Below are positions 1 through 64,000 of a DNA stretch of 64,000 bases, in pieces (position 1 is the stretch's first letter; the number at the start of each line of letters is the position of its first letter). The position numbers and the translations under genes are program-made. The notes under the pieces were generated by a model that saw only the letters and a list, made by a program, of their open reading frames with translations, was not told where the DNA came from and searched no databases. This DNA comes from Bacteroidetes bacterium GWF2_35_48 (GTDB lineage: Bacteria > Bacteroidota > Bacteroidia > Bacteroidales > GWF2-35-48), in NCBI GenBank assembly GCA_001769125.1, contig MEOG01000089.1, forward strand, positions 1-64,000, read 5' to 3'.

Positions 1-98
1 TTTGAAAATTTTGCACTTGAAAATTCAAAAAAAAATTCTGATAAGAAAAAATTTTTACGCCAAATAAAAAATTTGGCTGACTGTATGGACAGACACTA
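1..98. mobile_element. End of a terminal-inverted-repeat element, continuing off the left edge
   Basis: Read on the minus strand, the sequence from 98 leftward begins TAGTGTCTGTCCATACAGTC. This closely matches the ends of the elements at 31823-31989 and 48397-48542 over about 22 bases. Further in, the sequence differs from those copies and carries a small hairpin (GCCAAAT/ATTTGGC, about 61-77). The immunoglobulin-like repeat of the neighbouring surface protein stops matching its sister repeats exactly here, which marks 98/99 as the insertion point. Whether it is a full insertion sequence or another short element cannot be told, because the other end is outside the window. Confidence 0.6.
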
Positions 99-2752
99 TT
101 TAATGTGATGGTAGTTGAACCAGAACACGTGAAAGAACCTATTGCGGCCGATGCTGTTCCTCCTGTTGGAGTTCCGGAACATGGCAATAAAACTTTCAGA
201 TTATCGATACCGGTATTTTCAGCTGAACTTCCATCATCGGATGTTGCAAGAAAACGAATCACTGAAGTAGCAGAAGTTGTTGTTAAATCAACATATTGAG
301 GAGACCATGTGGTATAAGGAGCAGGGAGTGTAAGCAAGGTTGTTGGGAAAGTTGAACCACCATCAGTTGATAACAAAACAACCATTTTGTCATTTGCATT
401 TACAGATCCAGGATTAATATAATCAAATTTTAAAAGCTTGATTCCTGCAGGACTAAGGTTTACATATAAATCAAGGGAACCCGTAGTTCCATCGGTTGCA
501 TTATAGCTATTAAATTCGGCAGAATATGATCCAACAGTGCTTACTGGAGAATATAATCCACTGTTTGAAGTCCATCCTGCAGCTGCAATCCCATCATCAT
601 GCCTGCGCCATGAATTATCTCCGGTATTTGGAGTATTCAACCAGTTTGCAGTGGGCGCATCCCGAGTATCACAACTGCTGATCCAGGGACCCTCGAAACT
701 TTCATTTACCGGAAGAGTAGCATAAGCAGGAAGTGTTACAGTAACAAGAACAGATGCAGAATAAAGGGTCGTATTTGCAGCAGTACAAGTAATTGCACAA
801 CGGTAGTACGTACTTGTTGTAGGAGAAGCAGAATACGTGGCAGAAGTAGCTCCGCTGATATTACTCCAGTTTGTGTTGTCGGGCGATGACTGCCAGAGAT
901 AGGTGCTATTTGCAATTGTACTTCCTGTCAGGGTAAGAGAAGAAGAAGCACTCGGACAAACCGTTGATGGACTAGCTGCTGCTGAGCCGGGAACATTTGC
1001 ATTAATGGTTACTGTTGCAGTGGTAGAATAATCAAAAAGACTGCTGTTGGTACAGGTAACCTTACACCGATAATCAGTGCTAGCAGTCAGAGTTCCTGTG
1101 GAAACAGAGTTACTCGTTGCTCCCGATATATCCGACCATGTTCCTGCACCGGACGGAGAAGATTGCCATTGGAGGGTAATGCCTGTATTGTTTGTGTATC
1201 CGGCAACAGTAATGGTTGTAGATCCCGAACAGGTAAAAGAAATTGTTCCGGCTGATGCAGAACCACCTGTAGGAGTTCCGGTGCAACCGGAGTTGGCTAC
1301 AATATTTACTTTATAATCCTGTGCCTGACCATAACTAGAGGATGAGGCCTCGCAGGCTTGTCCCGAAGTAACCTGAGAATCCTCACCACCCCTTATGCGC
1401 ATAAGGGTTTGCCCGGTAGTAGCTCCAGCCGGGATTGCAATTGAAATAACAACAGTGCCATTTGAACCGGCATTGGAATTTGAAGTAAAAAACTCAGATG
1501 TTTCGAGGGTTCCATCCCTGTCAAAATCAATCCAAACTCCGTTGTATTGATTCCCATCACTTCCAAAAGTAAGGGAAAGATTATAACTGACACTCTGCGT
1601 CAAATCTGGAACAAGGTTTTGCGTCCCGGTGTAATTAATATAATATGGAGACGTATTTGAAGCTGTACCTTGTGAGAGTCCTTCGAAAGAAACCTGTGTA
1701 ACATAATCACTCGAGCCACCTGAACTGTAGGTTGGTGTGCAATAGCAAGAAAACTCACTTGTGATAGAAACCAGTGCATTGGATGAATAAGCCGATAATC
1801 CGCTATTGGTACAAGTTATTTTGCAACGGTAATAGGTCGCAGTTGTTAATGTCGGAGTTGTATACGAAGTTGTGGTGGCACCGCTTCCCCCAGTTACGTT
1901 GGTCCAGCCTGTTGAGCCATCGGCAGATTGTTCCCATTGAAAAGAAATGCCGTTTGTTGATGTTTGACCTGTAACGGAAATTACAGATGTTAATCCTGAA
2001 CAAACAGAGGTGGGCGTTGCTGAAGCAGAGCCTCCAGTGGGAGTACCAGAACAAGAAACGGGAGTCCAGGTAAATATTCCCTGAGGATTTCTATCTGTGT
2101 TTCCTCCGGTTGTCATAACATCCGCATTGGATGATCCAGAAGAGGACGACAACCAACTTGTAGCATCAGTTTTTGTTCTGTTATTATAATCAGATGATGA
2201 TGATCCCCTTATTCCAACCTGAAATGTGTTTGCTGTTACTATAGTTGAGGAAGAATAATAAATCTCAATCGTATTGGATGTTTCTGTTAAAACAATTTGA
2301 AAAGAGTAGTCGTCTGCTCCTCCATAAAGCTCATAATGCAACCACTCAATTGTAAATTTTCTACTTGGCGAACTTCCAGTCAATTTAGATCGTAAACTAC
2401 CTGTAGAAAGTCCTTGCAAATCATTTGCTAATGCTGCAATTACGTTATTACTTGAACCAGAACTTAAAGGATCGTAACTTTGAGATGCTGAACTCCCCAT
2501 TGCAATCCATCCATCATTGCAAATGCTAATAATTGAATAAGAAGTACCGTTAAAGTTAAATGTAAATCCGATAGAAATATTATTATATGTTGCATTATCT
2601 GTTGTACCACTTGTATGCTGAGTGTATGTAGCTGTCAAGGGAGTTAGTGTGCCTGAGACCTGTGTAAAACTATAATTTGTAACCTGCCCGATCAAAAAAT
2701 TTGCAGATAACAAAATTAATAAAGCAATAAATAATAGTTTTTCTATTTTCAT
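1..2752 (-). CDS. Large secreted surface protein with Ig-like repeats and a GEVED-type domain, interrupted at its 3' part
   Basis: The minus-strand frame is open from the ATG at 2752 to the window edge (about 917 codons). It starts with a signal peptide (MKIEKLLFIALLILLSANFL). An N-terminal domain follows, then Ig-like repeats each introduced by CxGTPTGGxASA (near 2050, 1285 and 170). A GEVED-type segment (WIDFDRDGTLE ... RIRGGED) lies near 1540-1320, and a jelly-roll-like segment (NESFEGPW ...) near 710-230. Such proteins are typical type IX secretion cargo, and the window carries that system at 32000-38096. The third repeat breaks off at about base 99 where a mobile-element end begins. The last ~33 codons are therefore element sequence, and the expected C-terminal sorting domain is not in view. 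Exact function is unknown. Confidence 0.8.
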   Translation of the reverse strand, partial: MKIEKLLFIALLILLSANFLIGQVTNYSFTQVSGTLTPLTATYTQHTSGTTDNATYNNISIGFTFNFNGTSYSIISICNDGWIAMGSSASQSYDPLSSGSSNNVIAALANDLQGLSTGSLRSKLTGSSPSRKFTIEWLHYELYGGADDYSFQIVLTETSNTIEIYYSSSTIVTANTFQVGIRGSSSSDYNNRTKTDATSWLSSSSGSSNADVMTTGGNTDRNPQGIFTWTPVSCSGTPTGGSASATPTSVCSGLTSVISVTGQTSTNGISFQWEQSADGSTGWTNVTGGSGATTTSYTTPTLTTATYYRCKITCTNSGLSAYSSNALVSITSEFSCYCTPTYSSGGSSDYVTQVSFEGLSQGTASNTSPYYINYTGTQNLVPDLTQSVSYNLSLTFGSDGNQYNGVWIDFDRDGTLETSEFFTSNSNAGSNGTVVISIAIPAGATTGQTLMRIRGGEDSQVTSGQACEASSSSYGQAQDYKVNIVANSGCTGTPTGGSASAGTISFTCSGSTTITVAGYTNNTGITLQWQSSPSGAGTWSDISGATSNSVSTGTLTASTDYRCKVTCTNSSLFDYSTTATVTINANVPGSAAASPSTVCPSASSSLTLTGSTIANSTYLWQSSPDNTNWSNISGATSATYSASPTTSTYYRCAITCTAANTTLYSASVLVTVTLPAYATLPVNESFEGPWISSCDTRDAPTANWLNTPNTGDNSWRRHDDGIAAAGWTSNSGLYSPVSTVGSYSAEFNSYNATDGTTGSLDLYVNLSPAGIKLLKFDYINPGSVNANDKMVVLLSTDGGSTFPTTLLTLPAPYTTWSPQYVDLTTTSATSVIRFLATSDDGSSAENTGIDNLKVLLPCSGTPTGGTASAAIGSFTCSGSTTITLNSVCPYSQPNFLFGVKIFSYQNFFLNFQVQNFQ

Positions 2753-2814
2753 TAATAAAAATTTTATCTCGAAAAATTATTTTATATGTTCAATATGCAG
2801 AAAACTTAAACTTC

Positions 2815-3438
2815 TCAATTCTTTAATTTTGAATATGATACTCTAAAAATATTAATATTCTCATACCCCTTATTCCTCTTCTTCCACTTTCCCACTTCCT
2901 CATCATATTTCTCCAGATCTCGCATCTCGTTTCCAGTATCAATAAATACAGGAAAATCATCCGGTAGTATCGCAGGTATAAAATATTTCGACTCCATTTT
3001 TTTGATGATAGACTCCATCTCTTTAAATTCAGCAGGGTGAGATTTTATCCATTCTTCTTTTGCATTTTCGTATGCATTTATATCATCTTCAAGGGTACGC
3101 CCGGTTTTCCCGTATTTATGATATTCAATAAAAGCAGGATATTGATGACCGTGTGTCCGAACCCACTCATTTACCTTTTTATTATAATTTTCTACATCGT
3201 CCTGCGAAAATCCATTATTAAGCAATTTTGGAAAAGGGGGATGGTTTTTACAGTATACTGCAGCTTTAAAACTATAGTCCCGCATGGTCTCATCCATTGT
3301 TTCTGAAAACTTCATCAGCGGATAGTCCGAAGCAAAATATTTATCCAGAATCTGCTTTTCTGCCAGGGTAAGCTGTGCAAAAGAAGAAAAAGATAAAAAC
3401 ACAAACAGGGAAGGCAATATAAATTTCAAGAAGTTCAT
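2815..3438 (-). CDS. Exported protein of unknown function with internal D-Y-W repeats
   Basis: A 207-residue protein that I do not recognise. It begins with a clear signal peptide ending SFAQ, so it is exported. The body holds at least three loosely repeated helical units of the pattern D-hydrophobic-x-x-Y ... W: DVENYNKKVNEW, DINAYENAKEEW and DLEKYDEEVGKW. It is highly charged and has no cysteine pair or catalytic motif I can name. It lies just upstream, in the same direction, of the interrupted surface-protein gene (62 bases apart), but nothing shows a functional link. Confidence 0.7.
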   Translation of the reverse strand: MNFLKFILPSLFVFLSFSSFAQLTLAEKQILDKYFASDYPLMKFSETMDETMRDYSFKAAVYCKNHPPFPKLLNNGFSQDDVENYNKKVNEWVRTHGHQYPAFIEYHKYGKTGRTLEDDINAYENAKEEWIKSHPAEFKEMESIIKKMESKYFIPAILPDDFPVFIDTGNEMRDLEKYDEEVGKWKKRNKGYENINIFRVSYSKLKN

Positions 3439-3762
3439 ATAGTTTAAATAGTAAAAAATTATGGCATAAGAGCCGTTATACTAAACCTTGCAAAAAAATC
3501 ACTAAACAAATTCGATAAAAACGAATAAACAACAAAATAAAATTTAAACTTTTTAAAGATTAAAAACTGAATAGCCTAAAAGTATTTTCCCAATATATCA
3601 AATATACTGATTATTTATCAGAACAACAACATTTAAACAATAATTTAATACTCAATTTTATAAACTTGTCCGATTTTTATCAAAGAATGGCTTATGGTAA
3701 AGCATCTTTATGCTTATCGTTAAAATCAATATTCATATTGTAAGTATACATATTGCTAAACA
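3439..3762. other. AT-rich intergenic region, no gene seen
   Basis: This stretch lies between two minus-strand genes. It is AT-rich with no convincing reading frame, RNA gene or strong hairpin. It probably holds the promoter of the exported-protein gene at 2815-3438, but no clear promoter motif was found. Confidence 0.5.
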
Positions 3763-3966
3763 TCACAATCTTATTTTCAAACTTATTTTTGGAAAAGCCG
3801 GGTCAAAATACACATCTGGAATGGCTTTTTGCTCAATTGATATACCAATAAGTTTAGGTTCTTTAATGTCTTTATTAGAATAAACATTTAGAGCTACATC
3901 CTTCTGTTTTTGAGAGAGTACAGAGCATACCATGAAAAAAAGTATTAAAAAAGCTATATAACGCAT
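3763..3966 (-). CDS. Small exported protein, unknown function
   Basis: A 67-residue open frame starting MRYIAFLILFFMVCSVLSQK, which looks like a cleavable signal peptide. The short mature part contains no recognised motif. It stands alone in an AT-rich region, so it could be a real small secreted protein or the remnant of a longer gene. The well-formed signal sequence is the main argument that it is real. Confidence 0.4.
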   Translation of the reverse strand: MRYIAFLILFFMVCSVLSQKQKDVALNVYSNKDIKEPKLIGISIEQKAIPDVYFDPAFPKISLKIRL

Positions 3967-4337
3967 AGGCTAAATAAATTTTAAAAAATAAAAATAACAC
4001 ACCGACTTGCAATGTGTTAGAAATCTAAATTATTGGTTTCTGTGACGGGTTAATCTAAACAGTAATTATTTACATTATTACAAATATAAATAACTTATTT
4101 CTTTTTATAAGAAAATTCTTAATATTTTTTTCGCCATGATTAAAAAAAAAATCTTTAAAAAAAATTTTACAAAATAAAAAAATCGCAAATCTTTCCTATT
4201 TCTATTTTTTTTTAATATTACTTTAAAAAAAAATTCGTACTACCCCTCCCTAAAAAAACAAATATATTAAAAAAAAACATCATTTTTTTGTATTACCCCC
4301 CAAAAAAATAATACATTTGCCGAAAAAATGATAAAAA
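3967..4337. other. Very AT-rich intergenic region carrying the glnN promoter
   Basis: The stretch is dominated by A and T runs. The only structured signal I see is the promoter-like pair at 4287-4319, close to glnN. No reading frame or RNA gene is supported. Confidence 0.6.
4287..4319 (+). promoter_or_regulatory. Bacteroidota-type promoter for glnN
   Basis: TTTG at 4287-4290 and TACATTTG at 4312-4319 are separated by 21 bases. They match the phylum's -33 (TTTG) and -7 (TAnnTTTG) elements with a typical spacing. The start codon of glnN follows 18 bases after the -7 element, so the 5' leader would be very short. Confidence 0.6.
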
Positions 4338-6524
4338 ATGATAACATTCCGAAAAAATGCAATTGAACGCGCATTGAATCGTTCGCCAAAAAATAGTTTG
4401 CACGATGCAAAAATTAAAATATCTGATTTATTCGGGTGTAATGTGTTCAGCAAAAATGCCATGAAGCAATATCTTTCCGAAGAAGCTTACAGAAGCATAA
4501 TGGAAAGTGTAAACAAGGGAACAAAAATTGAATATAAGCTGGCCGACCAGATTGCAACAGCTATGAAAACATGGGCACTCAGTCGCGGTGCAACTCATTA
4601 CACACACTGGTTTCAGCCACTTACAGGTGCTACAGCAGAAAAGCACGATGCCTTTATTACAATTCTTGATGAACTTTTGCCTGTAGAAAAATTTGAAGGA
4701 AGCCAGCTTATACAGCAGGAACCCGATGCTTCTAGTTTTCCCAGTGGAGGCATTCGTGCCACGTTTGAGGCACGAGGTTATTCTGCCTGGGATCCTACAT
4801 CTCCTGCATTTATAATTGGCGACACGCTTTGTATCCCTTCTATTTTTATTTCTTATACAGGTGATGCATTAGATTACAAAACACCTCTGATAAAAGCCTT
4901 GAGCGCTCTTGATAAAGCGGCTGTTGAGGTGTGCCAGTATTTTGATAAAAATGTATCGAAAGTGTACGCGACACTAGGCTGGGAACAAGAGTATTTTTTG
5001 GTTGATGAAGCACTTTATCATGCTAGACCCGACCTCATGGCAGCAGGCAGAACTCTGTTCGGGCACGAGGCTTCCAAAGGGCAGCAGCTTGAAGATCATT
5101 ATTTCGGGTCTATCAACGAGCGTGTGCTTGAGTTTATGAAAGATTTTGAAATAGAAGCATGGAAATTGGGCATTCCTGTAAAAACACGGCACAATGAAGT
5201 TGCTCCTAACCAGTTTGAACTTGCCCCAATTTTTGAAGAAACAAATCTTGCGAACGATCACAACCAACTTGTTATGGATTTGATGGAAAAAACAGCAAGG
5301 CGGCACAATCTGCGCATTTTATTTCATGAAAAACCTTTTGCAGGTGTAAATGGTTCGGGCAAACACAACAACTGGTCGCTTGCGACAGATACAGGAAAGA
5401 ATCTCTTAAGTCCGGGTAAAACCCCAAAAACAAATTTACAGTTTTTAAGCTTTTTCATAAACGTAATAAAAGCGGTACACGACTATGCCGATCTTTTGCG
5501 CGCATCTATTGCCAGCGCAGGGAATGATCACAGGCTTGGAGCGAATGAAGCGCCTCCTGCAATCATGTCTATTTTTATCGGATCGCAATTGACAAGCGTT
5601 CTCGATGAGATTCTAAAAAAAGTTAAAAAAGGAAAAATGTCGCCGGATTTAAAAACAGAACTGAAGCTGAACATTGGTAAAATTCCGCAAATTATTTTTG
5701 ACAACACAGACCGCAACCGTACTTCTCCCTTTGCATTTACAGGAAGCAAATTTGAGTTCCGCGCTGTCGGGTCTTCTGCAAACTGCTCTGCCTCTATGAT
5801 TGCATTAAACACGATTATGGCACACCAGCTCACTGAATTTAAAAAAGATGTGGATGCTTTAATAGATGCGGGTCTAGATAAAGATGAGGCAATTTTTAAT
5901 ATCCTGCGAAATTATATTCTTGCTTCAAAAAATATTTTGTTTGAAGGCAATGGTTATTCTGAAGAGTGGGTGCGGGAAGCAGAAAAAAGAGGACTGTCTA
6001 ATATAAAAACTACCCCTCAAGCGCTTAAGGAATATATTTCTGAAAAAACAGCTTCGGTATTTACTAAAATGGATGTGATGACAGCAAGGGAGCTTCATGC
6101 GCGTTATCTTATCAAACAGGAAAAATATTATAAAAAAATTCAGATTGAAGCCCGAGTTCTGGGTGATCTTGCAATCAATCATATTATTCCTACAGCACTT
6201 AAATATCAAAGTCTGCTACTCGATAATGTATCAAAAGTAAAAGAACTTTTTGGTAATGAATATATAAAAATTGCTGCAACTCAAATTAACTCTATTCAGG
6301 AAATATCAGCGCATATTGCAGCGATAAACAAAAAAGTACATAACATGATTGAAGCACGAAAAAAGGCAAATGTTATTGAGGATGAATTTAAGCATGCTTT
6401 GGCTTATAGCGAAAAAGTAAAGCCTTTTCTGGACGATATACGCTTGCATGTTGATACACTGGAGCTCATGATTGACGACGAATTATGGCCTTTGCCGAAA
6501 TATCGCGAATTGTTGTATATTTGA
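4338..6524 (+). CDS. glnN: Type III glutamine synthetase
   Basis: A 728-residue enzyme of the GSIII class, the usual ammonia-assimilating glutamine synthetase in Bacteroidota (glutamate + ammonia + ATP to glutamine), acting in the cytoplasm. The N-terminal GSIII-specific region includes the block THWFQPLTGATAEKHDAF (about residues 93-110). Further conserved blocks are GWEQEYF, the substrate-site region TRHNEVAPNQFELAP, NGSGKHNNWS and NDHRLGANEAPPAI. The length is normal for the class. The ATG was chosen because the family's N-terminal sequence follows directly. A promoter-like pair lies just upstream, suggesting independent transcription. Confidence 0.96.
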   Translation: MITFRKNAIERALNRSPKNSLHDAKIKISDLFGCNVFSKNAMKQYLSEEAYRSIMESVNKGTKIEYKLADQIATAMKTWALSRGATHYTHWFQPLTGATAEKHDAFITILDELLPVEKFEGSQLIQQEPDASSFPSGGIRATFEARGYSAWDPTSPAFIIGDTLCIPSIFISYTGDALDYKTPLIKALSALDKAAVEVCQYFDKNVSKVYATLGWEQEYFLVDEALYHARPDLMAAGRTLFGHEASKGQQLEDHYFGSINERVLEFMKDFEIEAWKLGIPVKTRHNEVAPNQFELAPIFEETNLANDHNQLVMDLMEKTARRHNLRILFHEKPFAGVNGSGKHNNWSLATDTGKNLLSPGKTPKTNLQFLSFFINVIKAVHDYADLLRASIASAGNDHRLGANEAPPAIMSIFIGSQLTSVLDEILKKVKKGKMSPDLKTELKLNIGKIPQIIFDNTDRNRTSPFAFTGSKFEFRAVGSSANCSASMIALNTIMAHQLTEFKKDVDALIDAGLDKDEAIFNILRNYILASKNILFEGNGYSEEWVREAEKRGLSNIKTTPQALKEYISEKTASVFTKMDVMTARELHARYLIKQEKYYKKIQIEARVLGDLAINHIIPTALKYQSLLLDNVSKVKELFGNEYIKIAATQINSIQEISAHIAAINKKVHNMIEARKKANVIEDEFKHALAYSEKVKPFLDDIRLHVDTLELMIDDELWPLPKYRELLYI

Positions 6525-6570
6525 AAATGTTTAAAAATATATTCACTTCAATAAAAATATAGTAGATGGT

Positions 6571-6590
6571 TGCAACTTGCAACTTGCAAC
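6571..6590. repeat. Short CAACTTG tandem repeat
   Basis: TTGCAACTTGCAACTTGCAA-type repetition lies just after glnN and overlaps the longer of two possible starts of the next gene. It is of the same simple-repeat kind as the tracts near 13043 and 41884. Confidence 0.6.
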
Positions 6591-6612
6591 AAAAAAATAT
6601 AAAATTTTTAGT

Positions 6613-7038
6613 ATGATACGTATTTTCTTAATCTTCCTTTTTTTATCTGTCGGCAATGCTTTTGCGCAGGTACAGAAAACTCCCGATGATTTGATTTCGC
6701 ATTTTTTTGATGTTTTCAAAAAAGAGGGTTCGGATGCTGCTATTGAGTATTTTTTTTCCACGAATAAATACATGGAGAGCTCTTCTGATAAAATTGCTGA
6801 AATTAAAGATCGCTTGAAAAAAGCAATAGAATTGCTGCAAACCTATTATGGCTATGAAATTGTTTCAAGAAAAACACTGGGAGAAAGCCTCTTAATGCTC
6901 GACTGCATGGTAAAATACGACCGCCAGCCCATTCAGTTTACATTTACATTGTATAAACCCAACAATGAGTGGGTATTTCAAAACATCAAATTCGACTACA
7001 ACCTTGAAGACGATTTGAAAGCTTTACCGGGGAAATGA
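6613..7038 (+). CDS. Small exported protein, unknown function
   Basis: About 141 residues from the ATG at 6613, which begins a clean signal peptide (MIRIFLIFLFLSVGNAFAQ). An earlier in-frame ATG at 6577 would add residues encoded by a CAACTTG repeat tract and is less likely. The mature part (about 120 residues) is alpha/beta-like: a helical half (LISHFFDVFKKEG ... LKKAIELLQTYYGYEIV) is followed by strands ending NNEWVFQNIKFDY. This layout resembles small NTF2/DUF4440-like domains, but that is only an impression. It follows glnN after a short gap. Confidence 0.6.
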   Translation: MIRIFLIFLFLSVGNAFAQVQKTPDDLISHFFDVFKKEGSDAAIEYFFSTNKYMESSSDKIAEIKDRLKKAIELLQTYYGYEIVSRKTLGESLLMLDCMVKYDRQPIQFTFTLYKPNNEWVFQNIKFDYNLEDDLKALPGK

Positions 7039-7340
7039 TAGAGTCCGCTCCAAAAAGTCTTTTTTTGCCTCGAAGTAATTATTTTTTACTAAAAAAATTA
7101 ATGCTTCGTGCGTTTTTGAGGTTTTGCTTGCCGAAACGACAGTAAAGGCAGGTTCGTGTTTAACTTACCAGACAAACTAAACCGATTACAATTTAACACT
7201 TTTGTTTTTTCCGACTGAAAATCCAAGTCAAAAAAACCAAAAAAAGCGATATAATTTTAACCGATCTGATACAAAATCAGGAAATTTATTTTTAAATTTG
7301 CAGAAAACAGGTCAAATCGTTTTTGAATTAGATTATTAAA
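7039..7340. other. Intergenic region before the restriction-modification genes
   Basis: At 7041-7059 is GAGTCCGCTCCAAAAAGTC, the complement of a motif also found twice at 55461-55612. An imperfect hairpin around CGAAG ... CTTCG follows (about 7071-7107). GACT at 7213-7216 and AGTC at 7226-7229 form a spaced inverted pair reminiscent of the C-boxes bound by controller proteins, which would fit the regulator gene that follows; this is weak. TAAATTTG at 7293-7300 resembles a -7 element without a clear partner. Confidence 0.4.
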
Positions 7341-7664
7341 ATGGCAAGTTTCGGACAATTTATTAAATCAGAAAGAGAAAAAAGAGAATGGACACAAACG
7401 GAGTTTGGTGCTAAAATTGGCATCAATACTAGTGCTATTTGTCGTATTGAAAATGGTAATCAAAAATTCAGTAAATCAAAATTAAAAAAATTGGCTGACC
7501 TTTTTCAAATAGACAACCAAAGCATAACAGACCTGTTTTTCGCAGATAAATTTGCTCGTGAAGCTTTCAAATACAAATGTTCTGATTCAATTTTTATTGT
7601 TGCAGAAGATACCGCAAATTATATAAAAAGTACAAATGTAAAACAAGGACAACTTGACTTATGA
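7341..7664 (+). CDS. XRE-family helix-turn-helix regulator of the restriction-modification locus
   Basis: A 107-residue cytoplasmic DNA-binding protein. Residues about 6-65 form a classical HTH_3/XRE domain (SEREKREWTQTEFGAKIGI followed by NTSAICRIENGNQKF). A tail of about 40 residues has no recognised domain. Its stop codon overlaps the start of the m5C methyltransferase gene (ATGA), so the two are translated together. By position and size it is probably the controller protein that times methylase and nuclease expression. That role is inferred from location. Confidence 0.85.
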   Translation: MASFGQFIKSEREKREWTQTEFGAKIGINTSAICRIENGNQKFSKSKLKKLADLFQIDNQSITDLFFADKFAREAFKYKCSDSIFIVAEDTANYIKSTNVKQGQLDL

Positions 7665-8659
7665 AGGACAAATTAAAATATATTGATTTGTTTTCTGGTT
7701 CAGGTGGTTTTTCGTTAGGTTTTGAGAACAAGGGGTTTCAAAATATTTTCGCAATTGATATAGAACCAAGTTTTTGTGAAACGTATAAATATAATTTTCC
7801 GAAACACAAACTAATAAAAAAAAATATTTGTGAATTATCTGACTCTGAAATTTCTTATCATAAAGAATTTGAAGAAATTGATGTTGTAATTGGAGGTCCT
7901 CCTTGTCAAGGATTTAGTATGGCTGGAAACATTGGAAGAAAGTTTATTGATGACCCAAGAAATAAATTATTCAAAGAATTTATAAGAGTTGTTAAAGTTG
8001 TGAAGCCAAACTTTTTTGTAATGGAAAATGTTGCAAGACTTTACAATCATAATAAAGGCGAAACCAGAAAAGAAATTATTAATGATTTTCAAAATATTGG
8101 GTATAAAGTAGAATGCAAAATACTTAACTCGGCAGATTATGGTGTACCACAAGTAAGGAAAAGGGTAATTTTTATTGGGACTAAACTAAAACAGGAAATT
8201 CTTTTTCCTAAAAAATCAGTAAAAAAATACTTAACAGTAAAAGAAGTGCTAGATAATTATCCGCCACTTGATTCTGGAGAAGAGTCAGCAATTCCAAATC
8301 ATATTGCAATGAATCATTCAGGGCAGATGCTTGAAAAAATGAAATATGTAAAAGATGGAGGAAATAGAGCAGAAATACCTGTAATTTTAAGACCAAAATC
8401 GGGAGATATTCGAAAATATATAAGATATAAAAGTGATGAACCATCAGTTTGTGTTACTGGCGATATGAGAAAAATATTTCATTACGAACAAAATAGAGCT
8501 TTAACAGTTCGAGAATTAGCCACATTACAATCTTATCCGGATGATTTTGTGTTTAAAGGGACAAAAATTTCGCAACAGCAACAAGTCGGCAATTCTGTGC
8601 CTCCTAAAATGGCAGAAGCAATAGCCGAAATAATTATAAAAATGAGTAAAAATGTTTAA
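7661..8659 (+). CDS. DNA (cytosine-5) methyltransferase
   Basis: A 332-residue C5-cytosine methyltransferase that transfers methyl from S-adenosylmethionine to a target cytosine. Motif I is LFSGSGGFSLGF (AdoMet binding), motif IV GGPPCQGFS carries the catalytic cysteine, motif VI is ENV, motif VIII is QVRKR, and motif X includes GNSVPP. The target-recognition region between VIII and X is short (about 100 residues). The gene overlaps the regulator before it and the adenine methyltransferase after it. Together with that enzyme it probably protects the two strands of an asymmetric site against the nuclease at 9682-10752. Confidence 0.95.
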   Translation: MKDKLKYIDLFSGSGGFSLGFENKGFQNIFAIDIEPSFCETYKYNFPKHKLIKKNICELSDSEISYHKEFEEIDVVIGGPPCQGFSMAGNIGRKFIDDPRNKLFKEFIRVVKVVKPNFFVMENVARLYNHNKGETRKEIINDFQNIGYKVECKILNSADYGVPQVRKRVIFIGTKLKQEILFPKKSVKKYLTVKEVLDNYPPLDSGEESAIPNHIAMNHSGQMLEKMKYVKDGGNRAEIPVILRPKSGDIRKYIRYKSDEPSVCVTGDMRKIFHYEQNRALTVRELATLQSYPDDFVFKGTKISQQQQVGNSVPPKMAEAIAEIIIKMSKNV

Positions 8660-9701
8660 GTATCCAAAAGTTAATTACATTGGGAATAAGGAAAAGATTG
8701 CAAAATGGATATGCGACCAATTCCCTAATGATGCAAAAACATTATTTGACGCATTTTCTGGAGGTTGCTCTTTAAGTTACGACGCAAAATTTAGAGGCCT
8801 TGAAGTTTATACAAATGACATTTTAAAAATAAACTATCACATTGCAAATGCTTTAATTCAAAATAATTCAATATTACTAACTAAAGAAGATATTGAAATC
8901 ATTTTTAGCGGAGAACCTTTTGAAGGATTTATGTTTAATAACTATTCAGAGGTATTTTTCTTTCCCGAAGAATGTAAAGAACTTGATTTGTATAGAGCAA
9001 ATATAGAAAATTTAGATTCTGTAATAAAGAAATCACTTGCATTTGTTTTAATGCGTAGAACAATGATACGAAAAATGCCGTATTCTCGATTTAATATTAA
9101 TTGGGAAAAAATTGTGCAGCTTAGAGATGAAGAGTATAGTTATGATAAATACAAGAGAAAAAGAGCTTACCATAACAAATCATTCAAATATCATTTTTTG
9201 CAAAATGTAGATGAATACAATAATGCTGTTTTCAACAATTCAAAAAATAATGTTGCATATAATGATGATATTTTTAATTTATTAGACAACATTAAAGCGG
9301 ATATAATTTATTTAGACCCACCCTATACGGGAACTATGAATAATTATTTTGGTTTTTATGGGCTAATAGATGATTATATTAGTGGTTCAAAAACAGTTCC
9401 TTTTGAAAATAATTTTGTTGATAAAAAGACAGTTGGTTTGTTGTTCGATAAATTATTTTCAAAATTATCAAACTTTAAATATTGGTATCTAAGTTACAAT
9501 AATTCTTCATTTCCTACAAAAGATGAGTTGTTGTATTTGCTTAACAAATATTCAAATAATATTCAAGTAATTGAACGAAAACACAATTACAAAATAACAG
9601 GAAAGGAAAAGAAGGAAAATAACAAAGAATATTTATTCATTGTGAAAAATGACCTTTATCAAGAAAATATTAAGAAAAGTTATGCAACAGCAGAATTATG
9701 A
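8652..9701 (+). CDS. DNA adenine-N6 methyltransferase (D12 class)
   Basis: A 349-residue adenine methyltransferase. The N-terminal VNYIGNKEKIAKWI matches the AdoMet-pocket motif X of the D12/Dam-like class. FDAFSGGCSLSY is a variant motif I, and DIIYLDPPYTG is the catalytic DPPY motif (about residue 220). The long segment between motifs I and IV is lysine/arginine-rich and probably reads the target. It starts 8 bases inside the m5C gene, and its own end overlaps the nuclease gene, so the four genes form one tightly packed operon. Confidence 0.92.
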   Translation: MFKYPKVNYIGNKEKIAKWICDQFPNDAKTLFDAFSGGCSLSYDAKFRGLEVYTNDILKINYHIANALIQNNSILLTKEDIEIIFSGEPFEGFMFNNYSEVFFFPEECKELDLYRANIENLDSVIKKSLAFVLMRRTMIRKMPYSRFNINWEKIVQLRDEEYSYDKYKRKRAYHNKSFKYHFLQNVDEYNNAVFNNSKNNVAYNDDIFNLLDNIKADIIYLDPPYTGTMNNYFGFYGLIDDYISGSKTVPFENNFVDKKTVGLLFDKLFSKLSNFKYWYLSYNNSSFPTKDELLYLLNKYSNNIQVIERKHNYKITGKEKKENNKEYLFIVKNDLYQENIKKSYATAEL

Positions 9702-10752
9702 AGAGTATTGGAAATTAACCAATGCTTTTACGGATTATAACGGTAAAAAGTTTTTAGAAACTCTTGCTGTTTGTATTAAATTTATTGATGATTTTCGGGA
9801 TGAACATTATTCAGAAGAAAAGTACAACAGACTTCAACTAAAAGTAGAAAAAGTAAATCAAATAAATTTAATTTCCATCCGAAAATCGATAAACCAATTA
9901 GTTAAAATGGGATTTATTAATTCATTTTTACTATCTTATCATCCACAAGCAAAGGAATATATTGAAGCAAAAACAAATAAAAAAAGAGAAACCCTTTTAT
10001 CCAAAATAATCTATTCAAACTCAAGTTTTAATCGAGCTGTAAATAATGAATCCTCAATTAAACAAATTAATTTTTTAATCCAAACATTAATAGGAAAAGG
10101 AAAATTGTCAAAGGAAGAAATTATTGCTTTAATGTTAGTTGACATTGAAAAACATAATGAATCTTTCATTAAATCAGAAGAATTGCAAAAATATGTAAAA
10201 GAAGCAAAAGAGAGTGGGTTCATTGAAAGAAAATACAATCAAATAGGATACCTATATAACATTTTAGGTAAATTAGATGATTTAGTTTTTGTAAAAGATG
10301 ATTTGTATTTTAGAGAAGATGCACAACAAATATTTGGAGAAGATTTTAAAGCTGTTACGAAAAGGCGAGACCCTTATTTACATAGACTATACAAAAATCA
10401 GCTTCAAGAAGAATGCGAAGAAGTATATGGCAATGCTATGTGTGTATTAGAAAAATTATCTTATCCCGTATTAATAGCAAGTCATATAAAACCATTTATT
10501 GAATCTAACGACATAGAGGCTTACGACCCAAATAACGGTTTGCTATTAAGCCGAACAATTGATTCTCTTTTTGACTTGAAGTACATATCATTTACAGATA
10601 AGGGAAAAATAATTTTCTCAAAACGATTATCGAAAGATGTTGTGAAATTTTGGAAAGGATATTATTTGGACGAAAGCATTTTAAGCGACCAAAGGAAAAA
10701 ATATTTAGCTTATCATAGAGAATTATTGACTAAGATAGATGATGCAGCATAA
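9682..10752 (+). CDS. HNH-family restriction endonuclease
   Basis: About 356 residues from the ATG at 9682; an upstream in-frame ATG at 9649 lies deep inside the methylase gene and gives an implausible N-terminus. The C-terminal part carries an HNH_2-like nuclease core: ASHIKPF with H268, DPNNGLLLS with N284/N285, then DSLFD. The second histidine is replaced (TIDSLFD), as in several members of this subgroup. The first ~220 residues are helical and probably bind DNA. A gene set of an m5C plus an m6A methyltransferase with an HNH nuclease is known for HphI-type (type IIS) systems, so cleavage beside an asymmetric site is likely but unproven. Confidence 0.82.
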   Translation: MQQQNYEEYWKLTNAFTDYNGKKFLETLAVCIKFIDDFRDEHYSEEKYNRLQLKVEKVNQINLISIRKSINQLVKMGFINSFLLSYHPQAKEYIEAKTNKKRETLLSKIIYSNSSFNRAVNNESSIKQINFLIQTLIGKGKLSKEEIIALMLVDIEKHNESFIKSEELQKYVKEAKESGFIERKYNQIGYLYNILGKLDDLVFVKDDLYFREDAQQIFGEDFKAVTKRRDPYLHRLYKNQLQEECEEVYGNAMCVLEKLSYPVLIASHIKPFIESNDIEAYDPNNGLLLSRTIDSLFDLKYISFTDKGKIIFSKRLSKDVVKFWKGYYLDESILSDQRKKYLAYHRELLTKIDDAA

Positions 10753-10840
10753 AGCCATACATATTGGTAGGTCGCGCAAGATGACACACGAGTTAACCCT
10801 TGCCAAAGCTAAAGCAAAAGGAGGAAGAAGAAATATGTAA
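10742..10840 (+). CDS. Possible very small basic protein overlapping the nuclease stop
   Basis: A 32-codon frame starting MQHKAIHIGRSRK begins inside the last codons of the nuclease gene and ends with TAA at 10838-10840. It is rich in lysine and arginine. The overlapping start mirrors the style of the other genes in this operon, but a frame this short could arise by chance and no family is recognised. Confidence 0.2.
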   Translation: MQHKAIHIGRSRKMTHELTLAKAKAKGGRRNM

Positions 10841-10981
10841 GGCGTGTATGTGGTAATAGCTAGTAACATTTACCATTTTTTTCTTCCGAATTTCAATTTA
10901 AACCATTATTGCTTTTTTAAAAAAAATCCCGTAGGTTTGGCAAAGAAAGTTTCCGATTATTAATTTATATTAAATAGTATT

Positions 10982-11527
10982 ATGACTGAAGAAGTAAAAA
11001 AACTTTGGCCTGAATTAGAGTGGATAAACAATGCCGACCTGCGTGAAAAAATAGCAAAAACATGGGAAATTGCATTAAGTAAAAGTGTTTTAACTGTAGA
11101 AGATTTGAACACGATTCCTTTTACGCTGCTTGCAGGTCCTGACTTGAAAGTAAGTTTTATGTGCCACAAGCGCGCTGTTGTTCATTTAGCAAAAGAGTGC
11201 GGAGAAAAAATGAATGAATTTTTCAAAACCGATCTTCCTGTTGATATGGACGTGCTTATTGCCGGAGCAATACTGGCTGATGTTGGAAAACTGTTGGAAT
11301 ATGAAATGAAAGATGGTAAATCGGTACAGGGAAAATACGGTAAATACCTGCGTCATCCATTCTCTGGAGTAAGCCTTGCTGAACAATGCGGCTGCCCTGC
11401 TGATGTTTGCCACATTATAGCTACTCATGCAGGAGAAGGAGATATGGTAAAAAGAACTACAGAAGCATTTATTGTACATCATTGCGACTTCATGTCGTTT
11501 GAACCTTTTAAAGACCGCCTGAAATAA
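10982..11527 (+). CDS. HD-fold protein, HD dyad histidine replaced
   Basis: A 181-residue cytoplasmic protein resembling HDIG/metal-dependent phosphohydrolases. The pattern AGAILADVGKLLEYE (residues 94-108) sits where active members have HDxGK, so the histidine is alanine (A99-D100). Downstream metal-ligand-like residues are kept: RHPFSG (H125), ATHAGEGD (H149) and HHCDF (H166, H167, D169). It may bind metal differently or act as a non-catalytic member. A terminator follows at once, so it is separate from recF. No substrate can be assigned. Confidence 0.7.
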   Translation: MTEEVKKLWPELEWINNADLREKIAKTWEIALSKSVLTVEDLNTIPFTLLAGPDLKVSFMCHKRAVVHLAKECGEKMNEFFKTDLPVDMDVLIAGAILADVGKLLEYEMKDGKSVQGKYGKYLRHPFSGVSLAEQCGCPADVCHIIATHAGEGDMVKRTTEAFIVHHCDFMSFEPFKDRLK

Positions 11528-11534
11528 AAAAAAT

Positions 11535-11567
11535 AAAAAAGGCAGATGTTTCATCTGCCTTTTTTAT
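11535..11567 (+). terminator. Rho-independent terminator after the HD-fold gene
   Basis: GGCAGATG (11541-11548), a TTT loop and CATCTGCC (11552-11559) form a perfect 8-bp stem, followed by a T-run and preceded by an A-run. It may work in both directions. Confidence 0.9.
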
Positions 11568-11642
11568 TCATATCACAAGAAACTTTTTGACATTTCTTTA
11601 ACACCATGATTTTTCAAAAATTTTTCTCCTACATTTGTAAAC

Positions 11643-12740
11643 ATGTATTTGAAAAATTTATCTATTGTCAATTTTAAGAATTACGAGCAGGCAGAGCTTG
11701 ATTTCTCCCCCAAGATAAATTGTTTTGTCGGCTTAAACGGATCGGGAAAAACAAATCTTCTTGATGCGGTTCATTATTTGTCGTTCTGTAAAAGCTTTTT
11801 CAATCCTATAGACAGCCAGAATATCAGACATGGCGAGGAGTACTTCGTTATACAGGGTTTATTTTTTAAAAACGAAGCGGAAGAGAATATTTACTGCGGA
11901 ATGAAGATGAATCAAAAAAAGCAGTTTAAGAGAAATAAAAAAGAGTATTCCCGGCTTGCTGATCATATCGGACTTATTCCTTTAGTAATGATTTCTCCGG
12001 AAGATTCTTTTTTAATTTCAGAAGGGAGTGAAGATCGCAGAAGATTTGTTGACAGTGTTATTTCGCAATACGACCGGGAATATCTTGAGGATTTGATTAT
12101 TTACAACCGCATTTTACAACACAGAAATAAATTACTGAAAGAGTTTGCAAATTCAGGAACTTATGATGAAGATTCACTCGAATTATGGAATGATCAGCTT
12201 ATCGCTCCCGGGAAAAAAATTCATGAAAAAAGAAAACAATTTATCGAACAGTTAATTCCTGTTTTTCAGAAATATTATGAATACATTTCATCAGGAAATG
12301 AAAGCGTGAGCCTTACCTACCAGTCGCATCTCGAAAATGAAGATTTTAAAACTCTTTTATCTTCTTCTTTGAGAAAAGATATGATTTTGCAATATACGAC
12401 AGTGGGCACGCATAAAGACGATTTGATTTTTACTGTCAATAATTTTCCATTGAAAAAGTCGGGCTCGCAGGGACAACAAAAAACGTTTCTGCTGGCTCTG
12501 AAGCTTGCGCAATTCGATTTCATAAAAAATATAAATAATTTAAACCCTTTATTATTGCTGGATGATATTTTTGATAAACTCGATGCAATAAGGGTTTCAA
12601 AGCTATTAGCTTTGGTTTCTGAAAATCATTTCGGTCAGATTTTTATTACAGATACAAATCTTGAAAGAACAGAGCAAATATTATCAAAGCTTACAATAGA
12701 TTATCAAGTTTTTAATGTAACAAAGGGAGCTATAGCCTGA
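11643..12740 (+). CDS. recF: DNA replication and repair protein RecF
   Basis: A 365-residue SMC-like ATPase of the RecFOR pathway, which helps load RecA at gapped DNA. It opens with the characteristic MYLKNLSIVNFKNYEQAELDF. The Walker A motif is GLNGSGKTN (residues about 29-37), the ABC signature region includes KKSGSQGQQKTFLLALKLA, and Walker B is NPLLLLDDIFDKLD. The length is normal. The DciA-like gene follows after 2 bases, an arrangement common in bacteria. No dnaA or dnaN lies nearby. Confidence 0.96.
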   Translation: MYLKNLSIVNFKNYEQAELDFSPKINCFVGLNGSGKTNLLDAVHYLSFCKSFFNPIDSQNIRHGEEYFVIQGLFFKNEAEENIYCGMKMNQKKQFKRNKKEYSRLADHIGLIPLVMISPEDSFLISEGSEDRRRFVDSVISQYDREYLEDLIIYNRILQHRNKLLKEFANSGTYDEDSLELWNDQLIAPGKKIHEKRKQFIEQLIPVFQKYYEYISSGNESVSLTYQSHLENEDFKTLLSSSLRKDMILQYTTVGTHKDDLIFTVNNFPLKKSGSQGQQKTFLLALKLAQFDFIKNINNLNPLLLLDDIFDKLDAIRVSKLLALVSENHFGQIFITDTNLERTEQILSKLTIDYQVFNVTKGAIA

Positions 12741-12742
12741 AT

Positions 12743-13033
12743 ATGAGAAAAAGCAACACGGAAAATATCGGAAATCTTTTACAGGATTTTGTAAGAATTC
12801 TGAATATTGATGAAAAACTCAAAGAAACAAAAATTATCAGTGCATGGGAAAAGCTTGTAGGGAAGCGCATTTCAAAAGCTACATCCAATATTTATATTAG
12901 GAATCATATTTTGTACGTTCATGTTTCGTCATCTATTGTTCGGCAAGAATTATCAATGGTAAAAGAAGATTTGCTCATGCGCCTTAATACAGAGCAAGCA
13001 GAGGGACTCTTGGATAAAATTGTGATTAAATGA
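12743..13033 (+). CDS. DUF721 / DciA-like protein
   Basis: A 96-residue protein of the DUF721 family, related to DciA, which in many bacteria helps load the replicative helicase DnaB. The fold's KH-like core is visible (SAWEKLVGKRISKATSNIYIRNHILYVHV, then SSSIVRQELSMVKEDLLMRL). Adjacency to recF with a 2-base gap supports a shared operon for replication and repair. The helicase-loader role is known for relatives and is only inferred here. Confidence 0.82.
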   Translation: MRKSNTENIGNLLQDFVRILNIDEKLKETKIISAWEKLVGKRISKATSNIYIRNHILYVHVSSSIVRQELSMVKEDLLMRLNTEQAEGLLDKIVIK

Positions 13034-13042
13034 TGTTGTGGA

Positions 13043-13149
13043 AGTCGGCAGTCGGCAGTCGGCAGTCGAAGAAGTCGGCAGTCGAAGAAGTCTGCAGTCA
13101 GTCATAATGTAGACTGTAGACTGTAGACTGTAGACTGTAGACTGTAGAC
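13043..13149. repeat. Simple tandem repeats (AGTCGGC type, then six TGTAGAC units)
   Basis: Two adjoining tracts: about 50 bases of GTCGGCA/GTCGAAGAA units, then six exact copies of the 7-mer TGTAGAC (13108-13149). Bases 13147-13162 (GACTGAGAGCAAGGCT) match 16 bases of the element at 48397-48542, so an element remnant may be attached. Confidence 0.85.
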
Positions 13150-13233
13150 TGAGAGCAAGGCTACTTCGGACTTCAATCTTTCGGCATATTAAAAAAAAAA
13201 AAAGAGAGACTTAAGTTTTAAGGTATTATTTCA

Positions 13234-13908
13234 TTGAAATGTTTAAAAAAAATATTTTTTTTTACCTTCATTGCGTTTTGTCCTTTATTTGGAAAATCGC
13301 AGTTTCTTGATTCTTTAAAATCATTTGTAAGCCATAAACCCCGCGTTGCTTTTCGCTTCGACTCAAAAACGACTTTTATTTCAAATAGCGGTGTGAGTAT
13401 CTGGGGCTTAAATCTGGGGCTTGATTTCAATAAAAAATTAAAATCCGGGATAGGTTTTTATTTTTTAAGAAGCCGTCTTCACAAGAATCAATTGATAAGC
13501 CGGGAGTTTCTTTCTGATACAACGGTAAATTCTCGTTTGTTTGTTTATTACGGAGGTATTTTTGCAGAGTATGTTTTTTTTCAGAATAAAAAATGGGAAA
13601 TGTCTTTCCCCTTGCAGGTTGGCTTCGGCAATTCGTGGTACAGATACGACGTCTCAGGTCGTCTTTATGACAGGGACAAGCATTTCATTGCATTGTATGA
13701 AGCAAATATTTCTGCGCAGTATAAAATTTTATGGTGGTTGGGCGTAGGCGCGGGTATAGGATACAGGCTTATGATTGTTAATAATAAAGCTATTGAAGAA
13801 AATTTTAACGCACCAATTTATACAATTAAAACAAAATTTTTTTTCGGAGATATTTACAGAAAATATTTTCCTAAAAAAAAGATGGAAACAGAACCCGCGA
13901 ATGAATAG
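13234..13908 (+). CDS. Outer-membrane beta-barrel-like protein, TTG start
   Basis: A 224-residue exported protein with a signal peptide (to GKSQ) and alternating amphipathic strands rich in Tyr, Phe and Gly (RLFVYYGGIFAEYVFF, WWLGVGAGIGYRLMI, YTIKTKFFF), as expected for a small barrel. The in-frame start is TTG at 13234. An ATG at 13239 is in another frame, and a run of nine T follows, so a homopolymer length error could hide an ATG start. The last residues are charged. Function is unknown. Confidence 0.62.
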   Translation: MKCLKKIFFFTFIAFCPLFGKSQFLDSLKSFVSHKPRVAFRFDSKTTFISNSGVSIWGLNLGLDFNKKLKSGIGFYFLRSRLHKNQLISREFLSDTTVNSRLFVYYGGIFAEYVFFQNKKWEMSFPLQVGFGNSWYRYDVSGRLYDRDKHFIALYEANISAQYKILWWLGVGAGIGYRLMIVNNKAIEENFNAPIYTIKTKFFFGDIYRKYFPKKKMETEPANE

Positions 13909-14055
13909 ATAAAAGGTTTGGATATTCATGCTTGGCGCACTGCCATAATTTTTATTTGCCCGATACACAAAGGAAACGACGATTTTTCATAATGTTTTGA
14001 AATTGATTAGTGGTTATTGTCTATATAAATTGATTTTTATATATTTGATGTTTTA

Positions 14056-14976
14056 ATGCACAAGCCAAACAATACTATGACAAAAATGATTTTGAGATAT
14101 TTTTTTCCTAATTTCTTTTTCCTCATTTTTCTTTGCTCAGATGTTTTTGCGCAGGATTTTATTGATTTGTTCAGTGCGGGATCTAATATTGTTCCAAAAA
14201 ACAAATACGAAACAACAGAGGGCAGCTTCAGAATGGTAAGCAGTTATATAAATCTTCAGTATCCGCATGTTTTTAAAAACAAAGACATTTTTCTGACAAA
14301 AGTATCTTTCAACAACTACAATATTAAAGATGACAGTACAGTGAACTTGTACATTACTTATTTGCAGTTAGGTGTTCAGAAGAATTTTAATGATAAAACA
14401 AGCCTTAAATTATCTGTAGTATCTAAAATGGCAAACCAGCTTACAGATATTGATAAAAATGATTTTGTCTTTCCTTGTACAGCAATGCTACAGCATAAAA
14501 AATCTGAAAATTTTACTTATGGATTTGGTTTATTTTACAGCCGTGAAATGTTTGGTCATTTTATGTTTCCTATTATTCATGCGAAATGGAAAATTAACGA
14601 TGCCTGGTTTTTTTATGCTGATTTTCCAATTTATGGATACCTGATGTATTACCCGAAAGAAAAATTTAAAACAGGAATCTATATCTCCACTTCTACAAAC
14701 AGCATTCGGTTAGCAGAGAAGTATAATAATAATTATATTCAAAAATCGTATGCTGATTTTTCTTTGTTTTTTGATTACTATTTCACAAAACATATTGTAT
14801 TAAGAGCAAAAGGAGGCTATTCGATCATGCGGTCAATGGACATGTATTCGAAAGACGAAACAGTTCCTTTAACTTTTTCTGCTTTTAAATTTGGGGATAA
14901 CAGAACACAGCTGAATGACAACATTCATGATGCTCCCTTTTTTGAAATTAGTTTAATATACAGATATCACTATTAG
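14056..14976 (+). CDS. Probable outer-membrane beta-barrel protein (DUF6268-like)
   Basis: A 306-residue exported protein. The start is uncertain: ATG codons at 14056, 14077 and 14086 all precede the signal peptide ending DVFAQ. The body is made of beta-hairpins with aromatic girdles (NLYITYLQLGVQKNF, YGFGLFYSREMFGHFM, WFFYADFPIYGYLMYYP) and ends in an aromatic strand, FFEISLIYRYHY, as barrels do. The general pattern recalls the DUF6268 barrel family, a resemblance I cannot confirm. It may share a role with the barrel-like protein before it. Confidence 0.65.
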   Translation: MHKPNNTMTKMILRYFFPNFFFLIFLCSDVFAQDFIDLFSAGSNIVPKNKYETTEGSFRMVSSYINLQYPHVFKNKDIFLTKVSFNNYNIKDDSTVNLYITYLQLGVQKNFNDKTSLKLSVVSKMANQLTDIDKNDFVFPCTAMLQHKKSENFTYGFGLFYSREMFGHFMFPIIHAKWKINDAWFFYADFPIYGYLMYYPKEKFKTGIYISTSTNSIRLAEKYNNNYIQKSYADFSLFFDYYFTKHIVLRAKGGYSIMRSMDMYSKDETVPLTFSAFKFGDNRTQLNDNIHDAPFFEISLIYRYHY

Positions 14977-15044
14977 GATGTGTAATTATTAAATAACTAA
15001 AAATCTGATTGTCATAAAGACGAAATAGTTTAGATTTAAAAGCT

Positions 15045-17318
15045 ATGCGTAGCAGTATTTATATAAAAACGCTTTCCCTTGTTGGCTTATTATTGCTGAT
15101 GTTTTCTTCCTTTGCCGGAGATAAAACACCATTGGCCAATAACGGAATAATAAATCTTTCTGATTATAATTTTGAAAAGAAAGGAAATGCAAAATTAAAA
15201 GGGAAATGGAAATTTTACTGGGAGCGTTTTGTTACCCCGGGACTCGAGAAAAATGACAGTGATTTTTGTTTTATTGAAGTGCCTAAAAACTGGAAAGGGC
15301 AGATGTGTAATAATAACCCGCTGCCCGTGTATGGCTTTGGAACCTACAGTTTGCAAATTATTATCGGGAAAGAATACAGAGATGAACTCTTGAAGTTAAC
15401 CACACGGTATATCCCTAATGCGTCAGCTGTATATATTAATGGAAAATTAATCGGGGAGGGAGGTAAAACAGGAAAAGATAAAACCAGCACACATCCTAGT
15501 CTTCAAATAATTTTTTCTGAATTTATTCCCGATTCAGATACACTTTTTCTTACAATTCATGTTACAAGTTATAATATATCAAAAGGTGGAATATATTATG
15601 GAATAGAGCTGGGTCTAGCTAAAGATATTATTAAAACAGATAAGATAGAAACAGCCAAGAATTTTTTTATTATCGGAGGAATTTTCCTAATGATGTTATA
15701 TTATTTTATAATGTTTTTAATAAGGAAAAAAGATAAATCTTCTCTGTTTTTTGGTGTGTTGTGTTTTTTTGTTGCTGTATACGCTCTTTGCCTGAGCGAT
15801 TTATTTTACGATATTTTCAGCTCTTTCAGTTTCAGTGTTAATTATAAAATAAAACATATTATTGTTTACATCGCTCTTCTTTCAATGAGTTTGTATGTTT
15901 ATAACATTTTCCGACAGGAGTTTTCAAAAATAATCGTGAAAATAATAATCGTTATTTGTTTTATCCCAACGCTGGCAATGCTTATTTTTGATGTGAACCT
16001 GAATGCCTCCCTATTTTCTTACTTCCGGTATTTTGGGATAATTATTACGATTTACCTTATATTTGTAATTATCAAGGCAAAGATTAGAAAACGTGATGGC
16101 GCGGGCATTATTATATCAGGATTTATTATTCTTTTTCTGACGATTGTTAACGACTCCTTGCACAGTGTACAGATGATTTCAACAACAGATCTCATGCCAC
16201 TGGGAATGTTTCTTTTTCTTTTTTTACAGACATATCTTTTATCTTCACGATTTAATAATGCTTTTGTGAAAACAGAAGAATTATCTGCCGAATTAAAACA
16301 CATAAATAAAAATCTTGAAAAAATTGTTGAGGAAAGAACAGCTGAAGTGGTAATGCAAAAACATGAAATCGAAGAAAAAAATGAAGAATTATCGCAATTA
16401 CTCGAAGAAGTGATAACACAAAGAGATGAAATAGAAGCACAGCGAGATCTTGTAACAAACCAAAAAGAAAAGATTGAAGTTATTCATCATGAAATTTCGC
16501 AAAGCATAGACTATGCAAAAAGAATACAGCAATCTATACTTTCTGACACCGCAATTCTGAAAAAGAATGTTGATGATTATTTTGTTTTATTCAGACCTAA
16601 AGACAAGGTTAGCGGTGATTTTTACTGGTGGAATGAAGTGGAAGGACATCTTGTTGTAACGGCAGCAGATTGCACGGGGCACGGTGTTCCCGGAAGTTTC
16701 ATGAGCATGCTTGGCATCTCGTTTTTACGTGAAATTATTATCAAAGAATACATTGTTCATCCGGGTATTATTTTAAAAAGGTTACGAAAAGAAATTATTA
16801 ATGTATTAAAACAAAAAGGTGTTACCGGCGAGCAGAAAGATGGCATGGATATGGCACTTGTGAGTATTAATCTCAGCACAAAAATGATGGAATTTTCAGG
16901 CGCTAATAATCCATTGTATTTAATTCGTTCGTGTGAGGCAAATGAAGATTTGAAAAATAATGAAACAACTTCGTTATCTTACAAGCTTGAATACAATACA
17001 ACATCTTCAAACCAACTAATCGAAATCAAAGGAGATAAAATGCCCATTGCCATTTATGAAAGGATGGATAAATTTGATACAAAAGAAATCCAGCTTAAAA
17101 AAGGAGATCAGCTCTATATGTTTTCTGATGGCTATGCAGACCAGTTTGGCGGTCCTGCCGGAAAAAAATTCAAGTATAAAAGCTTTAAAGAATTGCTTCT
17201 GAAAAATAGCCATCTTGACATGGAGCAGCAAAAAAATGCCCTTGAAAACGGCTTCATTGAATGGATTGGAAACCTGGAACAAATAGACGATGTTGTTGTT
17301 ATAGGTATAAGAATATAA
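15045..17318 (+). CDS. 7TM-DISM receptor with coiled coil and SpoIIE-type PP2C phosphatase
   Basis: A 757-residue inner-membrane signalling protein. A signal peptide is followed by a periplasmic jelly-roll sensor (about 30-195; LKGKWKFYWERF, AVYINGKLIGEGG) of the 7TMR-DISM type. Seven or so membrane helices (about 205-405), a long coiled coil (about 410-500; IVEERTAEVVMQKHEIEEKN) and a cytoplasmic SpoIIE/PP2C phosphatase (about 505-757) complete it. Phosphatase motifs seen are DKVSGDFYWW, AADCTGHGVPGSFMSML, DGMDMAL, FSGANNPLY and FSDGYADQFGG. It probably senses an external ligand and dephosphorylates a partner such as an anti-sigma antagonist; no partner gene is nearby. Confidence 0.9.
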   Translation: MRSSIYIKTLSLVGLLLLMFSSFAGDKTPLANNGIINLSDYNFEKKGNAKLKGKWKFYWERFVTPGLEKNDSDFCFIEVPKNWKGQMCNNNPLPVYGFGTYSLQIIIGKEYRDELLKLTTRYIPNASAVYINGKLIGEGGKTGKDKTSTHPSLQIIFSEFIPDSDTLFLTIHVTSYNISKGGIYYGIELGLAKDIIKTDKIETAKNFFIIGGIFLMMLYYFIMFLIRKKDKSSLFFGVLCFFVAVYALCLSDLFYDIFSSFSFSVNYKIKHIIVYIALLSMSLYVYNIFRQEFSKIIVKIIIVICFIPTLAMLIFDVNLNASLFSYFRYFGIIITIYLIFVIIKAKIRKRDGAGIIISGFIILFLTIVNDSLHSVQMISTTDLMPLGMFLFLFLQTYLLSSRFNNAFVKTEELSAELKHINKNLEKIVEERTAEVVMQKHEIEEKNEELSQLLEEVITQRDEIEAQRDLVTNQKEKIEVIHHEISQSIDYAKRIQQSILSDTAILKKNVDDYFVLFRPKDKVSGDFYWWNEVEGHLVVTAADCTGHGVPGSFMSMLGISFLREIIIKEYIVHPGIILKRLRKEIINVLKQKGVTGEQKDGMDMALVSINLSTKMMEFSGANNPLYLIRSCEANEDLKNNETTSLSYKLEYNTTSSNQLIEIKGDKMPIAIYERMDKFDTKEIQLKKGDQLYMFSDGYADQFGGPAGKKFKYKSFKELLLKNSHLDMEQQKNALENGFIEWIGNLEQIDDVVVIGIRI

Positions 17319-17449
17319 AAAAAGTAGTTTCTGTTAAAATTTAAAACGCCTGAACTTTTAATAAATAAAATTATATCAATTATTCTGAACCAAACACCGC
17401 GATTATGAACATATAATTTACAAGATAAAAAACATTTTTTTTCCTTTCT

Positions 17450-17926
17450 ATGAAAAAAATATTCAATCCCTATAAAAATATTAAAGATTACTTCTGCTTT
17501 GGTTGCTCTCCCGACAATCAAAACGGTTTGCAAATGGACTTTTACGAAGATGGAGATTTTATAATCTGTAACTGGAAGCCCAAACATCACTTGCAGGGCT
17601 ATGTAAATGTTCTTCATGGCGGAATACAGGCAACACTTCTTGATGAAATTGCAAGTTGGGTAGTTAATATTAAACTTAAAACTGCTGGTGTAACCTATAA
17701 CATGGACATCAATCTGAAAAAACCGCTTTATTTAAACAAAGCACCTTATCATATCCGCGCTGCACTGATTGAGCAGAAAAGAAAAGTTGCAATCATTCAT
17801 GCTGAATTATTCGATGCAGATAAAACCCTGTGTACAGAAGGTAAAATCCAATATTATGTTTTTCCGGAAGCGTATGCAAAAGATACACTATTGTATCCAG
17901 GGCTTGAGACTTTTTTCGAGAAATAA
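17450..17926 (+). CDS. Hotdog-fold acyl-CoA thioesterase (PaaI/4HBT family)
   Basis: A 158-residue cytoplasmic thioesterase-like protein. The 4HBT signature NVLHGGIQATLLDEIASWVVN (about residues 58-78) contains the HGG loop and the catalytic-type acidic residue. The N-terminal CFGCSPDNQNGLQMDF is common in PaaI-like members. The substrate is unknown. It has its own intergenic region upstream, which includes a possible remnant of the element family (17382-17397), and is followed by the hydrogenase-related operon. Confidence 0.85.
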   Translation: MKKIFNPYKNIKDYFCFGCSPDNQNGLQMDFYEDGDFIICNWKPKHHLQGYVNVLHGGIQATLLDEIASWVVNIKLKTAGVTYNMDINLKKPLYLNKAPYHIRAALIEQKRKVAIIHAELFDADKTLCTEGKIQYYVFPEAYAKDTLLYPGLETFFEK

Positions 17927-18202
17927 CAAAAATAATTTTCAAATAAATTATTTTTGTTATGAATGTTCGTTATTGGTTTATAAAAATTTTACTATTTTTT
18001 TAAATTCATTGATTGCCGTACTATCTTTGCGAAAATTTTAATGAAATGATTTATATTTTAGATTATTTTTATTCCTCCTGTTTTCCGGGTTCTATCCTAA
18101 AAATTAAAATAATACTCAGCGGATAAATTGTTTCTTTACTTTCTGTTTTTTCAATTTCGCTTTGCTAATTTATGTATTATTTTATTTATTAAAAAAATTG
18201 AA

Positions 18203-20215
18203 ATGCCGTTCCCAGAGTTTGATTTCTTGTTAAATAGTTCTTTAGTCATTGCATTAATTTCTATAATTGCACTTTTTTTTGTTCCTGTTAAATTAAAATC
18301 AGGTATTGCAATTGCTGCTGTTTTTATTAATGTTTTATTAACGAGTTTTGTTGCAATTACAGTCCTTACAGGAAATACCATTGATTTATTATTTTGTGCA
18401 GGCAATTTATGGGGCGATATTCCAATAAAAATTGATGGTTTGTCCGCTTGGTTTATTTTAATTATAAATTTTACTTCATTAACAGGAATCATATACGGAA
18501 AAGGCTATTTAAAAGCCTATAACGAAACATCTCCAAAATTAACAAGCCATTTTATTTGGTATATTTTATTTCATCTTTCAATGGTGTGGGTTTGTATGTT
18601 ACAGCATGGATTTGCATTTCTTGTTGCTTGGGAAATCATGTCGTTGTCCTCTATGTTACTTGTTATTTTTGATTATAATAATCCGAAAATAGTAAAGGCG
18701 GGAATGAACTATTTGGTGCAAATGCATATAAGTGTTTTGTTTTTGACTTTGGGTTTTCTCTGGGTTTATACACAAACAGGTTCTTTGAATTTTGAAGCTA
18801 TCGGAACATTTTTTTCTGGTAATTACAACGTATGGCTTTTTTTAATTTTTTTTATTGGTTTTGGTTTGAAAGCCGGTTTTATTCCTTTTCATAGCTGGTT
18901 GCCACACGCACATCCTGCTGCTCCTTCTCATGTGTCGGGAGTTATGTCGGGTGTTATCGTAAAATTAGGGATTTATGGTATTCTGAGAATTATTTCTTTT
19001 CTGAAAGCTGATTTTATAGTAATAGGTGAAATTGTTTTGATTTTATCTTTACTTACCGGCATATATGGCATTTTGCTATCTGCGGTACAGCGCGATTTTA
19101 AAAAAATGTTGGCTTATTGTACGATTGAAAATATAGGAATTGTAGGTATAGGTATAGGATTAGGATTAATGGGTCTGGGAAATAATTCTTCTATATTGTG
19201 TTTTCTTGGTTTTGGGGGTGCTCTTTTGCATGTGTTGAATCATTCTCTTTTTAAATCATTGCTATTTTACTCTGCTGGTTCGGTTTATCAGCAAACCCAT
19301 ACACGTGATATGGAAAAATTAGGAGGATTGATTAAAAGTATGCCTCGAACAGCTGGTTTGTTTTTAATTGGCGCTATTGCTATTGGAGGAATACCTCCTT
19401 TTAATGGTTTTGTTTCTGAGTTTTTAATTTATAGCGGTATTCTCGAAGGAGTTAAATCGGCATCTATAAGTCAAACGAGTTTGTTCGCTCTCACTTTTGC
19501 TGGTTTGAGCGTTATAGGTGGCATATCTATTTTAGCTTTCACTAAAACGTTTGGTACAATATTTCTTGGTGTCGCAAGAGAAAAGCTTCATCATAAACCG
19601 CATGAGGTATCTCTTACAATGTTGATTCCTCAATATACCATTGTTGCTATTATGCTTTGTGTCGCTTTTGTTCCGCAATTTTTTCTTATTCCTGTTAATA
19701 ATATTATTAATTCATTGTTTTTTTCTCCCCTTGCACTTGAGCCGATTTCTTTGGTTAATTATTCAAGTATAATTGTTAATATCAGTATTTATTCGGCTTT
19801 GTTTATTCTAATGGTATTGATGATTTGGATTATCAGAAGCAGGGTTGTTAAAACCCAACCTGTAGCAATCAGGGCTACCTGGGGGTGTGGATACGTTGCT
19901 CCTAACAATCGAATGCAATACACCGGAAAATCATTTTCAAAACCCTTTAGTAAAATTTTTAATTTTTTATTGATTGAAAAAAAACAATATTCCGAATTAA
20001 AAAACAAAGAAATTTTTCCAAAAAAAAGAAGCTATGTATCCGTTTATCATGATTTCTTTGAATACCGCTTGATTAAAAAAATCACGAATCGTATTTTATA
20101 TACAGCCAATTATTTTTTGTTTTTTCAGAATGGAAGAACGCAATCGTATGTTATGTACGGAATACTATTTATAATAGTATTAATGGTATTAACTTTTTTA
20201 AATATCATTAAATGA
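18203..20215 (+). CDS. Antiporter-like membrane subunit of a hydrogenase-4-related complex (HyfB/HycC type), first copy
   Basis: About 670 residues with some 14-16 membrane helices, homologous to HyfB/HycC and NuoL/M/N. The key ion-path features are present: the glutamate in FLVAWEIMSLSSM and the histidine/lysine segment FHSWLPHAHPAAPSHVSG ... VIVKLGIYGI. The C-terminal TWGCGYVAPNNRMQYTGKSF block is typical of the HyfB branch. The ATG at 18203 was preferred over a TTG 75 bases earlier because the N-terminal helix begins there. A TATCTTTG (-7-like) lies at 18022-18029, implying a leader of about 170 bases. The next gene overlaps by 4 bases. Confidence 0.9.
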   Translation: MPFPEFDFLLNSSLVIALISIIALFFVPVKLKSGIAIAAVFINVLLTSFVAITVLTGNTIDLLFCAGNLWGDIPIKIDGLSAWFILIINFTSLTGIIYGKGYLKAYNETSPKLTSHFIWYILFHLSMVWVCMLQHGFAFLVAWEIMSLSSMLLVIFDYNNPKIVKAGMNYLVQMHISVLFLTLGFLWVYTQTGSLNFEAIGTFFSGNYNVWLFLIFFIGFGLKAGFIPFHSWLPHAHPAAPSHVSGVMSGVIVKLGIYGILRIISFLKADFIVIGEIVLILSLLTGIYGILLSAVQRDFKKMLAYCTIENIGIVGIGIGLGLMGLGNNSSILCFLGFGGALLHVLNHSLFKSLLFYSAGSVYQQTHTRDMEKLGGLIKSMPRTAGLFLIGAIAIGGIPPFNGFVSEFLIYSGILEGVKSASISQTSLFALTFAGLSVIGGISILAFTKTFGTIFLGVAREKLHHKPHEVSLTMLIPQYTIVAIMLCVAFVPQFFLIPVNNIINSLFFSPLALEPISLVNYSSIIVNISIYSALFILMVLMIWIIRSRVVKTQPVAIRATWGCGYVAPNNRMQYTGKSFSKPFSKIFNFLLIEKKQYSELKNKEIFPKKRSYVSVYHDFFEYRLIKKITNRILYTANYFLFFQNGRTQSYVMYGILFIIVLMVLTFLNIIK

Positions 20216-22239
20216 TATTAATAACGTCATTCATATTAATTCCATTTTTAGCCATTTTTATAATTCCATTTATTACTTTTAAATGGAAAGGATTTTTGTT
20301 GTTTGCTGCAATTCTGGTTGAAGCTGCTATCTCAAGTTATTTTGCGGTTAACACGTTAATGGGAGAAACGTATAATTTTGCTTTTCAGGGTAGCTTAATT
20401 ACAGGAGTTATCAATTTACAGATAGATGCGCTATCCGGATGGTTTATTATGATTTTCAATCTTATTTTTCTTACGGGGAGCTTTTATGGTTTGTTCTATA
20501 TGAAAGCATACAAAAATCAGAGCCACAATATAAGTATGCATTATATTGTAATGATTTTAACACATGCTTCGTTGTTAAGTATCTGTGTAATTCAAAATAG
20601 CATTGCTTTTTTAATTGCATGGGAAATTATGGCGGTATCTGCTTTTTTTGCTGTAATTTTTGAACATGAAAAAACAGGAACAAATAAAGCGGGTTTAAAT
20701 TATTTGATACAAGCGCATGTTTCAATAGTTTTTCTAATGCTTGGATTTATTTATGTGGCTTACAAAACCGGAAGTTACGATTTCAGTGCCATATCCATCT
20801 ATTCTGAGCAACATGCAGGAGCTGCTGTTTATGCTTTATTTATATTTTTTTTTATTGGGTTTGCCATAAAAGCAGGATTTGTTCCTTTTCATACCTGGCT
20901 TCCTTATGCACATCCCGCTGCGCCTGCACACATATCCGGTATTATGTCAGGTGTGTTAATAAAAGCAGGAATTTTCGGTATTCTTAGAATGTTGCTACTG
21001 ATAAAAACAAATTACACAACACTGGGATATATTATTCTGACTTTTTCCGTTATTTCCGGTCTTTATGGTGTAATGCTTGCAATAGTACAACATAATTTGA
21101 AAAAGTTGCTGGCATATCATAGTATAGAAAACATAGGGATTATTGGTATTGGCATCGGATTAGGTTGTGTGGGTCTTGGCTCCGGAAATTTAATACTTGC
21201 ATCCTTGGGATTTGCAGGCGCTTTATTGCACGTATTAAATCATGCCCTTTTTAAATCACTTTTATTTTATACCGCGGGAATTGTTTATCAGGCAACCCAT
21301 ACGTTAAATATTGAACAAATGGGCGGTCTTATAAAAAAAATGCCTCAAACGGCACTGCTTTTTTTATTAGCTGCAATAGCTATATGTGGTATCCCTCCTT
21401 TTAATGGCTTTGTATCGGAATTTATTATTTATAGCGGTTTATTTCATTGGTTGCAAAATCCATCTCTTATGTCAATTATTGCAGCCATAATGGTTGTGTT
21501 TGGTTTGGTATTAATAGGAGGTCTTGCATTGTTGTGTTTTACAAAAGCTTTTGGTGTTGTTTTTCTGGGAAGCCCCCGCCATCCATTGCATCATGAAGTG
21601 AAAGAAGCTCCTTTTTTTCAGTTATTACCTCTATATATTCTTGCATTTTTTATAGTTTCTATAGGTTTGTTTCCTAAAGTTTTTTTAAGTATATTATCAA
21701 GACCATTAAGTTTGTTTACAGGTGTAACGAACCTGTCTTTTTTATCTCCCAATTCAACAAGTATAGACAGCGTACAACATATAAGCTGGATGTCGTGGGG
21801 TTTAATATTATTTATTTTTTTCGTCTATTTAATTCGTTATTTTTTTACAAAAAATCGTAAAGAAATTATTTCCACAACCTGGGGATGCGGTTATATTGCC
21901 CCCACACCTAAACTTCAATATACTGCAAGTTCTTTTGTGAGAAGTTATAGTAAATTATTTGGCGTACTCTTATTTTTTAATAAAAAAGAAAAATTAGTTC
22001 ATGGCGTATTTCCTAAGGAAGCTCATTATGAAACGCGTCCTTACGATAAAATGGAAAAGTGGTTAATTGATAAATTTTTACATCAATTAACAACAGGGTT
22101 CAATAAATTTCATTTTTTAAGTCATGGAAAACTTCAGTTTTACATACTGAATGGTGTTCTTTTTATTTTAGCTGTTTTATTTATTCCTGTTATTATTGAT
22201 AATATTTTAAGTTTCATTGCATTTTTAAAACAACTATAA
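20212..22239 (+). CDS. Antiporter-like membrane subunit of the same complex, second copy
   Basis: A 675-residue paralogue of the preceding subunit. It keeps the same landmarks: AWEIMAVSAFFAV, FHTWLPYAHPAAPAHISG, VLIKAGIFGI and the C-terminal TWGCGYIAPTPKLQYTASSF. It starts in the ATGA overlap with gene one and ends 2 bases before the next gene. In Hyf the corresponding places are filled by HyfB and HyfD. Here both are HyfB-like, which suggests a local duplication. Two such subunits imply two ion channels in addition to the HyfF-like one. Confidence 0.9.
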   Translation: MILITSFILIPFLAIFIIPFITFKWKGFLLFAAILVEAAISSYFAVNTLMGETYNFAFQGSLITGVINLQIDALSGWFIMIFNLIFLTGSFYGLFYMKAYKNQSHNISMHYIVMILTHASLLSICVIQNSIAFLIAWEIMAVSAFFAVIFEHEKTGTNKAGLNYLIQAHVSIVFLMLGFIYVAYKTGSYDFSAISIYSEQHAGAAVYALFIFFFIGFAIKAGFVPFHTWLPYAHPAAPAHISGIMSGVLIKAGIFGILRMLLLIKTNYTTLGYIILTFSVISGLYGVMLAIVQHNLKKLLAYHSIENIGIIGIGIGLGCVGLGSGNLILASLGFAGALLHVLNHALFKSLLFYTAGIVYQATHTLNIEQMGGLIKKMPQTALLFLLAAIAICGIPPFNGFVSEFIIYSGLFHWLQNPSLMSIIAAIMVVFGLVLIGGLALLCFTKAFGVVFLGSPRHPLHHEVKEAPFFQLLPLYILAFFIVSIGLFPKVFLSILSRPLSLFTGVTNLSFLSPNSTSIDSVQHISWMSWGLILFIFFVYLIRYFFTKNRKEIISTTWGCGYIAPTPKLQYTASSFVRSYSKLFGVLLFFNKKEKLVHGVFPKEAHYETRPYDKMEKWLIDKFLHQLTTGFNKFHFLSHGKLQFYILNGVLFILAVLFIPVIIDNILSFIAFLKQL

Positions 22240-22241
22240 TT

Positions 22242-23147
22242 ATGTTGAGTTTACTATTAATATTAATTGCTGCTGCTTTTTTTTCAGGCATTATTGTTCG
22301 AACAAAAAGTATTGCTTCAGGGCGAAAAGGTCCAGGGGTTTTTCAGCCTATAAAAGATGTAATACGCTTGTTTAAAAAAGGTGCTGTATATAGCGAAACA
22401 ACCAGTATTATTTTCAGAATAGCTCCAACTATTTACTTTGCATCTGTTGTTATGGCAATTCTTGTCATCCCTTTTGATGAGTCAAAAGGAATTATAAGTT
22501 TTAAAGGAGATTTTATTTTCTTTGCCTACGTACTAGCTCTGGGTAAATTTTTCAATATTATTGCGGCAATGGATACCGGCAGCAGTTTTGAGGGAATGGG
22601 CGCCAGTCGTGAAGCACTATTTTCTATGTTTGCAGAACCCGCTTTTTTTATTTTGATGGGTTCACTTGCATTACTTACCGGTCATACTTCTTTTCAGGAA
22701 ATTTTCTATTCCTTACACGTTGGCTCTTATATATCTTATGCAATTACAACTCTGGCAACATTTGTATTAATAATGATAACAATGATTGAGAACAGCAGGA
22801 TGCCCATTGACGATCCGAAGACACATCTTGAACTTACGATGGTGCATGAAGTGATGATTTTAGATAACAGTGGTTTTGATCTTGGGCTTATTCTTACAAC
22901 GGGTTATTTGAAGTTTGCTATGTATGGAGCACTTATTGTAAATTTATTTATTGGGATGGTTCCTTATCAATACAGTATTCCTATGTTTTTTATTATTCAA
23001 TTTATTATTGCAGTTGTCGTAGGTTTAATTGAATCTTTTATGGCTCGTTTCAGAATGGGCCACAACGCACAATATATTTTTGCTTTGACCTCTGTAAGCT
23101 TGCTTATTTTTTTCGGGGTGCTTCTCGTTTTAGAAAAATTTGTTTAA
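22242..23147 (+). CDS. HyfC/HycD-like (NuoH-type) membrane subunit
   Basis: A 301-residue membrane protein with about eight helices, related to HyfC, HycD and NuoH. This subunit links the soluble arm to the ion-pumping arm. Diagnostic sequence: ENSRMPIDDPKTHLELTMVHE (residues about 186-206), the cytoplasmic loop that contacts the catalytic subunit, and the N-terminal KGPGVFQPIKDVIRLFKKG. Both are intact, so the connection between the two arms seems preserved even though the catalytic subunits are altered. Confidence 0.92.
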   Translation: MLSLLLILIAAAFFSGIIVRTKSIASGRKGPGVFQPIKDVIRLFKKGAVYSETTSIIFRIAPTIYFASVVMAILVIPFDESKGIISFKGDFIFFAYVLALGKFFNIIAAMDTGSSFEGMGASREALFSMFAEPAFFILMGSLALLTGHTSFQEIFYSLHVGSYISYAITTLATFVLIMITMIENSRMPIDDPKTHLELTMVHEVMILDNSGFDLGLILTTGYLKFAMYGALIVNLFIGMVPYQYSIPMFFIIQFIIAVVVGLIESFMARFRMGHNAQYIFALTSVSLLIFFGVLLVLEKFV

Positions 23148-23162
23148 TTTAATCTTAACACA

Positions 23163-23792
23163 ATGGTAAACGTATTGCTTATAACATTTTTAATGACCCT
23201 TTTCTATATTGCTATTGCGAACAGGATATTAACATTTATAAGGGTTCTTGCAGTGCAAGGTGTTCTTTTATTTTTTGTTGTTTTGTTTCAATTAGAAGAA
23301 ATAAATACATTTAATTTAATATTGATTTTAATGGAAACAATTTTTTTTAAATCAATTGCTGTTCCTTTATTTTTAGCTTATATTATTAAAAGAAACAAAA
23401 TAACACGAGAAGCTGAACCTTATTTGCCTAATTTTGTATCTCTGATTATTACAACCAGTATAGTTGTAGCAACAATACTTCTCACAAATGCTATTAAAGA
23501 TTCTGCACTCGATAAAATATTTTTTATTGTGGCGCTCTCTTCATTATTTACGGGGCTATATTTTATTATAACCCGCAGAAAAATTGTTACTCATATCATG
23601 GGTTATCTCGTTATTGAAAATGGAGTATTTGTACTTTCTCTTGCAGTTGGAACAGAAATGACACACCTTGTAAATGTTGGTATCATGCTCGATATTTTTG
23701 TTAGTGTATTGGTTCTGGGAATTTTTGTAAACAGAATTGGTAATACTTTTGAGGAAATGAGTGTAGATAATTTAACAAATTTAAAAGATTAA
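23163..23792 (+). CDS. HyfE-like membrane subunit
   Basis: A 209-residue membrane protein with about six or seven helices, occupying the position and size of HyfE (a NuoK-containing subunit). The conserved segment is GYLVIENGVFVLSLAVG, with a glutamate in the membrane as in NuoK. It lies 15 bases after the HyfC-like gene and 5 bases before the HyfF-like gene. The family match rests mainly on this motif and on gene order. Confidence 0.85.
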   Translation: MVNVLLITFLMTLFYIAIANRILTFIRVLAVQGVLLFFVVLFQLEEINTFNLILILMETIFFKSIAVPLFLAYIIKRNKITREAEPYLPNFVSLIITTSIVVATILLTNAIKDSALDKIFFIVALSSLFTGLYFIITRRKIVTHIMGYLVIENGVFVLSLAVGTEMTHLVNVGIMLDIFVSVLVLGIFVNRIGNTFEEMSVDNLTNLKD

Positions 23793-23797
23793 AAAAG

Positions 23798-25228
23798 ATG
23801 TTTACGTATTACATTATTTTTGCGATTTTACTTGCAATAGGTTCTTTTTTTAATAGGAATATTCTCCTGCGAAAAATTATGCTTGTTGCTTTTTTGCTTT
23901 TGCAAACAGGTATAGCCGTTTACGGATTTTTAAACTTGCATAAAACAGAAATGGAATTTTTTACCTATGATTCCCTTGGTATTATTTTTCTTTGCGTATT
24001 AACTATTTTGAGCTATACTACGATTTATCATAGTTATATTTATTTGCAACACAGAAAAGATAATACTAGAAATCAAAGTTTGTATTTTTTCGCCTTGATA
24101 CTTCTTATTATTTCTATGACTTGTGTTTATCTTGCAAATCATTTAGGAGTACTATGGGTTTTTATTGAAGCAACTACTTTAAGTGTGGCGGTATTGATTT
24201 ATCACGAGCGTACGCAGCTTTCGTTAGAAGCTACATGGAAATATGTTTTTATTTGTTCTATCGGTATTACTTTTGCTTTTGTAGGGATTATTTTTTTAAG
24301 CAAAGGACTACAGGGCTCTGGTTCTTCAAGTCTTATTCTGGCAGATATTCCTGCTCATTTGAAAAATGCAAATGTTTTTTGGCTTAAACTTGCTTTTATT
24401 TTTATGCTTGTTGGTTTTAGTACAAAAATGGGGCTTTTCCCAATGCATACAATTGCTGTAGATGCGCATACTGTTGCTCCTCCTCCTATCAGTGCCTTTA
24501 TTTCCACAACACTCATGAATGTTGGATTTATTTCTATTTTTCGTACCTATTCTCTTATGGCGGGCACAAGTATTCAACCGTGGATGAATTCTATCCTGCT
24601 TTGGTGTGGTTTGTTATCAATTTTTGTTTCAGTGGTATATATTCTTAAAGTTAATCATTTGAAGAGAATGTTTGCCTACTCAAGTCTTGAGCACATGGGA
24701 CTCGCTGCAATTGGTATAGCTACTGGAGGAATCGGTTATTTTGCGGCTATTTTTCACATGGTGCTCCACTCATTTGTGAAAGCAAGTGTTTTTTATCAGA
24801 TTGACCAGATTCATCGGGTTTTTCACACCTATATATTAAGTAAAACAGGAAATTATTTTAGCAAAAATATAACAGGCGCTATTGTAATGCTGATTTTATT
24901 AATTAGTATAACCGCAATGCCACCGTCGGGTCTTTTTGTTTCTGAATTTTTAATTTTCCGGTCTATGTTTGAAGCGCATCAGATAATGGCTTTATTGTTT
25001 ATTTTGGTGTTATTTACTCTTGTTATGTGGGCGCTTGGTAAAAATATTTTAAAAATGTTATTTGTTCCTTCATCTCATCCTATTGAAACCAAAGAACCGT
25101 TGAAAATACGACCCATAGAATCCGTTTCTCAATTTGTATTATTAGCCGGTGCTATTTATCTGGGATTAAACCCTCCTGCTCAATTAGTAAATTTAATTAA
25201 TGAAAGTATAATGCTTTTACCCAAATAA
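23798..25228 (+). CDS. HyfF-like antiporter-type membrane subunit
   Basis: A 476-residue membrane subunit of the NuoL/M/N superfamily, closest in layout to HyfF. Landmarks are FIEATTLSVAVLIYHE (helix-5 glutamate), STKMGLFPMHTIAVDAHTVA with the PPPISAFIS turn, and HLKRMFAYSSLEHMGLAAIG. It is the third antiporter-like subunit of the operon. A gap of one base separates it from the NuoCD-like gene, so translation is coupled. Confidence 0.9.
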   Translation: MFTYYIIFAILLAIGSFFNRNILLRKIMLVAFLLLQTGIAVYGFLNLHKTEMEFFTYDSLGIIFLCVLTILSYTTIYHSYIYLQHRKDNTRNQSLYFFALILLIISMTCVYLANHLGVLWVFIEATTLSVAVLIYHERTQLSLEATWKYVFICSIGITFAFVGIIFLSKGLQGSGSSSLILADIPAHLKNANVFWLKLAFIFMLVGFSTKMGLFPMHTIAVDAHTVAPPPISAFISTTLMNVGFISIFRTYSLMAGTSIQPWMNSILLWCGLLSIFVSVVYILKVNHLKRMFAYSSLEHMGLAAIGIATGGIGYFAAIFHMVLHSFVKASVFYQIDQIHRVFHTYILSKTGNYFSKNITGAIVMLILLISITAMPPSGLFVSEFLIFRSMFEAHQIMALLFILVLFTLVMWALGKNILKMLFVPSSHPIETKEPLKIRPIESVSQFVLLAGAIYLGLNPPAQLVNLINESIMLLPK

Positions 25229-25229
25229 T

Positions 25230-26729
25230 ATGAATTATATAACTTTATTTAATCAGCAAACAGTCCCTGTTGCTTCCATTCCTGAAATAAACTATTTTGA
25301 GTTTTTGGAATTGAATACCGGATTCATACGTGGTCATAAAGAAAGGCATTGCGTTAATTATTTTGGTTGCATTGAAAATGAAAAGGTAAAACTATATTGC
25401 TGTATAGCCGACGACCTTACACATGAAATTTTTGTTTCATCCAGTATTGTTAAAACTTCTAGTATTTATGCCTCTTTTACTTCACGTTGTCTTTGTTTTG
25501 AAAAATTTGAACGAGAAATACACGAGAATTTTGGAATTAAATACAATGATCATCCGTGGTTAAAACCTGTTCGCTATGCACACAACCGTTCCGATAAAAA
25601 TAAAACCATTGCCAATTATCCTTTTTATTCCATTGATAGCGAAGAATTGCATGAAGTGGGTGTTGGCCCTATTCATGCCGGAATTATTGAACCAGGGCAC
25701 TTTAGGTTTTTGTGTAATGGCGAACAAATTTTACACCTCGAAATACAATTAGGATTCCAACACAGGGGGATTGAATCTTTATTTTTAGAAAAGAAAAAAA
25801 TAAATCAACGGGCAACTTTAGCAGAAAATATTGCAGGCGATACAGTAATCGGGCACACAAGTGCTTTCTCTTATTTATGGGAAAGTTTATGTGGTTTCAA
25901 CACAACGAATGACATAGCCTTTGCCAGAACTTTGGCGCTTGAAATTGAACGTATCGCTATACATACAGGTGATTTAAGTGCTGTTTGTACAGACATCGCC
26001 TATCAGTTGGGAAGCTCTGTTTTTGGTCGTCTGCGAACTCCTGTTATCAATTTTTTTCAGGAATGGTGTGGAAACCGCTTGTCAAAAAGTCTCGTGCGCC
26101 CGGGTTGTAATTTGTTCCCCTTTACTCCTACTCTTGCGATACGTTTAACAGATATTTTAAATGCTTTTGAACCTGATTTTACGGAAATGGTTACAGAGTT
26201 ATTTAAATTGCCAAGCGCATTATCTCGCTTTGAACGTACCGGAGTTGTTTCGCAAGAAGATGTATTATCTTTAGGCACAGTAGGACCTTCTGCGCGCATG
26301 AACGCATTGAACCGCGACATAAGATTATCACATCCTTTTGGTTTATGGAAAAATATAAAACATGACCCGATAATTAAACATCATGGCGATGTATACTCAC
26401 GTGTACAGATTCGAAAAGAAGAAGTTATTCAGTCTATTCAATACATACGCACATTGATTGAAAATATTCCTGAATGTACAACCTATGAAAATGTTTTAGA
26501 GAAACCAAAACCCGATTCGTTTGTTATATCACTAATTGAAGGATGGCGTGGTGAAATTTGTCATTGCGCAATAACCGATTCTTTAGGAGAACTAAAAATG
26601 TATAAAATCAAAGATCCTTCATTTCATAATTGGCTGGCATTGGCTTTAGCTGTTAGAAATAATGAGATTTCAGATTTTCCAATATGTAATAAAAGTTTCA
26701 ATTTATCTTATTGTGGCCATGATTTGTAG
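25230..26729 (+). CDS. HyfG/HycE-like (NuoC-NuoD fusion) subunit lacking NiFe-site cysteines
   Basis: A 499-residue soluble subunit made of a NuoC-like domain (about 1-120; HENFGIKYNDHPWLKPVRY) and a NuoD/hydrogenase-large-subunit domain. HRGIESL (179-185) is kept. Where active group 4 hydrogenases have a CxxC in the ERVCGIC region, this protein reads AENIAGDTVIGHT (199-210), with no cysteine. At the C-terminus the second CxxC is missing too: the protein ends NLSYCGHDL with one cysteine. It therefore cannot hold a normal NiFe centre. This places it with the energy-converting hydrogenase-related (Ehr) proteins. What it reacts with, if anything, is unknown. Confidence 0.9.
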   Translation: MNYITLFNQQTVPVASIPEINYFEFLELNTGFIRGHKERHCVNYFGCIENEKVKLYCCIADDLTHEIFVSSSIVKTSSIYASFTSRCLCFEKFEREIHENFGIKYNDHPWLKPVRYAHNRSDKNKTIANYPFYSIDSEELHEVGVGPIHAGIIEPGHFRFLCNGEQILHLEIQLGFQHRGIESLFLEKKKINQRATLAENIAGDTVIGHTSAFSYLWESLCGFNTTNDIAFARTLALEIERIAIHTGDLSAVCTDIAYQLGSSVFGRLRTPVINFFQEWCGNRLSKSLVRPGCNLFPFTPTLAIRLTDILNAFEPDFTEMVTELFKLPSALSRFERTGVVSQEDVLSLGTVGPSARMNALNRDIRLSHPFGLWKNIKHDPIIKHHGDVYSRVQIRKEEVIQSIQYIRTLIENIPECTTYENVLEKPKPDSFVISLIEGWRGEICHCAITDSLGELKMYKIKDPSFHNWLALALAVRNNEISDFPICNKSFNLSYCGHDL

Positions 26730-26934
26730 GAAGAGTAATAAGGAAAAGGAATTGTAGGAATCGTTCCATACTTCGACTTCGCTCATTTCGACTACGCTCA
26801 ATGCATCGCAGCACAGGTGGAACGATTGTACAATACGAGGCAAAAGGCAAAAGTTAGAAATTAAATTATTAGTAAATTTTCAAATTAGCACATTTTCAAA
26901 TTTTCAAATTGGCACATTAGCACATAAAAAATAT
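26730..26934. repeat. Repeat-rich insertion between the last two genes of the operon
   Basis: An inverted repeat, AATCGTTCCA (26759-26768) and TGGAACGATT (26818-26827), extends outward through ATTGTA/TACAAT. Its loop contains the CTTCGACTTCGCTCA-type sequence. It is followed by short direct repeats of TTTTCAAATT and GGCACATTAGCACA (26877-26924). All other gene junctions in this operon are 15 bases or less, so this looks like inserted material. It may form a terminator-like hairpin or a stability element. Confidence 0.7.
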
Positions 26935-27690
26935 ATGATTTCAAATATTAAAATATTATACCATCAGGGAAAGCAGTTTATACCCGATGTAACAACAGTG
27001 GAAGTTCCCGGTATTTTCAGGGGCAGACCTATTATTTCTGTTAATAAAATTGACGAGAATTTATTACGTGAATTATGCCCTACAGAGGCTATTGCAACGA
27101 ACCCTGTTTCTATTGATTTAGGAAAATGCACATTTTGCGGAGCTTGCGCGGCAAAATTTCCAGACAAAATTTCTTTTACAAAAGAGTATAAATTATCTGT
27201 AAATAAAAGAGAAGATTTAATTATTTATGAAGGAGTAGATAAGCCGCTTGTATTGGATGAAAATCGTATTCGTAAAGAAATTCGAAGCATGTTTGGCGGC
27301 TCGTTAAAACTTCGTCAGATATCTGCGGCAGGCGATAACAGTTGTGAATGGGAACTGAACGCAGCGGGTAATGTTAATTTTGATATGGGTCGTTTTGGAA
27401 TTGAATTCGTAGCTTCTCCACGTCATGCAGATGGGATTGTTATTACGGGTCCCATTTCCGAGAACATGGCAGAACCAACTCAGATTTGTTACGATGCAAC
27501 ACCCGATCCGAAAATAATTATTCTTGCAGGAACAGATGCCATTAGTGGTGGAATTTTTTCTGGCGCTCCTGCTTTAAATAGAAGTTTTCTTGATAAATAT
27601 CCCATTGATTTGTATATTGCAGGTAATCCGGTTCACCCTTTGGCTTTTATCAATGGAGTGTTGGCGCTTATTAGAAAGAAGAAAAAGTGA
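26935..27690 (+). CDS. Ferredoxin-HyfI (NuoB-like) fusion with most proximal-cluster ligands missing
   Basis: A 251-residue soluble subunit. The N-terminal half has one ferredoxin-type [4Fe-4S] site: C48P, then C65TFC68GAC71. The C-terminal half aligns with hydrogenase small subunits/NuoB through ITGPISENM, GTDAISGGIFSG and AGNPVHPLAF. At the usual cluster ligands only C137 (DNSCEWE, where relatives have CNGCE) remains. The later ligands are D201 and N231 in place of cysteines. The standard proximal cluster is therefore unlikely. This single fused gene replaces separate HyfH and HyfI and completes the operon. Confidence 0.88.
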   Translation: MISNIKILYHQGKQFIPDVTTVEVPGIFRGRPIISVNKIDENLLRELCPTEAIATNPVSIDLGKCTFCGACAAKFPDKISFTKEYKLSVNKREDLIIYEGVDKPLVLDENRIRKEIRSMFGGSLKLRQISAAGDNSCEWELNAAGNVNFDMGRFGIEFVASPRHADGIVITGPISENMAEPTQICYDATPDPKIIILAGTDAISGGIFSGAPALNRSFLDKYPIDLYIAGNPVHPLAFINGVLALIRKKKK

Positions 27691-27790
27691 AACACATTTT
27701 TTTTCCTGATTGTTTGCATGTCTGCAATAAAAATATTTGGCTCTTTTTCTTTTACTTTTTTTTTCTCTGAACTAAATAAAGTATTATACC

Positions 27791-28165
27791 TTCAGAACTC
27801 CTTACTTAGTGCCAGCAAGAAAACTCATGTTTTTTGCTCACAATGTATGTGCCTGATAAGAAAACATCAAGTTCAAGGCTTGCGAAGACCTGAAAATTAG
27901 GAGTGTACTAATGTACATGACTACTTTTCAGGTCAAGCGTAACGATGAAATTGATGTTTTCTTGCAGGCACTACTTAGTAACTAAAAATCAATTAAAAAA
28001 AATGTTTGTAACCCCGAGCTTTAGCTCGGGGTACAGAAACGAATTATAGCAACCGATTTTGGCGAAAAATTTGCCCAAGATTGTCTTTTGTGAAAAATGG
28101 TTAAACCGCAAATTTTATGACAAAATCCTGCGATTTTATTTTGCGACAGATTAGGAGTTCTGAAA
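27791..28165. repeat. Outer inverted-repeat unit starting TTCAGAACTCCT
   Basis: Twelve bases at each end are perfect inverted repeats. The first eight, TTCAGAAC, are shared with the ends of the unit at 57155-57775. It encloses a smaller element and a palindrome, so it may be a nested insertion. Confidence 0.5.
27807..27973 (+). mobile_element. Small TIR element, copy C of the hairpin family
   Basis: 167 bases with ends TAGTGCCAGCAAGAAAAC and, on the other strand, TAGTGCCTGCAAGAAAAC. Near the right end is a hairpin with outer stem GACCTGAAAA (27887-27896) / TTTTCAGGTC (27925-27934). Its conserved inner part is GGAGTGTAC-TAAT-GTACATGAC. CAAGCGTAACG follows. The layout matches copies A (31823) and B (48397), although most of the end sequence differs. 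It codes for no protein. Confidence 0.7.
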
Positions 28166-28193
28166 TTATTATATTCGTAGCATAATTTATTTC

Positions 28194-29489
28194 ATGAAGT
28201 ATTTTATAATAATATTGCTTTTTATTCCGGCATTTCTTTTTGCACAACCAGAAAACCTCGTCCCAAATCCGGGTTTTGAAAATGCGTGGACTTGCCCTGA
28301 CACATATATAAAGGATATTGACCGGAATTTTCTACCTGACTGGTTTATCCCCAATAAAAGTACGCCCGATTATTTTAATAAATGCAGCGTTGGCGATGCC
28401 GGAATTCCGGATAATTTCGCCGGCTCTATGGAAGCAAAAGAAGGACAAGCCTATATCGGAATTATTTTAAAGGAAAGCTATCGTCCCAGCAATCCTGATT
28501 ATTCTCCAAATATGGACGAATATTCTAGAGAATATCTATCTGTAAAACTTTTAAAACCCTTAAAAAGAAATAAATATTATTGTGTAAGCTTTTATTTCTG
28601 TCAGGCAAAATTTTGTGATTATTCCGTTGATGGGTTGGGAATTTATTTCTCATCAAAAAAAATAAATCTGAACGGCGATGGCGTAATTCGGGCTAAACCA
28701 CAGATATTTTCAAAAAAGGGTATTCTTCTTAATAATAAAAAAAAATGGCAAGAGTTCTGTGGTGCAATAGCCGCAAAAGGAAACGAGAAATTTATTACTA
28801 TCGGAAATTTTGCCCCAACAAAAACGGTATTGTATGTTAAAACCGATTCTGTCCAAAATCCTTCCTTATCAGAGTATGCCTATTATCTTATTGATAATAT
28901 CAAACTTTATCCTGTAGAAAATGAGTTTGAGTGCGGATGTTCTGGAAGTGTTGCAGAAGTGAGAGAAGAATACCACCTGCCTCAATCTGCTAAAGATAAA
29001 AACAAGACGCTTGCAGATGCTAATTCTAAAAAAAACAGTAATAATGAACAGGATAGTGGCGATTCAAAGAAATCCGAAATTAGCAATATTTCTAAAAATG
29101 ATTCTTTTGAGGGTATTGACAATGTAACTAATGTTGAAGAAGGTGTTTCTGTTACGCTGATAAACATCTTTTTTAAGCTTAATGAAGCAGTTTTAACAGA
29201 AGCCTCTTATCCGGAATTAGACAAGCTCGTTCGCCTATTGAATGAATACCCCAATATGCACATAGAAATTGAAGGGCATACCGACAATACCGGGACAGAA
29301 GCCTTTAATTTAAAGCTTTCTCTTGACAGAGCAAATGCTGTAGCTTCGTATCTTCAATCAAAAAAAATAAAGAAAAAAAGAATGACGATTAAAGGGTATG
29401 GAGATAAAAAACCTGTCGCAGATAATTCAACCGAAGAAGGCAGATATAAAAACAGAAGGGTGAATTTTACAATTTTAAAAAATGACTAA
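28194..29489 (+). CDS. Exported OmpA-family protein
   Basis: A 431-residue protein. A signal peptide (to FLFAQ) is followed by an N-terminal domain of about 230 residues starting PENLVPNPGFENAW, a carbohydrate-binding-like beta-sandwich. A polar, asparagine/serine-rich linker (about 260-310) leads to a C-terminal OmpA domain. That domain has the peptidoglycan-binding pattern IEGHTDNTGTEAFNLKLS ... RANAVASYL ... GYGDKKPVADNSTEEGRYKNRRV. It probably anchors the outer membrane or a surface structure to peptidoglycan. It ends in a 4-base convergent overlap with queD. Confidence 0.88.
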   Translation: MKYFIIILLFIPAFLFAQPENLVPNPGFENAWTCPDTYIKDIDRNFLPDWFIPNKSTPDYFNKCSVGDAGIPDNFAGSMEAKEGQAYIGIILKESYRPSNPDYSPNMDEYSREYLSVKLLKPLKRNKYYCVSFYFCQAKFCDYSVDGLGIYFSSKKINLNGDGVIRAKPQIFSKKGILLNNKKKWQEFCGAIAAKGNEKFITIGNFAPTKTVLYVKTDSVQNPSLSEYAYYLIDNIKLYPVENEFECGCSGSVAEVREEYHLPQSAKDKNKTLADANSKKNSNNEQDSGDSKKSEISNISKNDSFEGIDNVTNVEEGVSVTLINIFFKLNEAVLTEASYPELDKLVRLLNEYPNMHIEIEGHTDNTGTEAFNLKLSLDRANAVASYLQSKKIKKKRMTIKGYGDKKPVADNSTEEGRYKNRRVNFTILKND

Positions 29490-29932
29490 TTATCGCAAGC
29501 GTACCACTCTGCATAGGAAGTAGGAGTTTCATGCAGACAAAGAGAATTCAACGTAAGATTTTTTGGCAAAAATTTAATGATTTTCTCTGCGAAATAAACA
29601 ACCAGATTCTCACAAGTCGGCTGAAAATCAACAATCTCACAACGGTCAAACATTTCACGAATACTCGCAAGCTTTTCATGGGGCGCATCTTTGCTTAAAA
29701 ATACAGCATGATCTGTAATAGAGATAATATGGGTTTCTATAATTTTTTTTAAATCCCCGAAATCCAGCACCATGCCTAACTTTGGATTTGATTTATCAAT
29801 TATTGGCTCGCCCTTTACCGTAACTTCTAAAATATACGAATGACCATGAATGTTTTTGCAAAGTCCATCATAATTCCATAGAGCATGAGCCATTTCAAAC
29901 TTAAATATTTTTGTTACCCGGATGACTGACAT
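29486..29932 (-). CDS. queD: 6-carboxy-5,6,7,8-tetrahydropterin synthase (QueD/PTPS family)
   Basis: A 148-residue cytoplasmic enzyme of the PTPS fold that makes the queuosine precursor 6-carboxytetrahydropterin from dihydroneopterin triphosphate. The zinc-binding histidines lie in FEMAHALW and NIHGHSYILEV. The catalytic cysteine is in CKNIHGH, and MVLDFGDLKKI, DHAVFL and PTCENLVVYFAE are conserved. LHETPTSYAEWY near the end matches the family. QueD and eukaryotic-type PTPS are alike, but the CxxxHGH motif favours QueD. Confidence 0.92.
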   Translation of the reverse strand: MSVIRVTKIFKFEMAHALWNYDGLCKNIHGHSYILEVTVKGEPIIDKSNPKLGMVLDFGDLKKIIETHIISITDHAVFLSKDAPHEKLASIREMFDRCEIVDFQPTCENLVVYFAEKIIKFLPKNLTLNSLCLHETPTSYAEWYACDN

Positions 29933-29988
29933 TTTTTTTTAATTATACTTAAATTTAATAAAATCTTTATTTTTCAGGTTGCAGGTTA

Positions 29989-30019
29989 CACGGTGATTGA
30001 GCCTGTCAAAATCACCGTG
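29989..30019. repeat. Perfect hairpin between queD and the ArsR-type gene
   Basis: CACGGTGATT (29989-29998) and AATCACCGTG (30010-30019) form a 10-bp stem with an 11-base loop, embedded in TTGCAGG/TTGCA-type repeats. There is no T-run, so it is not a standard terminator. Confidence 0.6.
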
Positions 30020-30074
30020 CAATATGCAACTAAACGTGAAATTTAATTATCATACGCTTACAGTGTAATACTGA

Positions 30075-30371
30075 TTATATAGTACATTTTTTAACACAAT
30101 TAATTATTGAACTCAAGCTCTCGTGTTTAAGATAATAAAAAGTGTTTTTACCTTCTCTTTTTGACATAAGTATTCCTTTATCTTTGAGAATTCCTAGATG
30201 ATGGGATGTCGTAGATTGTTCTATATCAAGTTTTTCATGAATTTCTGTAACAGTCAGCATTTTTCCTTCTTCAAGCAGACCTATTATAGCTATTCGCATA
30301 GGATGCGCAATTGCTTTGAGCATATTGGCCGAATGTTCTAATTGCTCTGCTTTTAATTCTTTTATACCCAT
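30075..30371 (-). CDS. ArsR-type winged-helix regulator
   Basis: A 98-residue dimeric-type transcription regulator. The winged helix covers about residues 15-85: MLKAIAHPMRIAIIGLLEE, then VTEIHEKLDIEQSTTSHHLGILKDKGIL, the recognition helix and wing. The tail ends NCVKKCTI, a C-x3-C pair that could bind metal or sense redox state, but this is inference. It is divergent from manC and about 140 bases downstream-facing toward queD. No obvious operator palindrome was found. Confidence 0.85.
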   Translation of the reverse strand: MGIKELKAEQLEHSANMLKAIAHPMRIAIIGLLEEGKMLTVTEIHEKLDIEQSTTSHHLGILKDKGILMSKREGKNTFYYLKHESLSSIINCVKKCTI

Positions 30372-30663
30372 GTTTCCTGATTGTTTGTTTTAAATTTTAT
30401 GCAAAAATACAGAATATTTAGATATATAGATACTTTGGGTTGAAATAGTTTTTGATTTTCAAAAAATGATATATCGTTAACTGAATTTTATTCTTTTGGG
30501 CACTCGTTAAAGTTACCGCAGCAACGATCATCGGCTAATATTAATTTTACTCAAGTTATTGTAAATGATAACTGATTAGTAATTTATTGTTTTTGTTTAG
30601 AATAATTGCGTCGTTTACGCATATTTATTACTTTAGCACTCTTATTTACGAAAAACCCTTTTT

Positions 30664-31755
30664 ATGAACACAAATAATTACTGCATAATAATGGCCGGTG
30701 GTATTGGAAGCAGATTCTGGCCTATGAGCAAAACATCCAAACCAAAACAATTTCTTGATATTCTGGGAATAGGAAAAACCCTTCTGCAACAAACTTTTGA
30801 GAGATTTTTAAAATTTTGCCCTCCCGAAAATATATATATTGTTACCAGCATTGACTACAAAAGTCTTGTTTTAGAACAGCTTAAAGGTATTTCGCCCCAA
30901 CAGGTTTTGTTAGAACCCGCCCGCCGGAATACAGCACCATGTATTGCTTATGCAAGCTATAAAATAGGACAGAAAAACCCTGATGCAAAATTTATTGTAG
31001 CGCCTTCTGATCATCTTATTTTAAATATTGATGATTTTCATAAAGAAATAGAGAATGGGCTTGATTTTGTTTCTGAAAACAATGCTCTGCTTACACTCGG
31101 CATAAAACCCAGCAGACCGGAAACAGGCTATGGCTATATTCAGATTCAGGATAAAAAAACAAAATCAAAAATTGAAAATCTTAAAAAAGTAAAAACTTTT
31201 ACTGAAAAACCTAATCTTGATTTAGCAAAAGTTTTTTTCCAGAGCGGTGAATTTTATTGGAATTCCGGTATTTTTCTTTGGTCGTATTCTTCTATTAATG
31301 AGGCATTTGAAAAACATCTTCCAGAGGTCAGCTCTTTATTTAAAGAGGGTATTCCTGTTTATAATACACAAAAAGAAAGCTCTTTCATTCAGCGTACCTA
31401 TTCAGAATGCAGAAACATTTCTATAGATTATGGTATTATGGAGAAGGCTGAAAATGTATTCGTGCTTTGTTCTGATTTTGGATGGTCTGATCTGGGAACA
31501 TGGAGTTCTTTATATGAAAACAGCGAAAAAGATGAAAATGGCAACGTGGTGTATGGTCGCGATGTTTTTCTTTATAATTCGAAAAACTGTATTGTAAATT
31601 TACCAGGGAAAAAAGCAGTGGTTGTAAATAATCTGAATGGCTATATTATTGTAGAATCAGACAATATGCTGTTGATTTGTAAAAAAGAGGAAGAACAATC
31701 AATAAAACAGTTTGTAAATGATATAAAAATATTGAAGGGCGAATCTTATGTATAA
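30664..31755 (+). CDS. manC: Mannose-1-phosphate guanylyltransferase
   Basis: A 363-residue nucleotidyltransferase that makes GDP-mannose from mannose-1-phosphate and GTP, for surface polysaccharide or glycoprotein synthesis. The N-terminal pyrophosphorylase signature is IIMAGGIGSRFWPMSKTSKPKQ (residues about 8-29). Other conserved blocks are LEPARRNTAPCIAYA, FIVAPSDHLI, ETGYGYIQ, FTEKP, YWNSGIFLW, SIDYGIMEKA and SDFGWSDLGTWSSLY. It lacks the C-terminal isomerase domain of bifunctional forms. It stands alone and is followed by a strong terminator. Confidence 0.95.
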   Translation: MNTNNYCIIMAGGIGSRFWPMSKTSKPKQFLDILGIGKTLLQQTFERFLKFCPPENIYIVTSIDYKSLVLEQLKGISPQQVLLEPARRNTAPCIAYASYKIGQKNPDAKFIVAPSDHLILNIDDFHKEIENGLDFVSENNALLTLGIKPSRPETGYGYIQIQDKKTKSKIENLKKVKTFTEKPNLDLAKVFFQSGEFYWNSGIFLWSYSSINEAFEKHLPEVSSLFKEGIPVYNTQKESSFIQRTYSECRNISIDYGIMEKAENVFVLCSDFGWSDLGTWSSLYENSEKDENGNVVYGRDVFLYNSKNCIVNLPGKKAVVVNNLNGYIIVESDNMLLICKKEEEQSIKQFVNDIKILKGESYV

Positions 31756-31757
31756 AA

Positions 31758-31812
31758 AAAAATTCCGGCGTTTCGTCGCCGCGGCGACAAGCTCAACGAC
31801 CGGAATTTTTTA
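31758..31812 (+). terminator. Terminator after manC with an inner GC palindrome
   Basis: AAAAATTCCGG (31758-31768) pairs with CCGGAATTTTT (31800-31810). The loop contains the 14-base perfect palindrome GTCGCCGCGGCGAC (31775-31788), unusually GC-rich for this window. Confidence 0.8.
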
Positions 31813-31822
31813 ATAATTTAAT

Positions 31823-31989
31823 TAGTGTCTGTCTATAAAGTGAGTGTTTGATTTAGAATGTTCGAGAGCAAGCCTGCCTTGCCGGTAGGCAGGGCTTTCG
31901 CAGTGTTGAAAACCAAGGAGTTTACTTTTGTAAATGACTGTTTTCAACACAAGAGTAACGCAGCTATCGGACATTATGGACAAACACTA
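31823..31989 (+). mobile_element. Small TIR element, copy A of the hairpin family
   Basis: 167 bases. Ends are TAGTGTCTGTCTATAAAGT and, on the other strand, TAGTGTTTGTCCATAATGT. The internal hairpin has outer stem GTGTTGAAAAC (31903-31913) / GTTTTCAACAC (31940-31950) around GGAGTTTAC-TTTT-GTAAATGAC, followed by CAAGAGTAACG. Compared with copy B, a 21-base palindrome (CCTGCCT...AGGCAGG, 31873-31893) has been inserted exactly between CAAG and GCTTTCGCAG. It has no coding capacity. It sits between manC and gldN. Confidence 0.8.
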
Positions 31990-31999
31990 ATTAGTCAGA

Positions 32000-32860
32000 T
32001 TAGTATTCCCAAAGGTTGTGTTCCATCTGGAAAATAAAATCTTTTACTTTTTCTCCTTCCAGCATAGCTTCCAAGCCCAGAGCATACGTTCCAATAGGTC
32101 TGTCGTTGTAAACATTGGATTCTTTAATTATATAGCTACTGAATTTCCGTTTCCAGAATAAATCGTCGAACGTTCTGCGCTCTGCATCATTCTTTTGGTT
32201 AAAAACCTCTGTTTTAGCAAATAAATCGCGGAATTCAGGAAAATATACCCAAAAAGGAACAGAATTTAAAAAAGCACCTGCAACTTCCGGGTTTTCATAA
32301 ACCCGAAAAGGAGCCAAACCAATAATGCGAACATCCATTACAGAACGCTGCCTGTCAAAAAACCATTCTTCTTTCATGATAAATGAGTTTACCTCGAAAG
32401 TTCTTTCAATAGCCTTAGTGGAAACAACTGTATCTCCGATAACATTTCCATCAATATCTTTTACCGGAATCGTATCTATTCTGTCTCCAAGATCCCTCAT
32501 AGCTTCCTGTGTCGTAATAGGATTTACTATTTCATAAGATAAGGGATTTGTCAACTGAAACTCATAAGCTGTTTTGCTTGCATTTTCAAAACCCCAGATA
32601 ATAAGCTGTAGCAAACTTTTTCTGTCGGCCATTGGTTTTGTGGGGTAGTAAAGCGGATGGTTTAATTTTTCCTTCAGGTCTAATTTCCTGATAATTTTCT
32701 TAGACCACATTACATCAGCTTCGCGAAGCGATGTGTAGGGAATAGGGTTTCTGACGGGTACGTGTTCTTTTACATACACCCCGTCCAATACCTGTGCCTT
32801 AATCATAGAAAAAGGCGTTATCAGGATTAAAAATGAAAATAATAAAAATAAACGTCTCAT
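32000..32860 (-). CDS. gldN: Type IX secretion/gliding motility protein GldN
   Basis: A 286-residue periplasmic component of the type IX secretion system, which pairs with the GldK ring at the outer membrane. A signal peptide (to MIKAQ) is followed by the family's conserved stretch READVMWSKKIIRKLDLKEK and the block LAPFRVYENPEVAG. The start lies 7 bases after gldM. It is the last gene of the porP-gldKLMN run. Length is normal for GldN/PorN. Confidence 0.93.
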   Translation of the reverse strand: MRRLFLLFSFLILITPFSMIKAQVLDGVYVKEHVPVRNPIPYTSLREADVMWSKKIIRKLDLKEKLNHPLYYPTKPMADRKSLLQLIIWGFENASKTAYEFQLTNPLSYEIVNPITTQEAMRDLGDRIDTIPVKDIDGNVIGDTVVSTKAIERTFEVNSFIMKEEWFFDRQRSVMDVRIIGLAPFRVYENPEVAGAFLNSVPFWVYFPEFRDLFAKTEVFNQKNDAERRTFDDLFWKRKFSSYIIKESNVYNDRPIGTYALGLEAMLEGEKVKDFIFQMEHNLWEY

Positions 32861-32867
32861 AGTTGTA

Positions 32868-34451
32868 TTATCTTATAGTAAATACTATGGGAGACAGGGG
32901 CATTACTTTTCCGTCCGGCCCTTTTGCTTTAATCTGATAGAAAGTAACAGGTGAACCAGGTCCTAATGTTTTTAATGAATTTTGAACAACGGCATTAAAC
33001 ATTGCGCCATTAATAGGAACTTCTTTTGTTAAGCCCCCTGCTTGCTGTAAAAATGTATAGCTGACAACATTAAATCTAAGGTCAAATGGGAAGTCCTTAA
33101 GAGTAGCTGCAATCCCAGGTGCTGTGGTAAGCTGGTTTTTTTGAATTCTACCTTCACTTTGTCCGTTAATTGTTGCAACAGGAGTAGGAATATTTTTAAC
33201 TCTGAATTTTTCTGTACCGGCAGCTTTTGTATTACCCTCCATATTGGTAGTAACATTAATAACACACTCTAAACCTGCACCCGGCAAAACCTCCCAGCCT
33301 CCCTGAACTTTTCGGATAGAACCATTTGTAATACTGGCACTTACTTTTTCATCGGGAACACCTACAGCAGAAATTTTAACTGGATTAGGAATACCACGAT
33401 AAAATACATTCATTTTTGTAGGAGAAACAACCACTCCGCCCTGCATTACGTTATACTCTGTTTTCCAAGGGAAAAATTTAAATCCATCAGGTGTTTTAAT
33501 TTTAACAGCACCTTCAAGCTCGCGTTTTCCGGTTCCCTGAGCAACAACTTCGTAAACTCCTTTACCATTTTCTACTTTCATAGTGTCAGGGTTACCTACC
33601 ATTTCTCCTTTTGTTTCATCGTATTTGGCACCCATGTAGATTGTAGGTTTTTGAGTAGAGTCATACGCAGCCATAAAAACACTCATTGTAAACTTGCTTC
33701 CAGCCATAACATACATAGAATTCTGATTTACAATAGCTTCAATTTTGTTAAATTTTAAATCGGCAGCATCAATATTATTATACAAATGCGCTAACATATC
33801 AGCTTCAGCATTACGTATATCGCCCTCAAGAATGGTCATAAATACCACACTGGCAATAAGAGGAAGATGTTCGAATCTTTCGTTTACCCAGGTTGCCATT
33901 TCCCCTTCTTTTGCCTCAGGGTCTTTCGTATCCAGCGTTTTTTCAAAATTGGCAATTAAATCCTTATATTTTTCAGGTTTATCAACAATGCCAATCAAAA
34001 ATTTTCTGTACTCATCAATTTTCTTTCTCAGTTCCTCTCCTTTGCCTTCAATAATCATAATACGGGGTACATGATCCGTATTATCCTTTAACACAATATC
34101 GTCAACCTTAATAGTACCCGGGGTTTTTTCAGCTCCACCAGCCACTTCAACAATACGCTTACGAATGTCGTGCATAAACTTTACTGTTTCATTGGCTTTA
34201 GCCTGAACCTCAAGGGCTTTTTTATTCCAAACTGCTGCTTTGGCAGGATTTTCTGTAGCAGCTTTCATAAACATGGAATAATAAAGGTCGTTCTTTTTTG
34301 CAAAATTCTCTACGGTCTTGCCAACACCATGCTCTACAAGGATAAAAGAATCTAAAATATCCTTTGAAACGTTCATAGCAAGTAGTGCCGTTAAGAACAA
34401 ATACATCATCCCGATCATTTTTTGACGCGGGGTTTCTTTTCCGTGACCCAT
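32868..34451 (-). CDS. gldM: Type IX secretion/gliding motor protein GldM
   Basis: A 527-residue inner-membrane protein with one N-terminal helix (MIGMMYLFLTALLAMNVSKD, about 11-30) and a long periplasmic part. It forms, with GldL, the proton-driven motor that energises type IX secretion. The periplasmic region shows the repeated beta-domains typical of GldM (VVSPTKMNVFYRGIPNPVKI, KAAGTEKFRVKNIPTPVATI). Length fits the family. It lies 36 bases downstream of gldL. Confidence 0.95.
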   Translation of the reverse strand: MGHGKETPRQKMIGMMYLFLTALLAMNVSKDILDSFILVEHGVGKTVENFAKKNDLYYSMFMKAATENPAKAAVWNKKALEVQAKANETVKFMHDIRKRIVEVAGGAEKTPGTIKVDDIVLKDNTDHVPRIMIIEGKGEELRKKIDEYRKFLIGIVDKPEKYKDLIANFEKTLDTKDPEAKEGEMATWVNERFEHLPLIASVVFMTILEGDIRNAEADMLAHLYNNIDAADLKFNKIEAIVNQNSMYVMAGSKFTMSVFMAAYDSTQKPTIYMGAKYDETKGEMVGNPDTMKVENGKGVYEVVAQGTGKRELEGAVKIKTPDGFKFFPWKTEYNVMQGGVVVSPTKMNVFYRGIPNPVKISAVGVPDEKVSASITNGSIRKVQGGWEVLPGAGLECVINVTTNMEGNTKAAGTEKFRVKNIPTPVATINGQSEGRIQKNQLTTAPGIAATLKDFPFDLRFNVVSYTFLQQAGGLTKEVPINGAMFNAVVQNSLKTLGPGSPVTFYQIKAKGPDGKVMPLSPIVFTIR

Positions 34452-34487
34452 ATTCTCTTTGTTGTATTAAATGAAACCTAAAAAAAA

Positions 34488-35675
34488 TTAACCCTTATTA
34501 AAATTCATTGCAGCAAGCATGTTACCGTAAATGGTATTCAATGCATTGAGATTCTGACCGAGTTTAGAAACTTCGGTTTTGTATTTTTTAGAATCGTCAA
34601 TAGCTGTTGCTAAATTATCCATCATTTCATCCATACCAGCAAATAGTTGTTTTGAAACTTCAAGATGCTCGCTTGTGCCTTGCAATTGCAATTCATAAAC
34701 AGCATTAAGGGCTGTAAGGTTTTTAGTCATCATTTCTAATTGTTCTCCGTAAGATTTATTTCCATCAGAAGACTTTCCAATTTCTTCGTTCATTGCAGAT
34801 GTTAACTTTTCGTAAGCTGTTGCAAGTTGGGAACCAGATTGTTTAACAATTTCATGAACTTCTGTTCCTGTTTTTGAAATAATATTTGCAAGTTCATCTG
34901 CTGCGAAATTCAAAGTTTCTGTCGATTTCACGTGAGCAATAGCAATGTTTCCGGCAAATTCCTGACTGGATTTTGACACAACTTTTGCAAATTCATTTGC
35001 TGCATTGCTTATTGTTTCAGAAGAAGTGGTCTGCGCACGATTAAAACCTGAAGCAATTTCCTGTCCAGATTTGTTTACAATCTGAGCAAATCCTGAACTA
35101 GATTCCTGTAATGTATCCACAGATTTCATATAAGCATCTGTTAATGCATCAGCAGATTGACCAACACCTTGCGCTTTTTTTCCGTAAAATTCAGAAAATT
35201 CAAGTACTTTTTCTGATGCTTTTTCAAAATTTGTTACATAATTATTAGTTGCCTGTGTTGCATCTGTAACATCGTGCAATTTTTCTGTTGTTACATTTAA
35301 TTTTTGAAGACCCATTCCAAGTTTTTCAAACAATTCTGGTGAAATTTGTGCTTTTTCAATCATTTCATCAAATTGCTCAAGTGCAGATTTTTTCTTATCC
35401 ACCTTTTTCGTATCAAATTCTTCTTCAATTTTACCCATGCCTGCTAATTCTGGATAAACAAGCGTCCAGTCTAATTCTTCATGTAATGGCTCAAAAGCTG
35501 AAAAGAAGAAAATCAAAGCCTCTGTACCCAAACCGCAAATAAGCATTATAGATGCACCAGGATAGTGCTGGATTTTAAATAATGCGCCAAGAATTACAAC
35601 TGATGCTCCCCATCCATAGAGCTTGGTCATAAATTTTCTGTACCCTTTACTTTCAACAAGTTCCGCTATACCCAT
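34488..35675 (-). CDS. gldL: Type IX secretion motor protein GldL, with an extended repeat-containing C-terminus
   Basis: A 395-residue inner-membrane motor subunit. Two membrane helices lie at about 20-37 and 41-60, with the membrane glutamate E52 in GLGTEALIFFF. The family hallmark LYGWGASVVILGALFKIQHYPG is intact. The rest is a long cytoplasmic helical region, far longer than in the ~215-residue GldL of Flavobacterium johnsoniae. Residues 196-294 are three imperfect 33-residue units (FAQIVNKSGQEIASG..., FAKVVSKSSQEFAGN..., LANIISKTGTEVHEI...). The extension may serve as a coiled-coil stalk or control element; that is inference. Confidence 0.94.
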   Translation of the reverse strand: MGIAELVESKGYRKFMTKLYGWGASVVILGALFKIQHYPGASIMLICGLGTEALIFFFSAFEPLHEELDWTLVYPELAGMGKIEEEFDTKKVDKKKSALEQFDEMIEKAQISPELFEKLGMGLQKLNVTTEKLHDVTDATQATNNYVTNFEKASEKVLEFSEFYGKKAQGVGQSADALTDAYMKSVDTLQESSSGFAQIVNKSGQEIASGFNRAQTTSSETISNAANEFAKVVSKSSQEFAGNIAIAHVKSTETLNFAADELANIISKTGTEVHEIVKQSGSQLATAYEKLTSAMNEEIGKSSDGNKSYGEQLEMMTKNLTALNAVYELQLQGTSEHLEVSKQLFAGMDEMMDNLATAIDDSKKYKTEVSKLGQNLNALNTIYGNMLAAMNFNKG

Positions 35676-35737
35676 AGTGTAAATTTTTTTTAATTAATAA
35701 TTATTGAATAAACCCCTTTAATAATGTAATTGAAATT

Positions 35738-37123
35738 TTAATAAACTTTTGAATAACTTCCACCGTCATCCCTACTTCTTCCGAGAAAAGATCTGACACA
35801 TCTGAATCCTATATAGGATTTTGCAGTATCCTGATATTCATAAGTACGTGTTCCGGTTTGAAGATAATAACTAATATCTTTCCACGACCCGCCTCTTATA
35901 ACTTTTCTTTTAAGCGCCGGGGGATCATCGGGTAATGAGTTGTACTGGTAGTCCGGATTCAAGTCGTGTGTGTAGCTGTAGGCTGATTCATCGAAAGCAT
36001 TGTTTGTCCATTCAGCAACGTTTCCGGCCATATCGTATAAACCAAACTCGTTTGGCTCATAGCTGGCAACAATCAGTGTTTGAATACCACCATCATCAAC
36101 ATAATTTCCTCTTAAAGGTTTAAAGTTGGCAATAAAACAACCTGTATAATTTCTGGTATATAAACCTCCCCATGGGTACATAGAAAGGTTCAGACCACCG
36201 CGGGAAGCGTATTCCCATTCAGATTCGGTAGGCAATCTGTAGTCCTGTACAAAAGTTTCATCATTGCCATTAAGGAACGCATTTTTTAATTGTGTTCTCC
36301 AGATACAGAAAGCGCGAGCCTGTTTCCATGAAATACCAACTACAGGATAATGATCATAAGCTGGATGCCAAAAATACATATTCGTCATGGGTTCATTGTA
36401 AGAATAAGTAAAGTCGCTTATCCAGCATAAAGTATCAGGATATACATTAATGATATCTTTCATGATAAAGGAAGAGCGATCGGTAACAGGAACTTTCTGT
36501 CCGTCTTCTTTAATAACTTCTCCGTCGTATTTATTTTCTGTGGCGTTCCAGCGGCGGCGCGATTCATTGTCGAAAGTAAATTTTTGCGCAGCTTGTTTTA
36601 AGTCAATCCAGAAATATACAAAATTGTATTTTCTTACATCAAATTCCTGTCTTCTGTAAAAGCGTTCCTGCTCGGGATAAAACATATCGGCAAGCAAAGG
36701 TCTTTGCTCATCGTCATCCCAAAAAATTTCTTTTTTCCAGTCAAGGAAATGGGGGCTTAGAGGGTCTCCGTAAAAATCCTCGGTTATGTGAAATTCATCA
36801 ATTTGAGCACTGAGTTTTTCCCTTGCAATGGAATCTCTTACCCAGTAAACAAACTGACGGTACTCGTTGTTTGTGATTTCGGTTTCGTCCATCCAAAATG
36901 CCTGAATAGAAACTGTTTTTGCTTGAGCCGTCATTGCCCAGGGAACATCCTGATCGTTGGGCCCCATGTTAAAGCTTCCCATAGGGATAAATAGCATACC
37001 GAAAGGGTCTGGCTCATACCATACCTCACGGTCCATTACGCCTAGAAGTTCTCCTTCTCCTGTGTTCATACAACTACTTCCAAGCAAAGCCAGAAACATA
37101 CTTATTAATAGAATCCTTTTCAT
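35738..37123 (-). CDS. gldK: Type IX secretion/gliding lipoprotein GldK
   Basis: A 461-residue lipoprotein with lipobox LLGSSC (cysteine 18). The bulk is an FGE-sulfatase (formylglycine-generating-enzyme-like) domain used structurally: PMGSFNMGPNDQD, WMDETEITNNEYRQFV, PVVGISWKQARAFCIWR, RLPTESEWEYASRGG, YDMAGNVAEWTNNAF and KVIRGGSWKD. With GldN it forms the periplasmic ring under the outer membrane. It sits between porP/sprF and gldL in the standard order. Confidence 0.95.
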   Translation of the reverse strand: MKRILLISMFLALLGSSCMNTGEGELLGVMDREVWYEPDPFGMLFIPMGSFNMGPNDQDVPWAMTAQAKTVSIQAFWMDETEITNNEYRQFVYWVRDSIAREKLSAQIDEFHITEDFYGDPLSPHFLDWKKEIFWDDDEQRPLLADMFYPEQERFYRRQEFDVRKYNFVYFWIDLKQAAQKFTFDNESRRRWNATENKYDGEVIKEDGQKVPVTDRSSFIMKDIINVYPDTLCWISDFTYSYNEPMTNMYFWHPAYDHYPVVGISWKQARAFCIWRTQLKNAFLNGNDETFVQDYRLPTESEWEYASRGGLNLSMYPWGGLYTRNYTGCFIANFKPLRGNYVDDGGIQTLIVASYEPNEFGLYDMAGNVAEWTNNAFDESAYSYTHDLNPDYQYNSLPDDPPALKRKVIRGGSWKDISYYLQTGTRTYEYQDTAKSYIGFRCVRSFLGRSRDDGGSYSKVY

Positions 37124-37154
37124 ATATTTAGGATTAAAATTTCCTGATAAAAAA

Positions 37155-38096
37155 TTATAAGAACCTTACACTCTTGTAACGTCCGGGTGTTTTGTTCATG
37201 CTAAGGCTGAAACAGTATCTTACATAAAGTTCATGCGAACCACTGTTGTAGCTTCCAATATCTGAAAGCCCAAGGTCGTAAGCATAACCAAAGCTGACAC
37301 CCATATTTAAATTCATACCAACCATAAAAGTTAAAGCGTCGTTTATATTATAAGAAACGCCTCCCCAAAACTTTCTATTGTATTCATAGGTTAAATTTCC
37401 TGTAAATTGTGTAGTTGCTAAATCAGATTTGATAAAAATATTCGGTTTAAGTTCGTGAGCGGGATTTCCAAGCCTGATAGGATAGCTTGTTACAATATAA
37501 TAATGTCTTTTAATAAAGGGAGCTGTGCTGCTTGCTAATTTAACCTGAGGTTCTGTAAGGTGTGTTGTTGAAATACCAGCATAAAAGCCATTGTCATTAT
37601 TTTTATAAAAAGCTCCAAAGCTCAAATCAAAGGCACCGCGACTTTCCATGCGAGGAATCATAGGGTCGTCGTAAGGATTTGTGTTTGGTCCGGGAACAAT
37701 CCAGTCTCCGTTAAATGCAGTATTCTGTAAACCTAATCCTAATCCGATTCCAAGTACGCCTTCTCCAATAATAGCGCGGTATGCATAAGAAGCATTCAAT
37801 ACAAAATTTTTCTGAAAGCCTAATTGTTCCTGTAGAATAACTAAACCAACACCGCTTTTAATGCCCATTGGATTAATTGCCGCATGTCCGTTAAAAACGG
37901 TTGTCATAGGTCTTCCTTCAAATCCTATCCATTGCTGCCTGTGAATGCTTGAAACACAGATAGCATCATTGCTCCCGGCAAAACCCGGATTATAGGATAA
38001 CTGGTTGAACATATTAAAACTGAATTGGGGATCTTGTTGAGCAAATCCAACTGCTGCGAGAAGCGAAAATACACATACCCAAAGTAATCTATTCAT
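37155..38096 (-). CDS. PorP/SprF-family type IX secretion membrane protein
   Basis: A 313-residue outer-membrane beta-barrel protein of the PorP/SprF family. A signal peptide (to GFAQ) is followed by the family opening QDPQFSFNMFNQLSYNPGFAGS and SIHRQQWIGFEGRP. The barrel ends with ELYVRYCFSL. Members associate with type IX secretion and often with anchoring of secreted adhesins. It lies 31 bases upstream of gldK in the same direction, so it leads the operon. PorP and SprF cannot be separated from sequence alone. Confidence 0.93.
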   Translation of the reverse strand: MNRLLWVCVFSLLAAVGFAQQDPQFSFNMFNQLSYNPGFAGSNDAICVSSIHRQQWIGFEGRPMTTVFNGHAAINPMGIKSGVGLVILQEQLGFQKNFVLNASYAYRAIIGEGVLGIGLGLGLQNTAFNGDWIVPGPNTNPYDDPMIPRMESRGAFDLSFGAFYKNNDNGFYAGISTTHLTEPQVKLASSTAPFIKRHYYIVTSYPIRLGNPAHELKPNIFIKSDLATTQFTGNLTYEYNRKFWGGVSYNINDALTFMVGMNLNMGVSFGYAYDLGLSDIGSYNSGSHELYVRYCFSLSMNKTPGRYKSVRFL

Positions 38097-38333
38097 AATT
38101 AATTTGTTATATCAAATTATCTGTAATCTTACACACCTTAAAGGGCGTAAAATAAATAAATATTTTTATAGAACACAAATTTTATTAACAATTTCTTTGT
38201 TTAAAAATGCTTTTTTTTTATGCTGTATCTGTAATTTGTTAGTTGTTAATAACTTTGTTCGTAATTTTTTTTCCAGCAAATGTAATATTTATACGCCTTT
38301 TAAAAATAAAGGTTACAAAAGATTAAATTTTTA

Positions 38334-39494
38334 TCAACAAATTTTCTGAAAAGTCTTCCACCATCTGTCAGGAATTTCCTGTTTACAAGCATTGTCATAA
38401 TCTTTAGAAGAGCATGCAATAATCATACTTTTCTGATATTCGGCTTTCTGGTAGGGTATTTCCATCCACCAGCGCTGGGTGGCAGGGTTATTATAAAATA
38501 TAATTTCGTAGTCGGGTTCTTCAACTTTTACAACTATTTTCCTGTATTCCTGTAGACTTGTAAAAGGATATTCTTTTTTACGCAAATAAAATCCTTCTAT
38601 AAAATGCCAGATAGCTTGTGCTGCAAGATGTGATGTCTGATTGTTGATGTCTTGCTCTGGGTTTACTTCAAACAAACCAAACCATGAGACTTTATCACTA
38701 AGCCCGGCATACCTGCAAAGCTGGCAAAGTTCTTCGCCATAGAAACCGTTCGGCGATGGGAAAAAATGTCCCGGGGCGTCAGACTGTCTTACTGCGCTGA
38801 TATCAATACTAACCATGTTCGCATCCCGGAAAAAAGGTTCTGCCTCACGAATATCTGCCTGAATATAGCCAAGCCTGTTGTAGTCAAACAGTATATTTTT
38901 CATCAAATCAATTTCTTCCTGAGAAACATAATATGCCTGATAGCCCAGATTTGTTACATTAAACAAACAATTACTTTTTTGTGTGATGATTTTGCTGAGG
39001 TAATTATTTGCATTCATGGGATCATTCACGTCTCCAAGATCAAAACGAGCATCAACAGTAACAAGGTTTACGGTTTGTTCTAATTTTTCAAAACTCTGAA
39101 ATACGGCAAAGGTTAAATCCTGACTTCCCCCGATTATTATTGGAACAATTTCACTGCTTACCAACTCTATTATTACATCGCGGACAGCAATGTAGGTATC
39201 TTGAACCGTATTTCCAGATTTTAAATTTCCCAAATCGGCAATTGTGTTTTTTTCAAAAGCCGATAACTGATACAGGTATTTTCTTATTATATCGGGAGCA
39301 AATCCACAACCTTTATTTAATGAGTGTCTTTCTTCAGGAACTCCTAAAATGGCTATTTCAATTCCTTCCAAAGATTTTAATGGTTTTGAAAAAGAATTTA
39401 TTTGCAAAGCACCCGAAAGAGGATATTTATTAAAAACATCACAATCTTTCAGTACTTCTGTTGAAACGGGCTCAAAATAATGAAGTAATTCCAT
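38334..39494 (-). CDS. Arginase-fold protein with replaced metal ligands
   Basis: A 386-residue protein of the arginase/agmatinase/formimidoylglutamase superfamily. The three metal-binding motifs are recognisable but altered: GGSQDLT where GGxHD is expected, VDARFDLG where DAHxD is expected, and SIDISAVRQSDAPG where SxDxDxxDP is expected. Both histidines that normally hold the Mn centre are gone. Hydrolase activity is therefore unlikely. It lies 27 bases after topA and is the gene before porP, a setting that suggests a role linked to the type IX operon or merely shared transcription. Confidence 0.82.
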   Translation of the reverse strand: MELLHYFEPVSTEVLKDCDVFNKYPLSGALQINSFSKPLKSLEGIEIAILGVPEERHSLNKGCGFAPDIIRKYLYQLSAFEKNTIADLGNLKSGNTVQDTYIAVRDVIIELVSSEIVPIIIGGSQDLTFAVFQSFEKLEQTVNLVTVDARFDLGDVNDPMNANNYLSKIITQKSNCLFNVTNLGYQAYYVSQEEIDLMKNILFDYNRLGYIQADIREAEPFFRDANMVSIDISAVRQSDAPGHFFPSPNGFYGEELCQLCRYAGLSDKVSWFGLFEVNPEQDINNQTSHLAAQAIWHFIEGFYLRKKEYPFTSLQEYRKIVVKVEEPDYEIIFYNNPATQRWWMEIPYQKAEYQKSMIIACSSKDYDNACKQEIPDRWWKTFQKIC

Positions 39495-39521
39495 GAAAAA
39501 AGTTAAAGGTTATTTTATAGT

Positions 39522-41864
39522 CTACTTCTTACTTTTTTTTGTTTTTTCTTTCGGTTCTTTTCCCCCCTTTTTTTCCTTTGTCCCCTGTTCTTTAATGATT
39601 TTCATACATTCTTCTTTTGAAAGTTCAGTGGGACTAAGCTTTTTGGGAATTTTATAATTATCTTTTTTATAGCAAATATAGGCGCCCCAGCGACCGTTTA
39701 AAACGCTAAGGTCGTCATCAAACTGCCTGATAATTTTATTTTTATCTTTTTCTATTTTTTCTTTGATTAGTTCAATTGAGCGAGGAAGAGTTACGGTTAG
39801 AGGATTGTCTTCTTTTTTCAAAGAATAAAATTTTGAATTATGACTGACATACGGACCAAATTTTCCTACGGCAGCCACAACTTTTTTATTCTCATACATA
39901 CCTACTTCCCGGGGAAGTTTAAACAGGTCGAGTGCTTCTTCAAGAGTTATTGTTTCAAGATGCTGATCTTTTAACAGACTGGCAAAACGCGGTTTGTCTG
40001 TATTGTCTGTTTCTCCCATCTGAACAAGAGGCCCGTATTTCCCTATTTTAACATACACGGGTTTATTAGATACCGGGTCATTGCCTAATAATTTTTGTCC
40101 GGTATTGCGCTCTGTATGTTCCATGGTGTGAACAACCGTTTTATGGAATGGTTTGTAAAATTTTGTAATCATTTTACTCCATTCTAACTTGCCCAGTGCT
40201 ATTTCATCGAATTCTTTTTCTACAGTTGCAGTAAAGCTGTATTCGAGAATGTCGCCAAAATGTTCAACAAGAAAATCGTTTACAACCATTCCGATATCTG
40301 TTGGAAAAAGCTTTGACTTTTCAACCCCAAAAAATTCAGATTTTTCGGTTTCCGTTATTTTATTGTTTTCGAGGTAAAGAACAAAATAATTTCTGTTATT
40401 ACCTGCCCTATCTTCTTTTACAACATATCCACGCTGCTGAATTGTAGAAATAATCGGCGCATAGGTAGAGGGTCTTCCGATACTTAGTTCTTCAAGCTTT
40501 TTTACCAGACTCGCTTCAGTGTAACGAGGGAGATGTTGTTCGTAGCGCTCAATTGCAGCAATATTCATTGCAGATAATTTATCAGTGGTTTTGAGAGGCG
40601 GTAGCAAGCCATCTGCGCTTTCATCTTTTTCATCATCTGTAGATTCTGAATAAATTTTAAGAAACCCATCAAAAATAAGAACTTCACCCTGTGCGAGAAA
40701 TTTTTCATTTGCATTTGAAATATCAATGGTTACAGTGGTTTTTTCAAATGCAGCATCAGTCATTTGCGATGCAATGGTTCTTTTCCAGATAAGATCGTAT
40801 AATTTTTTTTCTGCTGCAGTACCGGAAATTTCGTGATTATCAATATAAGTGGGACGAATAGCTTCGTGGGCTTCCTGAGCACCTTTAATTTTCGTCTTAT
40901 ATTTTTTAATATGCAGATATTTTTCTCCGTACTCCTTCAGGATTTCTTTTTTTATAGTTCCAATTGCAAGATCAGAGAGGTTAAGAGAGTCGGTTCTCAT
41001 GTAAGTAATTTTACCGCCTTCATATAATTTTTGCGCTACAGACATTGTTTGAGCAACCGAAAAATTTAATTTTCTGCTTGCTTCCTGTTGCAGGGTAGAT
41101 GTAGTAAAAGGTGGTGCGGGAGAACGTTTCGCAGGTTTTGTTGTAATATCTGAAATTTTAAAGCCTGCTGTTTTGCATTTCAATAAAAAATCATTTGCTT
41201 GTTTTTTTGTAGAAAATCTTTCTGATAAATCAGCTTTCAATTCCGATTTTCCGCCTTTTTGGTGCAGAACCTCAAAAACCGCAGATACCTTATAATATGT
41301 ATTGGTTTTAAAATTAATAATTTCTCTTTCTCTTTCAACAATAAGTCTGACAGCAACTGATTGTACTCTTCCGGCAGAAAGCGCCGGGCGAATTTTCTTC
41401 CACAAAATGGGTGAAAGTTCGAATCCCACAAGCCTGTCTAATACTCTACGTGCCTGCTGTGCATTTACGAGGTTCATGTCAATGCTGCGGGGATTTTTTA
41501 CTGCTTCGAGAATAGCATTTTTAGTGATTTCATGGAATACGATTCTTTTCGTTTTCTCATTTTTTAATTCCAATACTTCGCTAAGATGCCATGCTATAGC
41601 TTCTCCTTCGCGGTCTTCATCAGATGCCAGCCAAACCATTTTAGCTTTTTTAGCAGCAGATTTTAATTCATTAACTAATTTGTTTTTGTCATCCGGAATT
41701 TCATATAGAGGCATGAATTGATTATCCGTTTCAATACCAAGTTTTTTCTTAGATAAATCTCTGATGTGTCCGTAACTGGATTTTACAGAAAATTCTTTCC
41801 CTAAAAATTTTTCAATGGTTTTTGCTTTTGCAGGAGACTCAACGATTACAAGATTTTCTTCCAT
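39522..41864 (-). CDS. topA: DNA topoisomerase I
   Basis: A 780-residue type IA topoisomerase that relaxes negative supercoils. It has the TOPRIM opening LVIVESPAKAKTIEKFLG with the acidic DEDREGEAIAWHL triad region. The catalytic tyrosine is in GKITYMRTDSLNLSD, and EAIRPT and the LSIGRPSTYAPIISTIQ block are present. The C-terminal region holds short topoisomerase repeats (PVYVKIGKYGPLVQMGE, GKFGPYVSHNSKFYSL, GRWGAYICYKKDNYKIPK) rather than zinc fingers, ending in a lysine-rich tail. It heads a run with the arginase-fold gene. Confidence 0.96.
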   Translation of the reverse strand: MEENLVIVESPAKAKTIEKFLGKEFSVKSSYGHIRDLSKKKLGIETDNQFMPLYEIPDDKNKLVNELKSAAKKAKMVWLASDEDREGEAIAWHLSEVLELKNEKTKRIVFHEITKNAILEAVKNPRSIDMNLVNAQQARRVLDRLVGFELSPILWKKIRPALSAGRVQSVAVRLIVEREREIINFKTNTYYKVSAVFEVLHQKGGKSELKADLSERFSTKKQANDFLLKCKTAGFKISDITTKPAKRSPAPPFTTSTLQQEASRKLNFSVAQTMSVAQKLYEGGKITYMRTDSLNLSDLAIGTIKKEILKEYGEKYLHIKKYKTKIKGAQEAHEAIRPTYIDNHEISGTAAEKKLYDLIWKRTIASQMTDAAFEKTTVTIDISNANEKFLAQGEVLIFDGFLKIYSESTDDEKDESADGLLPPLKTTDKLSAMNIAAIERYEQHLPRYTEASLVKKLEELSIGRPSTYAPIISTIQQRGYVVKEDRAGNNRNYFVLYLENNKITETEKSEFFGVEKSKLFPTDIGMVVNDFLVEHFGDILEYSFTATVEKEFDEIALGKLEWSKMITKFYKPFHKTVVHTMEHTERNTGQKLLGNDPVSNKPVYVKIGKYGPLVQMGETDNTDKPRFASLLKDQHLETITLEEALDLFKLPREVGMYENKKVVAAVGKFGPYVSHNSKFYSLKKEDNPLTVTLPRSIELIKEKIEKDKNKIIRQFDDDLSVLNGRWGAYICYKKDNYKIPKKLSPTELSKEECMKIIKEQGTKEKKGGKEPKEKTKKSKK

Positions 41865-42275
41865 GTATGTGGTGTTATGTTTAAGGTTTCAAGTTACAAG
41901 TTGCAGCCTGCCTGTCGGCAGACAGGGTTGCAGGTTTGACCGTAGACTGAGCGCCTGCCTGTCCGCCTGCCTGCCGGCGAGGCAGGGTAGGCAGGGAGTC
42001 GAAGTCAAGGTTGCATGTTGCATGTTGCATTGTAAATTTTAAAATATTGTATCAAAATGTTAAAAAAAAATTTCTGCAAAGTAAAGCAAATCGAACGCTA
42101 AGTTCAAAATAAAAATGCAAAAATCTGATTTTCAATGCTATGACACATGAATTTTGAGATTTTATTATATTATTGTAATAAAATGAGGAATAAAACAGAA
42201 AAAAATTTTATTAAAAAATGCGCCTAATATTTTTACCTTTGTCGTTTCTTATTCTTTAATTTTTATTTTTTCATT
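41865..42275. repeat. Repeat-laden region between topA and the PBP gene
   Basis: The divergent upstream region. From 41884 to about 42030 it is packed with TTGCAG/TTACAAG repeats, GTAGACTGAG-like sequence, CCTGCCT...AGGCAGG palindromes (near 41908 and 41953-41997) and three TTGCATG units. These resemble the simple repeats near 13043 and the palindrome found inside the element at 31823. The remaining ~240 bases are AT-rich and presumably hold promoters, but no clear motif was found. Confidence 0.8.
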
Positions 42276-44648
42276 GTGACACCAAGGGCAGCTCAACTGG
42301 ACAACAAAGATCCAAAGACAAAAAAATACCTCCGGATTTTCTGGAGCTTATTTGTTTTTCCTTTTATTTTTCTTGCCTTAATAATACTACTAATAGTAAC
42401 CGGCGCACTAGGCTTTATGCCAACATTTGAAGAGTTGGAAAATCCGAGAAGCAATATAGCGTCTGAAATTTTTTCATCAGACCAGAAAATTCTTGGTAAA
42501 TATTTTTATCAGAACCGTACTTTTGTTGGGTTTAAAGAATTATCGCCGCATTTAGTTAATGCATTGATAGCAACTGAAGATGCACGATTTGAGACGCACT
42601 CGGGAATTGATGGAAAAGCATTATTACGAGTCATGACTGGTTTGTTTACAGGGGGATCAAAAGGAGGCGGAAGCACCATTACCCAGCAGTTGGCAAAAAA
42701 TCTTTTTCCACGCGATACCATTAAAGGAAGATCCAAAATATTAAAAATTCCCCGTCTTGCTATAACCAAATTCAAAGAATGGGTTACCGCAATAAAATTA
42801 GAAAGAAACTATACAAAAGAAGAAATTCTTGTGATGTATCTGAACACGGTTTCATACGGACATGAGTCTTTTGGAATTAAATCGGCTGCAAGAACATTTT
42901 TTAACACCTCCTCCGACTCTCTGAAAATAGAAGAGGCTGCTGTTTTAGTAGGCGTTCTGAAGGCGCCAACTTATTATAGCCCTGTAAGAAACCCCGAAAG
43001 ATCTCTTGAAAGAAGAAATGTAGTTTTATCACAAATGAAAAAATATAATTTCATTAATTCTGCCGTATACGACTCTGTTTCAAAAATTCCTTTACTATTA
43101 TCGTATAATTTTCAAGATCACAATCAGGGGCTTGCCACTTATTTCAGAGAGTATCTCCGGATGATGATGACCGCCAAAGAGCCTACCCGTAAAGATTATC
43201 TTGATTATCAACGTTATTACGAAGACTCACTCGACTGGCTCAATAATGCGTTGTATGGATGGTGTAATAAAAATTTTAAACCAGATGGAACTCCATACAA
43301 TATATATAAAGACGGACTGAAAATATACACTACAATTAATTATAAAATGCAATCGTATGCAGAGCAGGCAATGAAAGAGCACATGGGAAAATTTTTACAG
43401 GATGCATTTTTTAAAGAGCAGAAAGGAAGAAAAAAAGCGCCTTTTGGTTGGAATGTATCAGATAAACAAATACAGCAAATACTGACCTCCACGATGCGTA
43501 GATGTGAAAGATACAGAGTGTTAAAATCGCAGGGAATGAACGCAAAAGATATAGAAAAGACTTTTCATGAACCCCTTAAAATGCGTGTTTTTTCGTGGAA
43601 AGGAGACAAAGATACTGTAATGACACCTTGGGATTCGATAATTTATTATAAATATTACCTACGTGCTGGTTTCATTGCAATGGAACCAAGCTCTGGATTT
43701 GTTAGAGCTTATGTCGGCGGAATTAATTATACGCATTTTAAATACGATCAGGTAAAAGTTTCCCACAGGCAGGTCGGTTCAACATTTAAACCGATTATTT
43801 ATTCGCTCGCTATGCAAACCGGATATTCTCCCTGTTATAAAGTTCCGAATGTATCTTATACTTTTCTAATGCCCCCCGGTCAACCTGCTTACACACCCGC
43901 ATATTCAGGGGGAAAACATCTTGAAAAATATGAAGGAAAACCTGTTACCCTTAAATTTGCATTGGCAAATTCTTTAAATCAGATTTCAGCCTGGGTTTTA
44001 AAACAATTTTCACCTCAGGCGGCAATTGAAATGGCTCATAAAATGGGCATTCGGAGCAAAATGGAACCGTTCCCTTCCATTTGTGTAGGAATTCCGGAAA
44101 TAACACTTTACGAAATGGTTGGAGCTTATTCAACCTACGCTAATAAAGGCGTTTTTACAGAACCTCTTTTTGTTACACGTATAGAAGATAAAAACGGAAA
44201 TGTTCTTGCGCAGTTCACTCCAAAGAAAACAGAAGCAATTAACGAAGAAACATCTTATTTAATGTTAAGTCTTATGTCGGGAGTTATTGATTATGGAACA
44301 AGTGGTCGTATCAGATATGTTTACAAAATAGAAGGAGATATTGCAGGAAAAACCGGAACCACTAATAATAATTCTGATGGCTGGTTTATTGGGATTACGC
44401 CAAATCTTGCTGCAGGAGCATGGGTAGGAGGAGAAGAACGCAGTATTCATTTCAGTCGTACCGATTTGGGGCAGGGAGCAAGCATGGCTCTTCCAATCTG
44501 GGCTTTGTTTATGAAGAAAGTTCAGGATGATAAATCTCTCGGATATAAAATAACGGAGAAATTTGAGAAGCCCAAATACCTTCCGGTTGAAGTTGATTGC
44601 AATAAATACGAACAGGAAGAAAAAAATAAAGGAGAAGAGGTGTTGTAA
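42276..44648 (+). CDS. PBP1A-type bifunctional peptidoglycan synthase
   Basis: A 790-residue inner-membrane enzyme with one N-terminal helix (about 22-46). The GT51 glycosyltransferase domain includes IATEDARFETHSGID, the motif GGSTITQQLAKNLF, and LERNYTKEEILVMYLNTV. The transpeptidase domain has QVGSTFKP (active-site serine), the SLNQ motif and AGKTGTT. It polymerises and cross-links peptidoglycan in the periplasm. GTG at 42276 is the only sensible start given the basic N-terminus before the helix. Its stop overlaps the first base of a 20-base palindrome. Confidence 0.94.
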   Translation: MTPRAAQLDNKDPKTKKYLRIFWSLFVFPFIFLALIILLIVTGALGFMPTFEELENPRSNIASEIFSSDQKILGKYFYQNRTFVGFKELSPHLVNALIATEDARFETHSGIDGKALLRVMTGLFTGGSKGGGSTITQQLAKNLFPRDTIKGRSKILKIPRLAITKFKEWVTAIKLERNYTKEEILVMYLNTVSYGHESFGIKSAARTFFNTSSDSLKIEEAAVLVGVLKAPTYYSPVRNPERSLERRNVVLSQMKKYNFINSAVYDSVSKIPLLLSYNFQDHNQGLATYFREYLRMMMTAKEPTRKDYLDYQRYYEDSLDWLNNALYGWCNKNFKPDGTPYNIYKDGLKIYTTINYKMQSYAEQAMKEHMGKFLQDAFFKEQKGRKKAPFGWNVSDKQIQQILTSTMRRCERYRVLKSQGMNAKDIEKTFHEPLKMRVFSWKGDKDTVMTPWDSIIYYKYYLRAGFIAMEPSSGFVRAYVGGINYTHFKYDQVKVSHRQVGSTFKPIIYSLAMQTGYSPCYKVPNVSYTFLMPPGQPAYTPAYSGGKHLEKYEGKPVTLKFALANSLNQISAWVLKQFSPQAAIEMAHKMGIRSKMEPFPSICVGIPEITLYEMVGAYSTYANKGVFTEPLFVTRIEDKNGNVLAQFTPKKTEAINEETSYLMLSLMSGVIDYGTSGRIRYVYKIEGDIAGKTGTTNNNSDGWFIGITPNLAAGAWVGGEERSIHFSRTDLGQGASMALPIWALFMKKVQDDKSLGYKITEKFEKPKYLPVEVDCNKYEQEEKNKGEEVL

Positions 44649-44667
44649 TGCGTTGCATGCAACGCAT
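44648..44667. repeat. Perfect 20-base palindrome
   Basis: ATGCGTTGCATGCAACGCAT reads the same on both strands. It begins at the last base of the PBP stop codon. It lies 43 bases before the next gene's start and could be a binding site or a small repeat. Confidence 0.8.
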
Positions 44668-44710
44668 CCACAATTCCGACAAACCACAATCATCCAATAA
44701 AAGAAAAATA

Positions 44711-45178
44711 ATGATTATAAAAATTCCAATAAAAAATTTAGATATTGAGGGAGATGGATGTCATCTTCTGGTGAAAGCAGCGTTTAATTCAAAGCATAAA
44801 GGTTTTCTTATTATTGATACCGGAGCTTCCAAATCTGTTTTCGATATGAAACAATTGGAGAATATTATTGAAATAATTCCTCACGAACCGGAAACAATAA
44901 AATCATCAGGTATATCGCAGGGATTTCTAGAAAATAAAATGGGACTGCTTAAAAAAATCAAAATTGGCGAGCTTACTTTAACTGATTATCCTGTTGTATT
45001 ATTAGATCTTTCTCATATAAATAAGCTCTATGAGGATTTTTTTAATAAACCTATATGGGGATTGCTTGGTGGCGACTTTTTAAAACAATATCAGGCAAAA
45101 ATCAATTATAAAAACAACAGCTTAATTTTAGATATTCCTAAGCACCCAATAAAGAAGAATCTAAGAAGAAAAAAGTAA
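44711..45178 (+). CDS. Retropepsin-like aspartyl protease family protein
   Basis: About 155 residues from ATG 44711; an upstream in-frame ATG at 44648 would begin inside the palindrome and adds an unlikely N-terminus. The motif FLIIDTGASKSVFD (residues about 36-49) is the D-T-G active-site loop of single-domain aspartyl proteases, which act as dimers. The partner features IWGLLGGDFLKQY and the final strand ILDIPK fit the pepsin-like fold. There is no signal peptide, so it should be cytoplasmic. Substrate unknown. Confidence 0.78.
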   Translation: MIIKIPIKNLDIEGDGCHLLVKAAFNSKHKGFLIIDTGASKSVFDMKQLENIIEIIPHEPETIKSSGISQGFLENKMGLLKKIKIGELTLTDYPVVLLDLSHINKLYEDFFNKPIWGLLGGDFLKQYQAKINYKNNSLILDIPKHPIKKNLRRKK

Positions 45179-45284
45179 AAAAACACGAAATTTTATTATG
45201 TTTTTTTCAGAAACCAATGTATTTCAATGATTTAAACTTTTTCCTCTATCCGAAATATTTCAAATAATACTTTCTCTTTTAGAC

Positions 45285-45313
45285 ATTGGGTTTCAAAAAA
45301 AAAACTATATTTG
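45285..45313 (+). promoter_or_regulatory. Probable promoter of secDF
   Basis: TATATTTG at 45306-45313 matches the -7 element (TAnnTTTG). ATTG at 45285-45288 is a partial -33 match with 17-base spacing, slightly short. The start codon is 41 bases downstream. Confidence 0.45.
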
Positions 45314-45354
45314 CACCCTATTTTTTTTAGAATTATTAATAAAATTATCAACAA

Positions 45355-48300
45355 ATGCAGAACAAAGGAGCAATCAGGTTATTTGCGATCGCACTGGCAT
45401 TAGTTTGTATTTACCAGTTGTCATTTACCTTTATTACCAGTAATGTAGAGAAGAAAGCGAAATCTTTCGCAAACGGAGATTTAAGCAAGGAAAAGGCATA
45501 TCTGGATTCAATGTCGGGGACAACTGTGTACAACCTTGGAATTCGCAAATATTCCTATGCAGAATGTAAAGAAAGAGAACTCAACCTTGGTCTTGACCTT
45601 AAAGGCGGTATGAACGTAACCCTTGAGGTTTCAGTTGTAGATCTTGTAAAAGCGCTTGCCGGGAATAACAACAATGACCCGAAATTTATTAAAGCCCTTG
45701 AAATTACAAGGACTTTAGAAAAAAGCAGTCAGGAAGACTATGTAACCCTGTTTGGAAAAGCTTTTAAACAAGTAGACCCGAATGCTAAACTGGCGTCAAT
45801 ATTTGCTACATTAGAAAATAAAGACAAGGTTACGTATCAGTCTTCAGACGAAGATGTTTTAAGTTTTTTACGTAAGGAAACGGAAGATGCTATCAGCAAT
45901 TCTTTCAATATTCTTCGTAACCGTATTGACCGTTTTGGCGTTACACAGCCAAACATTCAGCGCCTGGGTCAGTCGGGAAGAATACTTGTTGAACTTCCTG
46001 GTGTAAAAGACCCGGAACGTGTTCGTAAGCTTTTACAGGGAACTGCAAATCTTGAATTTTGGGAAACTTACGAAAATTCAGAAATTGCAAAATCTTTGAT
46101 TGACGCGAACGCTAAACTTAAAGAAATAAATGAAAGACTTGCCGGTACATTTAAAGATACTACTTTAACATCTAATGATACCACTCTTGGTGCTGACAGC
46201 TTGCTTCTTGCCAATAAAGATACTTCAAAACAAGAAGAGTCTGTTTTTGACCAGATAGAAAAAAGTGATACCTCAAAATCTACAGATACTACTGCAACAG
46301 CAAGACAAAAACAGGGAGAAAAAGAAAACCCGCTCTTCATGGTGTTAATGCCACGCGTATCGCAGGATGGACAATGGATGCCGGGAGCTGCTATTGGTAT
46401 CGCTCATTTTAAAGATACGGCAAAAGTGAATAAAATACTTGCTATGGAAAATATCCGCATGGTATTTCCTGCAAATGTTAAATTTTTGTGGTCTATCAAG
46501 CCCTATGGAAAAACCAAAGAATTTTTTGAACTTATTGCCATTAAAGTAACCAGCAAAGACAGAAAAGCTCCTTTAACAGGAGATGTTGTTACCAATGCAC
46601 GCCCTGAATTCGGCGAAGGAAAATCTACGGCAGAGGTAAGCATGACCATGAACGGAGAAGGTGCCAAATCATGGGCACGCCTTACAAAAGAAAACATTGG
46701 AAAAAGCATTGCCATTGTTCTTGATAATTATGTATATTCTTATCCTACAGTACAAGGAGAAATTACAGGTGGGCGTTCTTCGATAACCGGTAATTTTGAG
46801 ATTACGGAAGCAAAAGACCTTGCAAACGTGCTGAAATCAGGAAAAATGCCCGCGCCTGCACGTATTGTTTCCGAAGAGGTTGTTGGTCCATCACTCGGTA
46901 AAGAATCTATTAATTCCGGAATTGTTTCTTTTATTATTGCCTTTGTTCTGGTATTGATTTATATGATGTTTTATTACTCACGTGCCGGAGTTGTTGCCAA
47001 CATAGCGCTTTTAACAAACTTCTTCTTCCTTTTCGGTGTACTTGCATCTTTGGGCGCAGTACTAACCCTCCCCGGTATTGCGGGTATTGTTCTTACAATG
47101 GGTATGGCAGTAGATGCGAACGTTATTATTTATGAACGTATCAAAGAAGAGCTACGCGCCGGAAAAGGACTGAAGCTCGCAATTGCCGACGGTTACAAAA
47201 ATGCTTATTCTGCCATTATTGACGGTAACGTAACAACTTTATTAACCGGGATTGTTCTTTATATTTTCGGAAGCGGTCCGGTACAGGGTTTTGCTACAAC
47301 GCTGATTATTGGTATTCTAACTTCATTGTTTTCAGCAATCTTTATTTCAAGATTGATTTTCTTAACGATGATGCGCAAAAACTGGAACATTTCTTTCTAC
47401 AACAGCAAAACAAAAGATTTACTTGCTAATGCCGGTTATCTTTTTATTAAAGCAAAGAAAAAAGCGTATATTATTTCCGGAATCATCATCTTAATAGGAC
47501 TCATAAGTTTATTTACCAAAGGATTAAATTTTGGTGTGGATTTTACTGGAGGAAGAACCTATATTGTTCGCTTCGACCAGAATGTTAAAGTAAACGATGT
47601 ACGTAGCTCGCTTAAAGCAGTATTTGGTGAATCTCCCGAAGTAAAAACTTTTGGCGGTGAAAATCAGGTTAAAATCACTACAAAATATAAAATTGATGAT
47701 AACTCCACAACAATTGATTCTGTAATACAGGGTATGTTATACACAGGGTTAAAAGGTTTTTATAAGACAAGCATCAACGAAAGTGATTTCGACATGTCGA
47801 ATGTTGAAATTGGTCTTATGAACTCCCAAAAAGTGGGTCCAACCATTGCCGACGACGTGAAACGTGCTGCGGTGTGGGCAATGTTATTTGCTTTGCTTGG
47901 AATATTCATCTACATAGCCATCAGGTTTAAAAAATGGCAATACGGTTTGGGAGGTGTAATTGCACTTTTCCACGACTCAATAATTGTAATCTCCATGTTT
48001 TCACTTTTCTCGAGTATTTTACCATTTAACATGGAAGTAGATCAAGCGTTTATTGCTGCAATCCTAACAATTATAGGTTATTCAATCAATGATACGGTGA
48101 TTATCTTTGACCGTATCCGTGAATGGAACTTCCTGTATCCAAAACGAGATTTAGCAACAAATATGAACGGCGCGATGAACAGTACTCTTGGCAGAACATT
48201 AAATACTGCAGGTACAACAGCTATAACCCTGCTGGCAATGTTTTTGCTTGGTGGTGAAATAATCAGAGGATTTATCTTTGCACTTCTCATGGGTGTTATT

Positions 48301-48399
48301 ATCGGAACCTACTCCTCTATATTCATTGCTACCCCTGTTGCACACGATTTAATTATGTGGGCAGAGAAGAAAAAAGCAAAGAAAGTATTAGCAAAATAG
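45355..48399 (+). CDS. secDF: Fused protein translocase subunit SecDF
   Basis: A 1014-residue fusion of SecD and SecF with twelve membrane helices, typical of Bacteroidota. It uses the proton gradient to pull secreted proteins through SecYEG. The SecD part shows LGLDLKGGMNVTLEV, LRNRIDRFGVTQPNIQ and GMAVDANVIIYERIKEE. The SecF part shows FGVDFTGGRTYIVRF and IGYSINDTVIIFDRIRE. An insert of about 60 polar residues (near 265-330; Thr/Asp/Lys-rich) lies in the first periplasmic domain. The stop codon TAG coincides with the first three bases of the TIR element that follows. Confidence 0.96.
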   Translation: MQNKGAIRLFAIALALVCIYQLSFTFITSNVEKKAKSFANGDLSKEKAYLDSMSGTTVYNLGIRKYSYAECKERELNLGLDLKGGMNVTLEVSVVDLVKALAGNNNNDPKFIKALEITRTLEKSSQEDYVTLFGKAFKQVDPNAKLASIFATLENKDKVTYQSSDEDVLSFLRKETEDAISNSFNILRNRIDRFGVTQPNIQRLGQSGRILVELPGVKDPERVRKLLQGTANLEFWETYENSEIAKSLIDANAKLKEINERLAGTFKDTTLTSNDTTLGADSLLLANKDTSKQEESVFDQIEKSDTSKSTDTTATARQKQGEKENPLFMVLMPRVSQDGQWMPGAAIGIAHFKDTAKVNKILAMENIRMVFPANVKFLWSIKPYGKTKEFFELIAIKVTSKDRKAPLTGDVVTNARPEFGEGKSTAEVSMTMNGEGAKSWARLTKENIGKSIAIVLDNYVYSYPTVQGEITGGRSSITGNFEITEAKDLANVLKSGKMPAPARIVSEEVVGPSLGKESINSGIVSFIIAFVLVLIYMMFYYSRAGVVANIALLTNFFFLFGVLASLGAVLTLPGIAGIVLTMGMAVDANVIIYERIKEELRAGKGLKLAIADGYKNAYSAIIDGNVTTLLTGIVLYIFGSGPVQGFATTLIIGILTSLFSAIFISRLIFLTMMRKNWNISFYNSKTKDLLANAGYLFIKAKKKAYIISGIIILIGLISLFTKGLNFGVDFTGGRTYIVRFDQNVKVNDVRSSLKAVFGESPEVKTFGGENQVKITTKYKIDDNSTTIDSVIQGMLYTGLKGFYKTSINESDFDMSNVEIGLMNSQKVGPTIADDVKRAAVWAMLFALLGIFIYIAIRFKKWQYGLGGVIALFHDSIIVISMFSLFSSILPFNMEVDQAFIAAILTIIGYSINDTVIIFDRIREWNFLYPKRDLATNMNGAMNSTLGRTLNTAGTTAITLLAMFLLGGEIIRGFIFALLMGVIIGTYSSIFIATPVAHDLIMWAEKKKAKKVLAK

Positions 48400-48542
48400 T
48401 GTTTGTCCATAATGTCCGATAGCAGCGTTACTCTTGAATTGAAAACGGTCATTTACCCAAGTAAACTCCCTGTTTTTCAATTCTGCGAAAGCCTTGCTCT
48501 CAGTCATTCTGAACCAAACACTGACTTTATGGACAGACGCTA
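48397..48542 (-). mobile_element. Small TIR element, copy B of the hairpin family
   Basis: 146 bases, inverted relative to copy A. Ends: TAGTGTTTGTCCATAATGT and, on the other strand, TAGCGTCTGTCCATAAAGT. The hairpin arms on the plus strand are GAATTGAAAA (48436-48445) and TTTTCAATTC (48474-48483) around ATTTAC-CCAA-GTAAAC. Homology to copy A runs along the whole length, apart from the 21-base palindrome present only in A. It begins on the secDF stop codon. Confidence 0.8.
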
Positions 48543-48561
48543 ATAAAACAAATTATAACGA

Positions 48562-48606
48562 AAAAAAACCCGCTGCATTAATTACTGATGTAGCGGGTTT
48601 TTTTAT
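48562..48606 (+). terminator. Rho-independent terminator downstream of secDF
   Basis: ACCCGCT (48568-48574) pairs with AGCGGGT (48592-48598), extended by CATTA/TGATG, with A-run before and T-run after. It lies beyond the inserted element, which suggests the element landed between secDF and its terminator. Confidence 0.88.
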
Positions 48607-48718
48607 ATTTCAGTTGTTGATTTCTTTAATACAGTGAATACCTTTATCCTTCCTCTTCTTTTGCAAATCAATTTGATAAAATTTCAATGCAGGTTGGTTT
48701 TCATAAACACCTCAACAT

Positions 48719-50152
48719 TTATTTTCGGATCATTATTAGGGCTAAAATATTAAAGATTTCAAGCCTACCAAAGAACATATTCAATGTAAGAACAAATTTT
48801 CCAAAGTCTGGGATGTTTGCAAAATTACCGAGGGAGCTTACATTTTCAAATCCGGGTCCAACATTACCAATTGTTGCTATTGAAGCAGAAAATGCTGTCA
48901 TACCATCAATATCTAAAGATGTTAAAATAATGGTTGTTATTAAAATAATTACCATGTATAAAACGATAAATACCATCGTTTGATGTTCCAATTTTTCATT
49001 AATACTCTTGTTGTCTACTTTTGTTAAAAAAACACCATTCGGATGTTTTAACATTTTAATTTGTTTCCCTAAAGATTTAAAAAATATATAAATTCTATCA
49101 AATTTTAATCCACCAGATGTTGAACCAGCCATTGCACATTGAATAGTGAAATATATGAGAATTATTTGTGTAAATACGGGCCAATGAGCGGAATCCTCTG
49201 TAGCAAAACCTGTTGTTGTCCCTAAAGATATTACCTGAAAAGCGGCATATCTTAAAGAATGAAGAAAATCATAGGTGCCAGAAAAATATAATTTAAATGT
49301 AATCAATAAAATTCCAATCAATAAAACAGCAATAAAATATCTTACCAAAGAAGAACTGAAAATATTATCTTTTTTAAAAAAAACAGTTCCATATATCAAA
49401 CCAAAATGAATACCGCTGAGAATCATAAAAATCATAATAGTAATTTCTATTCCTACATTTTGATAATGAGCTATACTTAAATTTTTTGTTGAGAATCCGC
49501 CTGTTGCTATTGTTGCAAATGAATGATTTATGGCATCAAACAAACTCATACCAAAATAATTTAATACAACAGATTCCAGTAAAGTGAGGCATACATAAAC
49601 CAATGCAAGTATTTTAACAATCTTTCTGGTTGTGTATTTAAAGTAAAGTTTAGATAGGGAGGATATTTCTGAATTATAAATTGTAGTTCTTGATCCTTTT
49701 GATTGAGGTAAAACAAGAAGAACAAATAAAATTATACCAATACCACCAATCCAATGAGTTGAAGAGCGCCAAAACAATAGCCCCATTGGTAAAATTTCAA
49801 TATCATTTAAAATAGTTGAGCCGGTTGTTGTAAATCCGGAAACACTTTCGAACCATGCGTTAACAAGAGTAAATTCTCCTCCCCACATTAGGTAAGGAAG
49901 CATGCCCGCCACACAAGTAATCAGCCAACCGAAAACAACAATTGCAAGACCCTCCGAAAAAGTTATGCTTTGTGTTCTCTCAACAAAAATCAACGGAAAA
50001 ACCGCAAATATACCACAAATTAAACTACTGAAAAGTAATGGAATTGCAGATGTTTCATCACAGTATAATGATATGAGAAATGATATAAATAAAAAAATAC
50101 CATTTAAAAATAAAACATAACCCAAATGTTTAATTACGACTTCAATTTTCAT
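48719..50152 (-). CDS. trkH: TrkH-family potassium uptake protein
   Basis: A 477-residue inner-membrane K+ transporter subunit made of four M1-P-M2 units. The four pore loops are visible: ESVSGFTTTGSTIL, FATIATGGFSTKN, VISLGTTTGFATED and IATIGNVGPGFENVSS. STSGGLKFDRI follows loop three, as usual. No trkA is near, so its regulatory ring must be encoded elsewhere. It is the last gene of a minus-strand operon with the HAMP protein 13 bases upstream. Confidence 0.94.
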   Translation of the reverse strand: MKIEVVIKHLGYVLFLNGIFLFISFLISLYCDETSAIPLLFSSLICGIFAVFPLIFVERTQSITFSEGLAIVVFGWLITCVAGMLPYLMWGGEFTLVNAWFESVSGFTTTGSTILNDIEILPMGLLFWRSSTHWIGGIGIILFVLLVLPQSKGSRTTIYNSEISSLSKLYFKYTTRKIVKILALVYVCLTLLESVVLNYFGMSLFDAINHSFATIATGGFSTKNLSIAHYQNVGIEITIMIFMILSGIHFGLIYGTVFFKKDNIFSSSLVRYFIAVLLIGILLITFKLYFSGTYDFLHSLRYAAFQVISLGTTTGFATEDSAHWPVFTQIILIYFTIQCAMAGSTSGGLKFDRIYIFFKSLGKQIKMLKHPNGVFLTKVDNKSINEKLEHQTMVFIVLYMVIILITTIILTSLDIDGMTAFSASIATIGNVGPGFENVSSLGNFANIPDFGKFVLTLNMFFGRLEIFNILALIMIRK

Positions 50153-50165
50153 TATAAAAACTTTA

Positions 50166-50921
50166 TTATTTTTTGGATAGTCTGAATAATAAATTATTAA
50201 TCGCTATTTCCAGTTTTTTAATTTCGTCATCAGAATTAATTTGACATCTGAGTGTTTGATGTTCTTCCCGAAAATTATTAACGGCATCCGCTAAATTAGA
50301 AATCGGGCGAACAAAATATTTTGTGATAAAAAAATTTAAAATAATAGAAAAAATTAAAGCAGAAATAATAGCTACAATTCCAGGCATAATAGCGCGTTTA
50401 GATTTTTCTTTTAATTCTGTAGCGCGTTTGTACATGCTTGATTGATTTAATAACATCAATTCATTTATAGATTGTTTTGTATTTAAAAAATGAACGTGAA
50501 TATCATTTTTATACCAGGAAATGTTGCCTTGTTTATCTGTTCCGGCAATTGGACTTTTCCACTTCGTTTTAAAAAGCAAATAGTTTGTTTCGGTTTGTTT
50601 TAAATATTTTTCTTCGTTTAATTCCGTTAAATTATTTTTAGCAACATTTAAAGCCGTTAAAAATAAACTATCTGCTGTATATATTATTTTAAGACCCTCT
50701 TCACTTTCTCCCAGTAATAATAATAAAATACCGCTATCTTCTCTTTCTAATGTTTCGAGCATTGTTTTTGATGCTTCAATGGACTTATAATTGTCTTCTA
50801 TTATCTGGTGAACAGATTGTGATAATTTTTTGAATTCAATTATTGAGATGGTTCCGGCAATTGCTAAAAAGGCAATTAAAAGCATAAAGCTTGCAAAAAT
50901 TTTAATTTTTAATTTTTTCAT
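50166..50921 (-). CDS. Membrane sensor with four-helix-bundle domain and HAMP, no output domain
   Basis: A 251-residue inner-membrane protein. One helix at about 8-26, a periplasmic helical-bundle domain (about 30-175; IIEDNYKSIEASKTMLETLEREDSGILLLLLGE, like sensor domains of chemoreceptors and KinB-type kinases), a second helix at about 178-200, then a HAMP domain (FVRPISNLADAVNNFRE ... DDEIKKLEIAINNLLFRL). It ends right after HAMP, where a kinase or methyl-accepting domain would normally begin. There is no sign of a broken downstream domain. Its neighbours on both sides handle K+, so HAMP may act directly on one of them; this is inference. Confidence 0.85.
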   Translation of the reverse strand: MKKLKIKIFASFMLLIAFLAIAGTISIIEFKKLSQSVHQIIEDNYKSIEASKTMLETLEREDSGILLLLLGESEEGLKIIYTADSLFLTALNVAKNNLTELNEEKYLKQTETNYLLFKTKWKSPIAGTDKQGNISWYKNDIHVHFLNTKQSINELMLLNQSSMYKRATELKEKSKRAIMPGIVAIISALIFSIILNFFITKYFVRPISNLADAVNNFREEHQTLRCQINSDDEIKKLEIAINNLLFRLSKK

Positions 50922-50948
50922 AAAATGAAATAGATTTAAACAAAAATA

Positions 50949-52706
50949 TTATCTTAAAATTTTGCGCGCAAAAGCAACTGTAAAGTACGACATCATAAAA
51001 ACTCCGAAAAAAGGTTCAAGTCCAGCCACAAGCCTTGCTGCTCCTGTTAAAGGAAGAATTTCTCCGTATCCGACAGTAAAAAAAGTTATTGTACTATAAT
51101 ACACAGTTGCTCCAAATTGGGAAATAATATCAAGTTGATTTTTAGGATCAATGTTTCCGTATGCCTCGGAATTATACATAAAAACGATAAAGTGCAGAAC
51201 AGAAAAAAACAGCAAAGTAAGCGCCGCACTCAATAACACGCGAAAGGGATCGGTTGCATACTTCCCCATTTTGTCATACAGCAGCCATTTCAATGCAAAC
51301 ATACTATAATGTAAAACTGCGACTTTAGGCTTTGATATTAAAGCCTCCTGCAATTCTGCCCGTTCTTCGTATCTTTTAAACAGCACGTAAGCTTTATCTT
51401 CATAATCATAATTCCCATTAGCATTAAAATTTTGCTTTAAAATTCTGAATTGCTCTGATTTTTCCCGGTTGTTTGTTTTTTTCTGATCTGTAATTAATTT
51501 TTCTACATTATTTGCTTTCCAGTCCATGTAAATTCTGCCTAACAGACACAATCCGGTTAAATTTAAGTATTTTATCTCTACAGGAAACTCTGATGGCTTC
51601 AACTCTACAAGATCGCGCACTACAACGCCGGATAAATCAATATAACTGCACTTTGCAACACGCAAATCGAAATGATCTGAAAAAATAGTTGATTTAAATG
51701 AAAGAATGTGAGCCTTTGTCCCGTAAAAAGAGACCTTCCCTTCTCCAAATTTTGCTTTATCGAAGGTTATATCTGAGTGTTCAAATTCCAAATAGTCAAA
51801 ATTCATATCGCCTGAATTAAACTCAGCACTGTTGAATGTAATTTTACCGGAATTTAAACTACAGCCTTCAAAACTGATATCTCCAACGCCAAAAAAAGTT
51901 CTGTTAAAATTAATTTTCCCATCGTGAAAATCTACTTTACTGAAATCAACTTTTCCGTGACCAAATTCGGTACGTTCAAAACTCATATTTCCTTCTCCGA
52001 ACTTAGCAAATCGAAAATCAATTTTTCCATCTCCGAACCTCGCTATTTTAAAAGAAACTTCTCCGTTATTAAAATCAGTATTTACAAAAGAAACATTACC
52101 GTTATTAAAATCAGCATTGGTAAAAGTTACCCTACCGGTTCCGAATTTTGCATCATCAAAATTTTTATATCCATTTCCGAGAATTGTATTTTTAAAATTT
52201 AACTCCCCATCGCCAAATGTTGTATTAGAAAAATCGAGATTCCCATCTTTGGTATGCACATAGCTGAAGTCAATTCCTGTAGCACCAAACTTGCTGGAGT
52301 GAAAATCTATGGGACCGTTTAAAAAAGCTGCATTATTAAAATTCAGTGGCGACTGAATAAATTCTCCATAAGAAAAATCATTTTTAGAATGGGTATCAAA
52401 AATAGTTTCTTTTGCAGAGAATGAACGTATTTGAATATATTGATCTTTTTTCAGTCCTCTTGATTTTCTAAACGTACTCAGGCTGAAATTTTCACAATAA
52501 CAATAATCAATATCAATATCTTTTCCTTCGTCTATAAGTTTATAAATATCTTCCGTATCTATGTATCCAAGCTCAACATACGACAATTCCTTTTTGTTTT
52601 CATCAAAAAAAGAAATAGCAGCAGTATTTTCAAATTCTTTACCATCTTCTGTCTTAAATGGATTGTTTCGGATTTTTACTTTATAGCTGTGATAAACAGG
52701 CAACAT
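50949..52706 (-). CDS. Two-helix K+ channel fused to an 18 x 12-residue repeat domain
   Basis: A 585-residue protein. Residues 1-114 form an N-terminal domain without recognised motifs. Residues 115-330 are exactly 18 repeats of 12 residues with the pattern x-F-G/N-x-G-x-hydrophobic-x-F-x-x-T/A (for example KFGEGNMSFERT). A beta-strand-rich segment (331-390) and a helical linker follow. The end is an ion-channel module: helix FRVLLSAALTLLFFSVLHFI, pore with selectivity filter TVGYG, and helix FFGVFMMSYFTVAFA. Pentapeptide-repeat channels are known, but the unit here is 12 residues. It is the first gene of the operon with the HAMP protein and trkH. Confidence 0.9.
   Translation of the reverse strand: MLPVYHSYKVKIRNNPFKTEDGKEFENTAAISFFDENKKELSYVELGYIDTEDIYKLIDEGKDIDIDYCYCENFSLSTFRKSRGLKKDQYIQIRSFSAKETIFDTHSKNDFSYGEFIQSPLNFNNAAFLNGPIDFHSSKFGATGIDFSYVHTKDGNLDFSNTTFGDGELNFKNTILGNGYKNFDDAKFGTGRVTFTNADFNNGNVSFVNTDFNNGEVSFKIARFGDGKIDFRFAKFGEGNMSFERTEFGHGKVDFSKVDFHDGKINFNRTFFGVGDISFEGCSLNSGKITFNSAEFNSGDMNFDYLEFEHSDITFDKAKFGEGKVSFYGTKAHILSFKSTIFSDHFDLRVAKCSYIDLSGVVVRDLVELKPSEFPVEIKYLNLTGLCLLGRIYMDWKANNVEKLITDQKKTNNREKSEQFRILKQNFNANGNYDYEDKAYVLFKRYEERAELQEALISKPKVAVLHYSMFALKWLLYDKMGKYATDPFRVLLSAALTLLFFSVLHFIVFMYNSEAYGNIDPKNQLDIISQFGATVYYSTITFFTVGYGEILPLTGAARLVAGLEPFFGVFMMSYFTVAFARKILR
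51717..52364 (-). repeat. Coding tandem repeat of 18 x 36 bases
   Basis: The region encodes the 12-residue repeats of the channel protein without any insertion or deletion between units. The units differ clearly at the DNA level, so the repeat is old rather than freshly expanded. Confidence 0.9.
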
Positions 52707-52923
52707 AATTTTTTGATTTAAATCTGATACAAATATATTTATAATATCTAAAAGAAATATTTACAAGGTAAGGATTTTTAAAACAAGACCATTTTTTTTA
52801 ATTATTGAGTCTTATCCGAAAAGGCTTTTTTATTTTTTATGGGAAAACTTTTTCATATAGTAGACTCCTTTTTTTGTTTAAGAGATTTATTATCTTTACC
52901 TCAAATTTTAAAACATTTATACT

Positions 52924-55182
52924 ATGAAAGCATTGTTACAAAATCGCTATCTTTATATATTTTGTTTATTTTTCTTCTTTACTCTGGCACAATTTGAAAT
53001 AACAGTATCTGCTTCTGAGCCACAACAAACGAGTACAGTAGTATCAGCAGATATTACAACCCAAACCGATTCCCACGAAAGTAAAAAAGAAGAAAGTCAT
53101 GGAGGCATGGAACCCTTATTCTTTATTGTGGTGGCTTTATTGTTAGGAGCTGCTGCAAAACATTTTTTAAAGAAAAGTCCGGTTCCCTACACGGTTTTAC
53201 TTTTGCTTATAGGGCTTGCGCTTGGTGCTACATCAAAGCTTAATTTATTTGCAGGGAATTTTCATACCATGGATGTTGCTCTAAATTGGGCAGGAAATTT
53301 TGATCCGCAACTTATACTCTTTGTTTTCTTGCCCACTCTTATTTTTGAAGCTGCTTTTGCGTTAGATGTACATGTATTTAAAAAATCGGTTGTTAATGCT
53401 ACAATTTTTGCGGTTCCCGGACTTTTGGTTTCAATGGTAATTACTGCTGCTTTTGCAATAGCCTGTGGCTATTTTAATATCGGACTGGAAGGATGGAGCT
53501 GGGCGTTTGCATTGATGTTCGGAGCGGTTGTCAGTGCGACAGACCCGGTTGCTGTTGTATCTTTACTTAAAGAATTAGGTGTAAGTAAAAAATTAGGAAC
53601 TCTTATAGATGGAGAATCTTTGCTGAATGACGGAACATCCATTGTTGTTTTTATGGTATTTTTCCTCGGTTTTACAGGAGCTGCCAGTGGGAACAATGCG
53701 ATTGTAGAATTTATCAGAGTGGCTATAGGAGGCGTGGCTGTTGGTGTTATCATCGGATGGATTGCCATAAAATGGCTGAAAAATGTATACAACAATGCAA
53801 TGGTTGAAATCAGTATAATTATTGCTGTGGCTTATCTTACGTTTTTTACTGCAGAACATTTTTTCCATGTATCGGGTGTAATGGCATTGGTTGCTTATGG
53901 CTTGTATATGGCCGGCTCTGGAAAAACGAAAATCAGCCCCGAGGTAACAGGCTTCCTTCATGAATTCTGGGAACTTGCAGCATTTATTGCCAATACATTA
54001 ATTTTTATCATTGTAGGTGTGGTTGTTGCGCATCAGGCGGTATTTACAGCGGGCGATTTTGTTACACTTATTATTATTTATATTGGAATTCATGTTGCCC
54101 GTGGGGTAATGATTCTTTTATTTTTTCCTGTTGTCAGAAAAATTGGTTACGGCTTGACAGGCAAACAGGCTGTTGTAGTATGGTTCGGAGGTCTGCGCGG
54201 TGCTATTGCCTTGGCTTTGGCTCTTGTTGTTATGGGTGTGGATGATAAATATATTCCTCTTGAAATCCGTAACCAATTTATGTTTTTAACGGCCGGTCTT
54301 GTTGTATTAACACTACTTATTAATGCTACTACCATAAAATTTGTAATTAAAAAATTAGGACTTTCTGATGTTGCTGCCGAAAAAATTCAATTGTTTCAAA
54401 ATGCACAAAAATATCTACAGGAAAATGCGTTGAGTCTTGTTGAACGACTGAAAAAAAACAAACACATTGCTCAGGCTGACTGGTCGCTTGTTAAAAAATA
54501 TATTCCTGCTGTAGCTGAAATAAAAAATGAGAGTATTCAATCCAACACTATAGCAGAAATCAGAAGACGACTTCTTGAAAAAGAAAAAAGCAGTTACTGG
54601 AGCCAGTTTAACGAAGGTATGCTTGGTGCTGTGGCAGTTAAAAATCTTACCGACTCAGTTAGTCAGAAATTAGATGAAGAAGGCAGGATATCTTTGTCTC
54701 TACGAAAAAATATGGAAGATATTTTACACATGCCCAAATACTTGCTCCGTTTAAATAACATCTCCTGGCTTGCTTGGTTTGCACAAAAAGCTTTCAATAA
54801 TCGTTTAATGCTGGGGTTTGACTGCGCCCGGGGTTTCATTGAAGCTCAAGAAGAAGTAACAGTACTCTTCGAAGAAATAAAAAAAACGATGACAGGAGAA
54901 GAAAACGAAAAAATCATTGAAATTCTCGATAGTGAAATTAATGAAAACAAAATTTTGCGCGGTACATTTATGCGTAACCTTAAAAAAATATTCCCTGACA
55001 TCTACAAGGCATTATCTACCCAACATGCTATACGAAGCCTTTTAAATCATGAGAAAAAAATGATAGAAAAACTGCTGCATGATGGACGTATTGAAACGGA
55101 TGAAGCAGAAGAAATGATTACGAAGGTGGACGAAAAAATTAAAAAGATAATGGCCATGCCACTTGGAAAGGTTGTGGGATAG
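52924..55182 (+). CDS. CPA1-family Na+/H+ antiporter with long C-terminal domain
   Basis: A 752-residue membrane antiporter. A signal-like N-terminal helix and polar stretch are followed by about 12 helices (65-480). The ion-binding motifs FGAVVSATDPVAVVSLLKELG and LIDGESLLNDGTSIVVF are typical of NhaP/SOS1-like exchangers, and VWFGGLRGAIALALALVV carries the conserved arginine. The cytoplasmic C-terminal ~270 residues are helical and charged, as in plant SOS1 and long bacterial NhaP. It is divergent from the K+ channel operon, sharing a 217-base upstream region. Confidence 0.92.
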   Translation: MKALLQNRYLYIFCLFFFFTLAQFEITVSASEPQQTSTVVSADITTQTDSHESKKEESHGGMEPLFFIVVALLLGAAAKHFLKKSPVPYTVLLLLIGLALGATSKLNLFAGNFHTMDVALNWAGNFDPQLILFVFLPTLIFEAAFALDVHVFKKSVVNATIFAVPGLLVSMVITAAFAIACGYFNIGLEGWSWAFALMFGAVVSATDPVAVVSLLKELGVSKKLGTLIDGESLLNDGTSIVVFMVFFLGFTGAASGNNAIVEFIRVAIGGVAVGVIIGWIAIKWLKNVYNNAMVEISIIIAVAYLTFFTAEHFFHVSGVMALVAYGLYMAGSGKTKISPEVTGFLHEFWELAAFIANTLIFIIVGVVVAHQAVFTAGDFVTLIIIYIGIHVARGVMILLFFPVVRKIGYGLTGKQAVVVWFGGLRGAIALALALVVMGVDDKYIPLEIRNQFMFLTAGLVVLTLLINATTIKFVIKKLGLSDVAAEKIQLFQNAQKYLQENALSLVERLKKNKHIAQADWSLVKKYIPAVAEIKNESIQSNTIAEIRRRLLEKEKSSYWSQFNEGMLGAVAVKNLTDSVSQKLDEEGRISLSLRKNMEDILHMPKYLLRLNNISWLAWFAQKAFNNRLMLGFDCARGFIEAQEEVTVLFEEIKKTMTGEENEKIIEILDSEINENKILRGTFMRNLKKIFPDIYKALSTQHAIRSLLNHEKKMIEKLLHDGRIETDEAEEMITKVDEKIKKIMAMPLGKVVG

Positions 55183-55743
55183 CGAAGGTTAGGAAAATAA
55201 ATAAACACACTCGTCCCCATGCGCAAAAGGCTATGCCAAAAGACGAGTGCGAACGGGGGAGGGTTTGATATTTTTAAAATATTATGCCTACTCTGAAAAT
55301 TAATTAAACCTAATAATGACACGAATCTGCCTTGTCTGGCAGACAGGTTTTACAAATTTATTATGCTGATGATTAGTTGTTTTTTAATAATTCGAGTAAT
55401 AATTCACAAATTAATTGTTTTCTAAGGTGTTCATGAGGGCTAAAGCCATTCGTGTCAAAAATACTTTTCGTAGTTGACCTAATAAAAAGATGTGTCCACA
55501 CGGTAGCTTGTCAGCAGATTTACCTGATGTAAACAGGCAGGTTCGTGAAACCAGCCTGCGTCTGGCAGGTCGGTGGCAATTCAATAATATGATACTTTTC
55601 GGAGTGGACTTAGGTGTTTAAATTGTATTTTTTGAAGAAATCAGCGTATCTACATTAAATTTTCATAAAACTGCTTTTTACCATATAGATATTTCATTCA
55701 TAATTTTATATTTGCCGTTTTATAAGAATTAAAATTTAAAATT
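55183..55743. other. Intergenic region with several short inverted repeats
   Basis: Contains TGACACGAAT (55317-55326) and its inverse ATTCGTGTCA (55448-55457). A CTGCC...GGCAGACAGG palindrome lies at 55327-55347, and AGGCAGG/CCTGC sequences near 55535-55570. ATACTTTTCGkAGTkGACy occurs twice in direct orientation (55461 and 55592). TATATTTG (55707-55714) may be the -7 element of the nhaD gene that follows. No gene is supported. Confidence 0.65.
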
Positions 55744-57069
55744 ATGTTAATTTTTCTAACCCTTATTTTTATTTTTGGTTATATTGCTATAGCCACAGAG
55801 CATACGATTAAAGTAAATAAAGCAGCCAGTGCGCTTTTTATTGGAGTAGCTACATGGGCTGTGTATATTCTGATGTTTCCGGGCTACATAGCATCGCAAC
55901 CCGATTTGAGCCACATGGCAGGTGAAGCTTCTCATTATGTGACGGAACAACTGGCGCACCACTTGTCTGAAATTGCCCAGATACTCTTCTTCCTGATGGG
56001 CGCAATGACCATTGTAGAGCTTGTTGATGCGCATGACGGATTTGATGTTATAACAAGCAAAATCCGCACAAAAAATAAAAGAACTTTGCTTTGGATTATT
56101 TCTATAGTTACTTTCTTTCTATCTGCAGTTTTAGATAACCTTACCACAACGATAGTAATGATTTCTCTTGCCAGAAAATTAATTAAAGATCACGATGAAC
56201 GTCTTTTTGTTGTGGGTATGATTGTTATTGCAGCAAATGCTGGCGGCGCATGGTCTCCTATCGGCGATGTTACTACAACCATGTTGTGGATTGGAGGACA
56301 GATTACAACCGTAAATATTATTTTAAAACTCATTATCCCTAGCATCGTCTGTCTTGTAATTCCTTTAATTGTTATCGGATTCAGATTTAAAGGTAATTTA
56401 ACTGAGGTAGCAAGTGAAGAAGAGGTAAATACTAAAAACACAAGCTCCTTTGAAAAAAATCTGGTATTTATACTTGGAATAAGTGGTTTGGTTTTTGTCC
56501 CGATTTTTAAAACAATCACACATCTGCCTCCATATATGGGCATGCTGATTAGTTTAAGTATATTATGGATTGTTACCGAAATTATGCATAAAACGAAAAA
56601 CGAAGAGGATAAAACATCTTTATCTGTGATTCATGCACTCAGAAAAATAGACATGTCGAGCATTTTATTCTTCCTTGGTATTCTTCTTTGTGTTGCATCT
56701 CTTGCTTCTGTAGGCATTCTTGATATGACTGCTCAATGGCTGAATGATGTGATCGGAAACCAAAGCGCCATTGTTATGTCAATAGGAGTTCTTTCTTCCA
56801 TTGTAGACAATGTTCCTCTTGTTGCAGGCGCCATAGGAATGTATCCGTTGAGTGTTTTCCCTACAGACCATTTTTTCTGGGAATTTTTAGCTTATGCTGC
56901 GGGTACCGGTGGAAGTATTCTCATTATAGGTTCTGCTGCCGGCGTTGCTGCTATGGGTATGGAAAAAATAAATTTCTTCTGGTATATCAAAAAAATATCC
57001 CCTTTTGCTTTAATCGGATATTTTGCCGGATCATTTGCTTATATTTTATTAGAAATGTTTTTGCATTAA
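55744..57069 (+). CDS. nhaD: NhaD-type Na+/H+ antiporter, copy 1
   Basis: A 441-residue membrane antiporter of the NhaD/IT superfamily that exports Na+ in exchange for H+. Conserved stretches include FFLMGAMTIVELVDAHDGF, FFLSAVLDNLTTTIVM, GGAWSPIGDVTTTMLW, SSIVDNVPLVAGAIGMY and GTGGSILIIGSAAGVAAMG. About a dozen helices are expected. Copy 2 at 58895 differs at only about two dozen residues. A terminator follows, so this copy is a single transcription unit. Confidence 0.95.
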   Translation: MLIFLTLIFIFGYIAIATEHTIKVNKAASALFIGVATWAVYILMFPGYIASQPDLSHMAGEASHYVTEQLAHHLSEIAQILFFLMGAMTIVELVDAHDGFDVITSKIRTKNKRTLLWIISIVTFFLSAVLDNLTTTIVMISLARKLIKDHDERLFVVGMIVIAANAGGAWSPIGDVTTTMLWIGGQITTVNIILKLIIPSIVCLVIPLIVIGFRFKGNLTEVASEEEVNTKNTSSFEKNLVFILGISGLVFVPIFKTITHLPPYMGMLISLSILWIVTEIMHKTKNEEDKTSLSVIHALRKIDMSSILFFLGILLCVASLASVGILDMTAQWLNDVIGNQSAIVMSIGVLSSIVDNVPLVAGAIGMYPLSVFPTDHFFWEFLAYAAGTGGSILIIGSAAGVAAMGMEKINFFWYIKKISPFALIGYFAGSFAYILLEMFLH

Positions 57070-57091
57070 AAAATGCCTTTGTAAAATTTTC

Positions 57092-57124
57092 AAAAGGCGT
57101 AGTTTTTCAGACTACGCCTTTTTT
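57092..57124 (+). terminator. Rho-independent terminator after nhaD copy 1
   Basis: GGCGTAGT (57096-57103) and ACTACGCC (57111-57118) form an 8-bp stem flanked by AAAA and TTTTTT. Confidence 0.9.
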
Positions 57125-57290
57125 CGTAATAACACAATTTTCAATATTTCATTAATTTCAGAACAACTGACTTCATAATATTTTTTCTCCATTATTTCAG
57201 CATTTTAATTTTTAAGGTAAGGATTATAATATGATACTATATTTGAAAAGTATCACTATATATTTTTTACCATCAATGTATTTATCTAAA

Positions 57291-57532
57291 TAGGGTCTGC
57301 TGAAAATCACAAAACGTATTTGATATTAAATGATTAGAATATGTTATTCTTATAACAAGTGCAAGATAAAATCAATGATTCATTAAAAATCCTTGCACCT
57401 TCTTTTTATATTTTTGTTTTGTTAGTCTGTCGCATACCATCTTCTTTGTTGCCTGCGACTCGAAGTATTATTATACATCTTCGTCTTGTCGCCTCGAATC
57501 TGGCATACGACAGACTTTTTCAGCAGACCCTA
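57291..57532. mobile_element. Short TIR element with TAGGGTCTGCTGAAAA ends
   Basis: 242 bases bounded by TAGGGTCTGCTGAAAA and its inverse (57291-57306 and 57516-57532). Inside, AGTCTGTCGCATACCA and TGGCATACGACAGACT form a second, nearly perfect inverted repeat around a CTTCG-rich loop. It has no transposase, so it would depend on a related element elsewhere. It resembles miniature inverted-repeat elements; the family is not assigned. Confidence 0.7.
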
Positions 57533-57602
57533 AATAACAAACAACTATGATTTTGCAAAAGATTGTTTTCCTGATACCACTATTTTAGTCTGTAAATTTA
57601 TA

Positions 57603-57694
57603 TTGGGCTAAAGCCCAAACTTATTGAATCTTGTTTTATCCCGACCTTAAGGTCGGGGTAAAGCACAATTAAGTAAACGAGGGACTTTAGTCCC
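57603..57694. repeat. Three perfect intergenic palindromes in a row
   Basis: TTGGGCTAAAGCCCAA (57603-57618), CCCGACCTTAAGGTCGGG (57640-57657) and GGGACTTTAGTCCC (57681-57694). A related palindrome (ACCCCGAGCT... inverted) occurs at 28011-28032. Confidence 0.85.
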
Positions 57695-57841
57695 ATTTAT
57701 TAAAAGTTTATGATTAGCAATTAAACAGGTTAGGTATCATTATAAAATCCATAGAGGTCAGTTGTTCTGAATTTATCCCACAACATTAAAAATACATTAA
57801 AATATCTTTCTTTATTTCTTTCCTATATCTATATTTGCAAA

Positions 57842-58210
57842 ATGAAAATTTTGCAAAGAATAGTAATAATTTCTGGCTTAATTATAATATACTGCTCGTC
57901 AGTTTGTACTTTAAGCAATCATAAACCTTTACAGGGAATTATTCATTCTTCTATTTCCGATAAGAACCAATATTTTTTCGTAGCCTTCGATTTTCTTGAA
58001 AATGCGCTTCAATCGGAAGAAATAAATCTGATAATAAACCTGATTCCCGCACAAGTATTAAAAGATAAAACTCAAGAAATAACAAAGGCTTTTTTGTTCA
58101 AAGATGTTTTCCTTATCAACACGGAATCACGATATTTATCAATATCTAAATCGCTTTTTTACTCTTTAACTCATTACGATATTATTTTCCCCTTCCATTA
58201 TTTTTTATAA
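57842..58210 (+). CDS. Small exported or lipid-anchored protein, unknown
   Basis: A 122-residue protein. The N-terminal helix MKILQRIVIISGLIIIYCSS could be a signal or anchor, with cysteines near its end (YCSSVC). The remainder has no recognised domain. TATATTTG (57830-57837) lies 4 bases before the start codon, so if it is the -7 element the message would begin at or next to the ATG (leaderless). It lies between the two nhaD copies. Confidence 0.45.
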   Translation: MKILQRIVIISGLIIIYCSSVCTLSNHKPLQGIIHSSISDKNQYFFVAFDFLENALQSEEINLIINLIPAQVLKDKTQEITKAFLFKDVFLINTESRYLSISKSLFYSLTHYDIIFPFHYFL

Positions 58211-58319
58211 TCTTCTTTTATTGTTTTTCCCGGTCAAATAATCTAATCACATATTGAATTGACAAATTGTGATCGCAGATAAATAATTCTTTTTTTATTC
58301 AATTTAAAAATTTAAAATA

Positions 58320-58838
58320 ATGGATACTTTTTCAATAAGTACTATCATATTGATAGTGGTAATAACTATATTAATATTTGTCTGGCAATGGTTTTCTAAA
58401 AGAGAGAAAAAAAACAAAAACTATAACAATATTAATAGCATAGCAAAATTACATAATTGTAAAATTTCAGCGTATGATTTTACAAATAATATCATTATTG
58501 GAACCGATGAGGATTCCCGCTTTTTATTTTTTTTCAACAAAAATGACAAAACTTCTTTAGCCCTTCAAATAACTGAAATAGAAAGATGCAAAATAAATCT
58601 GATCAGGCATGGGATTGGTTCCGGAAATAATATACAAAGCGTAATTGACCTGATTGAGTTAGTTCTGACACATAAGGATAGTAAGAAATCTGATATTATT
58701 ATAGAGTGTTATAATTCTAAAAGAGATTTTTATTATCCGGAAAAAGATCTCACGCTGCTGGAAAAGTGGGAAACCTTTATCAAAAGTAGTATTAAAAAAA
58801 ATAATTCGGAAAATGCCCCGGAAAAAAAAATCATTTAA
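58320..58838 (+). CDS. Single-helix membrane-anchored protein, unknown
   Basis: A 172-residue protein with one N-terminal helix (STIILIVVITILIFVWQWF, about 6-24). A cytoplasmic alpha/beta domain follows (KISAYDFTNNIIIGTDEDSRFLFFF ... LTLLEKWETFIKSSIKK). I do not recognise the family; the tail is strongly charged. It precedes nhaD copy 2 by 56 bases and could be co-transcribed with it. Confidence 0.6.
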   Translation: MDTFSISTIILIVVITILIFVWQWFSKREKKNKNYNNINSIAKLHNCKISAYDFTNNIIIGTDEDSRFLFFFNKNDKTSLALQITEIERCKINLIRHGIGSGNNIQSVIDLIELVLTHKDSKKSDIIIECYNSKRDFYYPEKDLTLLEKWETFIKSSIKKNNSENAPEKKII

Positions 58839-58894
58839 CTGTTAATTAATTTTTACTTGTTTATATTTATTATGTTTAATTAATACGAAGTGTT

Positions 58895-60220
58895 ATGTTA
58901 ATAATTATTACTCTTATTTTTATTTTAGGCTATATAGCCATTGCCACAGAGCATACAATTAAAGTAAACAAAGCTGCCAGTGCTATAATGATTGGCGTAT
59001 TATCGTGGACAGTATACATACTGATGTTTCCGGGCTATGTAGCATCTCAACCCGATTTGCTCCATTTTTCGGGAGAAGCAATGCATTATGTCAGCGAGCA
59101 ACTTGCTCATCATCTTTCTGAAATTGCCCAGATTCTCTTCTTCCTGATGGGTGCAATGACTATTGTTGAGCTTGTTGATGCCCACGATGGTTTTGATGTT
59201 ATCACCAGCAAAATCCGCACAAAAAACAAAAGAACTTTGCTATGGATAATTTCTATCGTAACTTTCTTTTTATCTGCAGTTTTAGATAACCTGACCACCA
59301 CAATTGTAATGATTTCTCTTGCGAGAAAATTAATTAAAGATCACGACGAACGTCTTTTTGTTGTGGGTATGATTGTTATTGCAGCTAATGCTGGCGGCGC
59401 ATGGTCTCCTATCGGCGATGTTACTACAACCATGCTTTGGATTGGCGGACAAATTACAACCGTAAACATTATTCTTAAACTTTTTATTCCAAGTGTTATT
59501 TGTCTTGTTATTCCTTTAATTGTAATCGGATTCCGATTTAAAGGTAATTTAACAGAGGTTGCAAGTGAAGAAGAGATAAATACTAAAAACACCCGTTCGT
59601 TTGAAAAAAATCTGGTATTTATACTTGGGATAGGAGGGTTGGTTTTTGTTCCGGTATTTAAAACAATTACACACCTGCCTCCATATATGGGCATGCTGAT
59701 AAGTTTAAGTATTTTATGGATTGTTACAGAAATTCTTCATAAAACGAAAAACGAAGAAGATAAAACATCTTTATCTGTGATTCATGCGCTCAGAAAAATT
59801 GACATGTCGAGCATTTTATTCTTCCTTGGAATTCTTCTTTGTGTTGCTTCTCTGGCTTCTGTAGGCATTCTTGATATGACTGCTACATGGCTGAATGAAG
59901 TGATTGGAAACCAAAGCGCCATTGTTATGTCAATCGGAGTTCTTTCTTCCATTGTAGACAATGTTCCTCTTGTCGCAGGTGCCATAGGAATGTATCCGTT
60001 AAGCGTTTTCCCTACAGACCATTTTTTCTGGGAATTCTTAGCGTATGCAGCCGGCACAGGTGGAAGTATTCTTATTATTGGCTCTGCTGCCGGTGTTGCT
60101 GCTATGGGTATGGAAAAAATAAATTTCTTCTGGTATATCAAAAAAATATCGCCTTTTGCTTTAATAGGATATTTTGCCGGATCATTTGCTTATATTTTAT
60201 TAGAAATGTTTCTGCATTAA
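58895..60220 (+). CDS. nhaD: NhaD-type Na+/H+ antiporter, copy 2
   Basis: A 441-residue paralogue of the protein at 55744-57069, identical in length and about 94-95% identical by eye. Roughly 14 of the ~24 changes fall in the first 70 residues, and the last ~110 residues are identical. All NhaD motifs (SAVLDNLTTTIVM, GAWSPIGDVTTTM, SIVDNVPLVAG) are intact, so both copies should be active. The duplicated segment is the gene alone; the flanks differ. Confidence 0.95.
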   Translation: MLIIITLIFILGYIAIATEHTIKVNKAASAIMIGVLSWTVYILMFPGYVASQPDLLHFSGEAMHYVSEQLAHHLSEIAQILFFLMGAMTIVELVDAHDGFDVITSKIRTKNKRTLLWIISIVTFFLSAVLDNLTTTIVMISLARKLIKDHDERLFVVGMIVIAANAGGAWSPIGDVTTTMLWIGGQITTVNIILKLFIPSVICLVIPLIVIGFRFKGNLTEVASEEEINTKNTRSFEKNLVFILGIGGLVFVPVFKTITHLPPYMGMLISLSILWIVTEILHKTKNEEDKTSLSVIHALRKIDMSSILFFLGILLCVASLASVGILDMTATWLNEVIGNQSAIVMSIGVLSSIVDNVPLVAGAIGMYPLSVFPTDHFFWEFLAYAAGTGGSILIIGSAAGVAAMGMEKINFFWYIKKISPFALIGYFAGSFAYILLEMFLH

Positions 60221-60628
60221 AAGCTTTATGAATTTAAAAATAAAAGCAGAGTCCTGTAAGTGTACAGAATTTAAATATTCAATACGTCATGCGATGAATC
60301 CCAATGGGGAACGAAAGTGCGATGACAATGTAAAAAGGGATTCAACCATAGTTGCAGAACCGTCTGTTCATCATTAATATTAAGGATTATTCGCTGAGAG
60401 ACTTTCCAAAATAATAACATTGAAAATTATATTTTGGTTCAGCATCAGATAGTGTACATATTAAAGAGGTTGTCCGTTATTTTTTGGACAACCTCTTTTG
60501 TTTTGTTGGGAATATTTACACAACGACTATATGAATTTCCTATATTTCGACCACAGCAAAAGCAAAGTGGGATGGTAAACAGGTATACACAATAACCGGA
60601 AATTCATTTTTCAGCATAGACAAACACA
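60221..60628. other. Intergenic region after nhaD copy 2
   Basis: Holds a spaced inverted pair GAATCCC / GGGATTC (about 60295-60345) and a strong terminator at 60463-60503. The rest shows no gene. It separates convergent genes. Confidence 0.6.
60463..60503. terminator. Strong terminator between convergent genes
   Basis: AAAGAGGTTGTCC (60463-60475) and GGACAACCTCTTT (60486-60498) form a perfect 13-bp stem followed by a T-rich stretch. It may serve both directions. Confidence 0.85.
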
Positions 60629-62188
60629 CTAAATAAATCCCTGATGTTCTTTTCTAAGCAAATCCCAAATAGCTTTTACAGGGTTGAATGTTATAATAGG
60701 AACTTCAACAAAAATAGTATTCCAATCAGACATAGCACCGTTCCACAAGCCTGGTAATTCCATGGCTTTTAAATCTTTTCCGTCTTTAGATTTAATAGAA
60801 ATAAAGCCCGTCTTTGGGTCAACAAATTTTTGCAGATTGAATTTTTTCCCTTTATAATTTTTCGTGGCGCAAACCAAATCAACAGGATTAAAATGTGTAG
60901 CTTTTTCCCAAAGTTCTTTTTGTTTTTTATTTTTTTGATCTATTTGTGAACTTTCAAGGATGTGTAAAGATGCTGTTCCATCTGCATTTTCAACCCAAAA
61001 AGGACCACCGCCCGGTTCGCCTTCATTGGCAACCATACCACAAACACGGATGGGTCGGTTAAGTTTTTCCCTGACAAATTCAATTTTATCGGCTTTGCTT
61101 TTCTTTTCAAAATTATCCGGAAGAGCAACAAATAAACCATCTTTAATAAAATCTATCATTTCTAAAAGCATCTCATTTTCCAGCTTTGGTGTTGCATCTA
61201 AATATCCAAGGTAAGAGAAAATTTTATTTTGATAATAAAACAAAAGACCTGCAAGCGCTTTTTTATAAATGTTGGTCTGCTCTCTTAACCTGTCGGGTAC
61301 AACATTATCAATATTTTTTATAAAGATTGCATCTGCTTCCAGGTCGTTCAGATTTTCGATGAGGGCACCATGACCTGCCGGTCTGAAAAGAAGCGAACCA
61401 TCTGCATTTCGGAATGGTTTATCCTGTAAATCTACAGCAATTGTGTCTGTTGATGATTTTTGTTCGGAAAAAGAAAGTTCAAAATGGGAGTCGTATTCAC
61501 TTTCGTAAAATTTCTTTTCTTTCAGGCAGATTTCTTTAAAGTTTTTTTTATGTTCTGTTGATACCGTAAAATGAATATGTACGGTTTTGTCTTTTAATTT
61601 GCAGGTTTGCGCACCCTCGACCATGTGTTCTCCAATCGGGCGACGACTAAAACCATCGTATTTATGAAACTTTATTAGTCCTTTAGGCAGGTTGGCGTAA
61701 TTAAGTCCTTCAGGGAAAAGTAGGAATTCAATAATTTTCTGGTATTCCTGTCTTTCAAGTATTTTTTCAATATCTTCTCCTTTTTCAAGGAACAAAGCTT
61801 TCAGGTCGTTGTAAAAAGCAAAAGTAGAGATGTTTTCGAAGAAATTAAACATGGAGAAAAAACTGCGATCCGTAATAAAATCAGCATATTCTGTTCCTGT
61901 TCCGTGATAGATTTCAAGGAAATTAAAAAGTGCTTTAAACATGCGGGTAGCAGCTCCTGATGCAGGAACAAATTTTATAATTTTATTTTCAGGCAGTGCG
62001 TTTTCGTATACATTTATAAATTCCTTTAAAGTATTTTCATTTAATTTAAGAATTCCATCGCCTGCAGATGCGGGTTTTACAATATTAAGAAAAGGAAAAC
62101 CTTTTTTAAATTTTTCAATCTGGCTTTCTACGTCAGATACTGCAATACCTCTTTCTTTTATCTGACTTAAATCTTCTTTTGAAAACAT
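60629..62188 (-). CDS. DUF4301 family protein
   Basis: A 519-residue cytoplasmic protein of the DUF4301 family, found mainly in Bacteroidota. Typical stretches are FVPASGAATRMFKALF (residues about 73-88), PKGLIKFHKYDGFSRRPIGEHMVEGA, FRPAGHGALIENLNDLEADAIFIKNIDNV, VCGMVANEGEPGGGPFWV and LPGLWNGAMSDWNTIFVEVP. The pattern of a phosphate-binding-like loop (PASGAATRM) and the D-NVVPDR region recalls nucleotide-sugar transferase folds, but the activity is unknown. It lies next to a SerA-like gene, as is common in this phylum. Confidence 0.88.
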   Translation of the reverse strand: MFSKEDLSQIKERGIAVSDVESQIEKFKKGFPFLNIVKPASAGDGILKLNENTLKEFINVYENALPENKIIKFVPASGAATRMFKALFNFLEIYHGTGTEYADFITDRSFFSMFNFFENISTFAFYNDLKALFLEKGEDIEKILERQEYQKIIEFLLFPEGLNYANLPKGLIKFHKYDGFSRRPIGEHMVEGAQTCKLKDKTVHIHFTVSTEHKKNFKEICLKEKKFYESEYDSHFELSFSEQKSSTDTIAVDLQDKPFRNADGSLLFRPAGHGALIENLNDLEADAIFIKNIDNVVPDRLREQTNIYKKALAGLLFYYQNKIFSYLGYLDATPKLENEMLLEMIDFIKDGLFVALPDNFEKKSKADKIEFVREKLNRPIRVCGMVANEGEPGGGPFWVENADGTASLHILESSQIDQKNKKQKELWEKATHFNPVDLVCATKNYKGKKFNLQKFVDPKTGFISIKSKDGKDLKAMELPGLWNGAMSDWNTIFVEVPIITFNPVKAIWDLLRKEHQGFI

Positions 62189-62282
62189 AATAAGTACAAT
62201 TTAGTTTTTACTATTAGGGATAGCAAAATTATAAAATATTCATGAAACACAACAAGAAGTTATAAACCGATAAATTAACTGA

Positions 62283-63248
62283 CTAACAGTTTTTTGAGGG
62301 ACAAAAAGCATCTATTATTTTTTCAGCTAGCACTTTGGAATGCTTTATATTCGATTCATGAGTCCATCCTGCAATATGTGGAGATAATATTGTTTTATCG
62401 CTTTTCATTAAGTAAAGCAGGGAGGGTGATACTTTTTCTAAAGCAATATCTTCAAAAGAAAAATTTTCATATTCTAGTACATCTAAGGCAGTACCTCTTA
62501 TTTTTCCTGATTCCAGATTTTTCACAAGCTCGTCCGTATTTACTACTTTTCCCCGTGAGGTATTGATGAACCAGATATTTTTCCTGAAAGATGAGAAAAA
62601 AAGATTGTTGGCAAGATATTCTGTTTCTTGCGTGAGCGGAACATGAAGGCTTACAATATCTGCCTTTTCAAAAATTTCCGCCATATCAGTTTCCCTGATA
62701 TAAGAGTTTGAATATGCTGTTTTATATTTGTCATAACCCAAAACCTGCGCATTAAAACCTGCAAGCCTTTGAGCAAATGCATTTCCCATGTTACCCACGC
62801 CAATAATTCCTACCGTTTTACCAGCAATTTCAATTCCCCTGTTTTTTTCGCGCAGCCACTTTCCTTCACGCACTTCTGAATTTGCACGGCAAAGATTATT
62901 CAACATGGACAACAACATTCCCAGCGCATGTTCGCCTACAGCATCTCTGTTTCCTTCAGGAGAATTAAAACATTGTATTCCTTTCGACTGCGCATATTCA
63001 ACATCAATATTTTCCATTCCCGCGCCAACACGTCCAATAAATTTTAATAATGGGGATTTGTCAATAAATGCCGTATCAATTATAAATTTACTTCTTAAGA
63101 TTATACCCTGAAAGGATACTGCTGTGCGAATAATTTCTTCTACCGGAAGATGGGATGCATCTTCACAAATAAAACCATTTGCAACAAGTATTTCTTTTAA
63201 TACCGGATGCGCAGAATCTATTAATAAAATTTTAAACGACGAGTTCAT
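62283..63248 (-). CDS. D-2-hydroxyacid dehydrogenase (SerA-like)
   Basis: A 321-residue NAD-dependent dehydrogenase. The Rossmann motif is VGIIGVGNMGNAFA. Catalytic residues lie in NTSRGKVVNT (arginine), LDVLEYE (glutamate) and LSPHIAGWTHES (histidine). It lacks the C-terminal ACT domain of classical SerA. It may be 3-phosphoglycerate dehydrogenase (serine synthesis), because in Bacteroidota such a gene often neighbours DUF4301, but no serC is in view. Confidence 0.88.
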   Translation of the reverse strand: MNSSFKILLIDSAHPVLKEILVANGFICEDASHLPVEEIIRTAVSFQGIILRSKFIIDTAFIDKSPLLKFIGRVGAGMENIDVEYAQSKGIQCFNSPEGNRDAVGEHALGMLLSMLNNLCRANSEVREGKWLREKNRGIEIAGKTVGIIGVGNMGNAFAQRLAGFNAQVLGYDKYKTAYSNSYIRETDMAEIFEKADIVSLHVPLTQETEYLANNLFFSSFRKNIWFINTSRGKVVNTDELVKNLESGKIRGTALDVLEYENFSFEDIALEKVSPSLLYLMKSDKTILSPHIAGWTHESNIKHSKVLAEKIIDAFCPSKNC

Positions 63249-63346
63249 TTATCCTATATTATTAATGAGTAATTATTTGTTTTATTGGATTAAGGAGTAG
63301 GAGTAGGAAGTAAAACGAATAATTCCCAATTCTTAATTCCTAATTC

Positions 63347-64000
63347 TTATAATGGTTTTTCGTTTGAGAAAAATTTTCGAACAATAAAATACACGATGGC
63401 TCCGGCAGCTACAATTCCAATGCCGATGTAGGTTTCAAAGGGTTTGAACAAATAGGCTCTGTACATAAACCAAAGGTTTGCTGCAATAAACAAAATGGGT
63501 GTGATAGGATAGCCAAACGTTTTGTAGGGACGCTCCAGTTTGGGTTCTTTATAACGGAGTACAATAACGCCCATTACAGCGAGTGTTCCAAACAGCATCA
63601 AAACAAAAGACGTGTAAAATAAGATGGTATCGAATTTTCCGGAAAGTAAAATTATAAGCGCGATGGCTGTTTGAATCCATATCGCAGTAACAGGCACGCC
63701 GTTTTTGTTTTCTCTGGCCGCACCTCTGAATGCGGAAATATCAGCGCCCATTGCCTTTAGTACTCTTGGTCCGGCTATTACCATCGCACTGATGGTTGAA
63801 ACCAAAAGAATGCTTATTATAATACTTACCACTTTAGCGCCGAAAGGACCAAAAATATATTTTCCTGCAACAAAACCTGTATCAATATTTTCGGGTCCGG
63901 AGTCGGTAAATACTACTTGTAGTTCTTTAAGTGGCGCAACTTTTAAAAATACAAAACTCAACCCGACATAAAGCACGGTAACGATTAAGGTGCCAATAAG
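63347..64000 (-). CDS. APC-family amino-acid permease, C-terminal part (continues off the right edge)
   Basis: The minus-strand frame is open from the window edge to the stop at 63347, giving about 217 residues with roughly six membrane helices. The pattern of helices with VAGKYIFGPFGAKVVSIIISILLVSTISAMVIAGPRVLKAMGAD matches the helix 7-8 region of APC amino-acid permeases. RYKEPKLERPYKTFGYPITPI is a familiar loop of the family. An internal GTG at 63976 is not the true start. The substrate cannot be told. Confidence 0.88.
   Translation of the reverse strand, partial: LIGTLIVTVLYVGLSFVFLKVAPLKELQVVFTDSGPENIDTGFVAGKYIFGPFGAKVVSIIISILLVSTISAMVIAGPRVLKAMGADISAFRGAARENKNGVPVTAIWIQTAIALIILLSGKFDTILFYTSFVLMLFGTLAVMGVIVLRYKEPKLERPYKTFGYPITPILFIAANLWFMYRAYLFKPFETYIGIGIVAAGAIVYFIVRKFFSNEKPL

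Follow-up and report, generated by a model that had tools for sequence, protein, structure and literature searches.

An Ehr complex with a fixed Asp/Asp/Asn set at the proximal cluster site and a conserved pocket and membrane arm

In a seven-gene operon for an energy-converting-hydrogenase-related (Ehr) complex from Bacteroidetes bacterium GWF2_35_48, the electron wire is, as far as can be read from sequence, cut at both entry and exit, with the pocket and the pump kept and strong selection acting on what is left. The operon lies in a stretch of 64,000 nucleotides, here called the window. What is new is the D-x-D-N set that stands in place of the Ehr proximal-cluster cysteines; loss of the NiFe site itself is general for Ehr. 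We found no earlier description of an Ehr complex lacking the proximal-cluster cysteines or carrying D-x-D-N in the literature searched, which covered few subscription papers, and absence of such a description is not proven.

The seven reading frames at 18203-27690 are all open, collinear, tightly packed and in the same direction, and the subunits that a sequence-only reading of the window had assigned to them were confirmed by both Pfam and NCBIfam. The Pfam domains are Proton_antipo_M in three subunits, NADHdh, Oxidored_q2/HyfE, Complex1_30kDa+49kDa and Fer4+Oxidored_q6, with the Oxidored_q2, 30kDa and Fer4 matches scoring slightly below the Pfam cut-offs. The features are as follows.

18005..18029 (approximate), + strand: putative promoter (TTG, then TATCTTTG) ahead of the operon
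18203..20215, + strand: B1, HyfB-like antiporter-like subunit, 670 aa (NCBIfam hydrogenase 4 subunit B, 1e-150; E144/K223/K254/E406)
20212..22239, + strand: B2, HyfB-like antiporter-like subunit, 675 aa, paralogue of B1 (E138/K220/K251/E403)
22242..23147, + strand: NuoH/HyfC-like membrane anchor, 301 aa (PF00146, 5e-35; E-channel/coupling residues conserved)
23163..23792, + strand: HyfE-like subunit, 209 aa (NF008556, 4.7e-21; E152 and D177 conserved)
23798..25228, + strand: HyfF-like antiporter-like subunit, 476 aa (NCBIfam hydrogenase 4 subunit F, 2e-68; E124/K210/E383)
25230..26729, + strand: NuoC/D-like (HyfG-like) large subunit, 499 aa (Complex1_30kDa+49kDa; predicted fold resembles FHL HycE)
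26730..26934, no strand: intergenic insert of a dispersed palindromic repeat, between the large- and small-subunit genes
26935..27690, + strand: ferredoxin-NuoB/HyfI-like fusion, the small subunit, 251 aa (Fer4+Oxidored_q6; one [4Fe-4S] site)

The candidate promoter would be of the Bacteroidota type (TTG/TAnnTTTG); no FNR box was found upstream of the operon. The B1 and B2 genes overlap by 4 bp and the following four gaps are 1-15 bp, whereas the gap between the large- and small-subunit genes is 205 bp, against a median of 18 bp in relatives. The palindromic repeat that fills it is dispersed genome-wide, with at least 50 matches in the organism's own genome. A Crp/Fnr-like regulator, named from sequence, lies upstream in divergent orientation in seven loci (e.g., L142 418-1134), the window not among them.

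Alignment of the small subunit indicates that its three cluster sites have met three different fates: drift has erased the entry cluster, a fixed new set has taken the place of the proximal cluster, and one cluster survives. At the ligand positions of the proximal (N2-type) [4Fe-4S] cluster, the window has D134, C137, D201 and N231, so that three of the four cysteines are replaced, whereas all four are kept in E. coli HyfI/HycG and in most of the Ehr relatives sampled (Cys-type: L036-L050, Variovorax, Rhodococcus, Azospirillum and Cupriavidus). The D-x-D-N set occurs in the window and about 120 relatives. In 42 sequences not selected for D-x-D-N (40 loci read from an order-level search, L035 and the window), D201 and N231 are present in all and D134 in 41, the remaining one having Glu; the C137 position drifts, being Cys in 32 and otherwise Ala, Ser, Gly, Asn or Thr. 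Nine class-level matches read later, the window among them, show the same pattern. A further body of 80 named loci was found partly by a pattern containing D201 and is independent for D134 and N231, not for D201. E138 and E140 are conserved near-perfectly, as are D134, D201 and N231. Within the same 42 sequences, three of the Cys positions of the entry ferredoxin cluster drift and are sometimes gapped, and Phe predominates at the fourth; by contrast with these lost sites, the ligands of the retained [4Fe-4S] cluster (C48, C65, C68 and C71) are invariant (42/42). By homology and by what is known of NuoI, this cluster would lie next to N2.

Of the 251 positions in the small subunit, only eight have become fixed for a different residue than in Cys-type Ehr, and cluster ligands make up three of them (hypergeometric P about 8e-5). 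The dN/dS ratio is about 0.05, with synonymous sites near-saturated, and the AlphaFold2 model has an intact fold (pLDDT 86; TM 0.81 to MBH MbhJ, rmsd 1.9 Å). These data point to a replacement of the proximal ligands that is specific and under strong purifying selection. The sequence-only reading had described a soluble arm without the usual metal sites; this holds for the NiFe, entry and proximal ligands and fails for the intact [4Fe-4S] site. Its term 'inactivated' for the catalytic arm is misleading for a specific, strongly selected replacement with one cluster kept. The loss of the NiFe, entry-cluster and N2 ligands together might also be taken to mark a relic operon in decay, but this is hardly credible when all frames are open, dN/dS is so low and the same substitutions recur in about 120 sequences; the low dN/dS and the conservation led us to reject a pseudogene.

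The main rival to the explanation that we prefer below is a new metal cofactor at D134/D201/N231. Here D-x-D-N would bind a redox cofactor (e.g., mononuclear Fe or Mn) in place of the proximal cluster, and the complex would be a redox-driven pump with its acceptor in the pocket. Such a site would fit the near-perfect conservation of D134, D201, N231, E138 and E140, the one [4Fe-4S] cluster retained, and a new near-invariant cysteine of the large subunit, C444, which is perhaps part of it. We nevertheless consider it rather unlikely, as the entry cluster is lost too and an independent loss in Meiothermus (below) shows a set different from D-x-D-N. We also know of no cofactor site of D-x-D-N composition, which counts against it. 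If D-x-D-N does hold a metal, it would be a new kind of redox relay.

The Meiothermus case is an Ehr small subunit on plasmid pMESIL01 of Allomeiothermus (Meiothermus) silvanus (L210 11278-12150). Like the window protein, it lacks the entry-cluster and N2 ligands and keeps the same single [4Fe-4S] cluster; unlike it, it sits on a separate branch and has replacements other than D-x-D-N. The two clusters were lost independently on pMESIL01. Ehr small subunits of Rhodococcus (L209 4065-4607) and Azospirillum (L212 11493-12032) have no ferredoxin domain and keep the N2 cysteines, the opposite way of losing electron input.

The large subunit is, judging by its aligned residues, not a hydrogenase. 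The NiFe ligands of HycE (C241/C244/C531/C534) align to A202/T205/S493/G496, the last two of which show no variation among all 126 Ehr sequences examined. Pocket residues of the kind named for FHL (PMC9474812) are kept, namely H149, E154 (the counterpart of the HycE loop glutamate E193), H245, R356, E398 and the canopy residue R440, and the AlphaFold2 model matches FHL HycE (7z0s_E). A further invariant residue, D204, is new and falls within the stretch that forms the CGIC motif of HycE. Since D204, S493, G496, R440, H245 and E398 are equally invariant in Ehr with and without the wire, the role of the pocket is probably independent of electrons delivered by N2. Three cysteines, C41, C444 and C446, hardly vary within the D-x-D-N clade and are missing from most Cys-type Ehr; C444, present in 110 of 111 sequences, adjoins H445 and stands four residues past R440.

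By published criteria (PMC4378227, PMC6349859), the predicted complex is an Ehr. Its subunit set is that of a group 4 hydrogenase or complex I-like enzyme, antiporter-like subunits included, and the motifs RxCGxCxxxH and DPCxxC, whose absence from the large subunit defines Ehr (PMC4378227), are both missing. In a large-subunit tree whose references are E. coli hydrogenases and NuoCD only, it falls outside the HyfG/HycE branch, with NiFe-less relatives from Variovorax, Cupriavidus and Meiothermus. The Ehr-type placement suggested by the sequence-only reading was thus upheld, and neither finding that it had named as fatal, an intact HyfG/HyfI elsewhere in the genome or a position inside an active hydrogenase clade, was made: a profile search found no such gene, and the branch is not a HyfG/HycE one. 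A hydrogenase elsewhere was rejected, because neither a NiFe hydrogenase large subunit (PF00374) nor HypD was found in the genome (6.0 Mb, 98% complete). Only the operon's own copies pass the PF00346 and PF01058 cut-offs, a 14-bit PF00346 match on another contig (C82) lying below; with no second NuoB or NuoD, the genome seems to be without complex I as well. It carries two NqrB/RnfD-type proteins. A congeneric genome (G483, 90% complete) shows no copy of the small subunit and has an ordinary NuoB-like protein.

On the same sequence criteria, the complex would be neither a hydrogenase, a complex I nor an MBS. Group 4 [NiFe] hydrogenases have the four NiFe cysteines, HypD in the genome and a four-Cys proximal [4Fe-4S] cluster, all of which are lacking here. 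Respiratory complex I is likewise excluded by the absent N2 ligands and by the lack of an electron-input module (NuoE/F/G) in the operon. An MBS-type sulfane reductase has a three-Cys [4Fe-4S] catalytic site, against at most one proximal Cys left in the window.

Comparison with known systems brings out what is shared and what is not. The Ehr complexes of Sulfobacillus (PMC4378227) and Riflemargulisbacteria (PMC6349859) have the same HyfB/NuoH/HyfE/HyfF/NuoCD/NuoB set and no NiFe ligand motifs, but most relatives keep the proximal cysteines, whereas the window clade carries D-x-D-N together with just one cluster of the ferredoxin type. E. coli hydrogenase 4 and FHL (HyfA-I, HycB-G; 7z0s, PMC9474812) have homologous subunits, and the HycE proton-path and canopy residues E193, R478, H284 and E437 are retained here; the NiFe cysteines, the N2-type cluster, the HyfA/HyfH-type cluster chain and the maturation genes are not. 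MBS of Pyrococcus furiosus (PMC7684303), also a complex I relative with the NiFe cysteines partly lost, offers the closest parallel to an altered proximal cluster, which there has three cysteines; MBS, however, holds a [4Fe-4S] cluster at that site and reduces polysulfide, while the window complex keeps at most one of the four cysteines. Respiratory complex I (NuoB/NuoCD/NuoH/NuoLMN) shares three antiporter-like subunits, the E-channel and a NiFe-less large-subunit pocket; the window complex differs in having HyfE/HyfF-type subunits, an Ehr-type pocket signature and neither NADH module nor N2.

The membrane arm is, by its conserved residues, intact, in keeping with the earlier claim that its ion-path residues are kept. 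All three antiporter-like subunits retain the Glu of TM5, the Lys of TM7 and the Glu of TM12 (residues listed above with each gene), as an alignment to E. coli HyfB/D/F and NuoL/M/N shows. The middle Lys is present in B1 and B2, and the HyfF-like subunit has N241 there, as does E. coli HyfF. In the NuoH-like subunit, the conserved coupling residues are D90, D111, E124, E132, E183, D190, H195, E197, H202, E203 and E264; in 102 D-x-D-N and 14 Cys-type relatives these acidic and His residues show little or no variation. Like the coupling residues, the membrane lysines and glutamates are conserved to the same degree as in Ehr with the full wire. A conserved membrane arm beside a broken electron wire is also what would be expected if the soluble arm were a scaffold for assembling the membrane arm, which would then be a constitutive antiporter or proton channel with a structural [4Fe-4S] cluster. 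We regard this as improbable, because an invariant pocket signature and an exact D-x-D-N set would be unexpected for a mere scaffold.

NuoL-like subunits drive vectorial CO2 hydration in DAB and NDH-1MS, and by analogy the membrane gradient might power some non-redox reaction in the pocket that is conserved here. The pocket and the coupling path are kept without the electron path, and Pfam and NCBIfam assignments reveal no MrpE/F/G-like genes in the operon that would form a dedicated Na+ module, both of which would suit such a reaction. The same assignments, however, show no carbonic-anhydrase-like or other catalytic domain in the operon, and in our judgement this alternative is decidedly improbable.

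The explanation that we tentatively prefer, as plausible though well short of assured, is that the complex translocates ions while its soluble arm has ceased to conduct electrons, and that it is gated by the redox state of its single cluster, by protonation of the pocket or by a ligand. The ion is most likely H+, given that the operon lacks a Na+ module of the Mrp type. The complex would descend from an Ehr in which the through-arm wire was dismantled and the remainder kept. In the FHL relay, inter-cluster distances are under 14 Å (PMC9474812); removal of N2 should leave a gap from cluster to pocket above roughly that limit, and electrons would be unable to reach the large-subunit pocket at useful rates. 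The drive could be the membrane gradient, or a ligand or proton event in the pocket. The remaining [4Fe-4S] cluster might serve as a redox sensor or gate, or as a structural element. D-x-D-N might relay charge or protons, or bind a metal other than in an Fe-S cluster, maintaining the coupling between arm and membrane.

In favour of the preferred translocator are the specific ligand replacement, the invariant retained cluster and pocket, the kept membrane and coupling residues, the low dN/dS, the pMESIL01 parallel, a genome in which Rnf/Nqr-type proteins but no NiFe hydrogenase, HypD or other NuoB/NuoD were found, and the lack of a conserved partner oxidoreductase. The operon stands alone, with no neighbouring gene, a partner oxidoreductase included, conserved across about 120 loci; the commonest neighbours occur in only 5-8 of them. 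Against it, the invariant [4Fe-4S] cluster and C444 hint at a retained redox function, and an alternative cofactor at D-x-D-N would restore the electron path. For known Ehr, a redox reaction coupled to ion translocation is only suspected (PMC6349859, PMC4378227). The sequence-only reading had offered an ion pump or antiporter driven by ferredoxin or by another partner, or a redox switch without catalysis; with both entry and exit clusters lost, ferredoxin is unlikely to drive the complex by the usual wire, and given two breaks in the electron path, the switch is tentatively favoured over the pump or antiporter. The more sweeping claim, of a complex I-superfamily machine without any electron transfer, with a pump gated or driven by a non-redox input and Asp/Asp/Asn at the N2 site, is possible but doubtful.

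The function of Ehr is an open question, and how events in the pocket drive complex I proton pumping is debated. Here the electron wire appears to have been taken out in evolution and the pocket, coupling path and pump left in place; the cultured Chryseolinea serpens and Niastella vici are among the species concerned, which makes the question testable. If ions move without electron flow, coupling would be conformational or electrostatic and need no N2 electrons; a true absence of electron transfer would show that pocket-membrane coupling works without electrons.

The loci sampled are mainly from Bacteroidota, plus five plasmids. A close relative of the window protein is found in about 43 of 198 genomes of the order, and the operon in 16 of 395 genomes of the class. 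The seven-gene type of layout recurs in more than 100 loci, far beyond chance. B1 and B2 arose by one duplication within the clade; many relatives carry one HyfB copy and a separate duplication occurred in another Ehr lineage (L040/L041/L043), so two HyfB paralogues do not define the system, contrary to the sequence-only reading. D-x-D-N itself probably, though not certainly, had a single origin. An IQ-TREE analysis of H+E+CD nests the Cys-type L036 inside the D-x-D-N clade (support 94; AU p 0.05 against one clade), whereas in a tree of CD alone L036 falls outside, as sister to a single D-x-D-N clade; L036 has a long branch and odd composition. Elsewhere in the window, an ion-channel protein and a Na+/H+ exchanger-family protein are encoded divergently at 50949-55182, and a C-5 cytosine methylase (7661-8659) and an SMC/AAA ATPase-type protein (11643-12740) lie a few genes apart.
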